A stretch of DNA of 64,000 nt from Bauldia litoralis (GTDB lineage: Bacteria; Pseudomonadota; Alphaproteobacteria; Rhizobiales; Kaistiaceae), in the NCBI RefSeq assembly GCF_900104485.1, contig NZ_FMXQ01000003.1, positions 1 through 64,000 of the forward strand, given 5' to 3'. The position numbers and the translations under genes were made by a program. Below, in pieces: positions 1-64,000 of the stretch (positions within the stretch are counted from its first letter, which is position 1; each line of letters begins with the position of its first letter). The notes beneath the pieces were generated by a model. It ran no database searches and was not told the DNA's origin. It worked only from the letters and a program-made list of their open reading frames with translations.

Positions 1-423
1 GGTCCCCCCACCAGCCGCCGGGAGGGGATAGTCGGTGTCTTCGGCCATGCCGGGCGACGACGGCCACTCGTGGAGAAGGCCGGGAGGACGGAGGCGGCTT
101 CTGTCGTCGTCCGACATCGGCAGGTAAGGCTCGATCGACAAGCCGCCCCGGTCACGTTCGACGGTCCGCAGCCCGGCGGCCTTCTCGATGTCGAGGATCA
201 TCCGTGGCCTGCCGGTGACGAAGTCGATGGTTCTGAACGTGCCCTTGAGGCAGCGGGACTGAAGGACCCGGGCGGCGTCGTACTCCGGATCACTGGACCG
301 GCGGACGACCACCTCGCCGTCGAGGATCACGTCGTAGCGGTAGCCGACCCGCCTGACCCATGTCGACTTGAGCTGGACGTCGATGGCATTCCGATCGAGA
401 CGAGGACGCTGATGTTTGCGCAT
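1..423 (-). CDS. Hypothetical element protein, cut by window edge
   Basis: Open frame of 141 codons starting MRKHQRPRLDRNA and still open at base 1, so the C-terminus lies outside the window. I do not recognise the family. The visible part is soluble and charged, with a stretch reading TWVRRVGYRYDVILDGE. Its ATG shares one base with the stop of the preceding small membrane gene (TGATG), so it is the latest visible gene of the leftward element operon and probably translationally coupled. Codon use is the same GC-rich type as its neighbours. The gene is real by frame chaining, but its function is unknown. Confidence 0.6.
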   Translation of the reverse strand, partial: MRKHQRPRLDRNAIDVQLKSTWVRRVGYRYDVILDGEVVVRRSSDPEYDAARVLQSRCLKGTFRTIDFVTGRPRMILDIEKAAGLRTVERDRGGLSIEPYLPMSDDDRSRLRPPGLLHEWPSSPGMAEDTDYPLPAAGGGT

Positions 424-563
424 CACGGGCCTCCGCCGGCGACGAGCAACAGGAGGGGTTGCCACAAGGGTTCGGTAACGACCGCCAGGACGAAGACGAA
501 GGCCGTCACCGTTGCCGCTTCAGGGAAGATCAGGGATGCCAGCCGGGAGAGGAGCATGGTCAT
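423..563 (-). CDS. Small membrane protein of the integrated element (46 aa)
   Basis: A 46-residue frame (MTMLLSRLASLIFPEAA...) whose ATG overlaps the stop of the methyltransferase gene by four bases (ATGA) and whose stop overlaps the next start (TGATG). A hydrophobic run from about residue 18 to 42 would form one membrane helix, broken by EPLWQP. Small hydrophobic ORFs like this are common between replication and packaging genes of phage-like elements; no function can be given. The support is tight chaining on both sides rather than homology. Confidence 0.5.
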   Translation of the reverse strand: MTMLLSRLASLIFPEAATVTAFVFVLAVVTEPLWQPLLLLVAGGGP

Positions 564-1894
564 GTCCGCACCTCGTCGAGGGCGTGATCACTGGCTTGAG
601 GGTCGCCCCTTGCCGAAGCCGCCTCCGAGAAGGTCTGCCCGTCACCGTCCAGTGTCGCTTCTTCCCCGGTGAAGTCCTGCCAGCGCCTGATCGCGACATC
701 GACGTAAGCCGGGTCCAGTTCGATGGCGTGGCACGAGCCGCCGGTCATCTCGGCGGCAATGATCGTGGTGCCCGATCCGCAGAAGGGTTCGTAGACCGCC
801 TGTCCGGGCGACGAGTTGTTCTCGATCGGCCGCTTCATGCATTCGACCGGCTTCTCAGTGCCATGGCCGGTGTCGTTCTTGCGGTGCGGGATCGACCACA
901 CCGTGCTCTGGCTCCGGTCTCCTGCCCAGTGGCCGGTCTTGCCCTTGCGGACACAGTAGTAGGCCGGTTCATGGGACCAGTGATAATCGCCGCGACCGAT
1001 CACCAGCCGGGTCTTGTCCCAGATGATCTGGGAGCGGATGGCGAAGCCGGAAGCCTCGAGGCTGTGCGCCACCGTCCCGGCATGAAGGCCGCCATGCCAG
1101 ACATAGGCGACGTCGCCGGGGAACAGGGCCCAGGCCTCCCGCCAGTCGGCCCGGTCATCGTTGAGGACCTTGCCCTTCGCAATGGCCGAACCCTCGGTCA
1201 GTCCTGCGCCTTCCCGCCATGCCGGGTCGTAGCTCACGCCATAGGGCGGATCGGTGACCATCAGGTGGGGCAACACCTCGCCGAGGACGAGGGCCACGTC
1301 ATCCGGATTGGTCGCATCCCCACAGACCAGCCGATGCCGGCCAAGGACCCAGACGTCACCCGGCCGGGCAACCGGAACCACCGGCGGCTCCGGGATCGCG
1401 TCCGGATCGGTCAGTCCTTCCTTGCCGAGGTTCAGGAGACCCGCAAGCTCATCGCCGCCAAAGCCGGTCAGCGACAGGTCGAAGCCGACCGCGTCGAGGT
1501 CCGCCAACTCCAACGCCAGCAGGTCCTTGTCCCATCCGGCGTTCAGGGCGAGCTTGTTGTCGGCGATGACGTAGGCCTGCTTCTCGGTATCGCTCATCCC
1601 GGCCAGTTCGATCACCGGCACCTCGGTCATCCCGAGTTTGCGGGCCGCCAGCAGCCGTCCATGCCCGGCAATCACCCCGTCCTCGCCATCCACCAAGACC
1701 GGGTTCGTCCAGCCGAACGCCCGGATCGACGCCGCGATCTCCGCCACCTGCGCATCCGAATGCGTCCGCGCATTCTTCGCATACGGGACCAGGCGATCGA
1801 GGGGACGATATTCCACTGCCAGACGGGTGGTCGATGGATCGACCGAACGTGCCGATCTGTTCTCGTCCGAAGTCGCGAGATCAACTGTATCCAT
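560..1894 (-). CDS. ParB-like domain / beta-class DNA methyltransferase
   Basis: A 444-residue protein. Residues about 30-110 form a ParB/sulfiredoxin-like N-terminal domain (LVPYAKNARTH, then VIAGHGRLLAARKLG). This is followed by an adenine-N6 or cytosine-N4 methyltransferase domain with catalytic DPPY at 215-218 and the SAM-binding FCGSGTT at 371-377. DPPY preceding FxGxG is the beta-class order. Such fusions are frequent in alphaproteobacterial prophages and integrative elements, usually as orphan modification enzymes; no restriction endonuclease is visible nearby. The open frame extends upstream to about 2302, but the ATG at 1894 is preferred because the DUF7220 gene ends at 1903, eight bases before it. 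Target sequence unknown. Confidence 0.85.
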   Translation of the reverse strand: MDTVDLATSDENRSARSVDPSTTRLAVEYRPLDRLVPYAKNARTHSDAQVAEIAASIRAFGWTNPVLVDGEDGVIAGHGRLLAARKLGMTEVPVIELAGMSDTEKQAYVIADNKLALNAGWDKDLLALELADLDAVGFDLSLTGFGGDELAGLLNLGKEGLTDPDAIPEPPVVPVARPGDVWVLGRHRLVCGDATNPDDVALVLGEVLPHLMVTDPPYGVSYDPAWREGAGLTEGSAIAKGKVLNDDRADWREAWALFPGDVAYVWHGGLHAGTVAHSLEASGFAIRSQIIWDKTRLVIGRGDYHWSHEPAYYCVRKGKTGHWAGDRSQSTVWSIPHRKNDTGHGTEKPVECMKRPIENNSSPGQAVYEPFCGSGTTIIAAEMTGGSCHAIELDPAYVDVAIRRWQDFTGEEATLDGDGQTFSEAASARGDPQASDHALDEVRT

Positions 1895-1902
1895 TGTGAC
1901 CC

Positions 1903-2172
1903 TCAGCCTCCGTTCTGCCGCTGCAACGAACCGACACCAGAACGACCCGTCGCGCGAAGCCTCTCGAAGATCCGCCGCAGCAGGTAGCTCCGGCCAACTG
2001 ACACGACCGTGAAGGCCGCCCCGATCAGGAGGCTGTCGCCGAACGCGACCACCAGTCCGAAGAGTGGGAAGATGAGCAGCTGCGTCAGCACGGCGATTCC
2101 ATATCCTGCAAGAACGTTGGCGAGCGCCTCGACCAGCGACATCGCCGGGGAGTGCGTACCCGCGACGGCCAT
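1903..2172 (-). CDS. DUF7220-type small membrane protein
   Basis: An 89-residue protein beginning MAVAGTHSPAMSLVEALAN, then a hydrophobic hairpin (about residues 20-63, including YGIAVLTQLLIFPLFGLVV and a second helix) and an Arg-rich tail. The SLVEALANVLAGY-IFPLFG pattern matches the DUF7220 family of small phage/ICE membrane proteins as I recall it. It probably sits in the inner membrane; role unknown. It lies eight bases upstream of the methyltransferase gene and about 77 bases downstream of the DUF6362 gene, in the same leftward operon. Confidence 0.6.
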   Translation of the reverse strand: MAVAGTHSPAMSLVEALANVLAGYGIAVLTQLLIFPLFGLVVAFGDSLLIGAAFTVVSVGRSYLLRRIFERLRATGRSGVGSLQRQNGG

Positions 2173-2249
2173 CGGCCTCTCCTGTTCGAAGCAAGGTGCG
2201 TTGTTGCGTTCGGCATGGTCTCGCTCGACGCAACAGCGACCGGTTCGTC

Positions 2250-2738
2250 TTACCAGACCTTGTCCTGACCTGCGGCCCGTGTCCCACCCGGAGATGTCTC
2301 ACACTGCCGGCTGGGCCATGACCGGCGCAGCATCGAGCGCAGCGACGGACGAGCCGCGGATGGGTGACCGTTCAGCCGCCATGCGATCAGCCCAAGCGCG
2401 TAGCGCCACCATCGATCCGCCGTCGGCCGACTGATGCCGAAGCGCCAGCAGATCGCCTTCCAGCTGGCGCCCTCGATCCGGGACACCACCAGTGCCGCCT
2501 CCTCCGGTTCAAGCCAATCAAGCCACGACAGCGCTTCGGTCGGATCGCTCGGTATGTCAGTACCCAGACTGTCGGCTCCGGCTGTCCCTATGCCCCCTAT
2601 GAGCCCTATGCTTCTGTCGTCCCGGCGCGGCGAGATGTGCACAGGATCGGAGAGCGTCCCGGTCTGCGACTTACCGGCCTGCAGCAGCACCGCATCCCGA
2701 AGGCGGGCCTCGACCACCCGCGGCGTCCACTCATCCAT
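2250..2738 (-). CDS. DUF6362-family protein with HTH-like C-terminus
   Basis: A 162-residue protein starting MDEWTPRVVEARLRDAVLL. Residues about 86-135 carry the pattern LSWLDWLEPEEAALVVSRIEG-WKAICWRFGISRPTADRWW, a helix-turn-helix-like segment typical of DUF6362, a family found beside phage-type replication genes in alphaproteobacteria. DNA binding is likely, but whether it is a regulator or a terminase-small-subunit-like protein is open. The start overlaps the stop of the TubC_N-like gene by eight bases. Its mid-region is encoded partly by three tandem CCCTATG units (2586-2610), read here as IGLIGGIG, which looks imposed by DNA rather than by protein function. Confidence 0.6.
   Translation of the reverse strand: MDEWTPRVVEARLRDAVLLQAGKSQTGTLSDPVHISPRRDDRSIGLIGGIGTAGADSLGTDIPSDPTEALSWLDWLEPEEAALVVSRIEGASWKAICWRFGISRPTADRWWRYALGLIAWRLNGHPSAARPSLRSMLRRSWPSRQCETSPGGTRAAGQDKVW
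2586..2610. repeat. Three 9-bp CCCTATGNN tandem units
   Basis: CCCTATG occurs at 2586, 2595 and 2604, exactly nine bases apart, inside the DUF6362 gene. The same unit recurs in four further clusters between 3105 and 3362. Resembles iterons or binding-site arrays. Confidence 0.6.
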
Positions 2739-3045
2739 CGCCGAGATGTCCTGTGGACCGACGCTCGCCGACTTCCTCCAGAGCGGCGGTTTCCGCTGCT
2801 GATCGCGCTAGTCCGCCGTCGTACTCCATGATCGCCGCCCGCTCGTCGAACGCGGCTTGCCAGTCATCCTCGGACCATTCCTCGCTCCGATGGAGGAAGG
2901 CTACGATGTCGGCCTTGTGCTTACTGAGAAGAGCCAGGAGGTCCGAGGCCGGCGGGGATGATGCCGTCAGCACGAGGCCGTCGCCGTCGACTGTCACCGC
3001 TACGCCGGCTCTTGCTGCCTCGCGGAAGATCTCGGCCGCGGTCAT
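2731..3045 (-). CDS. TubC_N-like docking-domain protein
   Basis: A 104-residue protein. The first 50 residues (MTAAEIFREAARAGVAVTVDG, then LLALLSKHKADIVAFL) match the TubC N-terminal docking fold, a short helix-strand domain that also occurs as stand-alone small proteins in alphaproteobacterial mobile elements. The remainder is acidic and probably flexible. It is chained by an ATGA overlap to the ATPase gene upstream and by an eight-base overlap to DUF6362 downstream, so it belongs to the replication operon. The molecular role in this setting is unknown. Confidence 0.55.
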   Translation of the reverse strand: MTAAEIFREAARAGVAVTVDGDGLVLTASSPPASDLLALLSKHKADIVAFLHRSEEWSEDDWQAAFDERAAIMEYDGGLARSAAETAALEEVGERRSTGHLGDG

Positions 3046-5105
3046 AGCCGCATGCTCCAGCCCTCGAACGGTTCGTCATCGGTTTCGTCGCGCGTCCCCG
3101 ATGGCATAGGGGGCATAGGGGGCATAGGCCCTTCGGGGCACGCGGCATCGGCCGGATTGGCGCAATCCTGCGATTGTCCGACAGTGGCGGGAGCAGCTTC
3201 CACCGACCCTATGCCGCCCCTATGCCCCCCATGATCATCGCGCACCGCGTCGGCATAGGGGGGTATGGCTCCCACGCCGCCCACATCGGAACTGCAGGGA
3301 GACCAAGGGTTTTCGTCTGGGGCACTCCACTCCTGGGCCCTATGCCCCCTATGACCCCTATGCCTTTCGGGACTGCCGGCATTTTCGGAGTTGGACATGA
3401 TGCCCGCGTCGTTCGCGCCACCTCGATCGTCCTTCTCGCCGGTTGCGGACGAATAGAGGTGATGGAGAGCCTTGGGACCACCAGGCTGGGGATCATCCTG
3501 ATTCCGCCCGTTGTCGTGACCTGGGGCCTTCTCCATCGCGAAGGTGGCGGAGCCCCACTTGCCGGCGGCGGCCGCCCGGGTCAGGACGAGCCCCGCCAGC
3601 CGCGTGCCGACCAGCTTGCCGAGTTGCGCCGCTACGAACTGGCGACCGCGACCGTGTGGATCGATGAGCTGGCGGACGCTGTCGTCGAGATCGCGGAGCG
3701 CGATTGGCCGGTCCTGGTGCCTCTCCCACCATGTGGTGAACAGCTCAGCCGTATTCAGGCGCCGCCCGTCCTGCGCCTTTGCTTCGGCAATGCGGGCCAC
3801 CGGGTCCATGCAGTCGAGGGCAAGCAGCGGATCGCGAACCCACTGGCACCAGGTCTCGAAGCTGCCAAGCGGGCGCCCCGATGGCAGGTCTTGGCCAAGC
3901 CGACCCCAGCGCCAGATCGTGAGGGCCGCAGCAAGCAGCCTTGTCCGGTCGCGCGTTACCTCCAGTCGGATATCGTTCGAGAACCGCCGAGCCTCGGGAT
4001 CTTCGGTCTTGGGGTCCAGCTCGATGGTGATGAACCGTCGCGCCAGGTCTTCCGATACGGTCAGGCCATTGCCGGTGAGGACGATCAATGCGGACGGATT
4101 GAGCGGGACCATCTGCGATCGCCCGAGGACGCGAACCCGGGCGGGGCGCTCCGTGATCGCGCTCGCCAGCAGGTCGGACCGGAAGGCCGTGTTGTTGAGA
4201 TTGTCCAGGAAGAGGACCGGGCTTCCCTCGATCAGTTCGGCGGTGATCCGCTTCTCCAACTCCTCGGCCTTGATCCCACCAGTGACCGCATGGGGTTCGC
4301 GTCCGAAGGCGATCATCGCGATACAGCGGGCAAGCAACCCCTTCCCGGCGCCGGCACCGGAGAGCGGCGCCGCCCGAAACAGGATGCCGGGGGCATGGTG
4401 GAGGCTGGGTCTGCAGACCGCGGTCAGAAGTGCGACGAGGAACGCCGACTCATCCTTGCCGGGCGGACGGCCGATATCGACGACCGCGATTCCGTCTTCT
4501 GTGACCAGGCAGGCATCGGCGAAGCAGAAGGTCCGGAAGGTATGCCGGATCAGACGAAGCGATGTCTCTGCGTCGCTTCGCGAGGGGTGCTCTGCAACAA
4601 GATGCCTCAAATCAGGCACCCGCTCGCGCCACATGCCCGAGGCGGGATCGTAGCCTTCAGCCGAGAGGATGGTGCCGTCTTCCTGGAGCAGTGGCGCAGA
4701 GGCAATGCCATTCAATGGGGGAAGCCGCCATTCGCCACGCCAGTCGAGATACATGACAGCGAAGGCGCGGGGCAGGCGAACGTCGACTTCAACGATGCTC
4801 CCGTCCTTCTTCTCCTTCAGGGCATAGGGTCGACAAACCCTGTGAACGAGGAGAACCAGAACATCCGGCGTGAGGATCTGCGCCACGACGCCGTGCTGAA
4901 TCTGGTCGCGAGCCAGGCGGACCGGCACACCGCGATCGAACAGACCACCGGCGCCAACAAGGATGTCGCGGAGTGCGGCCACGGTCCGGTCCGGCGCTGC
5001 ACTCTCAACGAACAGCCGCGGCTTGCCGCTGTCATCCGGCACCGCCTCGGCATTCTCGACGAGATCGCAGATCTGGGTTTCGCCATTCTGATGATCGGAA
5101 GTCAT
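3042..5105 (-). CDS. P-loop ATPase, phage/ICE replication helicase-like
   Basis: A 687-residue protein. Residues about 245-305 hold a nucleotide-binding core with Walker A-like GAGAGKG (250-256) and Walker B-like VLFLDNLNN near 300, then a sensor-type LIVLTGN. This resembles the ATPase/helicase partner of primases in phage-like elements. The last 150 residues are low complexity (HRGHRGHR, GGHRGGIG, PMPPMPPMP) and are encoded by clustered CCCTATG units. The gene lies directly after a CHC2/Toprim gene with an ATGA overlap, which supports a primase-helicase pair for element replication. Probably cytosolic; exact helicase class not assigned. Confidence 0.65.
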   Translation of the reverse strand: MTSDHQNGETQICDLVENAEAVPDDSGKPRLFVESAAPDRTVAALRDILVGAGGLFDRGVPVRLARDQIQHGVVAQILTPDVLVLLVHRVCRPYALKEKKDGSIVEVDVRLPRAFAVMYLDWRGEWRLPPLNGIASAPLLQEDGTILSAEGYDPASGMWRERVPDLRHLVAEHPSRSDAETSLRLIRHTFRTFCFADACLVTEDGIAVVDIGRPPGKDESAFLVALLTAVCRPSLHHAPGILFRAAPLSGAGAGKGLLARCIAMIAFGREPHAVTGGIKAEELEKRITAELIEGSPVLFLDNLNNTAFRSDLLASAITERPARVRVLGRSQMVPLNPSALIVLTGNGLTVSEDLARRFITIELDPKTEDPEARRFSNDIRLEVTRDRTRLLAAALTIWRWGRLGQDLPSGRPLGSFETWCQWVRDPLLALDCMDPVARIAEAKAQDGRRLNTAELFTTWWERHQDRPIALRDLDDSVRQLIDPHGRGRQFVAAQLGKLVGTRLAGLVLTRAAAAGKWGSATFAMEKAPGHDNGRNQDDPQPGGPKALHHLYSSATGEKDDRGGANDAGIMSNSENAGSPERHRGHRGHRAQEWSAPDENPWSPCSSDVGGVGAIPPYADAVRDDHGGHRGGIGSVEAAPATVGQSQDCANPADAACPEGPMPPMPPMPSGTRDETDDEPFEGWSMRL
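3105..3362. repeat. Four CCCTATG/CATAGGG clusters in alternating orientation
   Basis: Clusters on the plus strand: CATAGG at 3105, 3114, 3123 (9-bp step); CCCTATG at 3207 and 3218; CATAGGG at 3254 followed by GGTATGG; CCCTATG at 3338, 3347, 3356 (9-bp step). Orientation alternates from cluster to cluster. All lie in the 3' part of the ATPase gene and are read there in different frames. They could be iterons of an origin, protein-binding arrays or RNA-pairing segments. Confidence 0.6.
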
Positions 5106-5992
5106 GGCCGCTCCTCCAAACCGTCCGATCCGCCGACACCGAGAACATCGTTGAAGTCCATGCCGGCAGGCGCCCGGGCAATCCCGATATCGCGACCTTC
5201 GCGGCTCCAGCGCCTGGCTGCGTCTCGTGCTGCGGTCTCGCCCGGCGGATCGCCGTCGGCAAGGATGGCGACCTCGCGGATATCATCGGGAAGGACCAGT
5301 CCGCGGAGGCCCGAGGTCGACAGCGCCGCCCAGGCCGGACGACCGGTCGCCTGCATGGCGGCAAGGCAGGTCTCGATACCCTCGCCGACCATAAGCCGGT
5401 CAGTGCCGGTGCCGAGGCGGACCGCGCCGCCGCGACAGGGGCCGAGCATCATCTTCTGCGGCATGACCGGAGCCTTGCCCGATCCGTCCGGCGCGAGGAA
5501 CGTCCTGTGGATGCCGACGGGCGTGTCATCGGCGCCGCGTGTGACCAAGGCGACCATGGCCGGCCATCTGTCACCGGCGGGATGCTTCAGCGACGGGTGG
5601 AACCGAAGTGTCGGTGGCGTTTCGATCCGGAGGCCACGGGACGCAAGGTATGTCTCGACCAGCGTGCCCCCAGCCGGCCGGGCGGATGTCCAGATCGTCA
5701 TGGCGAGTTCGCCCCGCTTTCTAGAATCCGCGTCATTCGAACGCTGGACCGGTGTCGTCCGCGACCTCTGGAGCAACGGCCGATCGGTCGCTTCCCAGAG
5801 CCCCTTTTGCCGAAGCGCGGAGATAACCGCCTCCTGCGAACAGCCGGCGTGGCATCGGACCAGAACCCTGCCGTCGTCGCCGTCGCAGATCGCCAGGCTG
5901 GGCGATGTATCGTCATGAGCCGGGCAGCACGCCATCCACGTCCGCCCGGTGCGGCGTCCGCCAAGGGCCCGGGAAATGGCTGCGGCGTTCAT
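5102..5992 (-). CDS. CHC2 zinc-finger / Toprim primase-like protein
   Basis: A 296-residue protein. An N-terminal zinc-binding motif (CCPAHDD at 22-28 and CHAGC at 47-51) matches DnaG/CHC2-type primase fingers. A C-terminal Toprim domain shows the GEGIETCLAA glutamate motif and the VAILADGD aspartate motif. It should bind DNA and synthesise primers for replication of the integrated element, together with the ATPase encoded next. The ATG at 5992 is chosen because it overlaps the stop of the sigma-like gene by four bases; the frame extends to 6109 without a better start. Its own stop overlaps the ATPase start (ATGA). Confidence 0.8.
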   Translation of the reverse strand: MNAAAISRALGGRRTGRTWMACCPAHDDTSPSLAICDGDDGRVLVRCHAGCSQEAVISALRQKGLWEATDRPLLQRSRTTPVQRSNDADSRKRGELAMTIWTSARPAGGTLVETYLASRGLRIETPPTLRFHPSLKHPAGDRWPAMVALVTRGADDTPVGIHRTFLAPDGSGKAPVMPQKMMLGPCRGGAVRLGTGTDRLMVGEGIETCLAAMQATGRPAWAALSTSGLRGLVLPDDIREVAILADGDPPGETAARDAARRWSREGRDIGIARAPAGMDFNDVLGVGGSDGLEERP

Positions 5993-6966
5993 GACGCAAA
6001 CTCCCGCGCCTTGCGGGGTCTCGCGAACAGCGCAGGCCGAGAACGGGCGACGATCAGGTAGCTGTAGTCGCCGTCGCCGTGACGACGCTGCATGAGATAG
6101 GCGCGGCACGCTCCGACAGCCGACATCGCCGCCTTCGCGACACGGTCCAGCTCCCGTGCGTCCTCCTTCGGCAGGCGGCTGCCCAACGCCAGACGATCAA
6201 TGGCGAGTACACCACGGTGATATTCGAGGGTCTCGCCTCTATCAGCGCTGGCCAGCCAGACCGTCAGATCCAATTCTGTGACGAGCAGTTGCGGGTGGGG
6301 TCGTGGCAGATGGCTTGGCATTGGCATCGGCTCCGGTTCGGCGCCAATTGCCATGGGTAACGTGGCGCCCTGTTCGCCACATACCGGCGGTAGCGCCAAA
6401 CCGTCGGAAGAGGTCGGGGCGTAGATCCGGAGACCGGAGGCGGCGGCGGCGGCGCGAACCGCTCGTACGCGTTCACTGGCGGTCGAGCGGTGGATGCCCA
6501 GGTCCCGTGCTCCCGCACTGATGCTGCCTGCAAGAAGCACCCTGCAGCCATCAACAAGAGGTGCCGTAAGCCCTTCTACGAACCGACAGACATCGATATG
6601 GGCGGCCACGCTCTCGTCGATCGGAGGCGCCTCGTTCGGAAGCAGTTCCAGGAGCGTGGTCACGCTGCCGTCCTCGCCGACCGCCGGCGCATCAAGCGAC
6701 AGCAGCAGCCGTTCTTCACGCAGGCGTTCTGTCGGAGTTGTCAGGGTGGTCGCACGATGGGCGATCACCCTATCGGCGAAGGTCGCGAACGAAGCCCGAT
6801 CTCGATCGAACCATTGCGATCGTCGGACGAGGTCAGCAGCAAGGTCTTGCTCGTAGTCCTCGACAGTCATTCCCGGCACGGCCTCTTGCCGGGCCAGCTT
6901 GCGGGCGTTGAATCGGATGTTGTGAAAGACGCGGCCATCGAGGCCGCTTGTATTTGTCGTCTCCAT
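5989..6966 (-). CDS. Sigma-70-like / HTH protein heading the replication operon
   Basis: A 325-residue protein. Residues about 30-85 (VEDYEQDLAADLVRRSQWFDR, then FATFADRVIAHRAT) resemble region 2 of sigma-70-type factors found in phage-like elements. A helix-turn-helix follows around 155-175 (GARDLGIHRSTASERVRAV). The C-terminal part is unassigned. As first gene of the leftward operon it could act as an element-specific transcription factor or a replication initiator. The start ATG at 6966 follows a 190-base non-coding stretch that should hold the operon promoter. Confidence 0.55.
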   Translation of the reverse strand: METTNTSGLDGRVFHNIRFNARKLARQEAVPGMTVEDYEQDLAADLVRRSQWFDRDRASFATFADRVIAHRATTLTTPTERLREERLLLSLDAPAVGEDGSVTTLLELLPNEAPPIDESVAAHIDVCRFVEGLTAPLVDGCRVLLAGSISAGARDLGIHRSTASERVRAVRAAAAASGLRIYAPTSSDGLALPPVCGEQGATLPMAIGAEPEPMPMPSHLPRPHPQLLVTELDLTVWLASADRGETLEYHRGVLAIDRLALGSRLPKEDARELDRVAKAAMSAVGACRAYLMQRRHGDGDYSYLIVARSRPALFARPRKAREFAS

Positions 6967-7160
6967 GATGAGTTTCGCCAGTCATCTGCGTGGCGGGCAC
7001 GAGCCCGATCACGAAGGACCGACGAAAACTCGTTCTGAGAGACGCAAAAACGCTGACGCAGTGGTGCTGGAGCGCCGAAACACCCCGAAAACTGCCACCG
7101 ACAGTGCAAGAAAAAACGCGGGTGCGAGACAACGGATCAGATCGAGTTTTCGCTTTGGTC
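6967..7160. promoter_or_regulatory. Intergenic control region of the replication operon
   Basis: A 194-base gap between the unknown gene ending at 7161 and the sigma-like gene starting at 6966, so it must carry the operon promoter. It contains ACTGCCACCGACAGT at 7091-7105, an imperfect inverted repeat whose last 11 bases also occur at 9487-9497 upstream of the other element operons. No convincing -35/-10 pair could be assigned by eye. Confidence 0.45.
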
Positions 7161-8213
7161 TTATTCCGCGTCCATTATCCGTGCAGGGATGACACTCCGA
7201 ATTATGAATTCGGTGATGTAAGCGTGGGCTCGCTTGTCATGCCTTATTGGGTCGTCCCTCAAGCCGAAATGCAGGCGAAGGCTCTTCGACAGTTCCTGCT
7301 TGTGTTTCACCAACTTGGCGTGTTCGCGCGTTCGCTTGGGCGTGATGGTGCCACTCAAAGTGCCGAACGTTTTCAGGAGGGCCCATTGGTGTGTCGGGCG
7401 ACTGGTTCTTCCGTCCTTCATTCCAAGGTGCTCAGGCTCGAGGCGGCGGGTCTGCCCGCGAAATCGGACGTTCACGACCTCTTCGGCGGTAAACTCGAAC
7501 AGGAGCTCTCCCCAAATGGCATCCGCTGGCAGGCGCCAGACTGCCCCATCTGTCGGAGCGAACCTCGCGCTTGCATCTGCTCGCGCCAGTGCGAGAAGGT
7601 TCAGTCCTTTCTCGGAGGCTGCAAGACTGCCCTGATCATCGACGACGAGCGCGTCGACAAGGGCGACTTGTGACCAGCGCTCTGTCTGAAGAGCGTGAAG
7701 CGGACTTAACGGCGTGAAAGCAATTCCGCCAATTTCTCCCAAACCGAGTTCGGGAAGGGACGGCAAGTCTCTGCGATCGGGCGCAGTAACAAGCAGCACG
7801 ACATTCAGCTGCAGGCCAGCGTCGATGGGGAGACTGCCCACAGCAAGGAGGTTCGCCGACGGATCATCCGGGTCGGTGGGCGCCGAGATCCCGAATATCA
7901 TCCGGAGCGTCCGAATAAGGGAGTTCAAGTCGAACTGAAGTATCTCCAGATCTTGCTGGGTCAGTCTGATCGTTTCACAGCGAGGCTGGGTCTCTCCGCA
8001 GACGGCGACGCTGCTCCCATCGGAACGATGAACGACTCTCCGCGGACATTCATCCCCACCAGGCTGAGGACATGAGACACGCGTTGCAAGCCTGCCAGTA
8101 CGTCGAAACAGAGTCCGAGCAACGGACCACTCGTCGCTAAGAAGTTGTTTCCACTCCAGTCGGTCGGTGGTCAGATTCTGGACTTCCTCCAGGGCTTGGC
8201 AGAGGTGTTTCAA
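7161..8213 (-). CDS. Unknown element protein B, Cys-rich N-terminal part
   Basis: A 350-residue protein of no family I recognise. Near residues 48-80 it has four cysteines spaced as C-x7-C and later C-x6-C (SCPQPGGDECPRR and AVCGETQPRCE), suggesting a zinc site. The middle is a mixed hydrophobic domain; the C-terminus (about 265-325) looks winged-helix-like (HQWALLKTFGTLSG, KHKQELSKSLRLHFG). The assigned start is TTG at 8213, giving a 77-base overlap with protein A; a later start is possible. It forms a two-gene unit with A, placed between the replication and recombinase operons, the usual cargo position in such elements. Defence, regulation or replication roles are all open. Confidence 0.6.
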   Translation of the reverse strand: MKHLCQALEEVQNLTTDRLEWKQLLSDEWSVARTLFRRTGRLATRVSCPQPGGDECPRRVVHRSDGSSVAVCGETQPRCETIRLTQQDLEILQFDLNSLIRTLRMIFGISAPTDPDDPSANLLAVGSLPIDAGLQLNVVLLVTAPDRRDLPSLPELGLGEIGGIAFTPLSPLHALQTERWSQVALVDALVVDDQGSLAASEKGLNLLALARADASARFAPTDGAVWRLPADAIWGELLFEFTAEEVVNVRFRGQTRRLEPEHLGMKDGRTSRPTHQWALLKTFGTLSGTITPKRTREHAKLVKHKQELSKSLRLHFGLRDDPIRHDKRAHAYITEFIIRSVIPARIMDAE

Positions 8214-9393
8214 TGGTCGGGGCGTTTTCCGCTTCCTCCTCTGGCAAAGGCATCAACCCACGCTGCTTCAGCCACGTTTCGATGATCTCGGTATCGTCGT
8301 CGTCCCGTTCGTATTTGGTGACGTTAGCCGGGTTGATTGCGACCTTGCGCTTGCGAGTCGCGCGCCCTTCACCAAGGGTCACTTCAAAGGTGGCGCTGAC
8401 GAGCCTGCCGACTCGCAGGCGCTTGGCCCAATCCGTGCCGAATGTCTTGAAGAGATCGGTCGAGTGATCCGTGGCACGATGCTTGGTCTCACCACCAAAA
8501 TTTCGCTTTACCTCGACGAGGGTAACCTCCTTGATCCCCGGCACGTCGTCGCAAGCCAGGATCTCCGGGCCGAGCTCCTTCAAAGGCTCTAGGGTGAGTT
8601 CAAAGCGCTGGCTGAAATATGCAGAGCTGCCAAAGAGAAATTCTCCGAGAGTTCGCCGGTAGAGATTGCTCTCGCCCTTGGTCATCGCGGTTCTCAGCCC
8701 GAGGACATCGTTCGAGGCATCGTAGACCAGTGCGTCGTGCACTTCCGGACGGAAGTAGGCGATCCCGCTTTTGCCTCGCTGGATCGTGCCTTGCCGCCAC
8801 ATAGTGGCCCCGTGACGGATGAGCAGGATGTGCTTGTCGGTACGGTGCGGGTAGACGAGGACACTCGAACCATCCCCGCGACGATGCTCGACAAACCAAG
8901 CGTCTAGGCGACCCCCGATGGCGCGGCGAAGATCATCGTCGAATTCTGGGAAGTCTCTCCTTCTGCCCTCGGCCCCGGAAAAGAACTCGAAGGCGCGGGT
9001 GCGTCCGACACTGCATTCGGCCTCTAGCTCGCGCATGCATTCTGGATCGGCAAGCCACATGGCGACGGCAACGTCTGCCGCAGTGGGGGTCTGATCCAGG
9101 TCGAGTTTGATCTCGCGCTCGCGCCCAGCGGCAAGGATGGACTCCATGGCGTTCGGCTCCGCCATCTCGTGGATGAAGTACAGAGCCTCAACCATGTCCG
9201 GTGGTACGTCCTCGTCTGGCACCATCAGGATTTCGACGAGTCGCTCGTAGTCGATACCGCCTTCGTTCGCGAGATCGAGGCCGCGTCGGTGTAAATATTC
9301 TCCGTAGGGGGAGAAGAACTGGATGAGACGCGCAGGAGCAATCGCCTTCAGCGCATCGGGGTGATTGAACCTGCGTAGTGTGAACGTGGCCAT
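8137..9393 (-). CDS. Unknown element protein A
   Basis: A 418-residue soluble protein starting MATFTLRRFNHPDALKAIAP. I do not recognise the family. Visible features: an N-terminal mixed alpha/beta part with acidic patches (VPDEDVPPDMVEAL), a central region with GGRLDAWFVEHRRGDG and VYPHRTDKHILLIRHGATM, then TAMTKGESNLYRRTLGEF, a Lys/Arg-rich beta segment (GRATRKRKVAINPANV) and a Pro/Glu-rich tail. No membrane helix or signal peptide. It is first in an operon with protein B and is divergent from the recombinase operon. The upstream gap carries two short inverted repeats. Function unknown. Confidence 0.65.
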   Translation of the reverse strand: MATFTLRRFNHPDALKAIAPARLIQFFSPYGEYLHRRGLDLANEGGIDYERLVEILMVPDEDVPPDMVEALYFIHEMAEPNAMESILAAGREREIKLDLDQTPTAADVAVAMWLADPECMRELEAECSVGRTRAFEFFSGAEGRRRDFPEFDDDLRRAIGGRLDAWFVEHRRGDGSSVLVYPHRTDKHILLIRHGATMWRQGTIQRGKSGIAYFRPEVHDALVYDASNDVLGLRTAMTKGESNLYRRTLGEFLFGSSAYFSQRFELTLEPLKELGPEILACDDVPGIKEVTLVEVKRNFGGETKHRATDHSTDLFKTFGTDWAKRLRVGRLVSATFEVTLGEGRATRKRKVAINPANVTKYERDDDDTEIIETWLKQRGLMPLPEEEAENAPTIETPLPSPGGSPESDHRPTGVETTS

Positions 9394-9514
9394 CGGTGGT
9401 TCTCTCTTCTGAGCATGAACGTCACCTTCCGACTCCTACAACTATGACGAGTCGCATTAGCGACACAACCCACATCGCTCCGCTGTCCACCGACAGTTTT
9501 CCGACGCCGCCGGT
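9394..9514. promoter_or_regulatory. Divergent control region with two short inverted repeats
   Basis: Lies between the divergent unknown operon (start 9393, leftward) and the recombinase operon (start 9515, rightward). It contains GTCGC-ATTA-GCGAC at 9451-9464 and CTGTC-CACC-GACAG at 9483-9496. The string CCACCGACAGT (9487-9497) also occurs at 7095-7105 before the replication operon, so one element regulator may bind both. Confidence 0.5.
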
Positions 9515-9760
9515 ATGTGGCTCTCAAGCAATGGAGAACTCACCGTGCAGCGGAGTCCCAACGACGATTTCCTAAAGGACCGTTCGAGCGCGGCCGAGCG
9601 CATCGCCGAGATCGGCGAGTTGCTGGCGCTCGGGCTCGTTCGTCTCCACGCGCGGAAGTCCAGTTCTTTATTTTCCGATGGCGGAGAAGGTTTGGTGGAC
9701 TGTCTCGCTACACGGAGCGGTCATGCGGGAACCGAACTGGAGACCGCCGATGACCATTGA
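9515..9760 (+). CDS. Conserved small protein upstream of DUF2924
   Basis: An 81-residue protein. The core AERIAEIGELLALGLVRLHARKSS followed by SDGGEGLVDCLATRSGHAG is the pattern of small unnamed proteins that regularly precede DUF2924 and a recombinase gene in alphaproteobacterial elements. It overlaps the DUF2924 start by 11 bases, so the two are probably coupled. No catalytic motif is visible. A role as a small recombination or regulatory accessory is an inference from position only. Confidence 0.6.
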   Translation: MWLSSNGELTVQRSPNDDFLKDRSSAAERIAEIGELLALGLVRLHARKSSSLFSDGGEGLVDCLATRSGHAGTELETADDH

Positions 9761-10232
9761 GATCAACTACGCCAGCCACCCGGAGACGCCTTCGGTGCTC
9801 GCCCGCCTCGCCGCGTTGAAGACGATGCCCACACCGGAACTGAAGAGCCAGTGGCGGGATCTCTTCGAGACGGAGCCGCCGCCCTACAACAGGCGCTTCC
9901 TCGAAAGCCGGCTCGCCTATCGCATCCAGGAACTCGTCTACGGCGGGCTGAAGCCAGAGACCGTGAAGCGGTTAGAGGCCCTCGGCGAAGAACTCTACGG
10001 CAACAACGGCAGGCCGACACGGATGCGGGCCGATACCCACCGGCCCATCGCCGGAACCCGGCTGATCCGGGAATGGAACGGCGTAGACCACGTCGTCACT
10101 GTCCGGGCCGAGGACTTCGAGTATCAGGGACGGCCCTTCAAGAGCCTCTCAGCTGTTGCCCGCGCTATCACCGGGACGCGGTGGAACGGCTGGGTGTTTT
10201 TCGGGCTCAGGAACCAGCGGGGGCGGCCGTGA
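9750..10232 (+). CDS. DUF2924 domain-containing protein
   Basis: A 160-residue protein with the full DUF2924 pattern: LARLAALKTMPTPELKSQWRD, the PPPYNRRFLESRLAYRIQE segment, GTRLIREWNG, and the C-terminal FKSLSAVARAITGTRWNGW-FFGL. The family nearly always sits directly before a large serine recombinase and probably assists DNA binding or recombination directionality, though this is not proven. The start at 9750 overlaps the previous gene; the stop overlaps the recombinase GTG start by four bases (GTGA). Confidence 0.85.
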   Translation: MTIEINYASHPETPSVLARLAALKTMPTPELKSQWRDLFETEPPPYNRRFLESRLAYRIQELVYGGLKPETVKRLEALGEELYGNNGRPTRMRADTHRPIAGTRLIREWNGVDHVVTVRAEDFEYQGRPFKSLSAVARAITGTRWNGWVFFGLRNQRGRP

Positions 10233-11611
10233 ACGCTCCGGTTCGCAAACGGCAAAGTCCCCGACAAGGTGCGTCGACCGCCTCCGTCGTGGCCAAACGC
10301 AGATGCGCCGTCTACACCCGCAAGTCCTCCGAGGAAGGTCTCGACATGGCCTTCAACAGCCTCGACGCTCAGCGCGAGGCTTGCGAAGCCTACATCGCCA
10401 GCCAGAAGGCCGAAGGCTGGGTCCCGGTCCCCGACTGGTACGACGATGGCGGCGTCTCCGGCGGGACACTGGATCGTCCTGCCCTTCAACGCCTCCTCGC
10501 CGATATCGAGGCCGGCAAGGTCGACATCGTCGTTTGCTACAAGATCGACCGCCTCTCCCGGTCGCTTATGGACTTCTCCAGGTTGGTCGAGGTCTTCGAC
10601 CGGAACGAAGTCACATTCGTCTCGGTCACCCAGTCCTTCAACACCACGAACTCGATGGGGCGGCTTACTCTCAACATCCTGCTCTCCTTCGCCCAGTTCG
10701 AGCGGGAGGTGATTGGCGAGCGGATCAGGGACAAGTTCGCCGCTTCCCGCAAGAAGGGGATATGGATGGGTGGCTGGGCGCCCTATGGCTACGACATCAA
10801 GGACCGCAGGCTCATCGTCAACGAGAACGAAGCAAGCCAGGTCCGACAGATGTTCGAACAAATGGCGAAGGGCGGCTCTGTCACCAAGATCGTTCGCGAA
10901 CTCACAGCGAACGGCATCGTCAACAAGTATGGAAAGCGCTTCGACAAGGGGAAGATCTACAAGCTGCTCAACAACCGGGTCTACATCGGAGACGCCGTTC
11001 ACAAGGGCACGGCCCATCCAGGGGAGCACGACGCTATCATCCCGCAGGTGCTCTGGGACAAGGTCCATGCCGCCATGGCCGAGAACGCCCGCACCCGGGC
11101 AAACCGAACCCGTGCCCAAACGCCTGCCGTCCTCAAGGGTCTCATCTTCGACGCCGCGGGTCGGGCAATGTCGCCGACCCACACCCGCAAGCGACAGCGG
11201 CTTTACCGGTACTATGTCAGCCAGTCGTTGATCCGGGGCAGACGGACCGAAGGGAGCGACGATACCCCCGAGAACGCTGCGCCTGTCATTGGCCGGGTTC
11301 CGGCGGGCGATGTCGAGGCGGCGGTCGTTGACCAGCTCCGCATCCTGCTCAGACAACCGGAGATCGTCGTCGCCACCTGGCGCGAGGCGCAGATCGAAGC
11401 CGCCGATCTCACCGAAGCGCGAGTCCGGGAAGTCCTGCACGAGTTCGATGCCCTATGGGACGAGCTCTTCCCTACTGAGCAAGTTCGCATCGTCCGGCTT
11501 CTCGTTGACCGAGTCGACGTTCGTCGCGACGGCGTCGACATCACGCTCCGCAAGAGCGGGCTGGTCAGGCTGATTGGTGAGCTTGGACTCAGCCAGCAAG
11601 AGGCCGCGTGA
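10229..11611 (+). CDS. Large serine recombinase (integrase/excisionase)
   Basis: A 460-residue site-specific recombinase of the resolvase/invertase family. The N-terminal catalytic domain starts with CAVYTRKSSEEG (nucleophile Ser about residue 33) and contains YKIDRLSRSLMDFSRL and FAQFEREVIGERIRDK. A recombinase domain follows (PYGYDIKDRRL, then GGSVTKIVRELTANGI and YIGDAVHKG). The usual zinc ribbon is degenerate, lacking the cysteines (LIFDAAGRAMSPTHTRKRQR). It should integrate and excise the element between attP and attB. The GTG start overlaps the DUF2924 stop; no better in-frame start exists near the domain. Its orientation toward 12084 places the attachment junction just downstream. Confidence 0.9.
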   Translation: MNAPVRKRQSPRQGASTASVVAKRRCAVYTRKSSEEGLDMAFNSLDAQREACEAYIASQKAEGWVPVPDWYDDGGVSGGTLDRPALQRLLADIEAGKVDIVVCYKIDRLSRSLMDFSRLVEVFDRNEVTFVSVTQSFNTTNSMGRLTLNILLSFAQFEREVIGERIRDKFAASRKKGIWMGGWAPYGYDIKDRRLIVNENEASQVRQMFEQMAKGGSVTKIVRELTANGIVNKYGKRFDKGKIYKLLNNRVYIGDAVHKGTAHPGEHDAIIPQVLWDKVHAAMAENARTRANRTRAQTPAVLKGLIFDAAGRAMSPTHTRKRQRLYRYYVSQSLIRGRRTEGSDDTPENAAPVIGRVPAGDVEAAVVDQLRILLRQPEIVVATWREAQIEAADLTEARVREVLHEFDALWDELFPTEQVRIVRLLVDRVDVRRDGVDITLRKSGLVRLIGELGLSQQEAA

Positions 11612-12084
11612 TGACCGGTCGGGTCGGTACCGCCGGGCGGCGGCTGCAGCGGGGGCGCGCGACAAGCGAAATCGCGCACGGCATCGGTGCCAACGAAGCA
11701 AACCTCACCGTTCATGTGCCGATAAGCTTCCAACAGCGAGGAGGACGCAAGACGCTGGTCGGTCCCGATGGCGCGACAGCCATCCCGGCGAGGACCCCAC
11801 ACCCCGGCGAGCACTCGGCCATCATCAGGGCTCTCGCTCGCGCCTTCCGGTGGCGGATGCTCATTGAAACCGGAGTCTACGCCACCGTTCGCGACGTTGC
11901 GAAAATGGAGAAGATCAATCCGTCCTACGTAAGCCGTGTCCTGAGGCTGACGCTGCTGGCGCCAGAGATCATCGAGGCGATTGCCGATCCATCCGCCTGC
12001 TCAGGAGCGAGCCCCGCGTTGGATCGCCTTATGGAGCCGTTCCCAGCCGAGTGGCATCGGCAAGATTGCATCATGGCTCGATAG
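11608..12084 (+). CDS. Recombinase-associated HTH protein
   Basis: A 158-residue protein ending the recombinase operon. The C-terminal half (LARAFRWRMLIETGVYATVRDVA, then INPSYVSRVLRLTLLAPEIIEAI) is the ParB/KorB-like helix-turn-helix found in small proteins that follow serine recombinases in alphaproteobacterial elements. The N-terminal part (VGTAGRRLQRGR, VHVPISFQQRGGRKTL) is conserved in the same group as I recall. The GTG at 11608 overlaps the recombinase stop and has AAGAGG upstream. Likely a DNA-binding partner or control protein of recombination; not demonstrated. Confidence 0.65.
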   Translation: MMTGRVGTAGRRLQRGRATSEIAHGIGANEANLTVHVPISFQQRGGRKTLVGPDGATAIPARTPHPGEHSAIIRALARAFRWRMLIETGVYATVRDVAKMEKINPSYVSRVLRLTLLAPEIIEAIADPSACSGASPALDRLMEPFPAEWHRQDCIMAR

Positions 12085-12418
12085 GGCGCGAAGATCTGCT
12101 TTGATTCCAGGAGCAATCACCAACCGTCAATCGCGAGCCGACAGCCGCGCGCCCAGTTCGGACGTAAGCGCGAGGTCGGCTCTCGGCCCATTACTGCCAT
12201 TCGACAAACGTTAAGTGATGCATTGCGTTATCCGGAAAGCAGTCGTTCGACAGCACATCTTTCAGCCGGTGTGACGGATGACGGTTTTGGACCTTTGACT
12301 GATCTGGAGCAACTGACGGTTGGTGTCCAAAGGGGTCATCCCGCTTTGACGCCCTCCGACAATTCAGCGGTTGTGATCCTGCATGTCGCATCGAGGGCTT
12401 TCCTGATAGAAATGCGGT
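12085..12418. other. Non-coding gap at presumed element junction
   Basis: A 334-base stretch between the last recombinase-operon gene and the LuxR/TPR regulator. I see no credible gene, tRNA or strong terminator. The recombinase attachment site should lie here or close by, but its core cannot be identified without the other end of the element, which is outside the window. Confidence 0.4.
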
Positions 12419-14077
12419 ATGGGTCCAAGGTCTGAGATTACGACTCCCGCCCTAACCTTGGCACTCGCTGGCGAGTGGGAAACGGCTTTCGCCAAAATGT
12501 CCTCCGCAGACCAGTCCGACGCGATGGTCAATGGCGACGATCTCCGCGAGTTCGCGACTACTGCGTACATGACAGGGCGCGAGGACACGTACCTGGACCT
12601 GATGGGCCGCGCATTCGACGCCGACACTGAGGCGGGCGTGCGGCTCAAAGCTGCGCGAACCGCGTTCTGGATCGGGCTAACCTTGATGTTCAGGGGCGAG
12701 CATGGGCGCGGCGGTGGATGGCTGGCGCGCGCTGGGCACCTGGTGGAGGAATCGGAGAAAGACTGCGCTGAGGCCGGGTACCTGCTGCTTCCAAGGGTCG
12801 AGATGAGCTTTGGTGCCGGTGACAACGACGCGGCGGTCGACTTTGCCGCGCAGGCACTCGCAATCGGCGAGCGTCACGGCGACGAGGATCTTTCCGCGTT
12901 GGCACGGCACCTTGTCGGGCGCGCTCAACTGGCGCTCGGCGATATGCACAAAGGTTTGTCTTCATTGGACGAGACGATGGTGGCGACAACCGAAGGACGG
13001 CTGTCGCCGATCGTAACTGGACTGATCTATTGCAGCGTGATCGAAGCCTGCCAGCGCTATCAGATCGTGCGGCGCGCCAGCGAGTGGACCGAGGCGCTGT
13101 CTTCGTGGTGCGCAAGGCAGCCAGAACTGGTGGCATTCACCGGACGCTGTCTGATCCACCGGTCCGAAATACTGCTGTTCGACGGCCGTTGGCCTGAAGC
13201 CGAGGTTGAAGCCAGTGCAGCAATCAGGCGATTGGCCGAGGGTTCAGCCGCGCATCACGCGGGGCCCGCTCACTATCAGCAGGGTGAGTTGCACCGGCTG
13301 CGTGGCGAGTACCACGCGGCCGACGAGAGCTATCGCGCGGCCAGCGCGTTGGGCTTTGATCCGCAACCGGGGTTGGCGTTGATGCGCTTGCGAGAGGGCG
13401 CTGGTCGCTCTTCGGCCGCTGCGATCAAGCGCGCCCTTGCGGCCGCCGACGCGCCGACCAAACGGATGCGCCTTCTCGGGGCGGCGTTCGAAATTGCCCA
13501 CGGGTTGCAGCAGTTGGACGAGGCCAGAGCCTTCCACGACGAGATGAAGACCTTGGCCAACACCTATCGCTCGGACGCCGTGACAGCTTTGCTGGCTGAG
13601 ATGCAGGGCGATCTTGCCGCAACGGACAACGACCCCGAACAAGCAGTGAAGTGCTACGCCCAATCTGCGGGCCTGTGGCGTGATCTGGCGTGCCCTTATC
13701 GCCTGGCGCGGGTAAGGCTACGAAGCGCCAGCACCTGCGCGGCACTGGGCGATGTAGAGGGTGCCGTGGCCGAGGCGCGCGCTGCCAGAGAAGGCTTCGC
13801 GTCGTTGGGCGCTGAACCCGAGCAGCAGGATGCCGAGACGTTCATCCGGAAGCACACTCGAAGCCGCGGAGCAATCCTGACCCGCCGGCAGACCGAAGTC
13901 CTGGGGCTTGTCGCCCGCGGTCTGACTAACCGCGAGATCGCCAAGCGTCTGGGCCTGAGCGAGCGCACCGTCGACCACCACGTCAGCGATATCCTAACTC
14001 GCATCGACGCCCCGACCCGCGCAGCTGCAGCCGCCTATGCGGTCAGCTTCGGGCTGGTCGACAAACCGACTGGGTAA
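12419..14077 (+). CDS. LuxR-type regulator with TPR-like sensor region
   Basis: A 552-residue transcription factor. Residues about 10-480 are an all-helical repeat array of the TPR type (for example HYQQGELHRLRGEYHAADESY and DEARAFHDEMKTLANTY). The C-terminal 65 residues are a GerE/LuxR helix-turn-helix (LTRRQTEVLGLVARGLTNRE, then IAKRLGLSERTVDHHVSDI). No P-loop or PAS domain is present, so the TPR part probably binds a protein or peptide ligand. A strong intrinsic terminator follows the stop. It may control the membrane protein and SnoaL-like genes downstream, which is inferred only from position. Confidence 0.8.
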   Translation: MGPRSEITTPALTLALAGEWETAFAKMSSADQSDAMVNGDDLREFATTAYMTGREDTYLDLMGRAFDADTEAGVRLKAARTAFWIGLTLMFRGEHGRGGGWLARAGHLVEESEKDCAEAGYLLLPRVEMSFGAGDNDAAVDFAAQALAIGERHGDEDLSALARHLVGRAQLALGDMHKGLSSLDETMVATTEGRLSPIVTGLIYCSVIEACQRYQIVRRASEWTEALSSWCARQPELVAFTGRCLIHRSEILLFDGRWPEAEVEASAAIRRLAEGSAAHHAGPAHYQQGELHRLRGEYHAADESYRAASALGFDPQPGLALMRLREGAGRSSAAAIKRALAAADAPTKRMRLLGAAFEIAHGLQQLDEARAFHDEMKTLANTYRSDAVTALLAEMQGDLAATDNDPEQAVKCYAQSAGLWRDLACPYRLARVRLRSASTCAALGDVEGAVAEARAAREGFASLGAEPEQQDAETFIRKHTRSRGAILTRRQTEVLGLVARGLTNREIAKRLGLSERTVDHHVSDILTRIDAPTRAAAAAYAVSFGLVDKPTG

Positions 14078-14097
14078 TCATACCCACGATCTTTTTT
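14071..14097 (+). terminator. Rho-independent terminator after LuxR/TPR gene
   Basis: Perfect 6-bp hairpin TGGGTA-ATCA-TACCCA overlapping the stop codon, followed after CGATC by six T residues. Confidence 0.75.
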
Positions 14098-14180
14098 CCC
14101 ACGCTTAGGCAAGCTTGCCGAAGTTCCACGTTCCGTGCGGCGCTAACCTATCTTCGGCAACCAACCGAAGGAATGGCGAC

Positions 14181-14840
14181 ATGAACAGCACAACGAGAAC
14201 GGCTCGGATGTGGCTCGGGACTGGTTCCGCCCTTTTGTCGGCCGCTCTGGTCTTTCATGGACCACCCGACACAGACCTCACTGTCCAATTGCACCATGTG
14301 GCCGACGGCAGCCAACGCTGGTCCATTGTGCATTGGACTGCCGCAGTATCGCTTTTCCTGATATCCGGCGGCGCTTTCCTCGCCCTGTTCGGGCAGGCAG
14401 CCGGGGAAAACCTCCCAGGACACCCGGGCGCTTGGATGGTCATGGCCTTGGGAGCATTGGCAACTTTTACAACCGCGGTGGCCGAGGCAGCAGTGGTGGC
14501 CGAAGCAGCGCACGCCGGGGAGCAGGCGACATTTGACATCTGGTGGGCCTTCTCAAGTGGCATGGCGAACGGCTTCTTCGCGCTGGCAATAGCGACCGGG
14601 TTCATTGCCCTGGCCGTCGTCCGCTCGAACCATCGCGAGATGCCGGTCTGGGCAGCCGCAGTTGGTACCGCGGCCGGGTTCCTGTCGGCGCTTGGCTGGA
14701 CGCTGGGTGAGCACATGGGGGTCTCGATCGGCGGCCCCGTCTGGCTGATCTCCACGCTGGCGATGTGCCTGTGGCTGGTTTGGTTCGGACTGGCAGGCCT
14801 CCGAGTGGCCCACCGCAGCGCCGCCCAGACGACTCCCTGA
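14181..14840 (+). CDS. Six-helix integral membrane protein
   Basis: A 219-residue protein starting MNSTTRTARMWLG, with a GAAGGAATGG ribosome site just upstream. Six hydrophobic segments are visible, at about residues 11-25, 52-72, 84-105, 117-143, 151-172 and 182-203. There is no signature I can tie to a named transporter; the spacing recalls uncharacterised DUF998-like or bacteriorhodopsin-sized membrane proteins, but I do not assign it. The gene starts 100 bases after the LuxR/TPR stop and is followed after 22 bases by the SnoaL-like gene with which it probably forms an operon. Confidence 0.6.
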   Translation: MNSTTRTARMWLGTGSALLSAALVFHGPPDTDLTVQLHHVADGSQRWSIVHWTAAVSLFLISGGAFLALFGQAAGENLPGHPGAWMVMALGALATFTTAVAEAAVVAEAAHAGEQATFDIWWAFSSGMANGFFALAIATGFIALAVVRSNHREMPVWAAAVGTAAGFLSALGWTLGEHMGVSIGGPVWLISTLAMCLWLVWFGLAGLRVAHRSAAQTTP

Positions 14841-14862
14841 CACTTCAACTAGGAGAAAAACC

Positions 14863-15312
14863 ATGACACTTCGAACCGCACAAATCGAAACCGCGATCCA
14901 CGACATCCACGATTTCTTCACCGATTGGGTCGGCGGCCGCTGCCCCGGCGATGCAGAGACCTTTCAACGGAACGCGCTTGAGCGGATTTCAGACGACCTT
15001 GTAGCAATCTTCCCGGCCGGTCGCCGGTTCGGAAAGGAAGATTTCAAGGGGTACATGTCCTCGATCTATGGCTCGAACCCCGACTTCCGCATTAAGATCC
15101 GCGACATCCGCGTGAACCACGTGAACAGTTCGATGGCCGTCGTCAATTATCAGGAATGGCAGAAGGCGGCCAAGGACTCCGACGAGCCGAACAACGGGCG
15201 CATCACCACGATGGTATTGGGTGAGAAATCCTCCGGTGGCATCGAAATCCTTCAGGTCCACGAAACCTGGTTACCTCAAGAGGTCGTCGCCGCCGGAGAC
15301 TTCCATTTCTAG
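14863..15312 (+). CDS. SnoaL-like / DUF4440-type protein
   Basis: A 149-residue protein with the length and layout of the NTF2-like fold: N-terminal helices (AIHDIHDFFTDWV), a central LVAIFPAGRRFGKEDFKGYM segment and C-terminal strands (SSMAVVNYQEWQK, IEILQVHETWLP). Such proteins bind or transform small molecules, or act as stress proteins; no catalytic pair can be named. AGGAGAAAAACC precedes the ATG. It is 22 bases downstream of the membrane protein gene and ends at a hairpin between convergent genes. Confidence 0.6.
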   Translation: MTLRTAQIETAIHDIHDFFTDWVGGRCPGDAETFQRNALERISDDLVAIFPAGRRFGKEDFKGYMSSIYGSNPDFRIKIRDIRVNHVNSSMAVVNYQEWQKAAKDSDEPNNGRITTMVLGEKSSGGIEILQVHETWLPQEVVAAGDFHF

Positions 15313-15333
15313 CTTGCGTACGCTCCCGAATGC

Positions 15334-15361
15334 GACCGCCCCGCAGGAAAACAGGGCGGTC
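15334..15361. terminator. Hairpin between convergent genes
   Basis: Perfect 8-bp inverted repeat GACCGCCC / GGGCGGTC with a 12-base loop, 21 bases after the SnoaL-like stop. There is no T-run, so it may be a weak or factor-assisted terminator. Confidence 0.4.
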
Positions 15362-15430
15362 CGAATGTCTGTACACGCTAGTGCCGGCAGCTTCGATCAG
15401 TGGCACCCAGAAGCCGATCAAGGCGCCCGC

Positions 15431-15469
15431 CATTGGACCGCTAGGCTGGGAATGACCGCTCCGAACCGG
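15431..15469. repeat. Dispersed repeat family R1, short copy
   Basis: Contains ATTGGACCGCTAGGCTGGG, AATGACCGCTCC and GAACCGG, matching the R1 copies at 18437-18505 and 20920-20988 but shorter and more diverged. Confidence 0.5.
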
Positions 15470-15483
15470 TCTTTCAAATGCCG

Positions 15484-15789
15484 CTAGTCGGTCTCGGCGA
15501 CGTCGTAAACCTGAACACGGCTGATCATTCCAAGGCATGCGTCCAAAAAAGCCTGATGTTCGTCGCTGACCTGGTACGCGTCGTGGTCGCTTAGATCGTC
15601 AAATCTGAGAACAATGGCGCAAGCATAGGTCGAGTCGACGACGTCGCGACTTGTCGCGGCCGGTTTGCCTATGCGCCGGTCGCGGACATGGGGCTCGCGA
15701 GTGAGCAGGTCGAGACCTTTCCAAAATGCCTCGCTGCCAGACTCGTCAACATCGTCCTTCAGCCAAAAGAAGACAGTATGAGTATGCAT
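15484..15789 (-). CDS. Dabb (stress-responsive A/B barrel) protein
   Basis: A 101-residue protein starting MHTHTVFFWLKDDV, then RDRRIGKPAATSRDVVDSTYACAIVLRF, DHDAYQVSDEHQAF and a final VQVYDV. This is the ferredoxin-like dimeric alpha/beta barrel (Dabb) pattern: an opening H-x-V-F-F-strand and the DH..Y..-H..F helix. Members are often of unknown substrate. It stands alone on the minus strand. A second Dabb protein lies at 47011-47304. Confidence 0.75.
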   Translation of the reverse strand: MHTHTVFFWLKDDVDESGSEAFWKGLDLLTREPHVRDRRIGKPAATSRDVVDSTYACAIVLRFDDLSDHDAYQVSDEHQAFLDACLGMISRVQVYDVAETD

Positions 15790-15902
15790 AATCGGGCCCC
15801 TGTTTCTCCTGTCGGTTCGTGACTTTCACCAACGCGAACACTCCTTTCGCCGGCGGTCGGCAAAAAAAGGCGCCGCCGACAAGCACAAATCCGCCGTTCG
15901 AT

Positions 15903-16292
15903 CTACGGAGATATCTTCATCTCGACGCGGATGCCGTGGACAGTCTTTCCGGAAGCGTTGAAGACTCGCCCCAGCGGCTGAGGCGCCATGTTCACCACGA
16001 GGCAGCCTTGACCATCCCAACCCTGGATCGCCCGCATGACGTCCCGGTTTGGAGGCAGCTGGGTGCCATCCGGAGCAATGTCATGCACCGGGCCCTGCAC
16101 CTGATCGAAGACGAATACCGAGGGCCAGCGATGATGGTGGACGGGCTCCTCGTCGTCGGGGTCGAGAGTGACCTCAAGGACTCGAATATTCTGATTCTCG
16201 TAGAGAACCTTGTGGTGTCCTGGCGCCGCGACCACAGCGTCCAACGCCGGATCCCAATCGGACGGGGTCAGGTCCGCGCGATCGTTTGTCAT
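15903..16292 (-). CDS. Cupin-like protein
   Basis: A 129-residue protein. YENQNIRVLEVTLDPDDEEPVHHHRWPSV has the HHH-type metal-ligand motif of small cupins, followed by a second motif region (GKTVHGIRVEMK) with only one histidine. It probably binds a metal and a small molecule; reaction unknown. The ATG has GGGAGGACGAGCACC upstream, a clear ribosome site. No operon partner is evident; the Dabb gene lies 110 bases downstream on the same strand. Confidence 0.6.
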   Translation of the reverse strand: MTNDRADLTPSDWDPALDAVVAAPGHHKVLYENQNIRVLEVTLDPDDEEPVHHHRWPSVFVFDQVQGPVHDIAPDGTQLPPNRDVMRAIQGWDGQGCLVVNMAPQPLGRVFNASGKTVHGIRVEMKISP

Positions 16293-16470
16293 GGTGCTCG
16301 TCCTCCCAGTGTTGAGCTTGTATTATGGTTCTGTCGTTCAGTTCATGCGCGGCAGCGATCTCGTTCCTGATCCTGAGTTGGCTGCCAATGTCTTTCTGCC
16401 GTGTTGGGGAGCTGGTTCTCCACCCAGCGAATTGATCGATTTTCGGCGGAGCCGACGAAGTAGGCCGTCC

Positions 16471-16920
16471 CTAGGCCCTGCCTTCAAGCGGCGCGTCAAC
16501 CAGCTTTTCCGGCATGACGAAGAAGACGTTGACCGGAGGTGTCACGGGGCGGATTGCGCCGCCGACCTCTACGCCGACAAGCGATCCTTCATACTTAAAA
16601 AGTGGGAAAGAACCGCCGATCTCCTCGATGACCACCGGATGTTCGACGACGTAGTGCAGCAAATCGACGAAGGTGCACACAATGGCGCTATTGTTGGTTC
16701 GTTCAACGGCTACTCTCGGCGACACTCGACGCATGTAGCCAAGTGTCTCGTTGACTTGCTTTTCGGTGTTGCAGAACAGCCCTTGCAGTCGGTGTGTGCT
16801 GTTTTCCGCCAACGCGGCACCACCGGGTACAAAGCCCAGAAATGCGATGAGCGTTGCGACAACGCGGAGGGAATGGCCGCCACCCTTTCTGGGCATCGAA
16901 ATCTGGATATGCTTGCTCAC
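16471..16920 (-). CDS. Hypothetical secreted protein
   Basis: A 149-residue protein with a GTG start preceded by GGAGG five bases upstream. Residues 1-40 form a signal peptide (basic MPRKGGGHSLRVV, hydrophobic ATLIAFLGFVPGG, cleavage near ALAEN). The mature part has cysteines in QGLFCNTEKQ and SAIVCTFVDLLHYV and ends VFFVMPEKLVDAPLEGRA. I recognise no family. Export to the periplasm is likely. It lies between the cupin and DUF1127 genes, all leftward, but gaps of 46 and 178 bases argue against tight coupling. Confidence 0.55.
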   Translation of the reverse strand: MSKHIQISMPRKGGGHSLRVVATLIAFLGFVPGGAALAENSTHRLQGLFCNTEKQVNETLGYMRRVSPRVAVERTNNSAIVCTFVDLLHYVVEHPVVIEEIGGSFPLFKYEGSLVGVEVGGAIRPVTPPVNVFFVMPEKLVDAPLEGRA

Positions 16921-16966
16921 GACGACCTCCGTCCCGTGATTGGCGTCTGCTTAGACGCGCTGGTTG

Positions 16967-17188
16967 TCAGCCGCGATAGAAATCCTCGGCGACGAAATCG
17001 ATATCGTCTTCGCTGATTCCGAGTTCGGCGAGCTGCTGGGGTGAGTAGTCGAGCAACTTGTTGCGCACCGTGCGACGCCGCATCCGGACTGCCCAGCGAG
17101 TGGAAAGACGCTCCATAATTGATCCGGCTACCTCGGCGAGATTCCAGCCGTTGTTCAGTGTGTCAGCGGTGAAACTCTGGATCGACAT
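16967..17188 (-). CDS. DUF1127 family small protein
   Basis: A 73-residue protein ending RRRTVRNKLLDYSPQQLAELGISEDDIDFVAEDFYRG, the DUF1127 C-terminal signature (L..ls..qL.DIGis..Di). Family members are small RNA- or stress-linked regulators in alphaproteobacteria. AGGAGG lies five bases before the ATG. It is divergent from the LacI-type gene and shares with it a 186-base intergenic region containing four ATCGAT-centred sites, so the LacI protein may control it. Confidence 0.8.
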   Translation of the reverse strand: MSIQSFTADTLNNGWNLAEVAGSIMERLSTRWAVRMRRRTVRNKLLDYSPQQLAELGISEDDIDFVAEDFYRG

Positions 17189-17210
17189 GTCTTCCTCCTG
17201 ATTAGCCTCA

Positions 17211-17325
17211 GGATCGATCTTTTAGTATCGATCCAAATAGCTTTATATCGACGTTTGGATCGATGCAAATTATGTACTTTCTAATTCTCCGGGATCAGCC
17301 CGTCAAGCGAAAAAAGGATCGATCC
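17211..17325. promoter_or_regulatory. Four ATCGAT-centred operator-like sites
   Basis: Sites GGATCGATCTTT (17211), TATCGATCCAAA (17226), TTTGGATCGATGCAAA (17254-17269) and the perfect palindrome GGATCGATCC (17316-17325) lie between the divergent DUF1127 and LacI genes. The central CG with flanking AT is typical of LacI-family operators. The region is AT-rich compared with its surroundings. Confidence 0.6.
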
Positions 17326-17374
17326 AAAAAATCATGGTGATAAAAGTAGAAAGACTAAGGAATGAAGGACAATC

Positions 17375-18424
17375 ATGACGCGTCTGCTTGATGTCGCGAA
17401 GGCCGCCGGCGTTTCCCGGAGCACGGCCTCCAATGTTTTCAACAACCCGGAGATGGTCCGACCCAAGCTGCGCCAGCGCGTGGAAAAAGCGGCCCGCGAA
17501 CTGGGCTATAACGGGCCCGATCCCAAGGGTCGGCTCTTGCGCGATGGCAAGTTCAACGCGATTGCCGTCATGCCGCCCAGCCAGTGGGGTGTGGTCGACT
17601 CGTTGCGGAACCCGGTGTTCGACCTGTTTCTTCTGGGTGTGGGCGAAGTGTGCGACGAGATCGGCGCGAACCTCGTGCTGGTACCGGACAAGGCCGGCAA
17701 TCACGGCATCAAGACCGCCCTCGTGGACGGTTTCATCCTTGGTCGGGTCGAGCACCTGGCTGAGGTTGAGGCGGCCCAGCTACGCCGCCTGCCTTTTGCA
17801 GTCGTCGACTTCGATCCTGGACCGAATATCAGCTCGGTACGCACCGACGTGCGTGCTGGATGCCACACGGTGGCGAAGCATTTGATCGAACTGGGTCACC
17901 GTCGCTTCGGCATTGTTTCCTTCCTGCGCAGCCCAGGCCCGGCCCGGCTTCACCCCGCTGGGCAAAGCCGCGATCTGCATGCTGCTGGGAATCCCTCGGA
18001 CCAGGAGAAGCTCCAGGGCTATACCGACGCCCTCGCTGAAGCCGGACTCGACATCGACGACGTTCCGATGATTCAGGCCGACCCATGGGACCTCGATGCG
18101 GCGCGTATGCTGCTTGATGAAGCACCAGAGGCGACTGCCATCCTTTCGATGTCAGTCATGCAGGGAATAGCTGTGATCGAGGAGGCTCGCCGTCGTGGAC
18201 GATCGGTGCCAGGTGACCTTTCTGTCGTCGGCTACAACGACATTCCGGACGCAGAGCGCTCCGACCCGCCACTCACCACAGTGGATGGGATGGTAGCCCA
18301 AAAAGGGCGCGTCGCAGCGCAGATCGTGTTCGGCGGCGGGCCGCCACGGCACGAAATCCTGCAACCCCAACTGATCATGCGGGCCTCGACCGGACCGGCA
18401 CCAAGATCGCTTGAGGTAGATTGA
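17375..18424 (+). CDS. LacI family transcriptional regulator
   Basis: A 349-residue regulator. The N-terminal helix-turn-helix is canonical (MTRLLDVAKAAGVSRSTASN, then VFNNPEMVRPKLRQRVEKAA), followed by the hinge and a periplasmic-binding-protein-like effector domain (VDFDPGPNISSVRTDVRAG, RFGIVSFLRSPGP, ending VVGYNDIPDAERSDPPLTTV). The effector would be a sugar or related small molecule. No transporter or sugar enzyme adjoins it, so its targets may be its own gene, DUF1127, or genes elsewhere. AAGGA precedes the ATG. Multiple ATCGAT sites directly upstream suggest autoregulation. Confidence 0.9.
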   Translation: MTRLLDVAKAAGVSRSTASNVFNNPEMVRPKLRQRVEKAARELGYNGPDPKGRLLRDGKFNAIAVMPPSQWGVVDSLRNPVFDLFLLGVGEVCDEIGANLVLVPDKAGNHGIKTALVDGFILGRVEHLAEVEAAQLRRLPFAVVDFDPGPNISSVRTDVRAGCHTVAKHLIELGHRRFGIVSFLRSPGPARLHPAGQSRDLHAAGNPSDQEKLQGYTDALAEAGLDIDDVPMIQADPWDLDAARMLLDEAPEATAILSMSVMQGIAVIEEARRRGRSVPGDLSVVGYNDIPDAERSDPPLTTVDGMVAQKGRVAAQIVFGGGPPRHEILQPQLIMRASTGPAPRSLEVD

Positions 18425-18436
18425 AAGCCCGTTGAT

Positions 18437-18505
18437 GGCGGCCCAAAGCCGCCGTTGGACCGTTGGGCTAGGAATGACGGTTCCTTACCCGAACCGGACG
18501 TCACG
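18437..18505. repeat. Dispersed repeat family R1, long copy
   Basis: Begins with a perfect hairpin GGCGGC-CCAAA-GCCGCC, then GTTGGACCGTTGGGCTAGG, AATGACGGTTCC and CCGAACCGGACGTCACG. Closely matches 20920-20988. It lies directly after the LacI stop and may also act as its terminator. Confidence 0.6.
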
Positions 18506-18558
18506 GGGGCGGTCCCAAGGATGATGAATGAGTGATCAGCCGTTTGCGGCGCATGACC

Positions 18559-19377
18559 TTAACGGCCGGGAGCCTGCCCGACTGCGAAACAGTCGACAAC
18601 AGGATGTGATCGCGGGCGATAGGACGCGGTCATCAATCGCGCCGGCAGGCCGGCGATTTCACGCACAAGCTTCCTACGGATGGCGACCTCAAACCAGGCA
18701 ATGTCGTGCACGCCGATCACGAATGCGTCTGGTCCGCCGATGACGCAATCCTCATAATAGGTCTCAAGGTAGCCTTCGCCGAATGACTCGGCCACATCGG
18801 CCTCGCTCCGACGCGGAAGAGTGATCGCCAGCCCGTTAATTGTGACGCCATTGTTGACTAGCCAGTCGCGTACAGGCGCAACCGGCGGACCAACGTTGTT
18901 GGGCCCGTCGCCGGACACATCGACGACCCATCGATCGCTCTTCAAACTGCTTGTGGCGAAGAGATTTCCGGAGGCCGCAAGAGCGCTCGAAATGGACGTG
19001 CCTGCCTCGGCGGCGAGCGGCGTGGCGGCCAGCGCGCCGGCAAACCTCGCAGCATCGCCTGGCTCGTCGATGACCGTCCACGGAATGAGCACATGTTGAT
19101 AGTTGGGGCCAGCCCATTCGAGATAGGTGACGGCAATCCTTCCTCGCGCGCCAGATTCAATCGACCATAGAATGTCTGGATGGAGAAAGGCGCTAACGTA
19201 GCCGTCGCGCTGCGTAAGCCGCTCGTATTCGCTCATAGAGGACGATACGTCGACGGCTAGGATCAGGGCGAGATCAACATCGGCTGTACCGGCTCCATTT
19301 ACGCCGCTCGCAGCGCAAAGACCCATCGTGGCGGCAACCTGCACAACAAGACCGATTCTGGAACCGCAAGCGCCCAT
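18559..19377 (-). CDS. DUF1194 domain protein (secreted von Willebrand A-like)
   Basis: A 272-residue protein. A signal peptide of about 30 residues (MGACGSRIGLVVQVAATMG) precedes ADVDLALILAVDVSSSM, a MIDAS-like DxSxS motif, then EYERLTQRDGYVSAFLHPDI, the DRWVVDVSGDGPNN segment and NGLAITLPRR. This is the DUF1194 pattern, a von Willebrand factor A-like family exported to the periplasm, which probably binds a divalent metal; biological role unknown. ATG 19377 is preferred over a GTG at 19386. It is divergent from the LuxR gene at 19547, separated by about 170 bases. Confidence 0.8.
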   Translation of the reverse strand: MGACGSRIGLVVQVAATMGLCAASGVNGAGTADVDLALILAVDVSSSMSEYERLTQRDGYVSAFLHPDILWSIESGARGRIAVTYLEWAGPNYQHVLIPWTVIDEPGDAARFAGALAATPLAAEAGTSISSALAASGNLFATSSLKSDRWVVDVSGDGPNNVGPPVAPVRDWLVNNGVTINGLAITLPRRSEADVAESFGEGYLETYYEDCVIGGPDAFVIGVHDIAWFEVAIRRKLVREIAGLPARLMTASYRPRSHPVVDCFAVGQAPGR

Positions 19378-19546
19378 TGAATACACCCGGAGGAATACGA
19401 TCGAGAGTCATTGAAATGCAGCGGTCCGGTGGGTCACGCATCACCCGAACGGGTGAAGCATTGCTCGCCCGAAGCGGCCGCTTCCGGTCACCTGTCTTTC
19501 CCGCGTTCCGAATGCCCGCTATAGATTCTGCTCCGGAGCTGGCTCC

Positions 19547-20659
19547 ATGCATCTGTCTGAGCAAACCCAGCGCGCCATCGAATCTTGCTACGACGCAATC
19601 CTCGCGCCGGGCCGGCTGCCGGTTGCCCTGCAGATTCTCGGAGAGTCTCTCGGCGCCGAAAGCTGCACTTTTGCGACGTGGGACGCCGTCGGCGACCCGC
19701 ACAGGATGCCGCGATCGGATGGGCACGAGGACTTCGCACAGCTATGGATCCAAAACGAACCACACGCCCAAGACCCGCACATTGTCAGGGGATCGGCCGT
19801 CAACGCCGGCGGCGCCTTTGTCCTAGAGGAGCATGTCTCAACGGAGGAAGAACGCCGGACGCTGCCCTACTATCAGGAGACCGCGCGCGCAGGAAATCGA
19901 GACTGGTGGGCGGTCGCTCGATTCTCCGTCGAAGGCTGTTCGTGGTGCCTGCCACTCTATCGCGCCGCAAGGCGAGGTCCCTTTACGATCGAAGAGGCGC
20001 GCTATTTCTCCGCGATCGGTCCGCATCTGGCGAGGTTCGTGGGGATCGCCGAGAAGATCTCTGGCTTCGGCGTTGCGTCGGAACTGGCGGCGCTGGAACA
20101 AGTCCGGTGCGCCGCTCTAGTGATCGACGCGGTTGGCATCGTGCGACACCTGAATCCGGCCGCGGAGCGTCTGTTCGGGGAGGATTTTTACCTGTCCAGG
20201 GGCCGCCCGGTAGCGGGCGGCCGCGTCAGCAATCGGCGCCTGCAACAACTGATCGCGTTGTCGCAGACTGCGATGCGCGGCGGTCTTCCCCAACACCCGC
20301 CGGTCGTTGTCGATCGAGAAGGAGCGCCGTGGCTTCTGGTCGAAGCAATGCCGGTAACGGCCTTCGGCAGCGATTTCTTCAGCGGCGGACGGACGATCCT
20401 GCTCCTGACAGACCTCACGTCGCCGCAGCGACCCGACGCGATGCTCCTCAGCGTAGCTTTCGGTCTGACTGCCGCTGAGGCCAAGCTCGCAGCACAACTT
20501 GCTGCGGGAACTGGCATCGATACTGCGGCCGCTTCGCTCGGTGTCGGCCGCGAGACGGCCCGCACTCAGCTAAAGGCCATATTCGCAAAAACAAATACGC
20601 GGCGGCAAGCCGAACTGGCGGCGCTTGTCGTGCGGCTGCGCCGACCAGCGCGATCGTGA
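19547..20659 (+). CDS. LuxR-type helix-turn-helix regulator with PAS-like region
   Basis: A 370-residue regulator. The N-terminal about 180 residues are a GAF/autoinducer-like sensor region (TQRAIESCYDAILAPGRLPV). A short PAS-like part follows (AALVIDAVGIVRHLNPAAERLF). The C-terminal helix-turn-helix is GLTAAEAKLAAQLAAGTGID, then TAAASLGVGRETARTQLKAI. This layout is common in Hyphomicrobiales. Targets are unknown; the divergent DUF1194 gene is the nearest candidate. Confidence 0.8.
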   Translation: MHLSEQTQRAIESCYDAILAPGRLPVALQILGESLGAESCTFATWDAVGDPHRMPRSDGHEDFAQLWIQNEPHAQDPHIVRGSAVNAGGAFVLEEHVSTEEERRTLPYYQETARAGNRDWWAVARFSVEGCSWCLPLYRAARRGPFTIEEARYFSAIGPHLARFVGIAEKISGFGVASELAALEQVRCAALVIDAVGIVRHLNPAAERLFGEDFYLSRGRPVAGGRVSNRRLQQLIALSQTAMRGGLPQHPPVVVDREGAPWLLVEAMPVTAFGSDFFSGGRTILLLTDLTSPQRPDAMLLSVAFGLTAAEAKLAAQLAAGTGIDTAAASLGVGRETARTQLKAIFAKTNTRRQAELAALVVRLRRPARS

Positions 20660-20845
20660 TCAATGCCCGTTGGACGGCGACAATCAAGATGACCGGCTGA
20701 GCAGAGGCCGGCAAGATTGCCGAGGGCTTCGCCGGTGGCTCTTCCGAACTCGATCAGCTTGAATTGCTGTAGCGCGGGAGCACTAGCCGCTGCTGACGCA
20801 GCCACGCAGTATCGGGTCCCGACGTCAAGTCCGCTCATGGCGACG

Positions 20846-20891
20846 CGTTGCCGCCGTTTGTTCAGAATGCAGCGAATGACCGCCTCCGCCC
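20846..20891. repeat. Dispersed repeat family R2, copy 1
   Basis: CGTTGCCGCCGTTTGTTCAG, AATGCAGCGAATGACCGCC and TCCGCCC closely match 23276-23322. It lies just before an R1 copy, so R1 and R2 may be parts of one composite element. The rest of the 407-base gap 20660-21066 holds no gene I can support. Confidence 0.55.
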
Positions 20892-20919
20892 GAAGCTACA
20901 AAATCATCTTTGGTGCTAT

Positions 20920-20988
20920 CGGCCCAAAGCTGCGTTAGACATCTCGGCTGGGAATGACGGCTCCTGACGACCCGAACCGGACGTCACG
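20920..20988. repeat. Dispersed repeat family R1, second long copy
   Basis: CGGCCCAAAGCTGCGTTAGAC, GGCTGGGAATGACGGCTCC and CCCGAACCGGACGTCACG align with the copy at 18437-18505. Confidence 0.6.
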
Positions 20989-21066
20989 TGGCAGTCGGGC
21001 GATCAGCGACGAATTTGTCCAGGCAGTTCTTTTTTCGTCCCGGCGTGCCGTCGTAGCTGCCGCTCA

Positions 21067-21399
21067 TTACTGCGGCGCAAGGACACCGTTCGTCGTCGGC
21101 GCCCTGAGGCCTTCCAACGGCCGCCTCAGGCCAACCACGGTGCAGGAATGATCCACAACTTGGCCATTCCCATCGTATGCGCAACACAGGATCTTGCCGG
21201 TCGACGAGCAGTATACGGCATGGGTGGTGGGCCTATTGTGGATGATATCGGACTCCATCTGGTCGATGCAGGATGACGCAGATGGAGACTGAATCTGGGC
21301 CGCAGTGCAGCCGTTCGAGACGATTTTGGGTTTGGCGATCGCGGCTTCTGCCAGGATCGAGCATATCATGAGAAGGCCAGCGGCGATCAACAGGCGCAT
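21067..21399 (-). CDS. Small secreted Cys-containing protein
   Basis: A 110-residue protein starting MRLLIAAGLLMICSILAEAA, a signal peptide with cleavage near AIAKP. The mature part has cysteines in NGCTAAQ, SSCIDQME, AVYCSSTG, ILCCAYDG and DHSCTVV, so disulfides are likely. No family is recognised. ATG 21399 is preferred over the longer frame to 21564 because it begins the signal peptide. It is the last of two leftward genes coding for small secreted proteins, but a terminator separates them. Confidence 0.55.
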   Translation of the reverse strand: MRLLIAAGLLMICSILAEAAIAKPKIVSNGCTAAQIQSPSASSCIDQMESDIIHNRPTTHAVYCSSTGKILCCAYDGNGQVVDHSCTVVGLRRPLEGLRAPTTNGVLAPQ

Positions 21400-21535
21400 G
21401 TCGGCACCCCTTCGCGACCTAAAGGCAGCGGTCGTGTCGACCGCGCCCACGTTAGCCGTGAGCGAGTTAATCCCGACGAATAGGGATTGGCAACAGAATT
21501 CCTCGGCCCACATCTCGCAGCGGGCGGCCTGATAG

Positions 21536-21556
21536 AAAAAGCGGCCCGAAGACCGC
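21536..21556 (-). terminator. Rho-independent terminator after the duplicated secreted-protein gene
   Basis: On the minus strand GCGGTC-TTCG-GGCCGC (one G:T pair, stable TTCG tetraloop) followed by five T residues, about 56 bases after the stop at 21612. Confidence 0.8.
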
Positions 21557-21611
21557 CTTTCCAATTATCGCCGCCGAGGCGTTGAGTGCCGATCACGCAT
21601 CATCGACCAGC

Positions 21612-22208
21612 TCATAGAACGCAGACCCAGGACAGCGGGTTATTCCAGTCGAGCGCCTTCGCTTGCTTGACGGCGTTGCCATACTGCATGACGCAGGCGG
21701 TCTTGACCGAGATCGGGCGGCGGTCCCCGGCGCTACGCTCACATGTCCAGTCGCCGGCTGTTTTGCCGATCAGCACCGACTTGAAGCTGCTGCCGAAGGT
21801 CTTGACGCAGTAGTTGTTAAGGTTGACGCCCTTGTAGACGGGCGGAGGCGGCAACGAAACCGTCTGGAAACAGCGCCAGGAGGTGGCGTCGCTCCAGTTG
21901 AGCGCGCGGGCCTTCAGCCCGGGTTTGCCATATTGCATGGTGCAGGCGTCTTTGACCGAGATCGGGCGACGGTCCCCGGCGCTGCGCTCGCATGTCCAGT
22001 CGCCCGCGGTTGTGCCGATCAGAGCCGACTTGAAGCCGTCACCGAATGTCTTTTGGCAGTAGGCATTGAGGTTGACACCGCCGATGTTGACTTCGCTGGT
22101 ATTACCGGCGCTCTGGGCGCCTCCTGCCGTCAGGGTAGAGGCGGCGAGTGCAAGGGCGATTACTGTGGTGCGGCCAATCCTGGTCGCGGCGCGGGTCAGG
22201 TAGGCCAT
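21612..22208 (-). CDS. Secreted protein with tandem duplicated 70-residue domain
   Basis: A 198-residue protein. A signal peptide (TRIGRTTVIALALAASTL) is followed by two copies of a domain, at about 44-113 and 127-196, separated by a Pro-rich linker (SLPPPPVYKG). Each copy reads VNLN-YC-KTFG-FKS-LIG, GDWTCERSAGDRRPISVK and SW-C. Four cysteines per copy keep identical spacing (51, 73, 89, 113 and 134, 156, 172, 196). I cannot name the family. A periplasmic or extracellular binding role is an inference. ATG 22208 is chosen because it starts the signal peptide. A clean intrinsic terminator follows. Confidence 0.7.
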   Translation of the reverse strand: MAYLTRAATRIGRTTVIALALAASTLTAGGAQSAGNTSEVNIGGVNLNAYCQKTFGDGFKSALIGTTAGDWTCERSAGDRRPISVKDACTMQYGKPGLKARALNWSDATSWRCFQTVSLPPPPVYKGVNLNNYCVKTFGSSFKSVLIGKTAGDWTCERSAGDRRPISVKTACVMQYGNAVKQAKALDWNNPLSWVCVL

Positions 22209-22537
22209 GATGTCCTCCGTCTGGTGACCGCCGACCGCCATCCGGTCAACGTTGGCGCAAGATGCCGACGATGCCATGAACGCCTTCTGAACTGGCCGTT
22301 CATCCTGATCGGCGGGGGACTCTACCATTTTTGGTTCCCGTGTTGCGGGTGTGTCACCCCGACGCTTATTCAGCGACTCGGGCGGAGTTACACGCGGCAG
22401 CCCCTCCGCAAGTGCGCCGACTAAGGTCCTCGAAGTCAGTCTGTCAGCAAGATGAACGGCGACTTCAGCAGCAATTCACTCCGCTCCGATCATGGTGCTC
22501 GCATCGGAAATCAACGACCCAGCAACGGAGGGACACC
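22209..22537. other. Non-coding gap between divergent secreted-protein genes
   Basis: A 329-base region carrying the promoters of the two divergent genes. I see no RNA gene, repeat or clear operator in it. Confidence 0.4.
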
Positions 22538-22873
22538 ATGTACGGAACATCTGCGAGCCGAATCGTGATGCAAGCATGCGTCGTCATAACGCTCGGTGCG
22601 TTTTCTGCCGAAGCCGCTCCAAACAACGGCGCGGGACCGACGCAGGCCCAGATCGATTGCCACAATCGAGCGACCAACGACTATGTCGATCAAACCAAGG
22701 AATGCAAGCGAGTCCTTGGCGACCTCCCCGAGGACCTTCGCCAGTGCAACCAGGATGCCTTCGACGACATGAACCGGCGCCAAGCAGCTTGCAAGGCCAA
22801 GACCAAGATTGGCGGGCTCACGACCTTCGATCGGACCATACTCGGAGGGACCGAGGTCATGTCCCGACGGTGA
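22538..22873 (+). CDS. Small secreted hypothetical protein
   Basis: A 111-residue protein. Residues 1-27 form a signal peptide (VMQACVVITLGAFSAEAAP). The mature part is hydrophilic with four cysteines (QIDCHNRA, KECKRV, RQCNQDA, AACKAK), giving a small helical disulfide-bonded look. GGAGGGACACC precedes the ATG, a strong ribosome site. No family recognised. It lies at the right edge of the accessory region, next to a decayed resolvase. Confidence 0.6.
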   Translation: MYGTSASRIVMQACVVITLGAFSAEAAPNNGAGPTQAQIDCHNRATNDYVDQTKECKRVLGDLPEDLRQCNQDAFDDMNRRQAACKAKTKIGGLTTFDRTILGGTEVMSRR

Positions 22874-23035
22874 AGATGCCCGCTTTGCGTTGCAATCTTC
22901 CGGTGAGGACCACCCTGCGCGTCCGGGAAGCTTGCGACGATGGGTAGGGGCTAGTCGTGCGCCCTGCGGGCAAATCGAGCGCTTTGATATGGCTTAGACA
23001 AGCCGGCGGGCGCTGATCCAAGACTGCTGAGCTGA

Positions 23036-23257
23036 GGAATGTTACGAAAGACCGAGGCACGCCCAGTCTTGAGCCGCTTAGCAATCTCCGACGCCCCGAC
23101 GCCCTAGTCGCGAAGACGCTTAATCGCCGCGATGTCGACGGAAGGCTTGCGGCCCTATAGACGCCAACAGCCTTCGCCTTGACGATGCCTCTAGGTGTCG
23201 CTCGCGCCGCCGGTTCGTCTCGAATTCCGCGAAAACACCGAGCCCTCTTTCGGGCGG
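23036..23257 (-). pseudogene. Decayed resolvase C-terminal fragment
   Basis: Read on the minus strand and allowing frame changes, the segment gives ERGLGVFAEFETNRRRERHLE, then IVKAKAVGVY, then GRKPSVDIAAIKRLRD, a TAG stop, and GVGASEIAKRLKTGRASVFR. This is the end of the catalytic domain plus the helix-turn-helix of a Tn3-type resolvase. At least one base is missing after HLE, another shift follows GVY, and one codon is a stop. The N-terminal catalytic part with the active serine is absent. Confidence 0.75.
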
Positions 23258-23275
23258 TAATGAGCGCGCCCGGCG

Positions 23276-23322
23276 CGTTGCTGCCGTTTGTTCAGACTGC
23301 AGCAAAGGACCGCTTTCCGCCC
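23276..23322. repeat. Dispersed repeat family R2, copy 2
   Basis: CGTTGCTGCCGTTTGTTCAG, ACTGCAGCAAAGGACCGC and TTTCCGCCC match 20846-20891. It abuts the truncated 5' side of the resolvase fragment. The remaining 325 bases up to tRNA-Ser hold no gene I can support. Confidence 0.55.
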
Positions 23323-23646
23323 AATTCGGTCAATTGCTGACCACCTGCGGGCGGCCGTTATGCCGACTCTCCGAGATGTCGGCTGTGACCGAACAACAGA
23401 CAGTCGACTGGCCGAGAGAAACAGCAAATTCGGGCAGACGGCTCGACGCCAAACAATTGTAATTGTTCGGATTCTGACTTGCGTACCAAACAGCCGCAGT
23501 CATGAGCTTTGGAGAAGACAAGGCCAAACGGAGAACAAAAGCCCAAGAGCCGTGGGTCGTAGTCAACGGCCAGTCAACAAAAGAGCGCAGAACCGCGCCT
23601 TTGACATCGGGAGCAGGTGGCTCGGAGAAAGTTTGCCGAGTCGCGC

Positions 23647-23736
23647 TGGCGGAGGGAGGGGGATTCGAACCCCCGAGACGGTTTCCCGCCTACACACTTT
23701 CCAGGCGTGCGCCTTCAACCACTCGGCCACCCCTCC
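23647..23736 (-). tRNA. tRNA-Ser (GGA)
   Basis: The minus strand gives a 90-nt serine tRNA with acceptor GGAGGGG / TCCCTCC, discriminator G and encoded CCA. The D-arm starts GGCCGAGTGG, the anticodon loop CTGGAAA gives anticodon GGA, a long variable arm follows (GTAGGCGGGAAACCGTCTC), and the T-loop is TTCGAAT. Its 3' end faces the accessory region 12-23 kb, the typical side for island insertion. Confidence 0.95.
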
Positions 23737-23956
23737 TGACCGGCGCGGGGCCGGTGCGGCGCGGACTATAGCCACAGAGCCGTCCGGTGCAAGCGCTGAC
23801 GCGCCGCGATCGCCTCCCCCGACCGAAAGGCAGAGCAGTGATTGGCGGCACGTGTTCGCTTGAGCGAGCGGTGGGCCCGTGCGAGGGAGAGAGCTTCGGT
23901 TGTGAATGTCGCTGAAGGGACCGGTGAAAACCGGCGACGGGGAGGGAAATCCGATC

Positions 23957-24679
23957 ATGTTGGAGATGGACGACAAGGCTATCCGTGACGGGTTGCTGGC
24001 GGTCAGCACCGCGACACTGACGACGGCGCTGTTCAAGCGCGGCTTCCGCAACACATTCATTCAGGGCGCGCGCCCGCTCAATCAGCAGGCCTGCCGGATG
24101 GCCGGGCCTGCCTTCACGCTGCGCTACATCCCGGCGCGCGAGGACCTCGATACGCTTGCCGTCTTCCAGGATCCCAAGCATCCCCAGCGCCACGCAGTCG
24201 AAACCATCCCGGCCGGCGCCGTGATGGTGATCGACTCACGCGGCGACGCCCGGGCCGCCTCGGCCGGCGGCATCCTGGTGCGACGAATGATGATGCGCGG
24301 CGTTGCCGGCGTCGTCACCGATGGAGGCCTGCGCGACAGTGCGGAAATCGCGACGATGGCCATCCCCGCCTTTTGCCGCGGACCGTCCGCGCCGACCAAC
24401 CTCATCCATCACCACGCCATCGATATCGATGTGCCGATCGGCTGCGGCGACGTGGCGGTCTATCCAGGGGACTGGGTCGCCGGCGATGCGGAAGGCGTCG
24501 TCGTCATTCCGCGCGATATCGCCGGGGAAGTCGTTGCCGAGGCGGTAGAAATGACGGCCTTCGAGGATTTCGTCGAGGAACAGGTGGCGGCCGGCCGATC
24601 GATCATCGGCCTCTATCCGCCCAACGAGGCAACCCGGGCCGAATTCGAAGCCGCTCGGGCAAGCAAGCGGGATTCCTGA
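23957..24679 (+). CDS. RraA-family aldolase-like protein
   Basis: A 240-residue protein of the RraA / HMG-CHA aldolase family. The metal-site motif GVVTDGGLRDSAEI (D122, R126, D127) and VYPGDWVAGDAEGVVVIP are the family signature. Enzymatic members cleave 4-hydroxy-4-methyl-2-oxoglutarate-type keto acids to pyruvate plus a keto acid; the regulator RraA itself is shorter. ATG 23957 has GGGAGGG upstream and is preferred over the ATG at 23906. It converges on the dehydratase gene with 17 bases between stops, so it is transcribed apart from the catabolic operon but is probably functionally linked. Confidence 0.75.
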   Translation: MLEMDDKAIRDGLLAVSTATLTTALFKRGFRNTFIQGARPLNQQACRMAGPAFTLRYIPAREDLDTLAVFQDPKHPQRHAVETIPAGAVMVIDSRGDARAASAGGILVRRMMMRGVAGVVTDGGLRDSAEIATMAIPAFCRGPSAPTNLIHHHAIDIDVPIGCGDVAVYPGDWVAGDAEGVVVIPRDIAGEVVAEAVEMTAFEDFVEEQVAAGRSIIGLYPPNEATRAEFEAARASKRDS

Positions 24680-24696
24680 TCCCCGGGCTTGATGGA

Positions 24697-26235
24697 TCAC
24701 GTCCAGGCGTTGATGTGCCATGGCGCGAACTCGTCGTCGCCGTAGCCGAGGACCTCGCTCGCGGTCTGCTCTCCCGATGCGGTGCGGATCATTGCATCGA
24801 GGATGGTTCCGCCCATCTCCGGGATCGTGGCGAGGCCATCGAGGATCAGGCCGCAATTGATATCCATGTCCTCGCGCATCCGCTGGAATAGCGGCGTGTT
24901 GGTGGCGAGCTTGAGCGATGGCGCCGGACGGCAGCCGAAGCAGGATCCGCGACCGGTGGTGAAGACGATCAGGTTGGCACCACTGGCCACCTGGCCGGTT
25001 GCCGAGACCGGGTCGAAGCCGGGCGAATCCATGAAGACCAATCCGCTCTTCGTGATCGCCTCCGCATAGCGGTAAACCGCGTTGAGCGGCGTCGTCCCGC
25101 CCTTCGCGACGGCGCCGAGTGATTTCTCGAGGATCGTCGTCAGGCCCCCGGCGCGGTTGCCCGGCGATGCGTTGTGATCGAACCCGTGCGGCTCCTTCGC
25201 GGTATAGCCGTCCCACCATTCGAGAAGATCGATCAGTTCCCGTCCGACCGATTCATCGGCGACTCTCTGAAGCAGCAGATTCTCCGCTCCGTAAATCTCC
25301 GGCGTCTCCGACAGGATGGCCGTCCCGCCCTGGGCAACGAGGCGATCGACGGCGACGCCAAGGGCGGGATTGGCGCTGAGGCCCGAGAACGAGTCCGAGC
25401 CGCCACACTGGAGACCGACGACGAGTTCACTGACGGGAATGGGCACCCGCTCCTGTCCTGCAGCCGCCGCCATCATCGCTTCAACTGCGGCGATTCCGGC
25501 GCGGACCGAGGCTGTGGTGCCACCGAGGTCCTGGATCGTCAGGCTTCTGATCGCGTCGCCCAGCTCAAGTCCCGTCTCGCTGCAAAGCCGGTCGATCTGG
25601 TTGTCCTCGCAACCCAGCCCGACGATCAGCACGCCGACGAAATTGGGGTGGCGCGCATATCCCGCGAGCGTTCGACGCAACATGTCCATCGATGGCGTAC
25701 CATCCGAGATGCTGCAGCCGGAGGCATGGGTCAGCGGCATGACCCCGTCAATCGACGGCCAGGCGCGTAGCACCTCCGGCGTAAAGTGCTGGGCGACGAC
25801 GCGGGCCACCCGCGCCGAGCAATTCACGGTCGTCAGCACGCCGATATAGTTGCGGGTCGCCGCCCTGCCATCGGCGCGGCGATACCCCTCGAAGGTCGCG
25901 ATGTCATTGGCCAGGGGCAGCGGATCCCTGGTCGCAACGGCCCGGCTGGCGAGCGTGCCCGGATAGGCAAGGTTGTGCTCGTGGACATGGTCTCCAGCGA
26001 CAATCGAAGCCGCCGCAACACCAATCGGCTGCCCAAGCCGGCGGACGCGCTCGCCCTCGGCGATATCGACCAGAGCGACCTTGTGCCCGGCCGGCACCGC
26101 AGTGCGGACGGTCACCGGGAACGCCGGCGAAAGGCTGGTGCCAGCCTCAAGCCCTTCGAGCGCGATACCGACGTGATCGTCCGGCGCCAATCGCAGGACG
26201 CGGGCGACCGATGCCGCATCTGTCATTTCCGCCAT
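24697..26235 (-). CDS. UxaA-family (altronate/galactarate-type) dehydratase
   Basis: A 512-residue protein uniting the N-terminal SAF domain (VRLAPDDHVGIALEGLEAG, VPAGHKVALVDIAEGERV) with the large C-terminal dehydratase domain (GVLTTVNCSARVAR, THASGCSISDG, LGCEDNQID, QCGGSDSFSGLSANPALG, TGRGSCFGCRPAPSLKLATN). The family removes water from sugar acids or related hydroxyacids using iron. ATG 26235 lies ten bases after the aminotransferase stop, supporting it over the longer frame. Last gene of the eight-gene operon. Substrate could be altronate, galactarate, sulfolactate-like or novel. Confidence 0.85.
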   Translation of the reverse strand: MAEMTDAASVARVLRLAPDDHVGIALEGLEAGTSLSPAFPVTVRTAVPAGHKVALVDIAEGERVRRLGQPIGVAAASIVAGDHVHEHNLAYPGTLASRAVATRDPLPLANDIATFEGYRRADGRAATRNYIGVLTTVNCSARVARVVAQHFTPEVLRAWPSIDGVMPLTHASGCSISDGTPSMDMLRRTLAGYARHPNFVGVLIVGLGCEDNQIDRLCSETGLELGDAIRSLTIQDLGGTTASVRAGIAAVEAMMAAAAGQERVPIPVSELVVGLQCGGSDSFSGLSANPALGVAVDRLVAQGGTAILSETPEIYGAENLLLQRVADESVGRELIDLLEWWDGYTAKEPHGFDHNASPGNRAGGLTTILEKSLGAVAKGGTTPLNAVYRYAEAITKSGLVFMDSPGFDPVSATGQVASGANLIVFTTGRGSCFGCRPAPSLKLATNTPLFQRMREDMDINCGLILDGLATIPEMGGTILDAMIRTASGEQTASEVLGYGDDEFAPWHINAWT

Positions 26236-26245
26236 CAATCGGTTC

Positions 26246-27559
26246 CTAGAACGCCTGGAGCGACGCCTCGATGATATCGAGCCCTTCGTCGGCAAGTTCG
26301 CGCGTGATGGTCAGCGGCGGCGCAATGCGCAACACGTTGCCATTGCGACCGATGGGCGCCATCACGCAGAGGCCCGACCGTAGCAGGTGCTCGACGAAAC
26401 CGCGCGCCACCTCCGGATTGGGCTGCTTCGTTTCCTTGTCGATGACAAACTCGATGGCGAGCGACAAGCCCATGCCGCGTATGTCGCCGACCAGCCGGTG
26501 CCGCTCCATCAGCGCCTTCAGCCGACCGGTCATATGAGTTCCGATGCGCGCCGCATTGCCCGACAGGTCGTCCTCAACGATCACGTCGATGGAGGCGAGA
26601 CCGGCCGCGCAGGCGAGCGGATTGCCGCCGAAGGTGCTGCTGAGCGATCCCGGCTTGAGGCCAGCCATGATCGGCGTTCGCGCCACGACTGCAGCAACCG
26701 GCAGTCCGCTGGCGATCCCCTTCCCGACCACCACGATGTCCGGGACGATATCGAAATGCTCGAACGCAAACAGCCGGCCGGTGCGGCCAAAACTCGCCTG
26801 CACCTCGTCGAGGATCAGCAGGATGCCGTGGCGGTCACAAAAGTCGCGAACACCGCGCATGAAGCGCGCCGACGGGACGAGCGACCCCCCGCCTCCCTGG
26901 TAGGTTTCGGTGATCAGCGCTGCGACATCGCCGTTCGACTGGGAGAGAAGCAACTGCTCGAGCGCGGCGAGACAGTGTGCGTCGACGCTCTCCGGCGTTT
27001 CCCCCGGCTGCATGCGGTAATAGTCCGGGAACGGCGCACGGAGGATGCCCGGCAGGAAGGGCCCGAAGCCCTGCCGCGCCCCAGCAAGACCGCCAGCCGA
27101 CATGGCGCCGTAGGTCCGACCGTGGAACGCTCCGTCGAATCCGATGATCTCGTCTCGCCCGGTGGAGACCCGCGCCATCTTCAGCGCCGCATCGATCGCC
27201 TCCGAGCCGCTGCTGAGAAGCAGCACGCGGTCGAGGTCTTCCGGCATCAGGCCGGCGAGGCGCTCGACGAAGGCCGAGCGGAGCGGATGAGCCGAATCGT
27301 AACAGTTGAGGAGGAGACCGGCCTGATCCTGGATCGCCTTCACCACCTTCGGATGACAATGCCCGGTATTGGCGACCAGCACACCGGAGGTGAAGTCGAT
27401 GAAGTCGTTGCCGTCGACGTCGTAGACGCGGCAGTCCTCGGCCCGCTCCCAGACGAGCGGCATCGGGGTGCTGATCGAAGGCGAGAGGAATTTCGCCTGT
27501 GTCTCAAGGACCGCGCGCGCCTTCGGTCCGGGAAGATCGTAGTTGCGGATTGCCGTCAT
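26246..27559 (-). CDS. Class III PLP-dependent aminotransferase
   Basis: A 437-residue member of the GabT/OAT-like aspartate aminotransferase fold. Visible motifs: LLLSSGSEAIDAALKMAR (cofactor phosphate binding), LILDEVQASFGRTG with D251, and the PLP lysine in VVVGKGIASGLP (K280). These enzymes move amino groups from omega-amino acids or amino-ketones to 2-oxo acids. Its ATG overlaps the HyuB stop by four bases (ATGA). In this operon it could act on an amino acid released by HyuAB. Exact substrate not assignable. Confidence 0.9.
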   Translation of the reverse strand: MTAIRNYDLPGPKARAVLETQAKFLSPSISTPMPLVWERAEDCRVYDVDGNDFIDFTSGVLVANTGHCHPKVVKAIQDQAGLLLNCYDSAHPLRSAFVERLAGLMPEDLDRVLLLSSGSEAIDAALKMARVSTGRDEIIGFDGAFHGRTYGAMSAGGLAGARQGFGPFLPGILRAPFPDYYRMQPGETPESVDAHCLAALEQLLLSQSNGDVAALITETYQGGGGSLVPSARFMRGVRDFCDRHGILLILDEVQASFGRTGRLFAFEHFDIVPDIVVVGKGIASGLPVAAVVARTPIMAGLKPGSLSSTFGGNPLACAAGLASIDVIVEDDLSGNAARIGTHMTGRLKALMERHRLVGDIRGMGLSLAIEFVIDKETKQPNPEVARGFVEHLLRSGLCVMAPIGRNGNVLRIAPPLTITRELADEGLDIIEASLQAF

Positions 27560-29460
27560 GGGGTCGTCTCCCCGCTCCCATAGTCGCGTTCGGCCGATGC
27601 CGTTGAAATGTAGCCTTCGGCCACGTCATGGGCGACGGCCTCCGGGTCACGCCGGGCGGGATCCCCCCAGCCGCCACCGCCGGACATCGCCACATGCACA
27701 CGGTCACCGTCGCGGATGGTGACGTGGGCGAACTTGCTCGGCGAGACCTTGCCATACACCGTTCGGGCATCCGCCCACACGTCGCTTCCCGCGACCTTGA
27801 ACACCGTCGAGGCGAGACCGGCCGGGCCTCCGCCGTGCAGGCCCCATGGCGGCACCTGATGCCGGTCGCCGACATGGCTGGCGATGATCTCCGGTGCAAG
27901 ACAGCGGATCGTCTTCTGCATGCCGAGGCCGCCACGGAATTCTCCGGCGCCACCGGAACCCGGCACCAGCGACCAGTCCTCGACCAGCCACGGGTAGCGG
28001 GTCTCGTACACCTCGACGGGGACGGTGCGGCAGTTGCCGTTCATGCTGCCGACCGCATCGTTGCCGTCGGCCCCGGGTCGCCCGCCCCATCCGACGGTGT
28101 GAAGATCATAGGAGGTGTAGTATTCGCCGGTCTCCGGATGAGTGCCGCCGAACAAGAAGTTCGACCATGTTCCGCCATCGGCGGCCGGAACGCGATCGGG
28201 CACAGCCTTGGCCAGGGCGCCGAGCACGGTGTAGACGATGCGCGGATGGCACTCGGTATTGCCGCCGACCGAAGGCGCCGGAAACTCGACATTGAGCAGG
28301 CTTCCCGGCTGGACGAGGACCTTGATCGGACGGAAGCAGCCGGCATTCTTGGGGATCGTGAAATCGCAGATCTGGAGGAAGGCGTTGTAGGACGCCGCCT
28401 GCGGGATGCTGAGCGGCGTGTTCATCGGACCGCGGGTCTGCGGCGATGTCCCGGCATAGTCGACAATCGCCTCGTCGCCCTGGATCATCACCTTGACGTT
28501 GATCGTGAGTGTGTCGACGGTGATGCCGTCGTCCTCCATGACGTCCGTGAAGCCATAGGAGCCGGAAGGCACCTCGGCGATCTCGGCGCGCATCCGCGCC
28601 TCCGAATAGTCGAGAAGGTCGGCGCAGGCGCGCTCGAACCTGGCCAGCCCGTAACGCTCGATCAGTTCGAGAACGCGCCGCTCACCCAGGTCGGCGCCGG
28701 CGATCAATGCGCGGTAGTCCCCGTAATTCGCTCGCGGCGTTCGGACGTTGGCAAGCATCAGCCGCCAAACGTCAGGCTGGTCCTTGCCGCGCGCCTTGAT
28801 CTTGACCGGGGGAATGCGAAGCCCCTCGGCGAAAATCTCGGTGGCCTCGGCGTAGAAGCTCCCCGGCACCATGCCGCCGATCTCGCCGATATGACCGATC
28901 GCGCCCGCGAAGCCGACGATCTCGCCGTCGAGGAAGATCGGCTTGAGGAAGGTGTGCTCCGGCGTGTGCATGCCGCCGCGATAGGGATCGTTGTGGACGA
29001 TGACATCGCCCTCGTGCATCTCGTCGAGAGGGATCTCCTCGACGATGGTCCGAACGATCAACGGCATGCCGCCAATCATCGACGGGCAGAAGTCGCCGAC
29101 CGCGATCATCTCACCGCGACGGTCGAAGAGTCCGCAGGTGAAATCCAGCGACTCGCTGAAGATCGGCGAATACGCCGTGCGCATCACCGTCGTTCCCATA
29201 TCCCGGCAGATCGACGCCAGGTTGCCGTCGAGGATCTTGAGGTCGACGACGTCGGTCGCCCCGGCATAGGTGTGCTTCGCGCCCTCAAGCGGCAAGGGCG
29301 ATGCATCGTCGGCGGGTCTCTTCGACCAGGTCAGGCACCACTCGCTGCAGAAGCTGCGGTCGTCATGACGAAGCGCATGGTCCTCGTCATAGAGAAGGAC
29401 ACCGCAGTTGGCGCACTTGCCGTAGCTGTCGATGTAAAAGCCGTTGGGTGAAAAACGCAT
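27556..29460 (-). CDS. HyuB-type hydantoinase/oxoprolinase B subunit with N-terminal zinc-ribbon-like extension
   Basis: A 634-residue protein. The main body is the HyuB domain (LKILDGNLASICRDMGTTVM, VHNDPYRGGMHTPEHT, GSMNGN, GSGGAGEFRGGLG, SGGGGWGDPARRDPE). Residues 1-60 are unusual: CANC at 16-19 and CSEWC at 38-42 form a CxxC...CxxxC motif suggesting a small zinc ribbon. HyuA/HyuB pairs hydrolyse cyclic amides such as hydantoins and oxoproline, or act as ATP-dependent carboxylases. The gene is 15 bases after hyuA and overlaps the aminotransferase gene. Confidence 0.88.
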   Translation of the reverse strand: MRFSPNGFYIDSYGKCANCGVLLYDEDHALRHDDRSFCSEWCLTWSKRPADDASPLPLEGAKHTYAGATDVVDLKILDGNLASICRDMGTTVMRTAYSPIFSESLDFTCGLFDRRGEMIAVGDFCPSMIGGMPLIVRTIVEEIPLDEMHEGDVIVHNDPYRGGMHTPEHTFLKPIFLDGEIVGFAGAIGHIGEIGGMVPGSFYAEATEIFAEGLRIPPVKIKARGKDQPDVWRLMLANVRTPRANYGDYRALIAGADLGERRVLELIERYGLARFERACADLLDYSEARMRAEIAEVPSGSYGFTDVMEDDGITVDTLTINVKVMIQGDEAIVDYAGTSPQTRGPMNTPLSIPQAASYNAFLQICDFTIPKNAGCFRPIKVLVQPGSLLNVEFPAPSVGGNTECHPRIVYTVLGALAKAVPDRVPAADGGTWSNFLFGGTHPETGEYYTSYDLHTVGWGGRPGADGNDAVGSMNGNCRTVPVEVYETRYPWLVEDWSLVPGSGGAGEFRGGLGMQKTIRCLAPEIIASHVGDRHQVPPWGLHGGGPAGLASTVFKVAGSDVWADARTVYGKVSPSKFAHVTIRDGDRVHVAMSGGGGWGDPARRDPEAVAHDVAEGYISTASAERDYGSGETTP

Positions 29461-29475
29461 CGTATCGGCTCCGGG

Positions 29476-31503
29476 TCAGGCGCGCGTGATTTCGAGATTT
29501 CCGTGGTCGTCGACGGCAAGCTGGTAGCCGGGGCGCACCACGGTGACCGAGACATCCTCGTCGACCAGGGCCGGACCGGCAAAGGACTGTCCCGCCGCAA
29601 GATCGGACCGTCGGTAGACCGGCGTGTCGAGAGTCCCCTCCTCGAACACCACCTGGCGGCGCGACGCAGGCGCGGCTTCCGGCATGCCTTCCGGCAGACG
29701 GGGCAGATCCGGCTTCGAGATCGCGGCAACGGCCGTACATCCCATGTCGACCACCTCGATCGACTCGGAGGGCAGGTTGAAGCGGTATCGCTCCTCGAAA
29801 ACGCGATGGAAATCGTCCCAGACAGAGCCGAGATTCGCCTCGGTGAAGCGATCGATCGAGAGCGGCAGCTCGAGTTCGTAATTCTGGCCGAGATACCGCA
29901 TCTGCAAGGACCGCTGCAGCGTGACATCGCTGGTATGTCCCTGACGGCGCAGATCGGCGAGCACCGTCTCCGACAGGTCTTCCATGATTGCGTTGGCCCG
30001 GTCGATATCGAAGCGGCGCGAACTCATCAGCACCGAGCGGCGGCGGTCGCTGCGGGCGTCGGCCATGGTGAAGCCGTAGGCCGAAAACTGGCCCGGGTGG
30101 TTGGGGATGATGCCGCGAGGGATGTTTGCCTCGTGCAGGAGATCGCAGACATGAAGCGGACCGGCGCCACCATAGGTCAGGAGCGCGAAGTCCCTCGGGT
30201 CGTGGCCCTGCTCGACGAGCACGGCGCGAAGCGCGCCGACCATGTTGTTGTTCATGATGCGGACGATGGCGAGCGACGCCCGCTCCACCGACCAGCCGTG
30301 GGGATTGGCGACCGTGGCGACGGCGCGGCGCGCCGCCTCCACATCGAGGCGCATGCGGCCGCCAAGGAAGGCGTCCGGCTCGATGCGACCGAGCACCAGG
30401 TTGGCGTCCGTCACCGTCGGCTGCGTTCCGCCGAAGCCATAGCAGGCCGGCCCCGGATTGGCGCCGGCGCTGTGCGGGCCGACATGGAGACCCCCGACCT
30501 TGTCCAGCGACGCGATGGAGCCGCCGCCGGCCCCGATGGTGCGAATGTCGATCATCGGAACACGAAGCGGAATGCCGAATTCCAGCTCGTAGTCGTCGGT
30601 GAATCGCTCGACGCCTTTCACCACCAGCGCCACGTCGGTCGACGTCCCGCCGATATCGAGTGTCGCAAGGTTGCCGATCGACTTGAGCGCCGCGAGATGC
30701 TTGGCGCCGATGACGCCGCCGGTCGGGCCGGAGACGGCAAGATGGACGGGCTGCTCCTCCGCCGCCTCTGCCGCCATCTCGCTGCCGTTGGACTTCATCA
30801 TCGCCATGCGGCCGGTGACGCCGGCAGCAGCCACCTTCTCGCGGAAGCTGCGTACCTGGCGCCCGACGATGGGCTTCACATAGGCGTCGGCCAGCGTCGT
30901 CATGGCGCGCTGGTCTTCCTTCCAGCGCGGATCGATCTCGTAGGAGAGCGAAATCGGCAGCCCCGGCGCCTCTTCGGCGAAGATCTCGCGGACCGAAAGT
31001 TCGTGATCCGGGCGAACGAAGGAGAACATGAGATTCACGGCCACCGCCTGAACCTCGCCTTCGTCGCGAAGCTTTCGCGCCAGCGCCCGCACTTCCGTTT
31101 CGTCGAGCGGGATCAGCACGGTGCCGTGGTGGTCGACGCGCTCGTTCAGTTCGTAGGCGTCGCGGCGAAGGCAGAACGGCTTCGGCTTGACCCAGGTCAG
31201 ATCGTAATGCGCGCGCCGATTGCCCCGCTGGATGAAGGGCACGTCACGGAAACCCCGCGTCGCGACATAGGCGACACGGGCGCCCCGCCGCTCAAGCAGC
31301 GCGTTGGTGGCGACCGTGGTGCCGAGGCGGATCGAGGCGATGCGGCCGACATCGTCGATGGTCTCCAGCCCACGCAGGATCGCGTCGGTCGGATCGGACG
31401 GCGTGGACAGGACCTTCCATGCGGTCAGTTCCCTGCCGGCTTCGTCATAAAGCACGAAGTCAGTGAAGGTGCCGCCGGTATCGATGCCAAGATGCAGGCT
31501 CAT
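29476..31503 (-). CDS. HyuA-type hydantoinase/oxoprolinase A subunit
   Basis: A 675-residue ASKHA-fold ATPase subunit. It begins MSLHLGIDTGGTFTDFVLYD, the HyuA nucleotide-binding opening, with LGTTVATNALLERRGARVA, the central LATLDIGGTSTDVALV and later LLTYGGAGPLHVCDL. It should phosphorylate or activate a cyclic amide or carboxylate substrate together with HyuB. ATG 31503 starts the domain exactly; the open frame extends to 31605 without sense. It is 43 bases after the permease gene. Substrate unknown: N-methylhydantoin, oxoproline, acetone and acetophenone types all belong to the superfamily. Confidence 0.9.
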   Translation of the reverse strand: MSLHLGIDTGGTFTDFVLYDEAGRELTAWKVLSTPSDPTDAILRGLETIDDVGRIASIRLGTTVATNALLERRGARVAYVATRGFRDVPFIQRGNRRAHYDLTWVKPKPFCLRRDAYELNERVDHHGTVLIPLDETEVRALARKLRDEGEVQAVAVNLMFSFVRPDHELSVREIFAEEAPGLPISLSYEIDPRWKEDQRAMTTLADAYVKPIVGRQVRSFREKVAAAGVTGRMAMMKSNGSEMAAEAAEEQPVHLAVSGPTGGVIGAKHLAALKSIGNLATLDIGGTSTDVALVVKGVERFTDDYELEFGIPLRVPMIDIRTIGAGGGSIASLDKVGGLHVGPHSAGANPGPACYGFGGTQPTVTDANLVLGRIEPDAFLGGRMRLDVEAARRAVATVANPHGWSVERASLAIVRIMNNNMVGALRAVLVEQGHDPRDFALLTYGGAGPLHVCDLLHEANIPRGIIPNHPGQFSAYGFTMADARSDRRRSVLMSSRRFDIDRANAIMEDLSETVLADLRRQGHTSDVTLQRSLQMRYLGQNYELELPLSIDRFTEANLGSVWDDFHRVFEERYRFNLPSESIEVVDMGCTAVAAISKPDLPRLPEGMPEAAPASRRQVVFEEGTLDTPVYRRSDLAAGQSFAGPALVDEDVSVTVVRPGYQLAVDDHGNLEITRA

Positions 31504-31546
31504 TACAGCTCCGGTTGATGACTTGAAGAATGGGCGGCGAGAGACG

Positions 31547-32536
31547 TCAGCGACGGCCGGAACGGCGCATCTGGTCGAGCCAGACGATGACGATGATAAG
31601 GGCACCGGTGATGATCCGCTGCCAGAAAGGGTTCACGTTGAGAAGATTGGCGCCGTTGCTGATGGTGGTCAGCAGGATCGACCCCAGTAGCGGGCCGGGG
31701 ATGCTGCCGACCGCGCCAAAGAGGCTGGCGCCGCCGATCACCGCCGCGGCGATGGATTGCAGTTCCCACCCCTCGCCCGTGGTCGCGACGCCGACGCCGA
31801 TGCGGCTGGCGGTCAGGATACCGGCAAAGGCGGCGCAGGTCGCCGAGGTGATGTAGACGAGGTAGATGGTGCGGGCGTTGCTGACGCCAGAAAGGCGCGC
31901 CGCCTCAGCATTGCTGCCGACCGCGTAGACATACCGCCCCCAGATGGTGTGATGCAGCAGAAGGTAGGCCGGCACCACGACAATGACCACCATCCAGAAC
32001 AGCGTGGGAAGCCCGAGGAAGGTTTCGCGCGAAAAGTCGACAAACTCCGGCGGCATGCCCGTGATGGTCAGCCCGTTGGTGAGGAGGAGGCCGAGCCCGC
32101 GCAGGCCTGTCAGCGTGGCCAGCGTCATGATGAAGGGCGGCAGCCCCATGCGCAGGATTCCAAAGGCATGGAAGCTGCCGACCGCCGGCCCGATGGCAAG
32201 CGTGCAGAATACCGCAGCCCAGATCGGCAGGTCCGCCTTGAGCAGGATTGCCACCACCGTGCTCGACAGGCCAACGACGGCGCCGACCGAGAGGTCGATG
32301 CCGCCGGTGACGATGACGAAGGTCTGGCCAACCGCGATGATCGCCCACAGCGCGCCCTGGCGCATCAGGTTCGAGATATTGGCCGCGGTGAAGAAGCTGT
32401 CGGTGGCAAACGACAGGGCAACCCAGATCAGCACTAGGAGGAAGAGCAGCGTCAGGCTTCTGAGAAAGCCGAGCTGAAGCTGGCGTTTCTCCGTCGCCGC
32501 GCTCGGCGTCCCGTCCTGGATGGTGCTTTCACTCAT
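31547..32536 (-). CDS. Ribose-type ABC transporter permease (RbsC family)
   Basis: A 329-residue inner membrane protein with about nine to ten helices. The family signatures VTGGIDLSVGAVVGLSSTVV and AAAVIGGASLFGAVGSIPG place it in the BPD_transp_2/RbsC group. It forms the channel for a carbohydrate or polyol taken up by the binding protein and powered by the duplicated ATPase encoded 27 bases upstream. Only one permease gene is present, so it would act as a homodimer. Confidence 0.92.
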   Translation of the reverse strand: MSESTIQDGTPSAATEKRQLQLGFLRSLTLLFLLVLIWVALSFATDSFFTAANISNLMRQGALWAIIAVGQTFVIVTGGIDLSVGAVVGLSSTVVAILLKADLPIWAAVFCTLAIGPAVGSFHAFGILRMGLPPFIMTLATLTGLRGLGLLLTNGLTITGMPPEFVDFSRETFLGLPTLFWMVVIVVVPAYLLLHHTIWGRYVYAVGSNAEAARLSGVSNARTIYLVYITSATCAAFAGILTASRIGVGVATTGEGWELQSIAAAVIGGASLFGAVGSIPGPLLGSILLTTISNGANLLNVNPFWQRIITGALIIVIVWLDQMRRSGRR

Positions 32537-32563
32537 GGCCGCGATTCCCGGGGCTTTCCTGCG

Positions 32564-34132
32564 TCAATTGCCGATCGCCTTGCCGAGGATCGTCTCGTGA
32601 TCGACGGCGCGGGCGGAATAGGTCGCCGCGATCTCGCCACGCCGAAACACATGGAGCGTGTCGGCGAGGTCGTAAACCTCTGGCAAGTAGGACGAAATGA
32701 TGATGATCCCCGCGCCCTTGCGCAGGAGCTCGGCGAAGAGCTGGTAGATCTGCACCTTGGTGCCGACGTCGACGCCGACCGTCGGTTCGTCGAAGATGAA
32801 CAGCTCGGCGCCGTGGTTGAGCCACTTGCCGATGACGATCTTCTGCTGGTTGCCGCCCGACAGCGTCAGCGCCTGGGCCCCAGGCCCGGCGGTCGCGATG
32901 TTGAGATCGGAGATCTGGGTCTCGGCGACGCGACGCTCCTCGCTGCGGCGGACGAAGCCGCCGGCGCTGAGTTGGCGGAACGATGGCAGCGCCAGATTGA
33001 ATCGAACGTCGAGATTGAGACAAAGCCCCTGGTCGCGACGGCTCTCGGGGAGGAGCACAACCCCCGCCCGGATCGCATCCGGGACCGAGCGGATGTTGAC
33101 CGGCTTGCCGTGCATCCGCATCTGACCGGCAGTCCGCTCGCGACGGCCGAAGACAGCCTGGGCGAACTCGCTGCGCCCGGCGCCGATCAAGCCATAGAGA
33201 CCGACGATCTCGCCACGGCGGACGGTCAGCGATACGTCGTGGAAGCCCGGACCGGAGAGCCCCTCGACCTCAAGTAGCGGCTCACCCGGGGCGATCTGTT
33301 CCTTGTAGTGAACCTCGTCGATCGAGCGTGCGACCATGTCGCGGATCAGTTCGTCCGGGTTGGTCTCGGCAACGACGCGGGTCGCGATCAGACGGCCATC
33401 GCGAAGGACCGAGACCCGCTCCGCGAGCTCGAAAATCTCCTCCATCCGGTGGCTGATATAGACGATCGTCACCCCTTCCCCGTGAAGACGCCGGATCAGC
33501 GTGAAGAGCTGGTCGGTCTCAGCGCGGGTGAGATAGGCCGTCGGCTCGTCGAGGATCAGGAATCGACAACCCCGGCTCGCGGCGCGCGCCGTGGCGACGA
33601 GTTGCTGCTGGCCGATGGTGAGCGTGTTGAGCATCGCGGCGGCGGGAAGATCGAAGCCGAGGCTGTCGAGGATCTTCTGCGCCTCACGGACCATCGCCCG
33701 GTGGCGCAGGAAGCCGAAACGGGCCTGCTCGATGCCAAGGAACATGTTGGCGGCGACAGAGAGATGCGGACAGAGAACAACTTCCTGATGGACGGCATTG
33801 ATACCCAGATCGAGCGCCTGGAGCGGCGTCGACAGGGACAGCGACTTTCCGTTCCACAAGATGTCGCCGGAACTCCGCTGGTAGGCACCGGTGAGGATCT
33901 TGATCAGGGTCGACTTGCCGGCGCCATTCTCGCCGACGATCGCGTGGATCTCGCCGGCATTGAAGGAGAGGTCGACTTCCTTCAGCGCATGCGTACCGAT
34001 GAAGCGCTTGTCCAGGCTGCGCAGTTCAAGAAGCGGAGTGACGTGATTCGGATTTCCGCCCTCGTCGTTTCCCGCGGCGCCGGGGCGCCGCGGGAAATCG
34101 GTCTTCGTCGAGTGGGAGGACGAAACGGACAT
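32564..34132 (-). CDS. Ribose-type ABC transporter ATP-binding protein (RbsA family)
   Basis: A 522-residue double ABC ATPase. The first cassette has GENGAGKST, LTIGQQQLV and FLILDEPTAYLT. The second has the degenerate Walker A GLIGAGRSE typical of RbsA, then LSGGNQQKIVIGKWL and FIFDEPTVGVDVG. It drives import with the permease and binding protein. ATG 34132 is preferred because the binding-protein gene ends at 34158, 25 bases before. It acts on the cytosolic face of the inner membrane. Confidence 0.92.
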   Translation of the reverse strand: MSVSSSHSTKTDFPRRPGAAGNDEGGNPNHVTPLLELRSLDKRFIGTHALKEVDLSFNAGEIHAIVGENGAGKSTLIKILTGAYQRSSGDILWNGKSLSLSTPLQALDLGINAVHQEVVLCPHLSVAANMFLGIEQARFGFLRHRAMVREAQKILDSLGFDLPAAAMLNTLTIGQQQLVATARAASRGCRFLILDEPTAYLTRAETDQLFTLIRRLHGEGVTIVYISHRMEEIFELAERVSVLRDGRLIATRVVAETNPDELIRDMVARSIDEVHYKEQIAPGEPLLEVEGLSGPGFHDVSLTVRRGEIVGLYGLIGAGRSEFAQAVFGRRERTAGQMRMHGKPVNIRSVPDAIRAGVVLLPESRRDQGLCLNLDVRFNLALPSFRQLSAGGFVRRSEERRVAETQISDLNIATAGPGAQALTLSGGNQQKIVIGKWLNHGAELFIFDEPTVGVDVGTKVQIYQLFAELLRKGAGIIIISSYLPEVYDLADTLHVFRRGEIAATYSARAVDHETILGKAIGN

Positions 34133-34157
34133 CAGAGAACCCGACGGAATGTCGACT

Positions 34158-35132
34158 TCAGTCGATCTTCGGGTTGAGGAGTTCCTTGGAGCGATCGGTG
34201 TCCATGTTCTCCTTGGTGATGACATTCACACCGGTGTCGACGTCCTTCGGCACGTCTTCACCCTTGGCCGCAGCGTAGGCGATCTTCACCGAGTCATAGC
34301 CCATGCGGAAGGGGTCCTGGACGATAAGGGCAGCGACCTCGCCGTCGGCGAGCCGCTGGACCAGTTGCTCGTTGCTGTCGAAAGCGACGACCATGACCTT
34401 GTCCTCGGCGTTGTTGCCGGTCACCGCCTGCGTCACACCCAGCGCCATTTCCTCACTCGAGGCGAAGGCGCCGCGAAGGTTCGGATAGGCAAGCATCACG
34501 TCGTTGGCGATGTTGAGGCCCGTGGTGATCTGGCCGTCGGCCACCTTGTCGGCAACGATGGTGATGTCCGGATATTCTTCGGCCATCACCGCCTTGAAGC
34601 CCTCGGCGCGCGCATCGAGCGAGCCGGCGCCTGGTACGGACGTGATGATGAAGACTTCACCCTCCGGCTTGCCGTATTTGGCCGCGATCGCCTCGGCAAG
34701 CGCCTTGCCAGCGGCGCGGCCACCCTCGACGTTGTTGGTGGTCACGAAGGACACATATGATTCGGTATTCGCGCCGGAATCGACACCCACAACCTTGGTT
34801 TTGGTCGCCGCTTCGTCGATCGGCCGCCCCAGCGCTTCGTACTGCGAAGCCGCGATGACGACCGCGAGCGGATTGTTGGCAACCGCGTTCTCGAGAATTG
34901 AGATCTGGCCAGCGATATCGGTATCCACCTGCGGACCGAGTTCGGCGACGTTGATATCGAGTTCCTTGCCCGCCTTGCGCGCACCGGCGAGAAGGATCTG
35001 CCAATAGAACGAAGAGGTGTTCTTGACGATCACGGGGATCGTTTCGTCAGCGGCTGCGGCCGGGACCGTCGCCATCGGCGACGACATCACGGTGGCCGCG
35101 AGGATTCCTGCCAGTAGAGTCAACTTACGCAT
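34158..35132 (-). CDS. Sugar-type ABC transporter substrate-binding protein
   Basis: A 324-residue periplasmic protein of the Peripla_BP_4 (ribose/xylose/inositol) group. It has a signal peptide (MRKLTLLAGILAATVMSSPM, cleavage near AAAADE), then TIPVIVKNTSSFYWQILLAGARKAG, VVGVDSGANTESYVSFV, VFIITSVPGAGSLDARAEGF and MVVAFDSNEQLVQRLADGE. ATG 35132 starts the signal peptide. It lies 127 bases after the DapA-like gene, the largest gap in the operon, so a second promoter or mRNA processing site may exist there. The ligand is probably a sugar, polyol or sugar-acid derivative. Confidence 0.9.
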   Translation of the reverse strand: MRKLTLLAGILAATVMSSPMATVPAAAADETIPVIVKNTSSFYWQILLAGARKAGKELDINVAELGPQVDTDIAGQISILENAVANNPLAVVIAASQYEALGRPIDEAATKTKVVGVDSGANTESYVSFVTTNNVEGGRAAGKALAEAIAAKYGKPEGEVFIITSVPGAGSLDARAEGFKAVMAEEYPDITIVADKVADGQITTGLNIANDVMLAYPNLRGAFASSEEMALGVTQAVTGNNAEDKVMVVAFDSNEQLVQRLADGEVAALIVQDPFRMGYDSVKIAYAAAKGEDVPKDVDTGVNVITKENMDTDRSKELLNPKID

Positions 35133-35259
35133 GCGACACTCCTTTCCTTCTTGCGGGCCCGATCTCGGACCCTTCCCAGGTTCTCGCTCCCGGCCCGACG
35201 GGCGCGGCAGCACTTATCCAGAAGGAGACGCGGCTCGCGCAGCGCCCGACACGCGCCAG

Positions 35260-36156
35260 CTAGGCGGCGACGTCCTTCAGCTTCGCGATCGTTTCGTCGA
35301 TGATCGCCGAGACCCGTTCGCGCTCGGCGCCGGCGAGCGGCAGACGCGGCCGGCGCAGCCATTCGGGCGCGCCATAGACCAGGTGTTCGGCGAACTTGAT
35401 GTACTGGACCAGCTTGACGTCGGTATCGAGGTGGAAGGCCGGCGTCATGATGCGATACAGCTGTCGCGCGGCCTCGAAATCACCCTGTGAGCAAAGGTTG
35501 AACAGCCGTACGCATTCAGCCGGCCAGGCGTTGGTCATGCCCGACACCCAGCCGGTCGCCCCAAGCGCCAGGCTCTCGACGATCAGGTCATCGACGCCGC
35601 AGAAGACGGCGTAGCGATCTCCGACGCGGTTGTAGATGTCGGTGATGCGACGGATGTCGCCGCTTTCTTCCTTGACGCTGACGATGGTCGGAACGTCGGC
35701 GAGCATCTCCAGCGTCTCGGGGTCGCAGTCGACGCGATAGGCGAGCGGGTTGTTGTAGATCATGATCGGCAGGCCGGAGCCGTTGCCGACCGCACGGTAC
35801 CAGGCGACGGTCTCGGCCTGGTCGGTGCGATAGGCGAGACTCGGGAAGACCATCAGCCCCTCGGCGCCGATCCGCTCGTAATTCCGCGCCGCCGCGACGG
35901 CGTCGTCCTCTGAGAGTTCGGCGAGGCCGCTGAGAACCGGCACGCGGCCATCGGCCACTTCCTTGCCGGCCCGCACCACCTGCTCGCGCTCGGAGAGCGT
36001 CAGGAGGGCGTTCTCGCCGAGCATCGGCAGCATGATGACGCCCGACACGCCGTTGTCGATGAGGCGCGCGACGCTGGCCTGGGTCGCGCCGATATCGATC
36101 GCGCCATCCTTCGTCATCTTCGTCGTCACAGCCGGAAATACGCCAGTCCAGGTCAT
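35260..36156 (-). CDS. DapA/NAL-family dihydrodipicolinate synthase-like protein
   Basis: A 298-residue TIM-barrel lyase/aldolase. It shows IMIYNNPLAYRVD (active-site Tyr) and the Schiff-base lysine in TIVSVKEESGDIRRI. Members in catabolic clusters usually cleave or dehydrate keto-deoxy sugar acids rather than make lysine. ATG 36156 has GGAG eight bases upstream and is preferred over 36186. It is the first gene of the operon and is divergent from the GntR regulator, with an inverted repeat between them. Confidence 0.88.
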   Translation of the reverse strand: MTWTGVFPAVTTKMTKDGAIDIGATQASVARLIDNGVSGVIMLPMLGENALLTLSEREQVVRAGKEVADGRVPVLSGLAELSEDDAVAAARNYERIGAEGLMVFPSLAYRTDQAETVAWYRAVGNGSGLPIMIYNNPLAYRVDCDPETLEMLADVPTIVSVKEESGDIRRITDIYNRVGDRYAVFCGVDDLIVESLALGATGWVSGMTNAWPAECVRLFNLCSQGDFEAARQLYRIMTPAFHLDTDVKLVQYIKFAEHLVYGAPEWLRRPRLPLAGAERERVSAIIDETIAKLKDVAA

Positions 36157-36205
36157 TGAGCAGAACTCCATTTCGGGCTGGATCATTCCCTTCCAGCCTC
36201 ATTTT

Positions 36206-36229
36206 GTCGAATGTATTCATTTTTTCGAC
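36206..36229. promoter_or_regulatory. GntR operator-like inverted repeat
   Basis: GTCGAA and TTCGAC arms separated by 12 AT-rich bases, in the 151-base gap between the divergent DapA-like and GntR genes. A plausible binding site for the GntR protein and control point of the catabolic operon. Confidence 0.45.
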
Positions 36230-36307
36230 TATGTTGCAAGTGGCAATGGGCGGGTGTAGCGCTTTAATCGACCCGCTGAGCCGGTCGCGAACGGTCAGAA
36301 AGCAGCC

Positions 36308-36976
36308 ATGGTTTCCATCGAGAAGAGCACCATCGCGACCAGGGTCAGCCGGGAGTTGCGGCGGCGTATCGTGGCGGGGGAATATCCTGTCGGGATGAAA
36401 CTCCAGCAGGAGCAGATCGCGAGCGAACTCGGCGTGAGCCGGAGCCCCGTACGCGAGGCGCTTCATCAGCTTGAGGCCGAGGGTCTGATCCTCCTCGTGT
36501 CGCAGAAGGGCGCGACCGTCGCGCCGGTCCACGCGAGCGAGGTCTCCGAGCTCTTCGAACTGCGCCTGCTGATCGAGCCCTACCTGCTAACCCTCGCCAT
36601 TCCGGCAATGACGGACGCCGATTTCGACGCCGCAGAAGGCATTATCGCAGAGATGGACAACGTCGAGCTTGCCTATTGGGGGGTGGCAAACTGGCGGTTT
36701 CACGCGACCCTGTATCGCCCTGCGGCGCGGCCGACCATCATGAAGACGCTCGAAAAGATCCACGAAACCTTCGACCGCTACATCCGCCTTCAGATCGCGC
36801 TGACCGATGGTCGCTGGAAAGCCCATGCCGACCATCGACGGATCCTCGATGCGTGCCGGGAAGGCCAGGCGGAGGTCGCGGCGGCGCTGCTTCGACAGCA
36901 TATCTCGACCGCCGGATCGGAACTGGCCCTCGAAGCGAGCCAACGCCAAACTGACAGCGCGGCAATGGATACATAA
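36308..36976 (+). CDS. GntR-family (FadR/FCD) transcriptional regulator
   Basis: A 222-residue repressor. The N-terminal winged helix-turn-helix reads LRRRIVAGEYPVGMKLQQEQ, then IASELGVSRSPVREALHQLE. The C-terminal all-helical FCD domain has FELRLLIEPYLLTLA, WRFHATLYRPA and DHRRILDACREG, with histidines that usually bind metal or a carboxylate effector. It is divergent from the catabolic operon and most likely represses it until a pathway intermediate appears. The start at 36308 is close to the consensus distance from the HTH. Confidence 0.9.
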   Translation: MVSIEKSTIATRVSRELRRRIVAGEYPVGMKLQQEQIASELGVSRSPVREALHQLEAEGLILLVSQKGATVAPVHASEVSELFELRLLIEPYLLTLAIPAMTDADFDAAEGIIAEMDNVELAYWGVANWRFHATLYRPAARPTIMKTLEKIHETFDRYIRLQIALTDGRWKAHADHRRILDACREGQAEVAAALLRQHISTAGSELALEASQRQTDSAAMDT

Positions 36977-36985
36977 TACATAAAG

Positions 36986-37222
36986 TTCAGTGACCCGAGG
37001 ACCGCCGCGCCCCTCCGAGCGATCTTCAAGACAGCATTCGAAGCGGCTGACCTCCCGTACTTCAATGCGCATTCCTTCAGGAATACGCTGACTTGTCTCG
37101 GTATGGAGAGATGCCGAACGGCCGAAGAGTTCAAAGCGTGGTCGCAGAGCCTCGGCCACCAGGACGTACTTGTGACCTTCAACAGCTACGGCAACATTCC
37201 GCATCACGACAGCGGGAGCTGA
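36986..37222 (+). pseudogene. Tyrosine integrase C-terminal fragment
   Basis: In frame from 36986: FSDPRTAAPLRAIFKTAFEAA, LPYFNAHSFRNTL, EEFKAWSQSLGHQDVLVTF and NSYGNIPHHDSGS stop. HSFRNTL holds the H-x-x-R box, LGHQ the second histidine, and SYG includes the catalytic tyrosine of phage-type integrases. About two thirds of the N-terminus is missing. A frame change near 37208 moves the true end (RQRELMQAAVDLG) into another frame. Clearly non-functional. Confidence 0.8.
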
Positions 37223-37679
37223 TGCAGGCCGCCGTTGACCTGGGACATCGACGACAGGTGGGCACTGGAGCTGGTCGGCAGGCGCTGGCATCGGCCCGGG
37301 AACTTGGTGCTCCCGAACGCGACGGTTAAATCGCCCGTATCTGCACGTTCCCTGCAAGTTGATCCGGGCCGGTCGATATGGAGCCTCTCCGCAGGGACCG
37401 CTACCCGAACACCCTGAGTGGCGCGACAAAAGCGTTCTTACCGTCAAGGAATCTGGGTAGCTTCCCTCGCAAGAAAAGGATGCGTCATTCGTCAGGGACA
37501 GCGCTTGATCGGCGTTCGAGATCATTGCGCCGTGACGGCTGCAGGTTCGGAAGAACACACCTTGCCCTACTCCATACGGGGTATTGTGAGCGCTGCGCCG
37601 AGAGTTGCATTATTCGCGGCGATTAGGCCACTGGCCATATCCCGTCGCATTTTGTGGCGCCAAGGTTGAGGCACCGACC
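37223..37679. other. Non-coding or decayed stretch before the RTX gene
   Basis: 457 bases. The first 40 continue the integrase remnant in a shifted frame. The rest shows no supportable gene, repeat or RNA. The promoter of the RTX gene should lie near the right end. Confidence 0.4.
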
Positions 37680-40600
37680 ATGCCCGATGGGCCGATTGTC
37701 ACGATCGACTTCAGTAACAGTTCTGAAGCCATCGACATGGGCACCTTCGATGAACAGGTCGGCATGTTCAGCGGGTGGATCCCATCGTCGCTCAACTACC
37801 ACGGCCAACCCCTTACGTATCAGTGGTACGAAGAACTGCCCGATGGATCTGTAATCATCGCACAGGGAATAGTCCTCTCGGCAGGTCCGGTCTATTTTCC
37901 GCCTGAGTCAGCAGACTGGTACGATCTGCCGAGTACGACGAAATACCCGGTCTTCATCGGCACCAATGACGATGTTTTCTATTTGATCGGCAACCTTCCC
38001 GAGCTTCCTAACATTACGGACTATGTAAGCGGCATCTACGGCAACCACGAAGCTGCAGCTGAAGCTTTGACCGCACTATTCGAGGCGATCGTTGACTGGC
38101 AGGACGCTGTCATTGCTTCGCCGATCGCCGCAATCCGATACACCGATGACGAAACAGGCCTCGATCTTCGGATTTCGTCATCCGTCCAAACGACGGCTGG
38201 CGGCTTCATCACGGCGGTCGACGGGGACATTCTGGAATTCGAAATCGCGCCGGAGTTTCTATTATACGAGACCGTCAAGGTGAAGGGGACCGACTACGAC
38301 GACACGCTTCAGGGATGGGAGAACCTCAGTCCGATTACCCTCGACGGACATGGCGGCGACAGCGACCTCCTTACAAACCCGGAGGATCATGGCGGCGTCA
38401 CCGTCAATCTGGGCACGACCGCCTACAGCTTCAGTCAGCCTGAGTCGATCTTCGGAGCCACCGTCCCGCCATCGCAGGTCGCTGCATCAACTTTCATCGA
38501 CACCTACGGGTCGACCAATACCGTCTTGAACATCGAGAATGTCGAGGGCACTGCCAGTTCCGGCGACGTGCTGATCGGTGGTGCCGGTGGTGGTCTGCTT
38601 TGGGGCCTCGGCGGCGAGGATGTTCTCGCCTCCGGCGGCGGTGACACCGAGATGCATGGCGGCGACGACAACGACGTCCTTATCGGCTCCACCGGCAAGG
38701 ACACGATGTTCGGGGGTGAGGACGACGATACGCTGATTGGAGGCGGTGGCGACGACGATCTTTCTGGCGGAAAGGGAAGCGACAAATTCACCGGCATCGG
38801 ACTGTTCAGCTTCGACCCTGAAACCGGCGCTAATCTAATCGACGGTGGCGACCTTAGCGACTTCGTTGACCCGTCGACGACAGACACCGTGGCGTATGGC
38901 GGGTCTGCGGCGTCATATACAATCAAGGTGCTCCTTTCGTACGAAGGCAGCGGTGGTTTTGGATTTCGGGTAACCAGTGGCGCGGGCTCGGACACGGTCA
39001 TCAACACCGATGAGCTGGTCTTCACCGATGCCGTCATCAAGGAATCGAGGTTAGCCGAGAAGGGGGTAGCCGCCTTCGCGATTTGGGCGCTTGGCGACGC
39101 GTTCGAAGCAGTCCGCGACTATGTCGGGAAGCTCGGCCAGTTCGAGGATGAAGGGGGAAATCCCAAGTTTGGAAAAATATTGAAGTGGTTCGATATCGTC
39201 GATCAGTCCGTAGCCGGGCTTGGCCAAGCGTTCCTCGTAGACGATCAGAAAATCGCAGCCAAGATCCTCGCCGCACATACGGTCAGCGCCTTGACCGACC
39301 CGATCATCGACGAAGCGGCAGACCTGATGCGGGCACACGTCGAATCGCTCAATCTGCCGAGTGAGCTCGAAGACCAAGCGCTGGCCAAAATCGATGCTGG
39401 CGCCGACGATCTCGCCTCCGCAGTGAAACTTGCGACCGTGAAGGTGGTTGATGCAGCAATCGACGCGGCTGCCGACATCGCCGAGGTCGACTGGGCCGCC
39501 ACCTGGCAAGGTTGGATGGATGCGGTGCTCGACGAGTCTGACAAAGTCTACAAAGCCGATCCCGGCCTACAAGATCCGAAGGAAAATTTCGACAATCCGA
39601 ATCTGCCAACGGAAATCGATGAGCCCGGGCCCGTCATCCAACCTCTCGGCGGCCTACCGGCGAACGGCACCGATGGCGCCGACATATTAATCGGGAGCGC
39701 TGGCAACGATGTCCTCTATGCCAAGGCCGGAGACGACCTAGCGTTTGGCGGAGGCGGCGATGACACGCTCGTCGCCGGGTCTGGCCATGGTGACGACACC
39801 TATGACGGGGGCACCGGAACCGATACGCTCGTTTATACCAGCACGAAGTTCGGCGTGACGGTCAATCTTGCTACCGGCGTCGCCAACGGCAGCGAAATCG
39901 ATCAGGATCGCATCTTTTCTGTCGAGAACGTGGAGGGGGGCTCCGGCAACGATACCCTGATCGGCGATAGCGCCAGGAACATCTTGAGCGGTGGCGGGGG
40001 AAATGACTTACTGTTCGGCGCAGCGAATAACGACACGCTTGACGGAGGCACCGGCGCTGACCAGATGCGCGGCGGGGCCGGGAATGACACATTCATTGTC
40101 GACAACACGGGCGACCGGGCGATCGAGGGCGCCGGATTGGGGACGGACACCGTCAAGTCCAGCGTCTCTTTCGTCCTCGGGTCGAATGTCGAGTACCTGA
40201 CGCTCCTTGAGCCGGGCGCCATCGCCGCCGCTTCGGCGAACATCAACGCCACCGGCAACAGCCTCGCCAACACGCTGACCGGCAATTCGGGCAACAACAT
40301 CCTCGACGGCAAGGCCGGCGCCGATACGATGAGCGGAAAGGCCGGCGACGACACCTACATCGTCGACAACACAGGCGACAAGGTGATCGAGGGCGCGGGA
40401 CAGGGCACCGATTCCGTCAGGAGCAGCATCGCCTATACCTTGGGTGCGAATCTTGAGAAGCTGGTGCTGACCGGCGCCGGGGCAATTAACGGCACCGGAA
40501 ACAGCGTCGCCAACACGCTGGTCGGTAACGCGGGAAAGAACACGCTTAACGGCGGCGGCGCGTCTGACATCCTCTCCGGCGGGCCAGGCAAGGACAAGCT

Positions 40601-40928
40601 GCTCGGCAAGGCCGGCAAGGACGCCTTCGTGTTCGCCGATGCGCTGTCCAAGGCTAACGTCGACCAATTGAAGGATTTCAAGCACAAGAAGGACAAGATC
40701 CTGCTCGACGCGGACATTTTCACCGCGGTCGGGGTGAAGGTCAGCAAGAAGGAGTTCGTCGAGGGCAAGAAGGCCGGCGACGGCAACGACTACCTGATCC
40801 GCAATAAGAACAAGATCTTCTACGACCACGATGGCAAGGGCGGCGACAAGCAGGTGCTCTTCGCCAAGATTAACAAGAATGTCGACCTCGACCACAAGGA
40901 CTTCATGGTCGACGACTTCGTGATCTGA
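37680..40928 (+). CDS. RTX-type calcium-binding protein, probable type I secretion substrate
   Basis: A 1082-residue acidic protein. Residues about 1-290 are a mixed domain of unknown fold. A first RTX block spans about 297-372 (GGDDNDVLIG, GGEDDDTLIGGGGDDDLSGG). A helical, alanine-rich segment covers about 455-650. A second RTX block covers about 662-1000 (GSAGNDVLYA, GGGGDDTLVAG, GGAGNDTFIVDNTGD repeated as KAGDDTYIVDNTGD). A serralysin-like C-terminal end follows (DQLKDFKHKKDKILLD, FMVDDFVI). No N-terminal signal peptide; the C-terminus suits type I export. No ABC exporter is adjacent. ATG 37680 is the first plausible start. Confidence 0.85.
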   Translation: MPDGPIVTIDFSNSSEAIDMGTFDEQVGMFSGWIPSSLNYHGQPLTYQWYEELPDGSVIIAQGIVLSAGPVYFPPESADWYDLPSTTKYPVFIGTNDDVFYLIGNLPELPNITDYVSGIYGNHEAAAEALTALFEAIVDWQDAVIASPIAAIRYTDDETGLDLRISSSVQTTAGGFITAVDGDILEFEIAPEFLLYETVKVKGTDYDDTLQGWENLSPITLDGHGGDSDLLTNPEDHGGVTVNLGTTAYSFSQPESIFGATVPPSQVAASTFIDTYGSTNTVLNIENVEGTASSGDVLIGGAGGGLLWGLGGEDVLASGGGDTEMHGGDDNDVLIGSTGKDTMFGGEDDDTLIGGGGDDDLSGGKGSDKFTGIGLFSFDPETGANLIDGGDLSDFVDPSTTDTVAYGGSAASYTIKVLLSYEGSGGFGFRVTSGAGSDTVINTDELVFTDAVIKESRLAEKGVAAFAIWALGDAFEAVRDYVGKLGQFEDEGGNPKFGKILKWFDIVDQSVAGLGQAFLVDDQKIAAKILAAHTVSALTDPIIDEAADLMRAHVESLNLPSELEDQALAKIDAGADDLASAVKLATVKVVDAAIDAAADIAEVDWAATWQGWMDAVLDESDKVYKADPGLQDPKENFDNPNLPTEIDEPGPVIQPLGGLPANGTDGADILIGSAGNDVLYAKAGDDLAFGGGGDDTLVAGSGHGDDTYDGGTGTDTLVYTSTKFGVTVNLATGVANGSEIDQDRIFSVENVEGGSGNDTLIGDSARNILSGGGGNDLLFGAANNDTLDGGTGADQMRGGAGNDTFIVDNTGDRAIEGAGLGTDTVKSSVSFVLGSNVEYLTLLEPGAIAAASANINATGNSLANTLTGNSGNNILDGKAGADTMSGKAGDDTYIVDNTGDKVIEGAGQGTDSVRSSIAYTLGANLEKLVLTGAGAINGTGNSVANTLVGNAGKNTLNGGGASDILSGGPGKDKLLGKAGKDAFVFADALSKANVDQLKDFKHKKDKILLDADIFTAVGVKVSKKEFVEGKKAGDGNDYLIRNKNKIFYDHDGKGGDKQVLFAKINKNVDLDHKDFMVDDFVI

Positions 40929-41170
40929 ACCGCTCGCGCGAGCTATTGTCGAGGCCGGCGCATGACGCTCTTCGGTCGCTCTTCAGAACCAATCGGCCGT
41001 GCGGCGCTCTGAGTTGTGGCGGCAGTCCCGAGCGAACTGGCGGTCAGTCCGTCGCCAATAGACCCAGAAGAAAATCGTGGTGAAACTAACTCTTGGAGTT
41101 ACCCAGCAAAAACGCAAGGCCAGCCAGCAGCAAGGCCAGACGATAAAATCCATATATTTCAATTGTTTGC

Positions 41171-41247
<77 letters not shown>

Positions 41248-41523
41248 GGAGCGCGTGGGTCGTTCCATAGCCCAGACCGAAGCCGACGACAATGTCGCGA
41301 TTTGACTGGCGGCTGTCTTCACAGCGCCCATATCAGATTGCGGCGCGGGTTGAGGATCGGCGGAAAGCGGATTGTTCATTCCGCGCCAACCCGGAAAAAC
41401 CGGCCGAAGGTGATCGGAGACCCGGGTGAATTGAAAAACGATCGTCAGAGCACTCCGTTCGGGTCGACGATTTCCTTTTGAACGGAAGAGCGGTCGGACG
41501 CACCGGGAAAGGTGGAGGTGGCA

Positions 41524-42027
41524 ATGCGCGAGGAAGACCAGCAGGCGATCGACGACCTCTTCGAACGCCTCCGCCGGGTCGAGACCGAACTCGGGCCGCG
41601 CGACCCGCAGGCCGAGGGGCGGATTCGGGATGCGGTCGCCCGGCTGCCCGCCGCACCCTATTACATGGCGCAGACCATCGTTGCCCAGGGCGCTGCGCTC
41701 GCCGATGCCGACCAACGGATCAGCGCTCTGGAGACCAGGCTGCGTGAAGAAAGCAGTGGCGTCTTCGCCACCCTTTTCGGCAGGGACCGGGCAGCGGATG
41801 CGCCCGCTCCCGAGAGGCCCGGCGCGTTCCGTCCTGGCGGATCCGACGGGTTCCTCGCCGGCGCTGCCCAGACCGCCTTCGGAGTTGCCGGCGGGATGAT
41901 CCTTGCCAACATCTTGGCCGATACGCTGTTCGGGACACTCGACGCGGATGCCGCGGAGACGGTGGACGAAACGGATGCTGGCTCGACTGGCGACATCGAC
42001 ACCGGCGACTTCGACATCGGATTCTGA
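41524..42027 (+). CDS. DUF2076 domain-containing protein
   Basis: A 167-residue protein beginning MREEDQQAIDDLFERLRRVE, then RDAVARLPAAPYYMAQTIVAQ and a Gly-rich hydrophobic part (GFLAGAAQTAFGVAGGMILA), ending in an acidic tail (ETVDETDAGSTGDIDTGDFD). This is the DUF2076 layout, a probably periplasmic or membrane-associated protein of unknown role. GGAGG lies five bases before ATG 41524, favouring it over a GTG at 41512. Confidence 0.8.
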   Translation: MREEDQQAIDDLFERLRRVETELGPRDPQAEGRIRDAVARLPAAPYYMAQTIVAQGAALADADQRISALETRLREESSGVFATLFGRDRAADAPAPERPGAFRPGGSDGFLAGAAQTAFGVAGGMILANILADTLFGTLDADAAETVDETDAGSTGDIDTGDFDIGF

Positions 42028-42136
42028 TCCCAGTCCAACACCACGGCTATTTTTCGCGTTTTCTGCTGCGCATTCCCGATTGTGTTTTCTCTCAAATCGG
42101 GGTCAGAGTGCAAAAACCCTGGCTCGCTCGCCCTCC

Positions 42137-42643
42137 ATGCGACGCTTTTCGATTCGCAACGCCACCCTCGCCGATATCGCGCCCCTGCTCAGGCTGGAGG
42201 AATTGTCCTTCCGGACCGACAGGATTTCGCGGCGGAGCTTCCGCCGGCTGATCCGCTCGCCTAGCGCCATCTGTCGCGTCGCGCGGGCCGGGAACCATAT
42301 TGCCGGCTATGCCGTTGTGCTCAGCCGGACCGGCAGCACAGTCGCCCGGCTCTATTCTCTGGCGGTCGACGCCGACTTCCGTGGGCTGGGCCTGGCGGCC
42401 GCGCTGGTCGAAGATGCAGAGCGGATGGCGACGCGGAGAGGCATGACGCGGCTTCGACTTGAGGTCCGAGAGGACAATCCGGCGGCGATTCGGCTTTACG
42501 AGCGGCTCGCTTTCCGTCAATGCGACAACCGCCCCGGCTACTATGCAGACGGTGCGACCGCCATTCGATACCAGAAGCGCCTTGACCGGAGGCGGTCGCC
42601 CGGCGGGGCCCGCCCTCTTCGATACGATCACCGCCAGGGATAA
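42137..42643 (+). CDS. GNAT N-acetyltransferase
   Basis: A 168-residue GNAT-fold protein: FSIRNATLADIAPLLRLEEL at the start, the acetyl-CoA site VDADFRGLGLAAALVEDAER, and LEVREDNPAAIRLYERLAF. The pattern is closest to RimI-like acetyltransferases. It ends eight bases before the RimK-like gene, so the two form an operon. GNAT/RimK-like pairs recur in proteobacteria and may modify a shared small molecule or peptide. The start at 42137 gives a full-length domain; the open frame further upstream has no domain support. Confidence 0.82.
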   Translation: MRRFSIRNATLADIAPLLRLEELSFRTDRISRRSFRRLIRSPSAICRVARAGNHIAGYAVVLSRTGSTVARLYSLAVDADFRGLGLAAALVEDAERMATRRGMTRLRLEVREDNPAAIRLYERLAFRQCDNRPGYYADGATAIRYQKRLDRRRSPGGARPLRYDHRQG

Positions 42644-42651
42644 CCGGAGTC

Positions 42652-44106
42652 ATGGCCGACTGGGTCATCATCGTCGACAGCCTGAAGGACTTTGACAACG
42701 CGGGGACGCCACACAAGGTGATCACCGCCAACGACTACCTTGCCCGGACGAACCTGTTCCGTGGCGCGCGACCGAAGATCATCAACCTGTCGCGATCCTT
42801 CGCCTATCAGAGTCGCGGCTACTATTGTTCGCTGCTGGCGGAGGCGCGCGGCCACCGGGTCATCCCGTCCGTCGAGACGATGATCGACCTCGGCGCCCGC
42901 CAGCTTTACGCCCAGGCCGTCCCGGAACTCGACGACACCCTCGCCAAGGCGATCGCCGGCTCAGACGACACGGTGCCAAAGCGCGTTCTCGTCTTCTTCG
43001 GCGCGGTCGAGGACCATCGCTTTGACCGTTTCGGGCGGCTGGTCTTCGACTGGTTTCGCTGCCCCGTCCTCGAGGTGACGGTCGAGACCGGCACGCGGCC
43101 CCAGATCAAGCGGCTGGCCGCGGTACCCGTCACCAAGCTGACGCTGGAGGAACGCGCCCTGTTCGACGCGGCGCTTCACAACCATACCCGCCGGCAATGG
43201 CGGTCGAAGAAGGATCGGGTCGCGCCGCGCTATTCCTTCGCCGCTCTCCACGATCCGAAGGAGGCCATGCCACCGTCAAGCCTGTCGAGCCTCAAGCACT
43301 GGTCGCGGATCGCAGCCAAGCTCGGGGTCGAGGTTGAGCCGATCACCCGTCGCGACCTGCCGAGGCTTGCCGAATTCGACGCGCTGTTCATCCGCGAGAC
43401 GACGTCGATCGACAACCACACCTATCGCTTCGCCCGCCGCGCGGCGCAGGAGGGCATGCCGGTCATCGACGATCCGGTGTCGATGATCCGCTGCACAAAC
43501 AAGATCTATCTGCATGAGTTGATGACCACGAACGGCCTGGCGGTGCCACCGACGGTGATCATCGTCGACAAGCAGGACCTTGTTCGAGCCGCCGACGAGC
43601 TCGGCTTCCCGATGGTCCTCAAGATACCCGACTCGTCCTTCTCCCGAGGGGTGGCAAAGGTCGGCTCGCCGGCCGAACTCGCCGCCCTTTTCAAGGCCTG
43701 GTACGAGGATACCGACCTGCTGCTTGCCCAGAAATTCATGCCGACCGACTTCGACTGGCGGGTCGGTGTCCTCGGCGGCAAGCCACTGTTCGTCAGCCAG
43801 TACATGATGGCCAAGAAACACTGGCAGATCGTCAAGCACGGACCAGACGGCAAGGCGCTCGAAGGTGGTTTCCACACCCCGTCGCTCGGCGAAGCGCCTC
43901 CGGCGGTGATCGATGTAGGCCTGCGTGCGGCGCAACTGATCGGCGACGGCCTCTACGGCGTCGACCTCAAGGAAACCGCCGACGGCATCTTCGTCGTCGA
44001 GGTCAACGACAATCCCAATATCGAGCACGGCGTCGAGGATCAGGGCGAGAAGGATCAGGTATGGATCGACCTGACCAAATGGTTCATCGACAAGCTCGAG
44101 GCTTGA
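42652..44106 (+). CDS. RimK-family ATP-grasp ligase with RLAN domain
   Basis: A 484-residue protein. The N-terminal about 170 residues are a RimK-like (RLAN) domain (MADWVIIVDSLKDFDNAGTP, SLLAEARGHRVIPSVET). The C-terminal ATP-grasp shows IDDPVSMIRCTNKIYLHELM, GFPMVLKIPDSSFSRGV, DFDWRVGVLGGKPLF and the metal-binding FVVEVNDNPNIEHG. It should join a carboxylate to an amine using ATP. The substrate is not known for this subfamily; it is not the ribosomal S6 modifying RimK itself, being about 180 residues longer. Coupled to the upstream GNAT gene. Confidence 0.85.
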   Translation: MADWVIIVDSLKDFDNAGTPHKVITANDYLARTNLFRGARPKIINLSRSFAYQSRGYYCSLLAEARGHRVIPSVETMIDLGARQLYAQAVPELDDTLAKAIAGSDDTVPKRVLVFFGAVEDHRFDRFGRLVFDWFRCPVLEVTVETGTRPQIKRLAAVPVTKLTLEERALFDAALHNHTRRQWRSKKDRVAPRYSFAALHDPKEAMPPSSLSSLKHWSRIAAKLGVEVEPITRRDLPRLAEFDALFIRETTSIDNHTYRFARRAAQEGMPVIDDPVSMIRCTNKIYLHELMTTNGLAVPPTVIIVDKQDLVRAADELGFPMVLKIPDSSFSRGVAKVGSPAELAALFKAWYEDTDLLLAQKFMPTDFDWRVGVLGGKPLFVSQYMMAKKHWQIVKHGPDGKALEGGFHTPSLGEAPPAVIDVGLRAAQLIGDGLYGVDLKETADGIFVVEVNDNPNIEHGVEDQGEKDQVWIDLTKWFIDKLEA

Positions 44107-44204
44107 TGGGACGGCGATCGTGTCGCGGGGGAAAGCGGCGGCCTGCCCCGTTTTCGCCGCTTACGGGGTGCTGATTGCCGCGACGTGCGTGGAAGGGGTG
44201 AGTC

Positions 44205-44507
44205 GTGAAGACCTTATTGATCGTTGCAATGACCGGAATCATAGCGGGCTGCGCAAGCACCGGCGGCGGTGGCGCACCGACCGGCCCGGAGCGCGGCATC
44301 TGGCTGCGCACCGACGGGCAGTCGGGCCGGGACAATCCCGTCCTTGCCCAGCAATTCGAGACCGACAAGGCGTCCTGCACCGATCGCGGCCAGGTCAACC
44401 AGCTCTGCATGACGCACCGGGGCTACATCCTGGTGCCGCAGAGCCAGGTCGAGGCAAAAGCGGCAGAGCTTCGCGCGGCAGCGGCGGCGCGCGCCGGCGG
44501 CGCCTGA
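44205..44507 (+). CDS. Small hypothetical lipoprotein
   Basis: A 100-residue protein with GTG start and GGAAGGGG upstream. MKTLLIVAMTGIIAGCASTG is a lipoprotein signal with lipobox IAGC (Cys16). The mature part has two more cysteines (KASCTDRGQVNQLCMTHRG) and an Ala-rich C-terminal helix. It is probably anchored to a membrane in the periplasm. No family recognised. It stands between the RimK-like and MFS genes. Confidence 0.6.
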   Translation: MKTLLIVAMTGIIAGCASTGGGGAPTGPERGIWLRTDGQSGRDNPVLAQQFETDKASCTDRGQVNQLCMTHRGYILVPQSQVEAKAAELRAAAAARAGGA

Positions 44508-44615
44508 TCGACCGGCGGCCGGACCGCCGGGTTTCGCGCTCCCGGGCAATGGCGTAGAATTCGGCGGATACTCCCCCTCGCGGGTTTCTCCGCGCCTCCC
44601 ACCGATTCGCCACCA

Positions 44616-45854
44616 ATGGACGCCGACGCATCATCGCCCCAGTCCGCCTGGAGCGCCCTTCGCCACCGGGGCTTCGCGCGCTTCTGGGCGTCGCGCTTCT
44701 TCACGACTTTCGCCACGCAGATCGTCAGCGTCGCGGTCGGCTGGCAAGTCTATGACCTGACGCGAGACCCGTTCGACCTTGGCCTGGTCGGCCTCGTCCA
44801 GTTCGCCCCGTCGCTGCTGCTGGTGCTGGTCACCGGCGCCGTCTCCGACCGGTTCAACCGGCGGATGATCGTCGCCATCTGCCAGATTGTCGAGGCATCC
44901 TGCGCCGCCGCGCTCCTCATTCTCGTCCTTGCAGACGACATCAACGTCACCGCGATCTTCATCGCGTTGGCGGTCTTCGGTGTCGCGCGGGCCTTCATGA
45001 ACCCGGCATCGCAATCGCTGATCCCCAACCTGGTGCCGGCCAAGTCGCTGGCCAGTGCCATCGCGCTCTCCGCCTCGTCCTGGCAAATCGCGGTGATCGG
45101 CGGCCCGGTCGCCGGGGGCCTTCTCTACGGGCTCGGTCCCGACATCGCCTATGGCGTGGCTTTGGTGCTCTTCGCCTTCGCGGCAGTCATCATCGCGCTG
45201 GTGCCGCGGCCTCCCCAGAAGACCGTGCCGGAACCGGCGAACTGGAATAGCGTCGTCGCCGGATTTCGCTATGTCTGGCATGAAAAGATCGTCCTCGGCG
45301 CCATCTCGCTCGATCTCTTCGCCGTGCTCCTCGGCGGCGCCGTCGCCCTGTTGCCCGCCTATGCCCGCGACATTCTCGACGTCGGTCCATGGGGCCTCGG
45401 CCTGTTGCGATCGGCGCCCGGTTTCGGCGCCATGGTCGTCGCGCTCTATCTCGCCTTCCGGCCGATCCGCGACCATGCCGGCCTGATCATGTTCGCCTGC
45501 GTCGCGCTGTTTGGCCTGTTCACGCTGATCTTCGGCGTGTCGACCGCGGTATGGCTGTCGGTGGCAGCACTTGGCCTGGCCGGCGCGGCCGACATGGTCA
45601 GCGTCTATATCCGCGAGACGCTGATCCAGCTGTGGACGCCGGATGCGGTTCGCGGCCGGGTCAACGCGGTGAACATGGTCTTCGTCGGGGCATCGAATGA
45701 ACTCGGCGAGTTCCGCGCCGGCTCGGTTGCCGCGCTCATCGGCGTGGTGCCGGCGGTGGTGATCGGCGGCGTCGGGACGATCGTGGTCGCCGGGCTGTGG
45801 ATGATGTGGTTCCCCGCCCTGCGGAAGGCGCGGCACCTCAGCGGACGTGTCTGA
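44616..45854 (+). CDS. MFS transporter, EntS-like
   Basis: A 412-residue major facilitator with about ten to twelve hydrophobic helices. It opens with SAWSALRHRGFARFWASRFF; the loop VSDRFNRRMIVAICQIVEA is the motif A region; the C-terminal half carries SVYIRETLIQLWTPDAVRGRVNAVN, typical of the EntS/DUF894 exporter group. These export siderophores or other small molecules. No siderophore genes are nearby, so the substrate is unknown. It converges on the MarR gene. Confidence 0.85.
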   Translation: MDADASSPQSAWSALRHRGFARFWASRFFTTFATQIVSVAVGWQVYDLTRDPFDLGLVGLVQFAPSLLLVLVTGAVSDRFNRRMIVAICQIVEASCAAALLILVLADDINVTAIFIALAVFGVARAFMNPASQSLIPNLVPAKSLASAIALSASSWQIAVIGGPVAGGLLYGLGPDIAYGVALVLFAFAAVIIALVPRPPQKTVPEPANWNSVVAGFRYVWHEKIVLGAISLDLFAVLLGGAVALLPAYARDILDVGPWGLGLLRSAPGFGAMVVALYLAFRPIRDHAGLIMFACVALFGLFTLIFGVSTAVWLSVAALGLAGAADMVSVYIRETLIQLWTPDAVRGRVNAVNMVFVGASNELGEFRAGSVAALIGVVPAVVIGGVGTIVVAGLWMMWFPALRKARHLSGRV

Positions 45855-45910
45855 AGCAGCGCGACGGCAGGGTCCGGGACCGTGAGTGCTGGACACCGTG
45901 CAACCGCACT

Positions 45911-46417
45911 TCACGCCTGCCGGTCAGCGGCCCGCGACAGTTTTTCGAGACTGCGGAGAATGCGTGACGCGTCCGATTGTGAAAGCGCCGAGCCGATCAA
46001 CGCCTCGCTGTCGGCGGTCATCTTGGCAGTCAGGGCGTCAATCGCCACCGCTCCTGCGTCAGTCAGTTCGATGAAGCAGCTTCGGCCATCCGCCTCGTTG
46101 CTGGCGCGACGAACCAAGCCCTTCGACTCGAGACCTTGCAGGATCTTGGTCAATCCACCGGAGGTAATCAGCATCAGCCCGGCAATTTCCGTCGGCGTCA
46201 TCTGGTGCGGCCGCCGGCCGGCGCGAAGCGCCGCCAGGGCTTCGAACTCGCCCCATGTGAGACCGGCCCGATGGGCCTCGTCATTCGACCGCGACCAGAT
46301 CATGTCGCGCAGCCTGAACAGGCGGATCACCAGTTCCATCGCGGTCGAATTTTGCTCCGGCCAGTTCTCGCGAATCGCGTTGATCAGCCGGTCGCCGGTC
46401 TCATCCCCTTCCGCCAT
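45911..46417 (-). CDS. MarR-family transcriptional regulator
   Basis: A 168-residue winged-helix regulator: LTWGEFEALAALRAGRRPHQ, TPTEIAGLMLITSGGLTKIL (recognition region), then LVRRASNEADGRSCFIELTD, the DxRS wing. Such proteins respond to phenolic or oxidative ligands. It is divergent from the DoxX-like gene, and two inverted repeats in the 123-base gap could be its operators, so it probably controls itself and doxX. Confidence 0.9.
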   Translation of the reverse strand: MAEGDETGDRLINAIRENWPEQNSTAMELVIRLFRLRDMIWSRSNDEAHRAGLTWGEFEALAALRAGRRPHQMTPTEIAGLMLITSGGLTKILQGLESKGLVRRASNEADGRSCFIELTDAGAVAIDALTAKMTADSEALIGSALSQSDASRILRSLEKLSRAADRQA

Positions 46418-46451
46418 CGCGTGTCCTCCCTCACCGAGATGTTACCGCATA

Positions 46452-46475
46452 TATCTTGCTTGGAAGATAGTTATC
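46452..46475. promoter_or_regulatory. MarR operator-like inverted repeats
   Basis: TATCTT-GCTTGG-AAGATA at 46452-46469 and an overlapping GATA-GT-TATC at 46466-46475, in the gap between the divergent MarR and DoxX genes. Size and AT content suit a MarR dimer site. Confidence 0.5.
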
Positions 46476-46540
46476 TCCTAGTTCGGCGCGAGGAAACGCG
46501 GTCGATCGTCGTCCGCTCCGAAATGGAAAGTCCTCCTGGC

Positions 46541-46939
46541 ATGACGAACCTGTCCAACCGCCTGACCAAGCTGGCACCGAATTTCCTTGCAATCCTGCGG
46601 GTGATGACAGCCCTTCTGTTCATTAGTCACGGAACGGGAAAGCTCCTGGGATTCCCCGATCTCGGCTTCGTGCCGCCCGTCCTGTCGCTCGCCGGAGTCG
46701 CCGGTCTGCTTGAAATCGTCGGCGGTGTCCTGATCATCCTCGGCCTGTTTACCCGGCCGGTCGCCTTCATCCTCTCCGGCGAGATGGCGGTAGCCTATTT
46801 CATGGCGCACGCGCCGCAGAATTTCCATCCGATCCTCAACAACGGCGAATCGGCGATCCTCTTCTGCTTTATCTTCCTCTATCTGGTCTTCGCCGGTCCC
46901 GGCGCGTGGAGCATGGACGGCGCAAGGAAGCGGGCATAG
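46541..46939 (+). CDS. DoxX family membrane protein
   Basis: A 132-residue protein with four hydrophobic helices. The motif RVMTALLFISHGTGKLLGFP and LEIVGGVLIILGLFTRPVAF are the DoxX/SURF4-like signature, and NNGESAILFCFIFLYLVFAGPG ends the domain. It sits in the inner membrane; relatives take part in redox or thiol stress responses. An earlier in-frame ATG at 46523 is possible. Divergent from the MarR gene, which probably represses it. Confidence 0.85.
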   Translation: MTNLSNRLTKLAPNFLAILRVMTALLFISHGTGKLLGFPDLGFVPPVLSLAGVAGLLEIVGGVLIILGLFTRPVAFILSGEMAVAYFMAHAPQNFHPILNNGESAILFCFIFLYLVFAGPGAWSMDGARKRA

Positions 46940-47010
46940 CCGGCGGTCGTGCCCTCCCGTGCGAACCCGGCGGGTCGCCGGTTTCCGCTCCTGGCGGCGT
47001 CAGCGGCGTC

Positions 47011-47304
47011 TCAAAGGATCGCGTAGTCGATCTCAAGGAAGTCCTCGACTTCCTTGAGCCAGCGGTCGCGGACGAAGGCGACGTGATCGGGGTGGCCGTC
47101 ATAACCGTCGTAGGTGGCCTGGTCGGCGAATTCCATCGAGAAGCCGAAGGCGAAACCGTTCTTGGCACTGACCTGACGGAGGGCCTCGAACCGCTCGACG
47201 CCGGGAATGGCGGCGAGGATGCGCTGGCCATCGTCAAGGAACGCTTTCTCCTCGGCCGATCCGGGAGCGTGCTTCAGGCGAAAGGCGACGGTATGGCGAA
47301 TCAT
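47011..47304 (-). CDS. Dabb (stress-responsive A/B barrel) protein
   Basis: A 97-residue protein with the complete Dabb pattern: MIRHTVAFRLKHAPGSAEEK, IPGVERFEALRQVSAKN, FAFGFSMEFADQATYDGYDG, HPDHVAFV and a final VEDFLEIDY. It is probably a dimeric small-molecule binding or stress protein. It stands alone and converges on the DoxX gene. It is clearer than the relative at 15484-15789. Confidence 0.85.
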   Translation of the reverse strand: MIRHTVAFRLKHAPGSAEEKAFLDDGQRILAAIPGVERFEALRQVSAKNGFAFGFSMEFADQATYDGYDGHPDHVAFVRDRWLKEVEDFLEIDYAIL

Positions 47305-47468
47305 CGATCTGGTCCCGGGGGTGGGTGCGGCAGGAACGGCACCCTAGCCCGTCCGCCGCGACACCGAAAACCGCAAAATTTGCCGCTCAAGCCTTGACGG
47401 CCCAAACCCCTCTAACGAGAGTGGCGCGCGGCCGGACGATCGGCGGAGTGAAAGAGGTAAGGACCAGC

Positions 47469-47966
47469 ATGGACGCGTACGACATTCTGAAGGCGACGCC
47501 CTTCTTCGCCGAGGTGCTCGACGAGCCCGAACTGAAGATTCTTTCCGACCATGCCCGGACCGTCAGTTTCGACAAGGGCGCCAAGCTGATCGAGGAAGAC
47601 GGCCCCGGCCATTCGATGTTCGTCATCGTCAAGGGCGCGGCGGAAGTGTCGGTCGCCGATGAAGAGGGCGCGGTGGCGACCCTCGGCGAAGGCGGCATTC
47701 TCGGCGAGATGTCGCTGCTCACCGGCGCGCCGCGAAGCGCCACGGTAACGGCGACCGAGCCGGTCGAAGCCCTGGAAGTCGACAAGTCCGCGCTGGCCAA
47801 CGTCTTGTGGATGTCGCCGACGCTGGTCGATCGCTTCGTCGCGATGCTGATGCGCCGCCAGCGCGAACTCGACAAGATGTATGGCGGCGTCGCCTGGGGG
47901 ATGCTGCGGCCGGGCAAGGCGGAACTGACCAACACCATCCGCGACTTCCTTCAGACCACCGAATAG
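47469..47966 (+). CDS. Cyclic nucleotide-binding domain protein without HTH
   Basis: A 165-residue protein consisting of one CNB domain (AYDILKATPFFAEVLDEPEL, SMFVIVKGAAEVSVADEEG) with the phosphate-binding cassette GEMSLLTGAPRSATV, followed by a short helical tail. No Crp-type helix-turn-helix, channel or kinase domain is present, so it may act as a stand-alone cyclic nucleotide sensor through protein contact. A GAGGTAAGG ribosome site precedes the ATG. It is 124 bases before lepA; whether they are co-transcribed is uncertain. Confidence 0.85.
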   Translation: MDAYDILKATPFFAEVLDEPELKILSDHARTVSFDKGAKLIEEDGPGHSMFVIVKGAAEVSVADEEGAVATLGEGGILGEMSLLTGAPRSATVTATEPVEALEVDKSALANVLWMSPTLVDRFVAMLMRRQRELDKMYGGVAWGMLRPGKAELTNTIRDFLQTTE

Positions 47967-48090
47967 CCGAAGCCCGGCCGCGATTCGTGGCCTTCGGGCG
48001 CGGATCGCGCTCCTCCTGGAGCAGGCCATCGCACGCCGCGTCGAAGACGCTGCTTGCCCAGACTTCCCGTGACAGTGTATCAGCGCGGCC

Positions 48091-49896
48091 ATGACGACCG
48101 CGCCACAAGACAATATCCGCAACTTCGCGATCATCGCGCACATCGACCACGGCAAATCGACCCTCGCAGACCGGCTGATCCAGCTCTGCGGCGGCCTTAC
48201 CGAACGGGAGATGAAGGCGCAGGTGCTCGATTCGATGGATATCGAGCGCGAGCGCGGCATCACCATCAAGGCCCAGACCGTCCGCCTGACCTACAAGGCG
48301 CAGGACGGCAGGGACTATGTGCTGAATCTCATCGACACACCCGGCCACGTCGATTTCGCCTATGAGGTCAGCCGCTCGCTCGCCGCGTGCGAGGGATCGC
48401 TGCTGGTCGTCGACGCCAGCCAGGGAGTCGAGGCGCAGACGCTCGCCAATGTCTACCAGGCGCTCGACAACGATCATGAGATCGTCCCGGTGCTCAACAA
48501 GGTCGACCTGCCGGCGGCGGAGCCCGAGCGCATCAAGCAGCAGATCGAGGACGTCATCGGCATCGACGCCAGCGACGCGATCGAGATCTCGGCCAAGACC
48601 GGCGTAGGCGTCCCCGCCGTCCTGGAGGCGATCGTCACCCGCCTGCCGCCGCCCAAGGGCGACCGCGAGGCGCCGTTGAAGGCCCTTCTCGTCGACAGCT
48701 GGTACGACACCTACCTTGGCGTCGTCGTCCTCGTCCGCATCGTCGACGGCGTCCTCAAGAAGGGCATGCGGATCCGCATGCTCGGCGCCGAGGCGAGCCA
48801 CGAGGTCGAGACCGTCGGCGTTTTCACGCCGAAGCTGGTCAGTTGGCCGGAGCTTGGTCCCGGCGAACTCGGCTTCTTCACCGGCTCGATCAAGGAAGTC
48901 GCGGATACCGCGGTCGGCGACACCATTACCGAGGAGCGTCGGCGAACGGCCGCGCCGCTGCCGGGCTTCCGCCCGGCGCAGCCGGTGGTGTTCTGCGGCA
49001 TCTTCCCGGTCGATGCGGCCGACTTCGAGGACCTGCGCACGGCGATCGGCAAGCTGCGCCTCAACGACGCGGCCTTCACCTACGAGATGGAGACCTCGGC
49101 GGCGCTCGGCTTCGGCTTCCGCTGCGGCTTTCTCGGCCTCCTGCATCTCGAAATTGTCCAGGAGCGGCTCTCCCGGGAATTCAATCTCGAGCTGATCGCG
49201 ACGGCGCCGTCGGTGATCTACAAGATCAGGCTGACCAAGGGCGACGAGATCGAATTGCACAATCCGGCCGACATGCCGGACCCGGTCAAGATCGTCGAGA
49301 TCGCCGAGCCGTGGCTGCGCGCCACGATCCTGACTCCGGACGAGTATCTCGGCGCCATCCTCAAGCTCTGCCAGGACCGGCGCGGCATCCAGGTCGACCT
49401 CTCCTATGTCGGCAACCGCGCCATGGTCCAGTACGACCTGCCGCTCAACGAGGTGGTTTTCGATTTCTACGACCGGCTGAAATCGGTGTCGAAAGGTTAT
49501 GCCTCCTTCGACTATCACCTCACCGAGTATCGCGTCGGCGATCTGGTCAAGATGCAGATCCTGGTCAACGGCGAACCGGTCGACGCCCTGTCGATGCTGG
49601 TATACCGCGGCGCCGCCGAACGGCGGGGCCGGGCGATGTGCGAAAAGCTGAAGGAACTGATCCCGCCGCACATGTTCCAGATTCCGGTGCAGGCGGCGAT
49701 CGGTGGCAACGTCATTGCCCGCGAGACGATCCGCGCGCTGCGCAAGGACGTTCTGGCCAAATGCTACGGCGGCGACGTCACCCGAAAGCGCAAGCTGCTC
49801 GACAAGCAGAAGGCCGGCAAGAAGAAGATGCGCCAGTTCGGCAAGGTCGACATCCCCCAGGAAGCCTTCATCGCCGCGCTGAAGATGGAGGACTAG
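48091..49896 (+). CDS. lepA: Elongation factor 4
   Basis: A 601-residue translational GTPase. G1 is [15 protein letters not shown]3 [13 protein letters not shown] and G4 NKVDLP. Domains II to V follow, with [22 protein letters not shown] and the characteristic C-terminal end ([20 protein letters not shown], then [20 protein letters not shown]). It back-translocates or remodels stalled ribosomes under stress. Length is normal for the family. The ATG is placed at [13 protein letters not shown], the usual N-terminus. Confidence 0.98.
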
Positions 49897-50004
49897 GGCC
49901 ATCGGCCAGTCGGGACATCGGATTGCCGCCGGTCTCGTTGCGTTCCACGGTTCCTCCGGCGCGGTCGCCGCGCTGCCGTCGAGCGTATGAAAGGATAGCC
50001 CGCC

Positions 50005-50739
50005 ATGTCCGACAGCCTTCCCTCCACCACCGACGACTGGGCCTTCTTCCTCGATATCGACGGCACGCTGATCGATATCGCTCCGACGCCGGACGCCGTC
50101 GTGGTGCCGCATGACTTGCCGGGCATCCTCGACCGGTTGAGCCAGCGCACCGGCGGCGCACTGGCGCTCCTCACCGGCCGTGACCTCGACACCGTCGACC
50201 GGCTGTTCGCGCCGTTCACGCTGCCGGCGGGCGCCATCCACGGCACCCAGTTGCGTTTCGCCGATGGCGAGGTCGCGATACCGTCGGAGTCGCCGGCCCT
50301 TGCCGGTATCCGCGAACGGCTCGGCGCCTTCGTCGCCGGCCGGCCCGGCATGCTGCTGGAGGACAAGGGAACGGCGCTTGCCGTCCACTTTCGCGCCGAC
50401 CCGACCGCCCACGACGCGGTCGAACGAGAAGTCCGCGATGCCGCGGCAGCCGGCGGCGCGGATCTTACCGTCCAGCCTGGCAAGGCCGTGTTCGAGATTC
50501 GCCCGGCCCATGCCGACAAGGGCCGGGCGCTTGCAACCTTCATGGACAGTCCGGCGTTTGCCGGCCGCCGTCCCGTGGCGATCGGCGACGATGTCACCGA
50601 CGAGAGCATGTTCGCCGAGGCCACCCGGCGCGGCGGGCAGGCCTTTCGGGTCGGTGCCGCCCAAGCAGGCAGCTTTGCTCACAAAGCATTCGACGACCCG
50701 GCGGGAGTCCGGGCATGGCTTGCGGGCCTTGCCGCCTAG
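50005..50739 (+). CDS. otsB: Trehalose-6-phosphate phosphatase
   Basis: A 244-residue HAD-type phosphatase. The nucleophile motif WAFFLDIDGTLIDIAP is followed by GGALALLTGRDLDTVD, then KAVFEIRPAHADKGRAL and AIGDDVTDESMFAEA. It dephosphorylates trehalose 6-phosphate made by OtsA. It precedes otsA by 139 bases on the same strand. The order otsB-otsA with an AT-rich inverted repeat between them suggests that otsA has additional control. Confidence 0.95.
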   Translation: MSDSLPSTTDDWAFFLDIDGTLIDIAPTPDAVVVPHDLPGILDRLSQRTGGALALLTGRDLDTVDRLFAPFTLPAGAIHGTQLRFADGEVAIPSESPALAGIRERLGAFVAGRPGMLLEDKGTALAVHFRADPTAHDAVEREVRDAAAAGGADLTVQPGKAVFEIRPAHADKGRALATFMDSPAFAGRRPVAIGDDVTDESMFAEATRRGGQAFRVGAAQAGSFAHKAFDDPAGVRAWLAGLAA

Positions 50740-50772
50740 GAAAGCCGCAGTCTTCCGCGAGATGACTGGAAA

Positions 50773-50792
50773 ATATTGTTGCAACGCAATAT
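50773..50792. promoter_or_regulatory. AT-rich inverted repeat between otsB and otsA
   Basis: ATATTG-TTGCAACG-CAATAT, containing the inner palindrome GTTGCAAC, about 87 bases before the otsA start and in unusually AT-rich sequence for this chromosome. It could be an operator or promoter element for otsA. Confidence 0.45.
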
Positions 50793-50878
50793 ATTGAGGC
50801 CGGTCGGGAAACCAACACGGCGGCATGGCGTTAATCGTGCATTAGCGTCATAGTCGATCCACATACCGGGAGGTTACC

Positions 50879-52306
50879 TTGAGCAGGCTGATTGTCGTTT
50901 CCAACCGCGTCCCGCCGCCGGCGGACAAGGGCGCGAGCGCGGGAGGATTGGCGGTTGCCCTGCAGGCGGCTCTTCGCGATCGCGGCGGCCTGTGGCTCGG
51001 ATGGTCGGGAGAGACCGCCGCGACCGAGGCCGAAAGCGAAGAGATCAAGACGCGGGTCGAAGGCAACATCACCTTCTCGCTGGTCGACCTGACCAAGCGC
51101 GACCAGGAGGAATACTACAGCGGCTTCGCCAACCGGGCACTGTGGCCGCTGCTCCACTATCGCCTCGACCTCGCCGATTTCGACCGGCGCGACACCACCG
51201 GCTACTTCCGGGTCAACGCTTTCTTCGCCCGCATCCTCGCCGCCCAGATCCAGCCGGATGACGTGATCTGGGTGCAGGACTATCACCTGATCCCGCTGGC
51301 AGCGGAGCTCCGGGCGCGCGGCATCACCAACAAGATCGGCTTCTTCCTGCACATCCCGTGGCCGCCGGCAGACGTCTTCTTCGCCATGCCGTGGCATCGC
51401 CGCCTGCTGGAGGCGTTCACCAGCTACGATCTCGTCGGTTTCCAGATCGACTATGACGCGGAAAATTTCGTCAACTGTCTGGTCCGCGAAGGCCTCGGAC
51501 GGGAAACCAGCCGCGGCACGTTCAAGGCCGGGGAGCGCGAATTCAAGATCGGCGCCTTCCCGATCGGCATCGAGACGGCCGAGTTCACATCGGTCGCCGT
51601 CGAGGCGGAACACAATGCGCTGGTCAAGCGCATGGCCGTCAGCCTCAACAACCGCAAGCTGATCATCGGCGTCGATCGCCTCGACTATTCCAAGGGGATC
51701 GACCAGCGCATGCTGGCCTATGAACGATTCCTGGAAAACACCCCGTCGGCGCACGGCAAGGTCACCTACCTGCAGGTGACGCCGAAGTCGCGCTCGGACG
51801 TGCCGGAATATGCCGAGATGCAGCGAGAGATCGCCGAGACCGCGGGACGCATCAACGGCGCCTTCAGCGATATCGACTGGGTTCCGATCCGCTACATCAA
51901 CCGGACGGTGAAACGCACGACGCTGGCCGGACTGTTCCGCATGGCCGATATCGGCCTGGTGACGCCGCTGCGCGACGGGATGAACCTGGTCGCCAAGGAA
52001 TTCGTCGCGGCACAAAAGCCGGAGGATCCGGGCGTGCTGGTGCTGTCGCGCTTTGCAGGCGCGGCGCGCGAACTCGACGGCGCGGTTCTCGTCAATCCCT
52101 ACGACATGGAGTCGACAGGCGGTGCGATCGCCGGCGCGATCGAAATGCCGCTGGAGGAACGCATCGCCCGCTGGCGCAGCATGTACGACCAGTTGACGCG
52201 CTACGACGTCAACTACTGGTGCGAAAGCTTCCTCAAGGCGCTCGAGACGCAGCACAACGTGCCGGCCTTCGGCTCGCAGAATCCGCAATTCCGGCAGGCG
52301 AGTTGA
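50879..52306 (+). CDS. otsA: Alpha,alpha-trehalose-phosphate synthase (UDP-forming)
   Basis: A 475-residue GT20 glycosyltransferase. It opens with [20 protein letters not shown] and has [61 protein letters not shown] and VNPYDMEST. It makes trehalose 6-phosphate from UDP-glucose and glucose 6-phosphate for osmotic or desiccation tolerance. The start is TTG with GGGAGGTTACC just upstream, and the protein begins exactly at the family N-terminus, so the rare start is well supported. Confidence 0.97.
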
Positions 52307-52311
52307 CCGCC

Positions 52312-52333
52312 GTCAGGTCGATGCCTGCCTGAC
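52312..52333. terminator. Hairpin between convergent otsA and ABC-F genes
   Basis: GTCAGG and CCTGAC arms with a 10-base loop, starting six bases after the otsA stop. No T-run follows, so it is at best a weak terminator. Confidence 0.3.
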
Positions 52334-52433
52334 CGGGCTCTCCGGCGGAGGCGCCTGGGGTGCGAGGGCAGTGCTGAAGGCGCGCCAGAGCGGAGCCGAT
52401 CGCGCGATCGCGACCGTCGAGGGGTTGCGGTCC

Positions 52434-54257
<1,824 letters not shown>

Positions 54258-54258
54258 T

Positions 54259-55851
54259 CTAGGAATCGACCGCCTCGCCCTGGTAGTCCTTGATGTCGGT
54301 GAAGGTGATGGCCGGATAGCGGTCGCGCTCGTGGGTCAGCATGAAGCTCGACGTCGCCATGTAGACCAGCGCACCGTCGAGGTCTTCAGCCATGTCGCCG
54401 CGATGGCTGGCGGCGAATTTGTCGATCTCGGCCGGGTCGGCGCTCTCGACCCAGCGGCAGACCTCGAAGCGCGTCGTCTCGAACTCGATCGGCAACGAAT
54501 ACTCGGCCGCGAGCCGTCCCTTCAGCACGTCGAGCTGCAGGGCGCCGACGACGCCGACGATCGGCTGCGAGCCGTCGACCGGCAGGAAGACCTGGACGAC
54601 GCCCTCCTCGGCCATCTGGCGCAGCGCCTCGCGCAGCTTCTTGGCCTTCATCGCGTCCTGGACCCGGACGCGGCGCAGGATTTCCGGGGCAAAGCTCGGC
54701 ACGCCGCGGAAGGTGAGGTTCTCCCCCTCCGTCAGCGCATCGCCGATCCGCAGGGTGCCGTGGTTGGGAATGCCGACAATGTCGCCGGCGAAGGCCTCGT
54801 CGACGGTCGCCCGGTCCTGGGCGAAGAAGAATTGCGGCGCCTGCAGGCTGATCGGCTTTCCGGTCCGCACCAGCATCGCCTTCATGCCCCGCGACAGGCG
54901 CCCCGAGCATACCCTTGCGAAGGCGATGCGGTCGCGGTGGTTGGGATCCATGTTCGCCTGGATCTTGAAGACGAAGCCGGTCATCTTCGGGTCGTCGGGC
55001 GCCACCATCCGGGTCGAGGCGGGTCGCGGTTCGGGCGAGGGCGCGATCTTCGCCATCCGCTCGATCAGGTCGCGAACGCCGAAATTGCGGAGCGCGCTGC
55101 CAAACAGCACCGGCGTCAGGTGGCCCTCGCGGAACGAGTCGAGGTCGAACGGCCGGCAGGCCGCCTTGGCCAACGCGATCTCCTCGGCGGTCGTCGCCCG
55201 GTCGCTCTCCGGCAGGCAGTCGGCGAAGGTCGAGGCGTCCAGGGTGTCGACGGCCTCCGGCGCAGCGTTTTCCTTTGCGTCGAGGCGCCGGATCACGTTC
55301 TCCTCAAGGTCATAGACGCCGGCAAAGGTCCGCCCGACGCCGATCGGCCAGTTGATCGGGGCGGTATCGAGCGCCAGCGTCTGTTCGATCTCCTCGAGCA
55401 GTTCGAAGGGATCGCGCCCCTCGCGGTCGAGCTTGTTGATGAAGGTGACGATCGGGATGTCGCGGAGGCGGCAGACCTCGAAGAGTTTCTTGGTCCGCGC
55501 CTCGATGCCCTTGGCCGCGTCGATCACCATGATGGCGGAATCGACCGCGCTCAGCGTCCGATAGGTGTCGTCGGAAAAGTCCTCATGGCCCGGTGTGTCG
55601 AGCAGGTTGAAGACGCAGTCCGCATATTCGAAGGTCATCACCGAGGTGACTACCGAAATGCCGCGCTCGCGCTCGATATCCATCCAGTCGGAGCGGGTCT
55701 GGCGGCGGTTGGCCTTGGCCTTGACCTCGCCGGCAAGCTGGATGGCGCCGCCGAACAGCAGCACCTTCTCGGTCAAGGTGGTCTTGCCCGCGTCAGGGTG
55801 GGAGATGATAGCGAAGGTGCGGCGCCGGGCGGCGGCCTTGGTCAGGTTCAT
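54259..55851 (-). CDS. prfC: Peptide chain release factor 3
   Basis: A 530-residue translational GTPase. G1 is AIISHPDAGKTTLTEKVLL, G3 LLDTPGHEDFSDDTYRTL and G4 TFINKLDREGRDPFELL. The C-terminal parts include FFAQDRATVDEAFAGDIVG and VVGALQLDVLKGRLAAEY. It recycles class I release factors after termination. Length is normal. The next gene, the ABC-F ATPase, starts immediately after its stop, giving an operon of two translation-related ATP/GTPases. Confidence 0.97.
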   Translation of the reverse strand: MNLTKAAARRRTFAIISHPDAGKTTLTEKVLLFGGAIQLAGEVKAKANRRQTRSDWMDIERERGISVVTSVMTFEYADCVFNLLDTPGHEDFSDDTYRTLSAVDSAIMVIDAAKGIEARTKKLFEVCRLRDIPIVTFINKLDREGRDPFELLEEIEQTLALDTAPINWPIGVGRTFAGVYDLEENVIRRLDAKENAAPEAVDTLDASTFADCLPESDRATTAEEIALAKAACRPFDLDSFREGHLTPVLFGSALRNFGVRDLIERMAKIAPSPEPRPASTRMVAPDDPKMTGFVFKIQANMDPNHRDRIAFARVCSGRLSRGMKAMLVRTGKPISLQAPQFFFAQDRATVDEAFAGDIVGIPNHGTLRIGDALTEGENLTFRGVPSFAPEILRRVRVQDAMKAKKLREALRQMAEEGVVQVFLPVDGSQPIVGVVGALQLDVLKGRLAAEYSLPIEFETTRFEVCRWVESADPAEIDKFAASHRGDMAEDLDGALVYMATSSFMLTHERDRYPAITFTDIKDYQGEAVDS

Positions 55852-56123
55852 GCGTTTTACCGTCCGGAGTCACGGTCCGGTCCGTCAGGGATATGGTGCC
55901 GGCTCGACGAAAGAGCCAATCGACCAGGGGCAAAACCGGAGCGGGCGACACCGGCTGGGGCGATGCTTCGGAATTCTCCAGAGACGACGGCTGAATAAGG
56001 TACCGGCGCGCCGCCCGCAAGCGGCGGCTCTCCCGACCATCCCCCCCGAACGCCCGGAACCGGTTGACTTGGGGCGCGCGCGGCGGGAACCTTTTTTGAT
56101 TCCGAATCGAGGAGGGCGACGCG

Positions 56124-56303
56124 ATGGCCTACAAATTCGAAGTCTACAAGGACAAGGCGGGGGAATTCCGGTTCCGCTTCAAGGCGTCCAATGGCGAGAC
56201 GATGTTCGGCTCGGAAGGCTACAAGGCCAAGGCCTCCGCGATGAACGCGATCAAGTCGATCAAGAAGAACGCGCCCGACGCCGACGTCGAGGACGGCAGC
56301 TAG
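56124..56303 (+). CDS. YegP/DUF1508 family protein, single repeat (59 aa)
   Basis: A 59-residue protein: MAYKFEVYKDKAGEFRFRFK, ASNGETMFGSEGYKAKASAM, then NAIKSIKKNAP. This is one DUF1508 (YegP) repeat; many homologues have two. GGAGG lies eight bases upstream of the ATG. It is probably a small cytosolic beta-rich protein of unknown role. Short enough to be missed by length filters. It stands alone, with non-coding sequence on both sides. Confidence 0.88.
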   Translation: MAYKFEVYKDKAGEFRFRFKASNGETMFGSEGYKAKASAMNAIKSIKKNAPDADVEDGS

Positions 56304-56388
56304 CCGCCCGTCTGCCCGTCCCCCCTGGATCCATGACCCTTTGCCGCTGACAGGCGGCGTGAACGGAATCGTTTCCGATCCCCCGGCA

Positions 56389-56410
56389 ACATGACGTCGA
56401 TTCGTCATGT
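56389..56410. promoter_or_regulatory. Perfect 8-bp inverted repeat before the three-gene operon
   Basis: ACATGACG-TCGATT-CGTCATGT in the 236-base gap between the YegP-like gene and the operon starting at 56540. No T-run follows, so an operator is more likely than a terminator. The rest of the gap holds no other feature I can name. Confidence 0.45.
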
Positions 56411-56539
56411 ATCGATGCCATATCGTCTTGGAATGTGCCTGCTTTCCGGGTCGCTCCATTGCACCCCGAACGGAAGTCTTTTGAAAAATCGGCGATAAAG
56501 CCATATCTAGAGGGCTTGAACCGACGAGGGGTGCGACGA

Positions 56540-57739
56540 ATGACCGAAGTCACGATCAAATCGCCGATGCAATATCTCGATCAGGCGATGGGAAGCCTGC
56601 GGGACCTTGGTCTCGTCAAGGAGACACCGCCGGAAGAGACGCCGATCATCGGGCTTCTCGAAAAGATCACCGAGCTCGAGCCTGACAAGATCGCCGTGAT
56701 CGCACGGACGATGAGCCAGATGTCGCTGTTCAACGAAGTCGTCCGCGAGCAAATCTCGGCGATGTCGGTCGGCGAACGCTACGAAGAGATCACCGAGGCG
56801 TTCAATTCGATCCGCGACGATGCCAAGGGCATGGTCGATCAGCTGGAAGACGGCAAGATCGACATCTTCGAACGGGCGACCAACGTCTGGATGAAGGTCT
56901 CGCGCGGCGACATCGCAGCCCGCTTCGACAAGATCCACGACACCTACCTGACCGTGTCGAAGGACACGAAGAACAACATCGACCGCGAGCATATCATCCT
57001 CGAAGCCTATATGGACTTCCGCGGCGCCCTGAAGCAGGCGGAGGTCAGCGCTCTCGAAGTCCTCAAGATCGCCGACGCCAAGCTTGCCGAGGCGAAAGCC
57101 GCGCTGGAGACGGCCTCGGCGGCGGTCAAGAATTACGATGGCGACGACCTGGCCGAACGGGCCCGGCTCGAACTGATCCGCGACGAGCGGCTGCGCGAGA
57201 TGCAGTCGGAGGACGGCCGCTACCAGATCGCCAAGGATCTCGCCGACAACCTGACCATCGGCTACAACACCTCCGAAGTCGTCATGGCCCGCCTCAACCA
57301 GACGACCAACGCCAAGGAGCGGGTCTACCAGCAGGCGGTGTCCTTCTTCACCACCAACGAGTCGGTGCTGACCGCACTGCAGGCATCCTTCACCGGGATG
57401 TTCGGCCTGCATGAATCGACCGAGACGCTGAACCGCATGAAGGAAGGCGTTTCCCAGTCGATCGAGGTGCTGGCCGAGATCGGCGGCAAGGTTCAGGAAG
57501 AGGCGCTGAAGGCGGGCTACGGCCCGACCATCCGCGCCGACGCGGTCAAGAAGCTGGTCGATTCGGTGGTCAATTTCCAGGATCGCTCGCACGCGATCAT
57601 CAACGAGATGCGCACCCTGGCGACCAAGAATTCCGAGGAAATCCGCGACGCCGTCGAGGATGGCAAGCGCCGCATGGCCCAGCTCGCCACCGATGCCAAC
57701 GCCGTCGCCGGCGACAACCTGATGGCAGGGCATGGCTGA
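56540..57739 (+). CDS. Helical protein, first gene of unknown three-gene operon
   Basis: A 399-residue almost wholly helical protein starting MTEVTIKSPMQYLDQAMGSL. Segments such as LEVLKIADAKLAEAKAALETA suggest long coiled coils; no signal peptide or membrane helix is present. Layout and length recall TelA-like toxic-anion-resistance proteins and alphaproteobacterial proteins loosely named cell surface protein, but I see no diagnostic motif. Its stop overlaps the next start by eight bases. GAGGGG lies upstream of ATG 56540; the frame before it is not credible. Possibly forms filaments or a membrane-associated scaffold. Confidence 0.65.
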   Translation: MTEVTIKSPMQYLDQAMGSLRDLGLVKETPPEETPIIGLLEKITELEPDKIAVIARTMSQMSLFNEVVREQISAMSVGERYEEITEAFNSIRDDAKGMVDQLEDGKIDIFERATNVWMKVSRGDIAARFDKIHDTYLTVSKDTKNNIDREHIILEAYMDFRGALKQAEVSALEVLKIADAKLAEAKAALETASAAVKNYDGDDLAERARLELIRDERLREMQSEDGRYQIAKDLADNLTIGYNTSEVVMARLNQTTNAKERVYQQAVSFFTTNESVLTALQASFTGMFGLHESTETLNRMKEGVSQSIEVLAEIGGKVQEEALKAGYGPTIRADAVKKLVDSVVNFQDRSHAIINEMRTLATKNSEEIRDAVEDGKRRMAQLATDANAVAGDNLMAGHG

Positions 57740-58679
57740 CACCGCCGCGCCGCCGGCCGACGCGCCGGCGCCGCAGCTCGACGATGTCATGCTGGCGATG
57801 GACGTGGTCGACACGCTCCGTCACCAGGACAGGCTGGTCGAGCGCGAACTCGGGCAGGAGGCGCGCGATTCCGCCTTGCGGACGCGTCTGCGCCAGATCT
57901 ACGAGAGCCAGGGCCTCGAGGTCACCGACCGGATTCTTGACCAGGGGATCGCGGCGCTCAAGGAAAGCCGCTTCACCTACACCCCGCCGCGGCCGGGGCT
58001 GAACACCTTCCTCGCCCGGATGTGGATCCGTCGAAAGGCCGTCGGTACCGTCCTCGGCATCCTGCTCGTCGTGCTGGTCGCCGTGGTCGGATGGCAGATC
58101 TGGCAAGGCAACGAAGCCGCCCGTCTGGCCGAGGAACAGCGTATCGAGCTGACGGTGACGCTGCCGGCAGAGGTCCGGGAGGCCGGCGATGCAGCGCTTG
58201 CCGCCGCGACCGCCGCGGACGCCAAGGCCGCCGTCGAGACCGCGATGGCCGATGGCGAAGCCGCGATCTCCGCGCAGGATGGCGACGCCATGCGCGCCGC
58301 GGTCGCCGATCTCGAGGCCCTGCGCGCAGCAATCCTGCGGGCCTACACGCTGACCATCGTCTCGCGCCAGGGCGAGGATACCGGCGTCTTCCGCATTCCC
58401 GATGTCAACGAGGACGCCAGGAACTACTACCTCATCGTCGAGGCGCTGACCGATACCGGCGAGGCGCTGGCGGTGCCGGTGATCAACGAGGAAAACGGCC
58501 AGATCGAAACGGTGACCATGTGGGGCGTCCGGGTTCCCGAGGCGACCTATAATGCGGTTCGCGACGACAAGTCCGCGGACGGCATCGTCCAGGACAACGT
58601 CCTCGGGGAAAAACGGCGCGGCACGCTGGCGGTCGACTACCTGATGGACGTCGACGACGGCGCGATTACGTCATGGTGA
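57732..58679 (+). CDS. DUF6384-family membrane protein
   Basis: A 315-residue protein. A cytosolic N-terminal part (about 1-98) includes LDDVMLAMDVVDTLRHQDRL. One membrane helix follows at about 104-124 (GTVLGILLVVLVAVVGWQIW). The C-terminal domain has an Ala-rich helix bundle, then VSRQGEDTGVFRIPDVN and NYYLIVEALTDTGEALAVPV. This matches DUF6384 as I recall it. It probably sits in the inner membrane with the C-terminal domain in the periplasm. It overlaps the gene before and ends four bases before the next start. Confidence 0.7.
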   Translation: MADTAAPPADAPAPQLDDVMLAMDVVDTLRHQDRLVERELGQEARDSALRTRLRQIYESQGLEVTDRILDQGIAALKESRFTYTPPRPGLNTFLARMWIRRKAVGTVLGILLVVLVAVVGWQIWQGNEAARLAEEQRIELTVTLPAEVREAGDAALAAATAADAKAAVETAMADGEAAISAQDGDAMRAAVADLEALRAAILRAYTLTIVSRQGEDTGVFRIPDVNEDARNYYLIVEALTDTGEALAVPVINEENGQIETVTMWGVRVPEATYNAVRDDKSADGIVQDNVLGEKRRGTLAVDYLMDVDDGAITSW

Positions 58680-58683
58680 CGGC

Positions 58684-60102
58684 ATGATCTCGGCAAGCAA
58701 GGCCCTCTCCTCGATCGACCAGGCGATCCTCGGCGTTCGCCGCGACGAGGACCGGCTGACGACGATGCTGACCTCGGCGACCGAGGATTCGGCGCGGATT
58801 CGCGCCCAGCAGGCGGAGGCCTTTCGGGCTCTGGCCCGCCTCAAGCTCGACGCGCTCGCCCGCGACGAAGTCGTCGGCCGCCTCGATTCGGCCGAACGGG
58901 CGGCGCTCGACGCGCTCGAGAAGCGCAAGACGGCGCTCGGCGAGATCGCCAGCGAACGGGCCAGGCTGGTTACCGCGATGGCGGCGACCGAGAAGACCCG
59001 CGAAGCCGCGGCCGACCGGCTCGAAGACGCCGTCGACGCGGTCGAGGCGCAGGCCGAGGCAACGCAGACCCGGCTGACCACCGACGGTGGCTGGCAGGAA
59101 CAGACCACCCTCGTCACCGAGGCGGAGGCCAAGGCGGCGGCGGCGGCCGAAAAGGCGAGCCAGGCCGAAACCGACCGCGACGAGAAGCGCAAGCCCTACG
59201 ACCAGGACCCGCTTTTCTCGTATCTGTGGTCGCGCGGCTACGGCACGTCGGACTACCAGGCCGGGCCGATCGCCCGCTTCTTCGACGCCAAGGTGGCGAA
59301 GCTGGTCGGCTACGACACGGCGCGGCCGAACTACTACATGCTGAACGAGATCCCGCTGCGTCTGCGTGATCATGCGACCCGGCTCGAACAGGCGGCGGTT
59401 GACGCCCATGCCCGGGCCGAGGCCTACGAGCGCCAGGAGCTCGAAGCCGACGGGATCGTCGCGCTCGAATCGGAGGTTGCGGCGGCGACCGAAGCCCATG
59501 ACAAGGCTGACGCCGCGGTCGAGGAGATCGAGGCCAAACTCGCCACTCTCGACGAGCGCCAGGCGACGATGCTCGACGGCGTCAGGGACCCGACACTGAC
59601 CTCGGCGATCGATGGCCTCGCCACGGCCATCGCCCGCGAGGATCTGTCGACCCTCTACAAGGAAGCGATGGCGACGCCGACGCCGGAAGACGAGAAGATC
59701 GTCAGGATGCTGCGGGAGATCGAGCCGAAGCTCGCCCGTCGCGAGGCGGAGGCGGAGGAGGTTCGCAAGGCGGCGGTCGAACTCGCCCGCAAGCGGGCCG
59801 AGCTGGAAACCTCCCGTGAGACCTTCCATCGCTCGGGATACAACAACCCGCGCGGCCAGTTCGCCAATGGCGCGTTGATCGGCAGCATCATCACCAGCGT
59901 TCTCAACGGGGCGATGTCGTCGAAGAATCTCAACGACGCCCTCGGCAAGGGCTTCAGCATCCGGAAACCGCCGCGCAGCAGCGGCAGTTTCGGCGGCGGA
60001 TTGCGCTTCCCGAGCAGCTCGGGCCGGTCGATCAGCCGCCCGTCGCGTCCCTCCGCGCCACGCCGGAGCAGCGGCGGCTTCAGGACCGGCGGGCGTTTCT
60101 AG
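58684..60102 (+). CDS. Long coiled-coil protein with Ser/Gly/Arg-rich tail
   Basis: A 472-residue protein. Residues about 1-170 and 235-395 are heptad-rich, charged coiled coils (for example ARKRAELETSRETF). Between them lies a conserved-looking globular part (YDQDPLFSYLWSRGYGTSDY, AGPIARFFDAKVAKLVGYDTARP). A short hydrophobic stretch (GALIGSIITSVLNGAMS) precedes a low-complexity basic tail rich in S, G, R and P. I do not recognise it. It is the last gene of the operon with the two genes above, so the three products probably form one envelope-linked complex. Confidence 0.65.
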   Translation: MISASKALSSIDQAILGVRRDEDRLTTMLTSATEDSARIRAQQAEAFRALARLKLDALARDEVVGRLDSAERAALDALEKRKTALGEIASERARLVTAMAATEKTREAAADRLEDAVDAVEAQAEATQTRLTTDGGWQEQTTLVTEAEAKAAAAAEKASQAETDRDEKRKPYDQDPLFSYLWSRGYGTSDYQAGPIARFFDAKVAKLVGYDTARPNYYMLNEIPLRLRDHATRLEQAAVDAHARAEAYERQELEADGIVALESEVAAATEAHDKADAAVEEIEAKLATLDERQATMLDGVRDPTLTSAIDGLATAIAREDLSTLYKEAMATPTPEDEKIVRMLREIEPKLARREAEAEEVRKAAVELARKRAELETSRETFHRSGYNNPRGQFANGALIGSIITSVLNGAMSSKNLNDALGKGFSIRKPPRSSGSFGGGLRFPSSSGRSISRPSRPSAPRRSSGGFRTGGRF

Positions 60103-60107
60103 GCCAT

Positions 60108-60473
60108 TCAGGCGGCCGAGAGCCAGGCCTTGGCCGCCTCGATCTCGTGGACCGGGAACATCTTCAGCGAGGCCGGCATCAGCCCGTCCATCGCGCCCGC
60201 GGCGCGGCGGTAGGGGCCGTCCTCGGCGATGAAGGCGATCCGCTCGAAATCGCGGAAATGGCGCGTGCCGAAGACTGCGTCGTCGAGCAGCGAATTGGGC
60301 TCATAGCCGGCGAAATCCGAACCGACAATGTAGAGCAGCTTGACGTGGCCGCTGCGTTCGATGGCGGTTTCGATCCGCGGCTCCAGAACGGTATCGCGGT
60401 CGCTGCGGCTGATCCGCCCGCTGGCTAGAAAGCCGATGGCGCCGTCGGGCAGGTCATCGATCGGTGTGAACAT
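60108..60473 (-). CDS. SpoIIAA-like (STAS/SEC14-type) protein, copy 1
   Basis: A 121-residue protein with the SpoIIAA-like pattern: GAIGFLASGRISRSDRDTVL, VKLLYIVGSDFAGYEPNSLL, DDAVFGTRHFRDFERIAFIA, and a C-terminal PVHEIEAAKAWLSA. These small STAS-fold proteins are often stress-linked in alphaproteobacteria. ATG 60473 begins the domain. A paralogue lies 110 bases upstream on the same strand, so the pair arose by tandem duplication. Confidence 0.8.
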   Translation of the reverse strand: MFTPIDDLPDGAIGFLASGRISRSDRDTVLEPRIETAIERSGHVKLLYIVGSDFAGYEPNSLLDDAVFGTRHFRDFERIAFIAEDGPYRRAAGAMDGLMPASLKMFPVHEIEAAKAWLSAA

Positions 60474-60583
60474 AGTACCCTCCTCAAGTCCCGTGCATTC
60501 TGAAACGCTAGCGAGGGCCGGCGTCGGCATGATGACAGGCTTGCGGATTCTTCGTCGCCAAAAGGGGGCGGTGGTGTGGCGAC

Positions 60584-60946
60584 CTACTCCGCCAGCCAGG
60601 CCGTCGCCTCGTCGGTATCCTTGACCGCGAAGACCCGCACCATCGCCGGCATCAGCAGGCCAACGGTGCGGACCGCCGCCGTATAGGCCTCGTTGTCGCA
60701 AACGAAGGCGACGCGCTCGAAGTCGAAGAAATGGCGGAATCCGAAGGCCGTGTCGTCCCACATCGCGCCGGGTGCATAGCCTTTGAAGTCCGGGCCGGCG
60801 ACGATCAGCAGCCGCAGCTTGTGTCCTTCCTTCAGCGCCGCCTCGGTGGTCGGGATCAGCACCTCGCGATAGTCCTCCGCCGCGACCGTCCCCTCGAGGG
60901 AGAAGCCGAGCACCCGGCCCGGCAGATTCCTGATTTCGGTGATCAT
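60584..60946 (-). CDS. SpoIIAA-like (STAS/SEC14-type) protein, copy 2
   Basis: A 120-residue paralogue of the preceding gene product: VLGFSLEGTVAAEDYREVLI, KLRLLIVAGPDFKGYAPGAM, WDDTAFGFRHFFDFERVAFV, then VFAVKDTDEATAWLAE. The shared FxGYxP, DDxxFGxRHFxDFERxAF and AxAWL positions show common descent, although the two sequences have drifted considerably. It lies 28 bases after the alcohol dehydrogenase stop on the opposite-facing side of the same leftward run. Role unknown. Confidence 0.8.
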   Translation of the reverse strand: MITEIRNLPGRVLGFSLEGTVAAEDYREVLIPTTEAALKEGHKLRLLIVAGPDFKGYAPGAMWDDTAFGFRHFFDFERVAFVCDNEAYTAAVRTVGLLMPAMVRVFAVKDTDEATAWLAE

Positions 60947-60974
60947 TGTCTTTCTCCTCCGGTCACCTTCGTCC

Positions 60975-61958
60975 TCACGGGACCAGCACGGCCGCGCCCT
61001 GGATGTCGCCGCTGCGAAGCTGATCGAGCGCCTCGTTGGCCATGTCGAGCGGCATGGGTGTCACAGTGGTACGGATCGGTATCTCGTCGGCGATTCGCAT
61101 GAAATCTTCGCCGTCCGCGCGCGTCAGATTGGCGACCGACCGTACCATCCGCTCGCCCCAAAGCAGCGAATAGGGAAAAGCCGGGATCTCGCTCATGTGA
61201 ATTCCGGCAGTAATTACCCGCCCCCCCTTGCGGACGGCCCGCAGTGCGAGCGGGATCAGCGAGCCGACCGGCGCGAACAGAATGGCCGCATCAAGCGGTT
61301 CCGGCGGCCTCTCGTCGGAGTCGCCGGCCCATTCGGCGCCCAGTTCGCGAGCAAAGGTCTGGGCGGCGCGATCCCCGGCACGGGTGAAGGCGAAGATCCT
61401 CTGCCCCTGGAAGCGGGCGACCTGCGCCGGGATATGAGCGGCCGCGCCGAAGCCATAAAGTCCCAGCCGCTCGGCCGCGCCCGCCATGCGATGTGCGCGG
61501 TGGCCGATGAGCCCGGCGCAGAGCAGCGGTGTCGCCTCCACGTCGTCATAGCCGCTCGGCAGCCGGAAGCAGTAGCGATAGTCGGCGAGCGTGTATTCCT
61601 GATAGCCGCCATCGACGTGGCAGCCGGTGAACCGCGCCTTGTCGCAGAGATTCTCCTCGCCGGACAGGCAGAAGCGGCAGTGCCGGCAGGTCGCAGCCAA
61701 CCACGGCACGCCGACGCGCTCGCCAATGCCGAAGCCGGACGCCCCGGGGCCAAGCTTGGCGACTTCCCCGACGATCTCGTGGCCCGGGACGATCGGGTAG
61801 TCGCACTGCGGCAACTCGCCGTCGACGACGTGCAGATCGGTCCGGCAGACCCCGCACGCCCGCACCCGGATCAACAGCTGATTCGGTCCCGGCGCCGGAA
61901 TCGGGCGCTCGATCAGTTGCAGGCGTTCGCCCGGCCGGGAGATGGACATGACGCGCAT
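60975..61958 (-). CDS. Zinc-dependent alcohol dehydrogenase family protein
   Basis: A 327-residue MDR enzyme. Catalytic zinc ligands lie in ACGVCRTDLHVVDGELP and PIVPGHEIVG; structural zinc cysteines are in CRHCRFCLSGEENLC. The nucleotide-binding part has LGLYGFGAAAHIPAQVARFQ, with GFGAAA in place of the usual GxGxxG. The GCHVDGGYQEYTLAD and AGLIGHRAHR features match the AdhA/Fdh-like group acting on primary alcohols. ATG 61958 starts the domain; the frame runs on to 62189 without sense. Confidence 0.88.
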   Translation of the reverse strand: MRVMSISRPGERLQLIERPIPAPGPNQLLIRVRACGVCRTDLHVVDGELPQCDYPIVPGHEIVGEVAKLGPGASGFGIGERVGVPWLAATCRHCRFCLSGEENLCDKARFTGCHVDGGYQEYTLADYRYCFRLPSGYDDVEATPLLCAGLIGHRAHRMAGAAERLGLYGFGAAAHIPAQVARFQGQRIFAFTRAGDRAAQTFARELGAEWAGDSDERPPEPLDAAILFAPVGSLIPLALRAVRKGGRVITAGIHMSEIPAFPYSLLWGERMVRSVANLTRADGEDFMRIADEIPIRTTVTPMPLDMANEALDQLRSGDIQGAAVLVP

Positions 61959-62128
61959 GAAGCCATTCTGCCACCGCTCACTGCTCCGCCCAAGACGAAA
62001 GGCTGTCGCGGCCATGCAGGGGCCACAGTCCCCGCGATAATCGACAGGGTGCGTCGCTCCGCTGGTTAACCGTTCCTTGACCGCGACCAGCGAACCATGG
62101 CGCCCGGATATGATGGAGGGAGCGCCCG

Positions 62129-63097
62129 ATGCGCAGGACGATGATCGCCGGACTGGCCATGAGCTTCTGCCTGACCGGTCTTGGCGCAACGGCGCAGGAT
62201 TCGGCCCCGGCGAAGGAGCTCTTCGGCCGTGTCGCCGGACCGGCGGAGCTTCAGCCCGACGCCATCGGCTTCTACAGCCGGGGCTGCGCTTCCGGCACCG
62301 TTGCGCTGCCCAGCGACGGGCCGGCGTGGCAGGTCATGCGCCCCTCGCGCAATCGCTACTGGGGCCTGCCGAACCTCGTCGCCTATATCCAGCGGCTTGC
62401 CGTCGACGCGCGCCAGAATGACGGATGGCCGGGTCTCTTGGTTGGCGACCTGTCGCAACCGCGCGGCGGCCCGATGCCCTTCGGCCATTCCAGCCACCAG
62501 ATCGGCCTCGATGTCGATATCTGGTTCGATCCGATGCCCGACAGGACGCTCACGCCGCAGGAACGCGAGACGATCCAGGCGACCTCCTACATCAAGAAGG
62601 GCACCAACGTGACCCTCGACCGGTCCAAATGGACCGCCGCTCACAGCCGCTTGATCAAGCGCGCCGCCAGCTATCCGGAGGTCGAGCGCATCTTCGTCAA
62701 TGCCGGCGTCAAGAAGCAGCTTTGCGATACCGCCGGTTCCGATCGCGCGTGGCTCCAGAAGATACGCCCCTGGTACCTGCATGACGACCACCTGCATGTC
62801 CGCCTCTCCTGCCCGCCCGGCATGTCCGGGTGCAAGTCGCAGGAACCGACGGAGAAGGGCGACGGGTGCGGGGCGAATCTCTCCTGGTGGCTGAGTTCGG
62901 TGCCATATGCCAGGCCCGGCAAGCCGACCAAGCCGGAGAAGCCGAAGCCGCCGATGACGCTGGCCGGATTGCCCAGCGCCTGCCGGACGGTGCTCGACGC
63001 GCCGGGCCGTGGGTCGGCCGCAGGGGCGGAGGCCGCCGTCGGTGCGGGCGCCGAGGTCAATATCCCGCTGCCGACGGCGCGCCCGGTCCTGAACTGA
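62129..63097 (+). CDS. mepA: Penicillin-insensitive murein endopeptidase
   Basis: A 322-residue M74 metallopeptidase of LAS type. A signal peptide (MIAGLAMSFCLTGLGATAQD) directs it to the periplasm. Zinc-site motifs are PFGHSSHQIGLDVDIWF and DDHLHVRLSCP; other family features are GDLSQPRGGPMPFGH and CKSQEPTEKGDGCG. It cleaves D-alanyl-meso-diaminopimelyl cross-links in peptidoglycan. The C-terminal about 60 residues are Pro/Lys- and Ala-rich linker. GGAGGG precedes the ATG. Confidence 0.95.
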   Translation: MRRTMIAGLAMSFCLTGLGATAQDSAPAKELFGRVAGPAELQPDAIGFYSRGCASGTVALPSDGPAWQVMRPSRNRYWGLPNLVAYIQRLAVDARQNDGWPGLLVGDLSQPRGGPMPFGHSSHQIGLDVDIWFDPMPDRTLTPQERETIQATSYIKKGTNVTLDRSKWTAAHSRLIKRAASYPEVERIFVNAGVKKQLCDTAGSDRAWLQKIRPWYLHDDHLHVRLSCPPGMSGCKSQEPTEKGDGCGANLSWWLSSVPYARPGKPTKPEKPKPPMTLAGLPSACRTVLDAPGRGSAAGAEAAVGAGAEVNIPLPTARPVLN

Positions 63098-63120
63098 CCG
63101 TCTACCGCCGATAGCCTGGC

Positions 63121-63141
63121 GCGCCGCCCGGGAGGCGGCGC
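63121..63141. terminator. Bidirectional hairpin between mepA and msrA
   Basis: Perfect 8-bp repeat GCGCCGCC-CGGGA-GGCGGCGC in the 60-base gap between the convergent genes. Very stable, but without a T-run on either strand. Confidence 0.5.
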
Positions 63142-63157
63142 ACCGACTTCAGTCGCT

Positions 63158-63823
63158 TCAGGCCGCGGAAACAGCGGTCCCGACCGGACAGGCGACACCG
63201 GTGCCGCCAAGGCCGCAATAGCCGTTGGGATTCTTCGCCAGATACTGCTGGTGATAGTCCTCGGCGAAGTAGAAGGGCGGCATGTCGACGATCTCGGTCG
63301 TGATGGCGCCGTAGCCACGCTCGGCGAGTTTCTCGCCATAGCTTGCCTTCGCCGCTTCGGCCTCTTTGCGTTGCGCGGCGTCGGTCACGTAGATCCCGGA
63401 CCGGTACTGGGTGCCGACGTCATTGCCCTGGCGCATCCCCTGCGTCGGGTCATGCGCCTCGAAGAAGACCCGCAGAAGCTCGGCATAGCTCACCGTCTTC
63501 GGATCGAAGACGACGAAGACCACCTCGTTGTGGCCGGTACGGCCGCTGCAGACCTCGTTGTAGGTCGGGTTGGGCGTCTGGCCGCCGGCGTAGCCGACCG
63601 CGGTGACGTAGACCCCCGGCGTCTGCCAGAACACCCGTTCGGCGCCCCAGAAGCAGCCAAGGCCGAATACCGCCGTTTCCAGTCCGGCGGGATAGGGACC
63701 CTTCAGCGCCTGACCGTTGACGAAGTGGGTCTCCGCGGTCGGGATCGGCTCGGCGCGCCCGGCGAGCGCCGTTTCGGCGGTCGGCATTTCGGATTTCCGG
63801 CTGAAGACATCGAGAATACCCAT
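63158..63823 (-). CDS. msrA: Peptide-methionine (S)-S-oxide reductase
   Basis: A 221-residue protein with the catalytic [18 protein letters not shown] motif, [46 protein letters not shown], and C-terminal [15 protein letters not shown] with two resolving cysteines. It repairs oxidised methionine using thioredoxin. The N-terminal 45 residues ([20 protein letters not shown]) are an extension usual for this alphaproteobacterial type. AAGGAG lies six bases before ATG 63823, favouring it over 63829. Confidence 0.95.
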
Positions 63824-63860
63824 GACCATCTCCTTTTCGAGGTGTTCGCCCGGTCCGACG

Positions 63861-64000
63861 TCAGGCCGCGAACGCCGCCCGCATCCGCCGCTTGCGGCCG
63901 ACATAAAGCAGCCAGGCGCCGAACAGGCCGAGCACCAGCCAGGTCGGCAGCATCAGGATCCACTGGATCAGCGGATCCCAAAGCCAGTGCCCGACATAGG
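63861..64000 (-). CDS. Membrane protein C-terminus, cut by window edge
   Basis: The last 45 residues of a leftward gene open at base 64000: [20 protein letters not shown], then [18 protein letters not shown] and MRAAFAA before the stop. One membrane helix followed by a basic cytosolic tail fits the inside-positive rule. Too little is visible for a family call. It ends 37 bases before the msrA start. Confidence 0.5.

Follow-up and report, generated by a model that had tools for sequence, protein, structure and literature searches.

The window, a 64,000-nucleotide stretch of Bauldia litoralis DNA, starts at the first base of its contig and holds one part of an element whose remainder lies off the contig. 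On the minus strand are the genes for a ParB-N/N6-N4 methyltransferase fusion (560-1894, from domain and PHROG matches), a DUF6362 protein with a weak helix-turn-helix match (2250-2738), a small TubC_N-like protein (2731-3045, with homologues in the related loci L045 and L076), an SF3/D5-like ATPase/helicase that is the candidate initiator (3042-5105, matching PHROG 29234, 10537 and 19930) and, encoded directly upstream of it, a Toprim/DUF7146 primase-like protein (5102-6109), which is fused with the ATPase as one protein in L172. A large serine recombinase, with resolvase and recombinase domains and a match to the phrog_95 integrase, is encoded on the plus strand (9851-11611). A GpA-type terminase is found in 6 of the 8 contigs of relatives that were tested and also in L302, suggesting complete phages and not satellites.

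Between positions 2586 and 3362, 11 of the window's 15 exact copies of CCCTATG form five clusters of alternating orientation, as the first-pass annotation of this DNA had described; 2.7 copies are expected in the 64 kb, and at least 15 were reached in none of 100 shuffles. Cluster 1 (2586-2610, plus strand; words at 2586, 2595 and 2604) lies within the DUF6362 gene, where it is translated as IGLIGGIG. The remaining clusters lie in the low-complexity coding tail of the ATPase gene (3045-3524, minus strand): cluster 2 (3105-3129, minus strand; exact words at 3105 and 3114, with the one-mismatch unit CATAGGC at 3123 as its third member) yields PMPPMPPMP, cluster 3 (3207-3233, plus strand; words at 3207 and 3218, followed by CCCCATG at 3227) yields GGHRGGIG, a single minus-strand word (3254-3260) yields PPYAD, and cluster 5 (3338-3362, plus strand; words at 3338, 3347 and 3356) yields HRGHRGHR. 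Unit spacing is exactly 9 bp in three clusters, again as annotated, and 11 bp in the 3207 pair. With a further one-mismatch unit, CCCGATG at 3097, the array reaches 14 units in 950 bp, counting words with at most one mismatch; elsewhere in the window, a stretch of this length has 1.1 on average and never more than 4.

The earlier claim that the same unit is read in different protein frames also stands, with four frame/orientation combinations in the ATPase tail (> frame 0, one word; > frame 2, two; < frame 0, four; < frame 2, one). In 2000 synonymous resamplings of this tail, the mean number of words was 0.88 and the maximum was 5, compared to the 8 observed. Across the 5.09-Mb genome CCCTATG occurs 342 times, or about once per 15 kb, so that lone words are unremarkable at genome scale; the double unit CCCTATGNNCCCTATG, however, is confined to the array locus, where all five of its genomic matches fall, while its backwards control has 0 matches. 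GC content is 59-70% over 2500-3450, there is no obvious AT-rich unwinding element in the window, and no AT-rich spacer stands out between the opposed clusters that it contains.

By its AlphaFold2 model (m7e4bbdf069db, mean pLDDT of 80), the ATPase is predicted to fold like SF3/D5-type initiator helicases such as SaPI PriRep1 and the NrS-1 PrimPol. Its Foldseek matches in the PDB with E values of at most 1e-3 are the NrS-1 CTR (6lrb), PriRep1 (7pds), AsfvPrimPol and MPXV E5, and the SaPI5 primase-helicase (7ola) follows at 1.4e-3; the TM-scores are low (0.2-0.4), and the SF3/D5 assignment rests on the match probability and on the consistent family of matches. The model further predicts a C-terminal, dsDNA-binding winged helix at residues 447-526 (3528-3767, minus strand), with elements in the order H-H-H-E-E (H447-463, H475-481, H488-498, E506-511 and E521-526) and a local pLDDT mostly between 73 and 91. 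Together with covariation in homologues, this makes the domain the predicted reader of the array, which sits right at the 3′ end of the gene.

The same architecture is observed across relatives. Homologues were found by protein sequence, where a viral search with the single ATPase gave no match and a profile search did; most of them have alternating repeats of about 9 bp directly 3′ of the winged helix, either overprinted in the coding tail or in non-coding DNA past the stop codon. The layout is conserved and the word changes: it is specific to the element, and more than 20 words were seen. In particular, CCCTATG clusters lie at or just past the ATPase 3′ end in nine loci found by pattern scan (L010, L019, L029, L047, L049, L062, L064, L072 and L076), and likewise in loci found without use of the pattern (L098, L102/L130 and L103/L131). 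Distant homologues carry other words in the same place, namely ACATTCAC (13 copies), ACGTCCAC (12), ACCCTCAC (10), ACCTCCCC (8-10), CGTTCCCC (9-10), ATGGTGAC (12) and CCTATGCA (8), whereas no more than 4 copies were reached in any of 544 control windows. The Bauldia litoralis genome itself holds two such elements, with the words CCCTATG and ACCCTCAC.

Overall, 77 of 78 phage loci have an array immediately 3′ of the winged helix, as do 115 of 115 loci from two further scans that overlap in part; the lone exception among the 78 is a domain-boundary artefact, and the same contig, as L339, does not count among the array-less loci. Opposed sets of repeats around a spacer occur in L302, L176, L177, L186 and L185. 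Three autonomous plasmids, namely pMNOD06, pMt-1 and one from Streptomyces cyaneofuscatus, also have clusters in the same place. Short clusters and words made of two letters escape the 8-mer scan, and for pMNOD06, pMt-1, L173, L174 and L176-L178, which were empty by that scan, the arrays were read by eye and have no statistic attached. Not every member of the superfamily has the feature: no array follows the gene of the distant homologue in a Cereibacter plasmid or in four large lytic phages (RpAliso, RcXuper, phiCbK and phage TPWB-08).

The word and the predicted DNA-reading part of the helicase change together across related elements. The word barely varies within the CCCTATG clade, and the covariation code comes from a sister group that is about 30% identical to the window ATPase, sampled as 42 non-redundant phage homologues with 257 variable protein columns. 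For each of five variable word bases, the top-coupled column falls in the winged helix. Independent pairs, drawn from a tree built without the winged helix, were concordant in 7/7, 5/5, 5/5, 3/5 and 2/4 cases, and none was discordant. Of four residue-to-word rules applied to held-out elements, two performed far above baseline, correctly predicting word position 7 in 19 of 19 elements (baseline of 5) and position 2 in 15 of 16 (baseline of 4); the position-3 rule was wrong on 6 of 20 held-out elements, which is not above baseline. It is this sister-group covariation of protein and DNA that supports the putative binding of the iterons by the initiator.

These results favor, with a probability of about 0.88, the reading of the CCCTATG clusters as replication-origin iterons, with the origin belonging to the neighboring SF3/D5-type ATPase gene. 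The locus is concluded to be a likely rep-ori module of the SaPI/pWTY27 kind, whose putative origin is overprinted in the initiator gene. Replication iterons were among the nucleic-acid roles proposed in the first-pass annotation, and six lines of evidence support and sharpen that proposal: the coding tails of seven related genes hold 3-9 exact words, compared to averages of 0.1-1.6 when these peptides are recoded synonymously; in some relatives the array is in non-coding DNA past the ATPase stop codon; the architecture is kept while the word changes; the word co-varies with the winged helix; the predicted fold resembles the SaPI and NrS-1 initiator helicases; and a distant homologue, pWTY27 RepA, has iterons in the corresponding position that were established by experiment. 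Relatives were also inspected for the adverse pattern named in that annotation, amino-acid repeats that outlast the DNA unit, and the opposite was found, with DNA words retained.

In the proposed mechanism, the C-terminal winged helix of the ATPase would bind words of about 9 bp, its recognition helix contacting the left half and its wing the right half; the bound clusters would have about three units each and face one another. This binding would serve to load the helicase and presumably to open the DNA between clusters, allowing the element's Toprim primase to begin copying. In this lineage, the origin would be overprinted on the coding tail at the 3′ end of the initiator gene and reach into the DUF6362 gene, whose cluster may take part; the peptide repeats HRGHRGHR, PMPPMPPMP and IGLIGGIG would therefore be by-products of DNA sites.

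Several other explanations were weighed. It is unlikely that the same protein binds the words for control, as an operator, a copy-number (handcuffing) site or a partition site, and that the true origin lies elsewhere. Iterons often serve as control sites too, the clusters span about 780 bp and extend into the next gene, a ParB-N/methyltransferase gene is nearby, and the array of the Streptomyces plasmid L306 lies between the ATPase gene and parA; however, the adjacent iteron DNA belongs to the minimal replicon in pWTY27, the proven or proposed origins of SaPI and SCCmec lie immediately 3′ of the helicase gene, and no second array was noticed in the 64-kb window. Binding by another protein of the element, either the DUF6362 helix-turn-helix protein or the sigma-like protein, is still less probable. 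The first-pass annotation had put forward these proteins and the Toprim protein as binders, and cluster 1 does lie within the DUF6362 gene, whose product has the weak helix-turn-helix match; moreover, in L045 an unrelated ATPase replaces the usual one, and three CATAGGG copies persist at the matching place in the DUF6362 gene. Yet the new ATPase of L045 brings a new word, TAGCGTCA, in its own tail, the fetched stretches of four CCCTATG elements (L010, L029, L047 and L049) have no DUF6362 homologue, and word identity is tracked by the winged-helix residues of the ATPase, making the ATPase itself the likely reader. A DUF6362 search had a single plasmid match and none in phages, and most DUF6362 loci in the class are without a strong array, so that DUF6362 was dropped as a marker gene and is not the common denominator.

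A role in RNA, through mRNA hairpins or the pairing of opposed clusters as suggested earlier, is very improbable. Folding of the tail RNA is slightly more favorable than that of shuffled sequences (z = -2.4), but this does not discriminate, as any inverted array pairs; arrays also occur in non-coding DNA past the stop codon, the distances between opposed clusters vary widely, and pairing leaves unexplained the protein-DNA covariation; for an RNA element, single bases would not be expected to couple to residues of the winged helix. A G-quadruplex was rejected because relatives have words without G-runs, for example ATGGTGAC and TAGCGTCA. Least credible of all is a 9-bp microsatellite or a selected amino-acid repeat with no DNA-binding role. 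The triple word does occur as a plain tandem repeat in unrelated genomes, and the pattern scan returned many of these, but the alternating, multi-cluster form is concentrated in ATPase loci. The alternating orientation, the frame-breaking spacings of 8, 10 and 11 bp in L064, the retention of words against synonymous change, the concerted change of all copies and the same placement in distant homologues all argue against it, and the held-out prediction of words from protein sequence further disfavors it.

More broadly, it is fairly probable that a large class of temperate alphaproteobacterial phages and related plasmids shares this self-contained rep-ori cassette, with the origin overprinted in the initiator's coding tail, the winged helix and word co-diverging by a readable residue-to-base code, and different words defining compatibility groups that let several elements coexist per cell. 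If so, the origins of many unannotated temperate phages and plasmids could be located, and their words partly predicted, from the initiator protein sequence alone; dozens of initiator-iteron pairs would form a natural experiment on winged-helix recognition and incompatibility; and odd triplet peptide repeats at the C-termini of primase-helicases would be traces of DNA sites, not protein features.

Among known systems, the pRN1 family of Sulfolobus plasmids likewise has an SF3 helicase with a C-terminal winged helix and an origin immediately downstream of the replication gene, but there a 100-bp stem-loop that lacks iterons serves as the origin, and the protein contains an archaeal-type primase (PMC4234260). 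In phage lambda, too, the initiator binds iterons located within its own coding sequence: O recognizes four 19-bp iterons in the middle of the gene, and lambda P and DnaB are then recruited (PMC3985674). Lambda O is not a helicase, whereas the window protein is an SF3-like ATPase and not a homologue of O. In SaPI, the iterons lie immediately downstream of rep and are bound by the C-terminal domain of Rep; SCCmec Cch2 behaves likewise, and in both systems the sequence immediately 3′ of the helicase gene is the proven or proposed origin (PMC7581432). Their initiator helicases are of the same fold class (7pds, 7ola), but these systems are staphylococcal, with non-coding origins, other words and about 10% sequence identity in the fold alignment. 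In pWTY27 of Streptomyces sp. Y27, RepA is a homologue of the window ATPase, only about 27% identical, a primase gene adjoins, and short words (GTGGGAAC/TTCCCAC) lie in both orientations directly 3′ of repA. EMSA and footprinting showed that RepA binds this array specifically, RepA and the adjacent iterons are needed for replication, and array and initiator, with repB, suffice for autonomous replication (PMC3583192). The pWTY27 array differs in being non-coding, on an actinomycete plasmid and with a separate prim-pol type primase; moreover, its authors suggested that RepA recognizes a stem-loop (PMC3583192), whereas the covariation found here argues for direct reading of the word.

The window holds 15 copies of CCCTATG against 2.7 expected, a count reached in 0 of 100 shuffles, and 11 of these copies fall within 2586-3362 in the orientation order +++ -- ++ - +++. 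A recount in the window bore out the coordinates, spacing, alternation and reading frames given by the first-pass annotation. When one-mismatch copies are included, 14 units lie in 950 bp, and other stretches of that length in the window have at most four. Single words are common across the genome (342 in 5.09 Mb); in a genome search, the double unit CCCTATGNNCCCTATG occurs at five places, all at this locus, and its backwards control has 0 matches. The window has no evident unwinding element.

The clusters lie in a minus-strand operon that begins with a sigma-like protein (5989-6966), followed by a Toprim/DUF7146 primase-like protein (5102-6109), the ATPase (3042-5105), a TubC_N-like protein (2731-3045), DUF6362 (2250-2738), DUF7220 (1903-2172) and a ParB-N/methyltransferase (about 560-1894). 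The 9.7-11.6 kb region holds a DUF2924 gene together with a large serine recombinase, and past 12 kb the genes resemble host metabolism and regulation; the element's other end is missing because the contig begins at position 1. At 37605-40928, a 1107-aa protein carries eight stretches of RTX calcium-binding nonapeptide repeats. A GpA-type terminase is present on six of eight tested phage contigs bearing relatives of the module, and an Azospirillum lipoferum prophage bearing a relative has a terminase downstream.

A scan for the triple word across 84,980 species genomes and viral contigs yielded 64 and 14 stretches, respectively. In nine of them there is a gene for an ATPase that shares 47-74% identity with that of the window (tblastn segments), and in all nine the clusters lie at, or inside, the 3′ end of this gene. 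The word also occurs in L098, L102/L130 and L103/L131, which are homologous loci retrieved by protein profile, where the word was not used. Across relatives, it is read as HRGHRGHR, HREHREHRE, PYDPYAPYA, PMTPMTPMP or PMPPMPPM, and it lies 3′ of the stop codon in L029, L049 and L098. In L064, spacings include 8, 10 and 11 bp, making a single-frame protein repeat impossible. Moreover, seven coding tails hold 3-9 exact words, while synonymous resampling of the same peptides gives means of 0.1-1.6, and 0 of 2000 draws reached the observed number in each tail.

In the Bauldia MAG locus L045, an unrelated ATPase stands in place of the syntenic gene, its tail carrying a different 9-bp unit, TAGCGTCAC, in both orientations, and the adjoining DUF6362 gene retains CATAGGG x3 (regions 3250-3340 and 3780-3950). 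The locus would be a naturally occurring exchange of initiator and origin in which one cluster was left behind. Elsewhere, the Lentisphaeria MAG CALZPA01 has tandem CCCTATGNN arrays of 3-10 units on many contigs (L006, L009, L017, L023, L025, L028, L039, L040, L050, L055, L056 and L059) with no ATPase linkage; these arrays form a dispersed repeat family. Viral contigs L071 (3908) and L079 (3327) carry, near an HTH gene, CATAGGGCT x3 and then a long tandem array of GGGATAGA.

In the AlphaFold2 model, the window's ATPase has a C-terminal winged helix that ends immediately before the array. Searching viral contigs with a sister-group profile (A2) brought up 189 relatives, and 80 of them were retained; among 78 with sufficient tail, 77 have 5-14 word copies within about 340 bp past the winged helix, and the one remaining case is a domain-boundary artefact. 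The matched upstream region never has more than four copies. The collection shows 18 different words, and in most cases a conserved C-terminal peptide, PxWLKEVL or PDWLRELDP, comes after the array. All 115 loci of a second collection, some of whose contigs overlap the first, also have the array.

More distant homologues keep the position and alternating layout with a different word: CCTATGCA x8 in non-coding DNA past the stop (L175), ACATTCAC x13 (L167), ACGTCCAC x12 (L170), CGTTCCCC (L169, L181), ACCTCCCC (L179, L180), ATGGTGAC x12 (L184), CGAAGAC x12 (L185) and ACCCTCAC x10 in another element from the genome to which the window belongs (L172; G000 contig 22, about 34.8-37.8 kb), which encodes a Toprim-ATPase fusion. 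Copy number of any 8-mer never exceeded four across 544 control windows taken from these loci. In L185 (2010-2354), CGAAGACC units face each other 3′ of the ATPase gene, and a second, one-orientation array, CCGGTGTC x10, lies about 0.9 kb downstream. Further, L173, L174, L176, L177, L178, L186 and the plasmids pMNOD06 and pMt-1, which appeared empty in the k-mer scan, have by eye short inverted clusters around a spacer directly past the ATPase stop. The Azospirillum prophage L302 has AACCCACT x3 facing x3, and the circular Streptomyces plasmid L306 has ACTACCCG x11 within the gap preceding parA. Spacers between opposed clusters (L302, L176, L177, L299) often contain CTGTCA...TGACA-like motifs (AAACTGTCAGAA ... 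TGACATTT), possibly a second conserved origin element. The array is absent from large lytic phages with distant ATPase homologues.

Word and protein covary in the sister group, from which, rather than the CCCTATG clade, the residue-base code is derived. Across 42 sequences below 93% identity and 257 variable columns, the top-coupled column for every variable base is in the winged helix (normalised mutual information 0.51-0.85, versus an ATPase-core maximum of 0.22-0.38). In particular, bases 2, 3 and 4 couple best with residues 393, 389 and 385, four-residue steps on the recognition helix, and bases 5 and 7 with wing residues 421 and 419-420. A tree made without the winged helix has 12 changes of base 7. 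Independent pairs are concordant in 7/7 cases for base 7, 5/5 for base 2 (G), 5/5 for base 3 (A), 3/5 for base 5 and 2/4 for base 3 (C), the remaining pairs not differing and none being discordant at any base tested. Residue classes were picked after the data were seen, so the held-out test weighs more: with rules fixed, and for 23 additional elements sharing less than 97% identity with the training set, base 7 was right in 19/19 (baseline 5) and base 2 in 15/16 (baseline 4). The base 5 rule carried no information (16/16, baseline 16), and the base 3 rule only equalled its baseline (14/20), failing in a divergent group.

Fold searches match the ATPase to NrS-1 PrimPol, SaPI PriRep1, SaPI5 primase-helicase, AsfvPrimPol, poxvirus E5 and SV40 large T. 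Each of these is an initiator or replicative helicase; TM-scores are low, so that the assignment holds at family level. In SaPIs, iterons directly 3′ of rep are recognised by the Rep C-terminal domain, and the SCCmec protein Cch2 binds DNA immediately 3′ of its own gene and unwinds it (PMC7581432). The pWTY27 basic replicon consists of RepA, the primase RepB and adjoining iteron DNA, which RepA binds in EMSA and footprints (PMC3583192); RepA is a homologue of the window's ATPase, and in the fetched sequence the footprint (405-509) coincides with facing iteron pairs about a spacer. Given these matches and precedents, the best-supported reading of the window's clusters is origin iterons read by the ATPase, from which we infer origin activity. 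Searches of open-access literature yielded no description of this family, which is weak evidence of absence. The lambda O gene is a precedent for overprinting as such (PMC3985674). Overall, what is new relative to SaPI, SCCmec and pWTY27 is an origin overprinted in the initiator's coding tail, together with a readable, changing initiator-word pairing across many phage elements.
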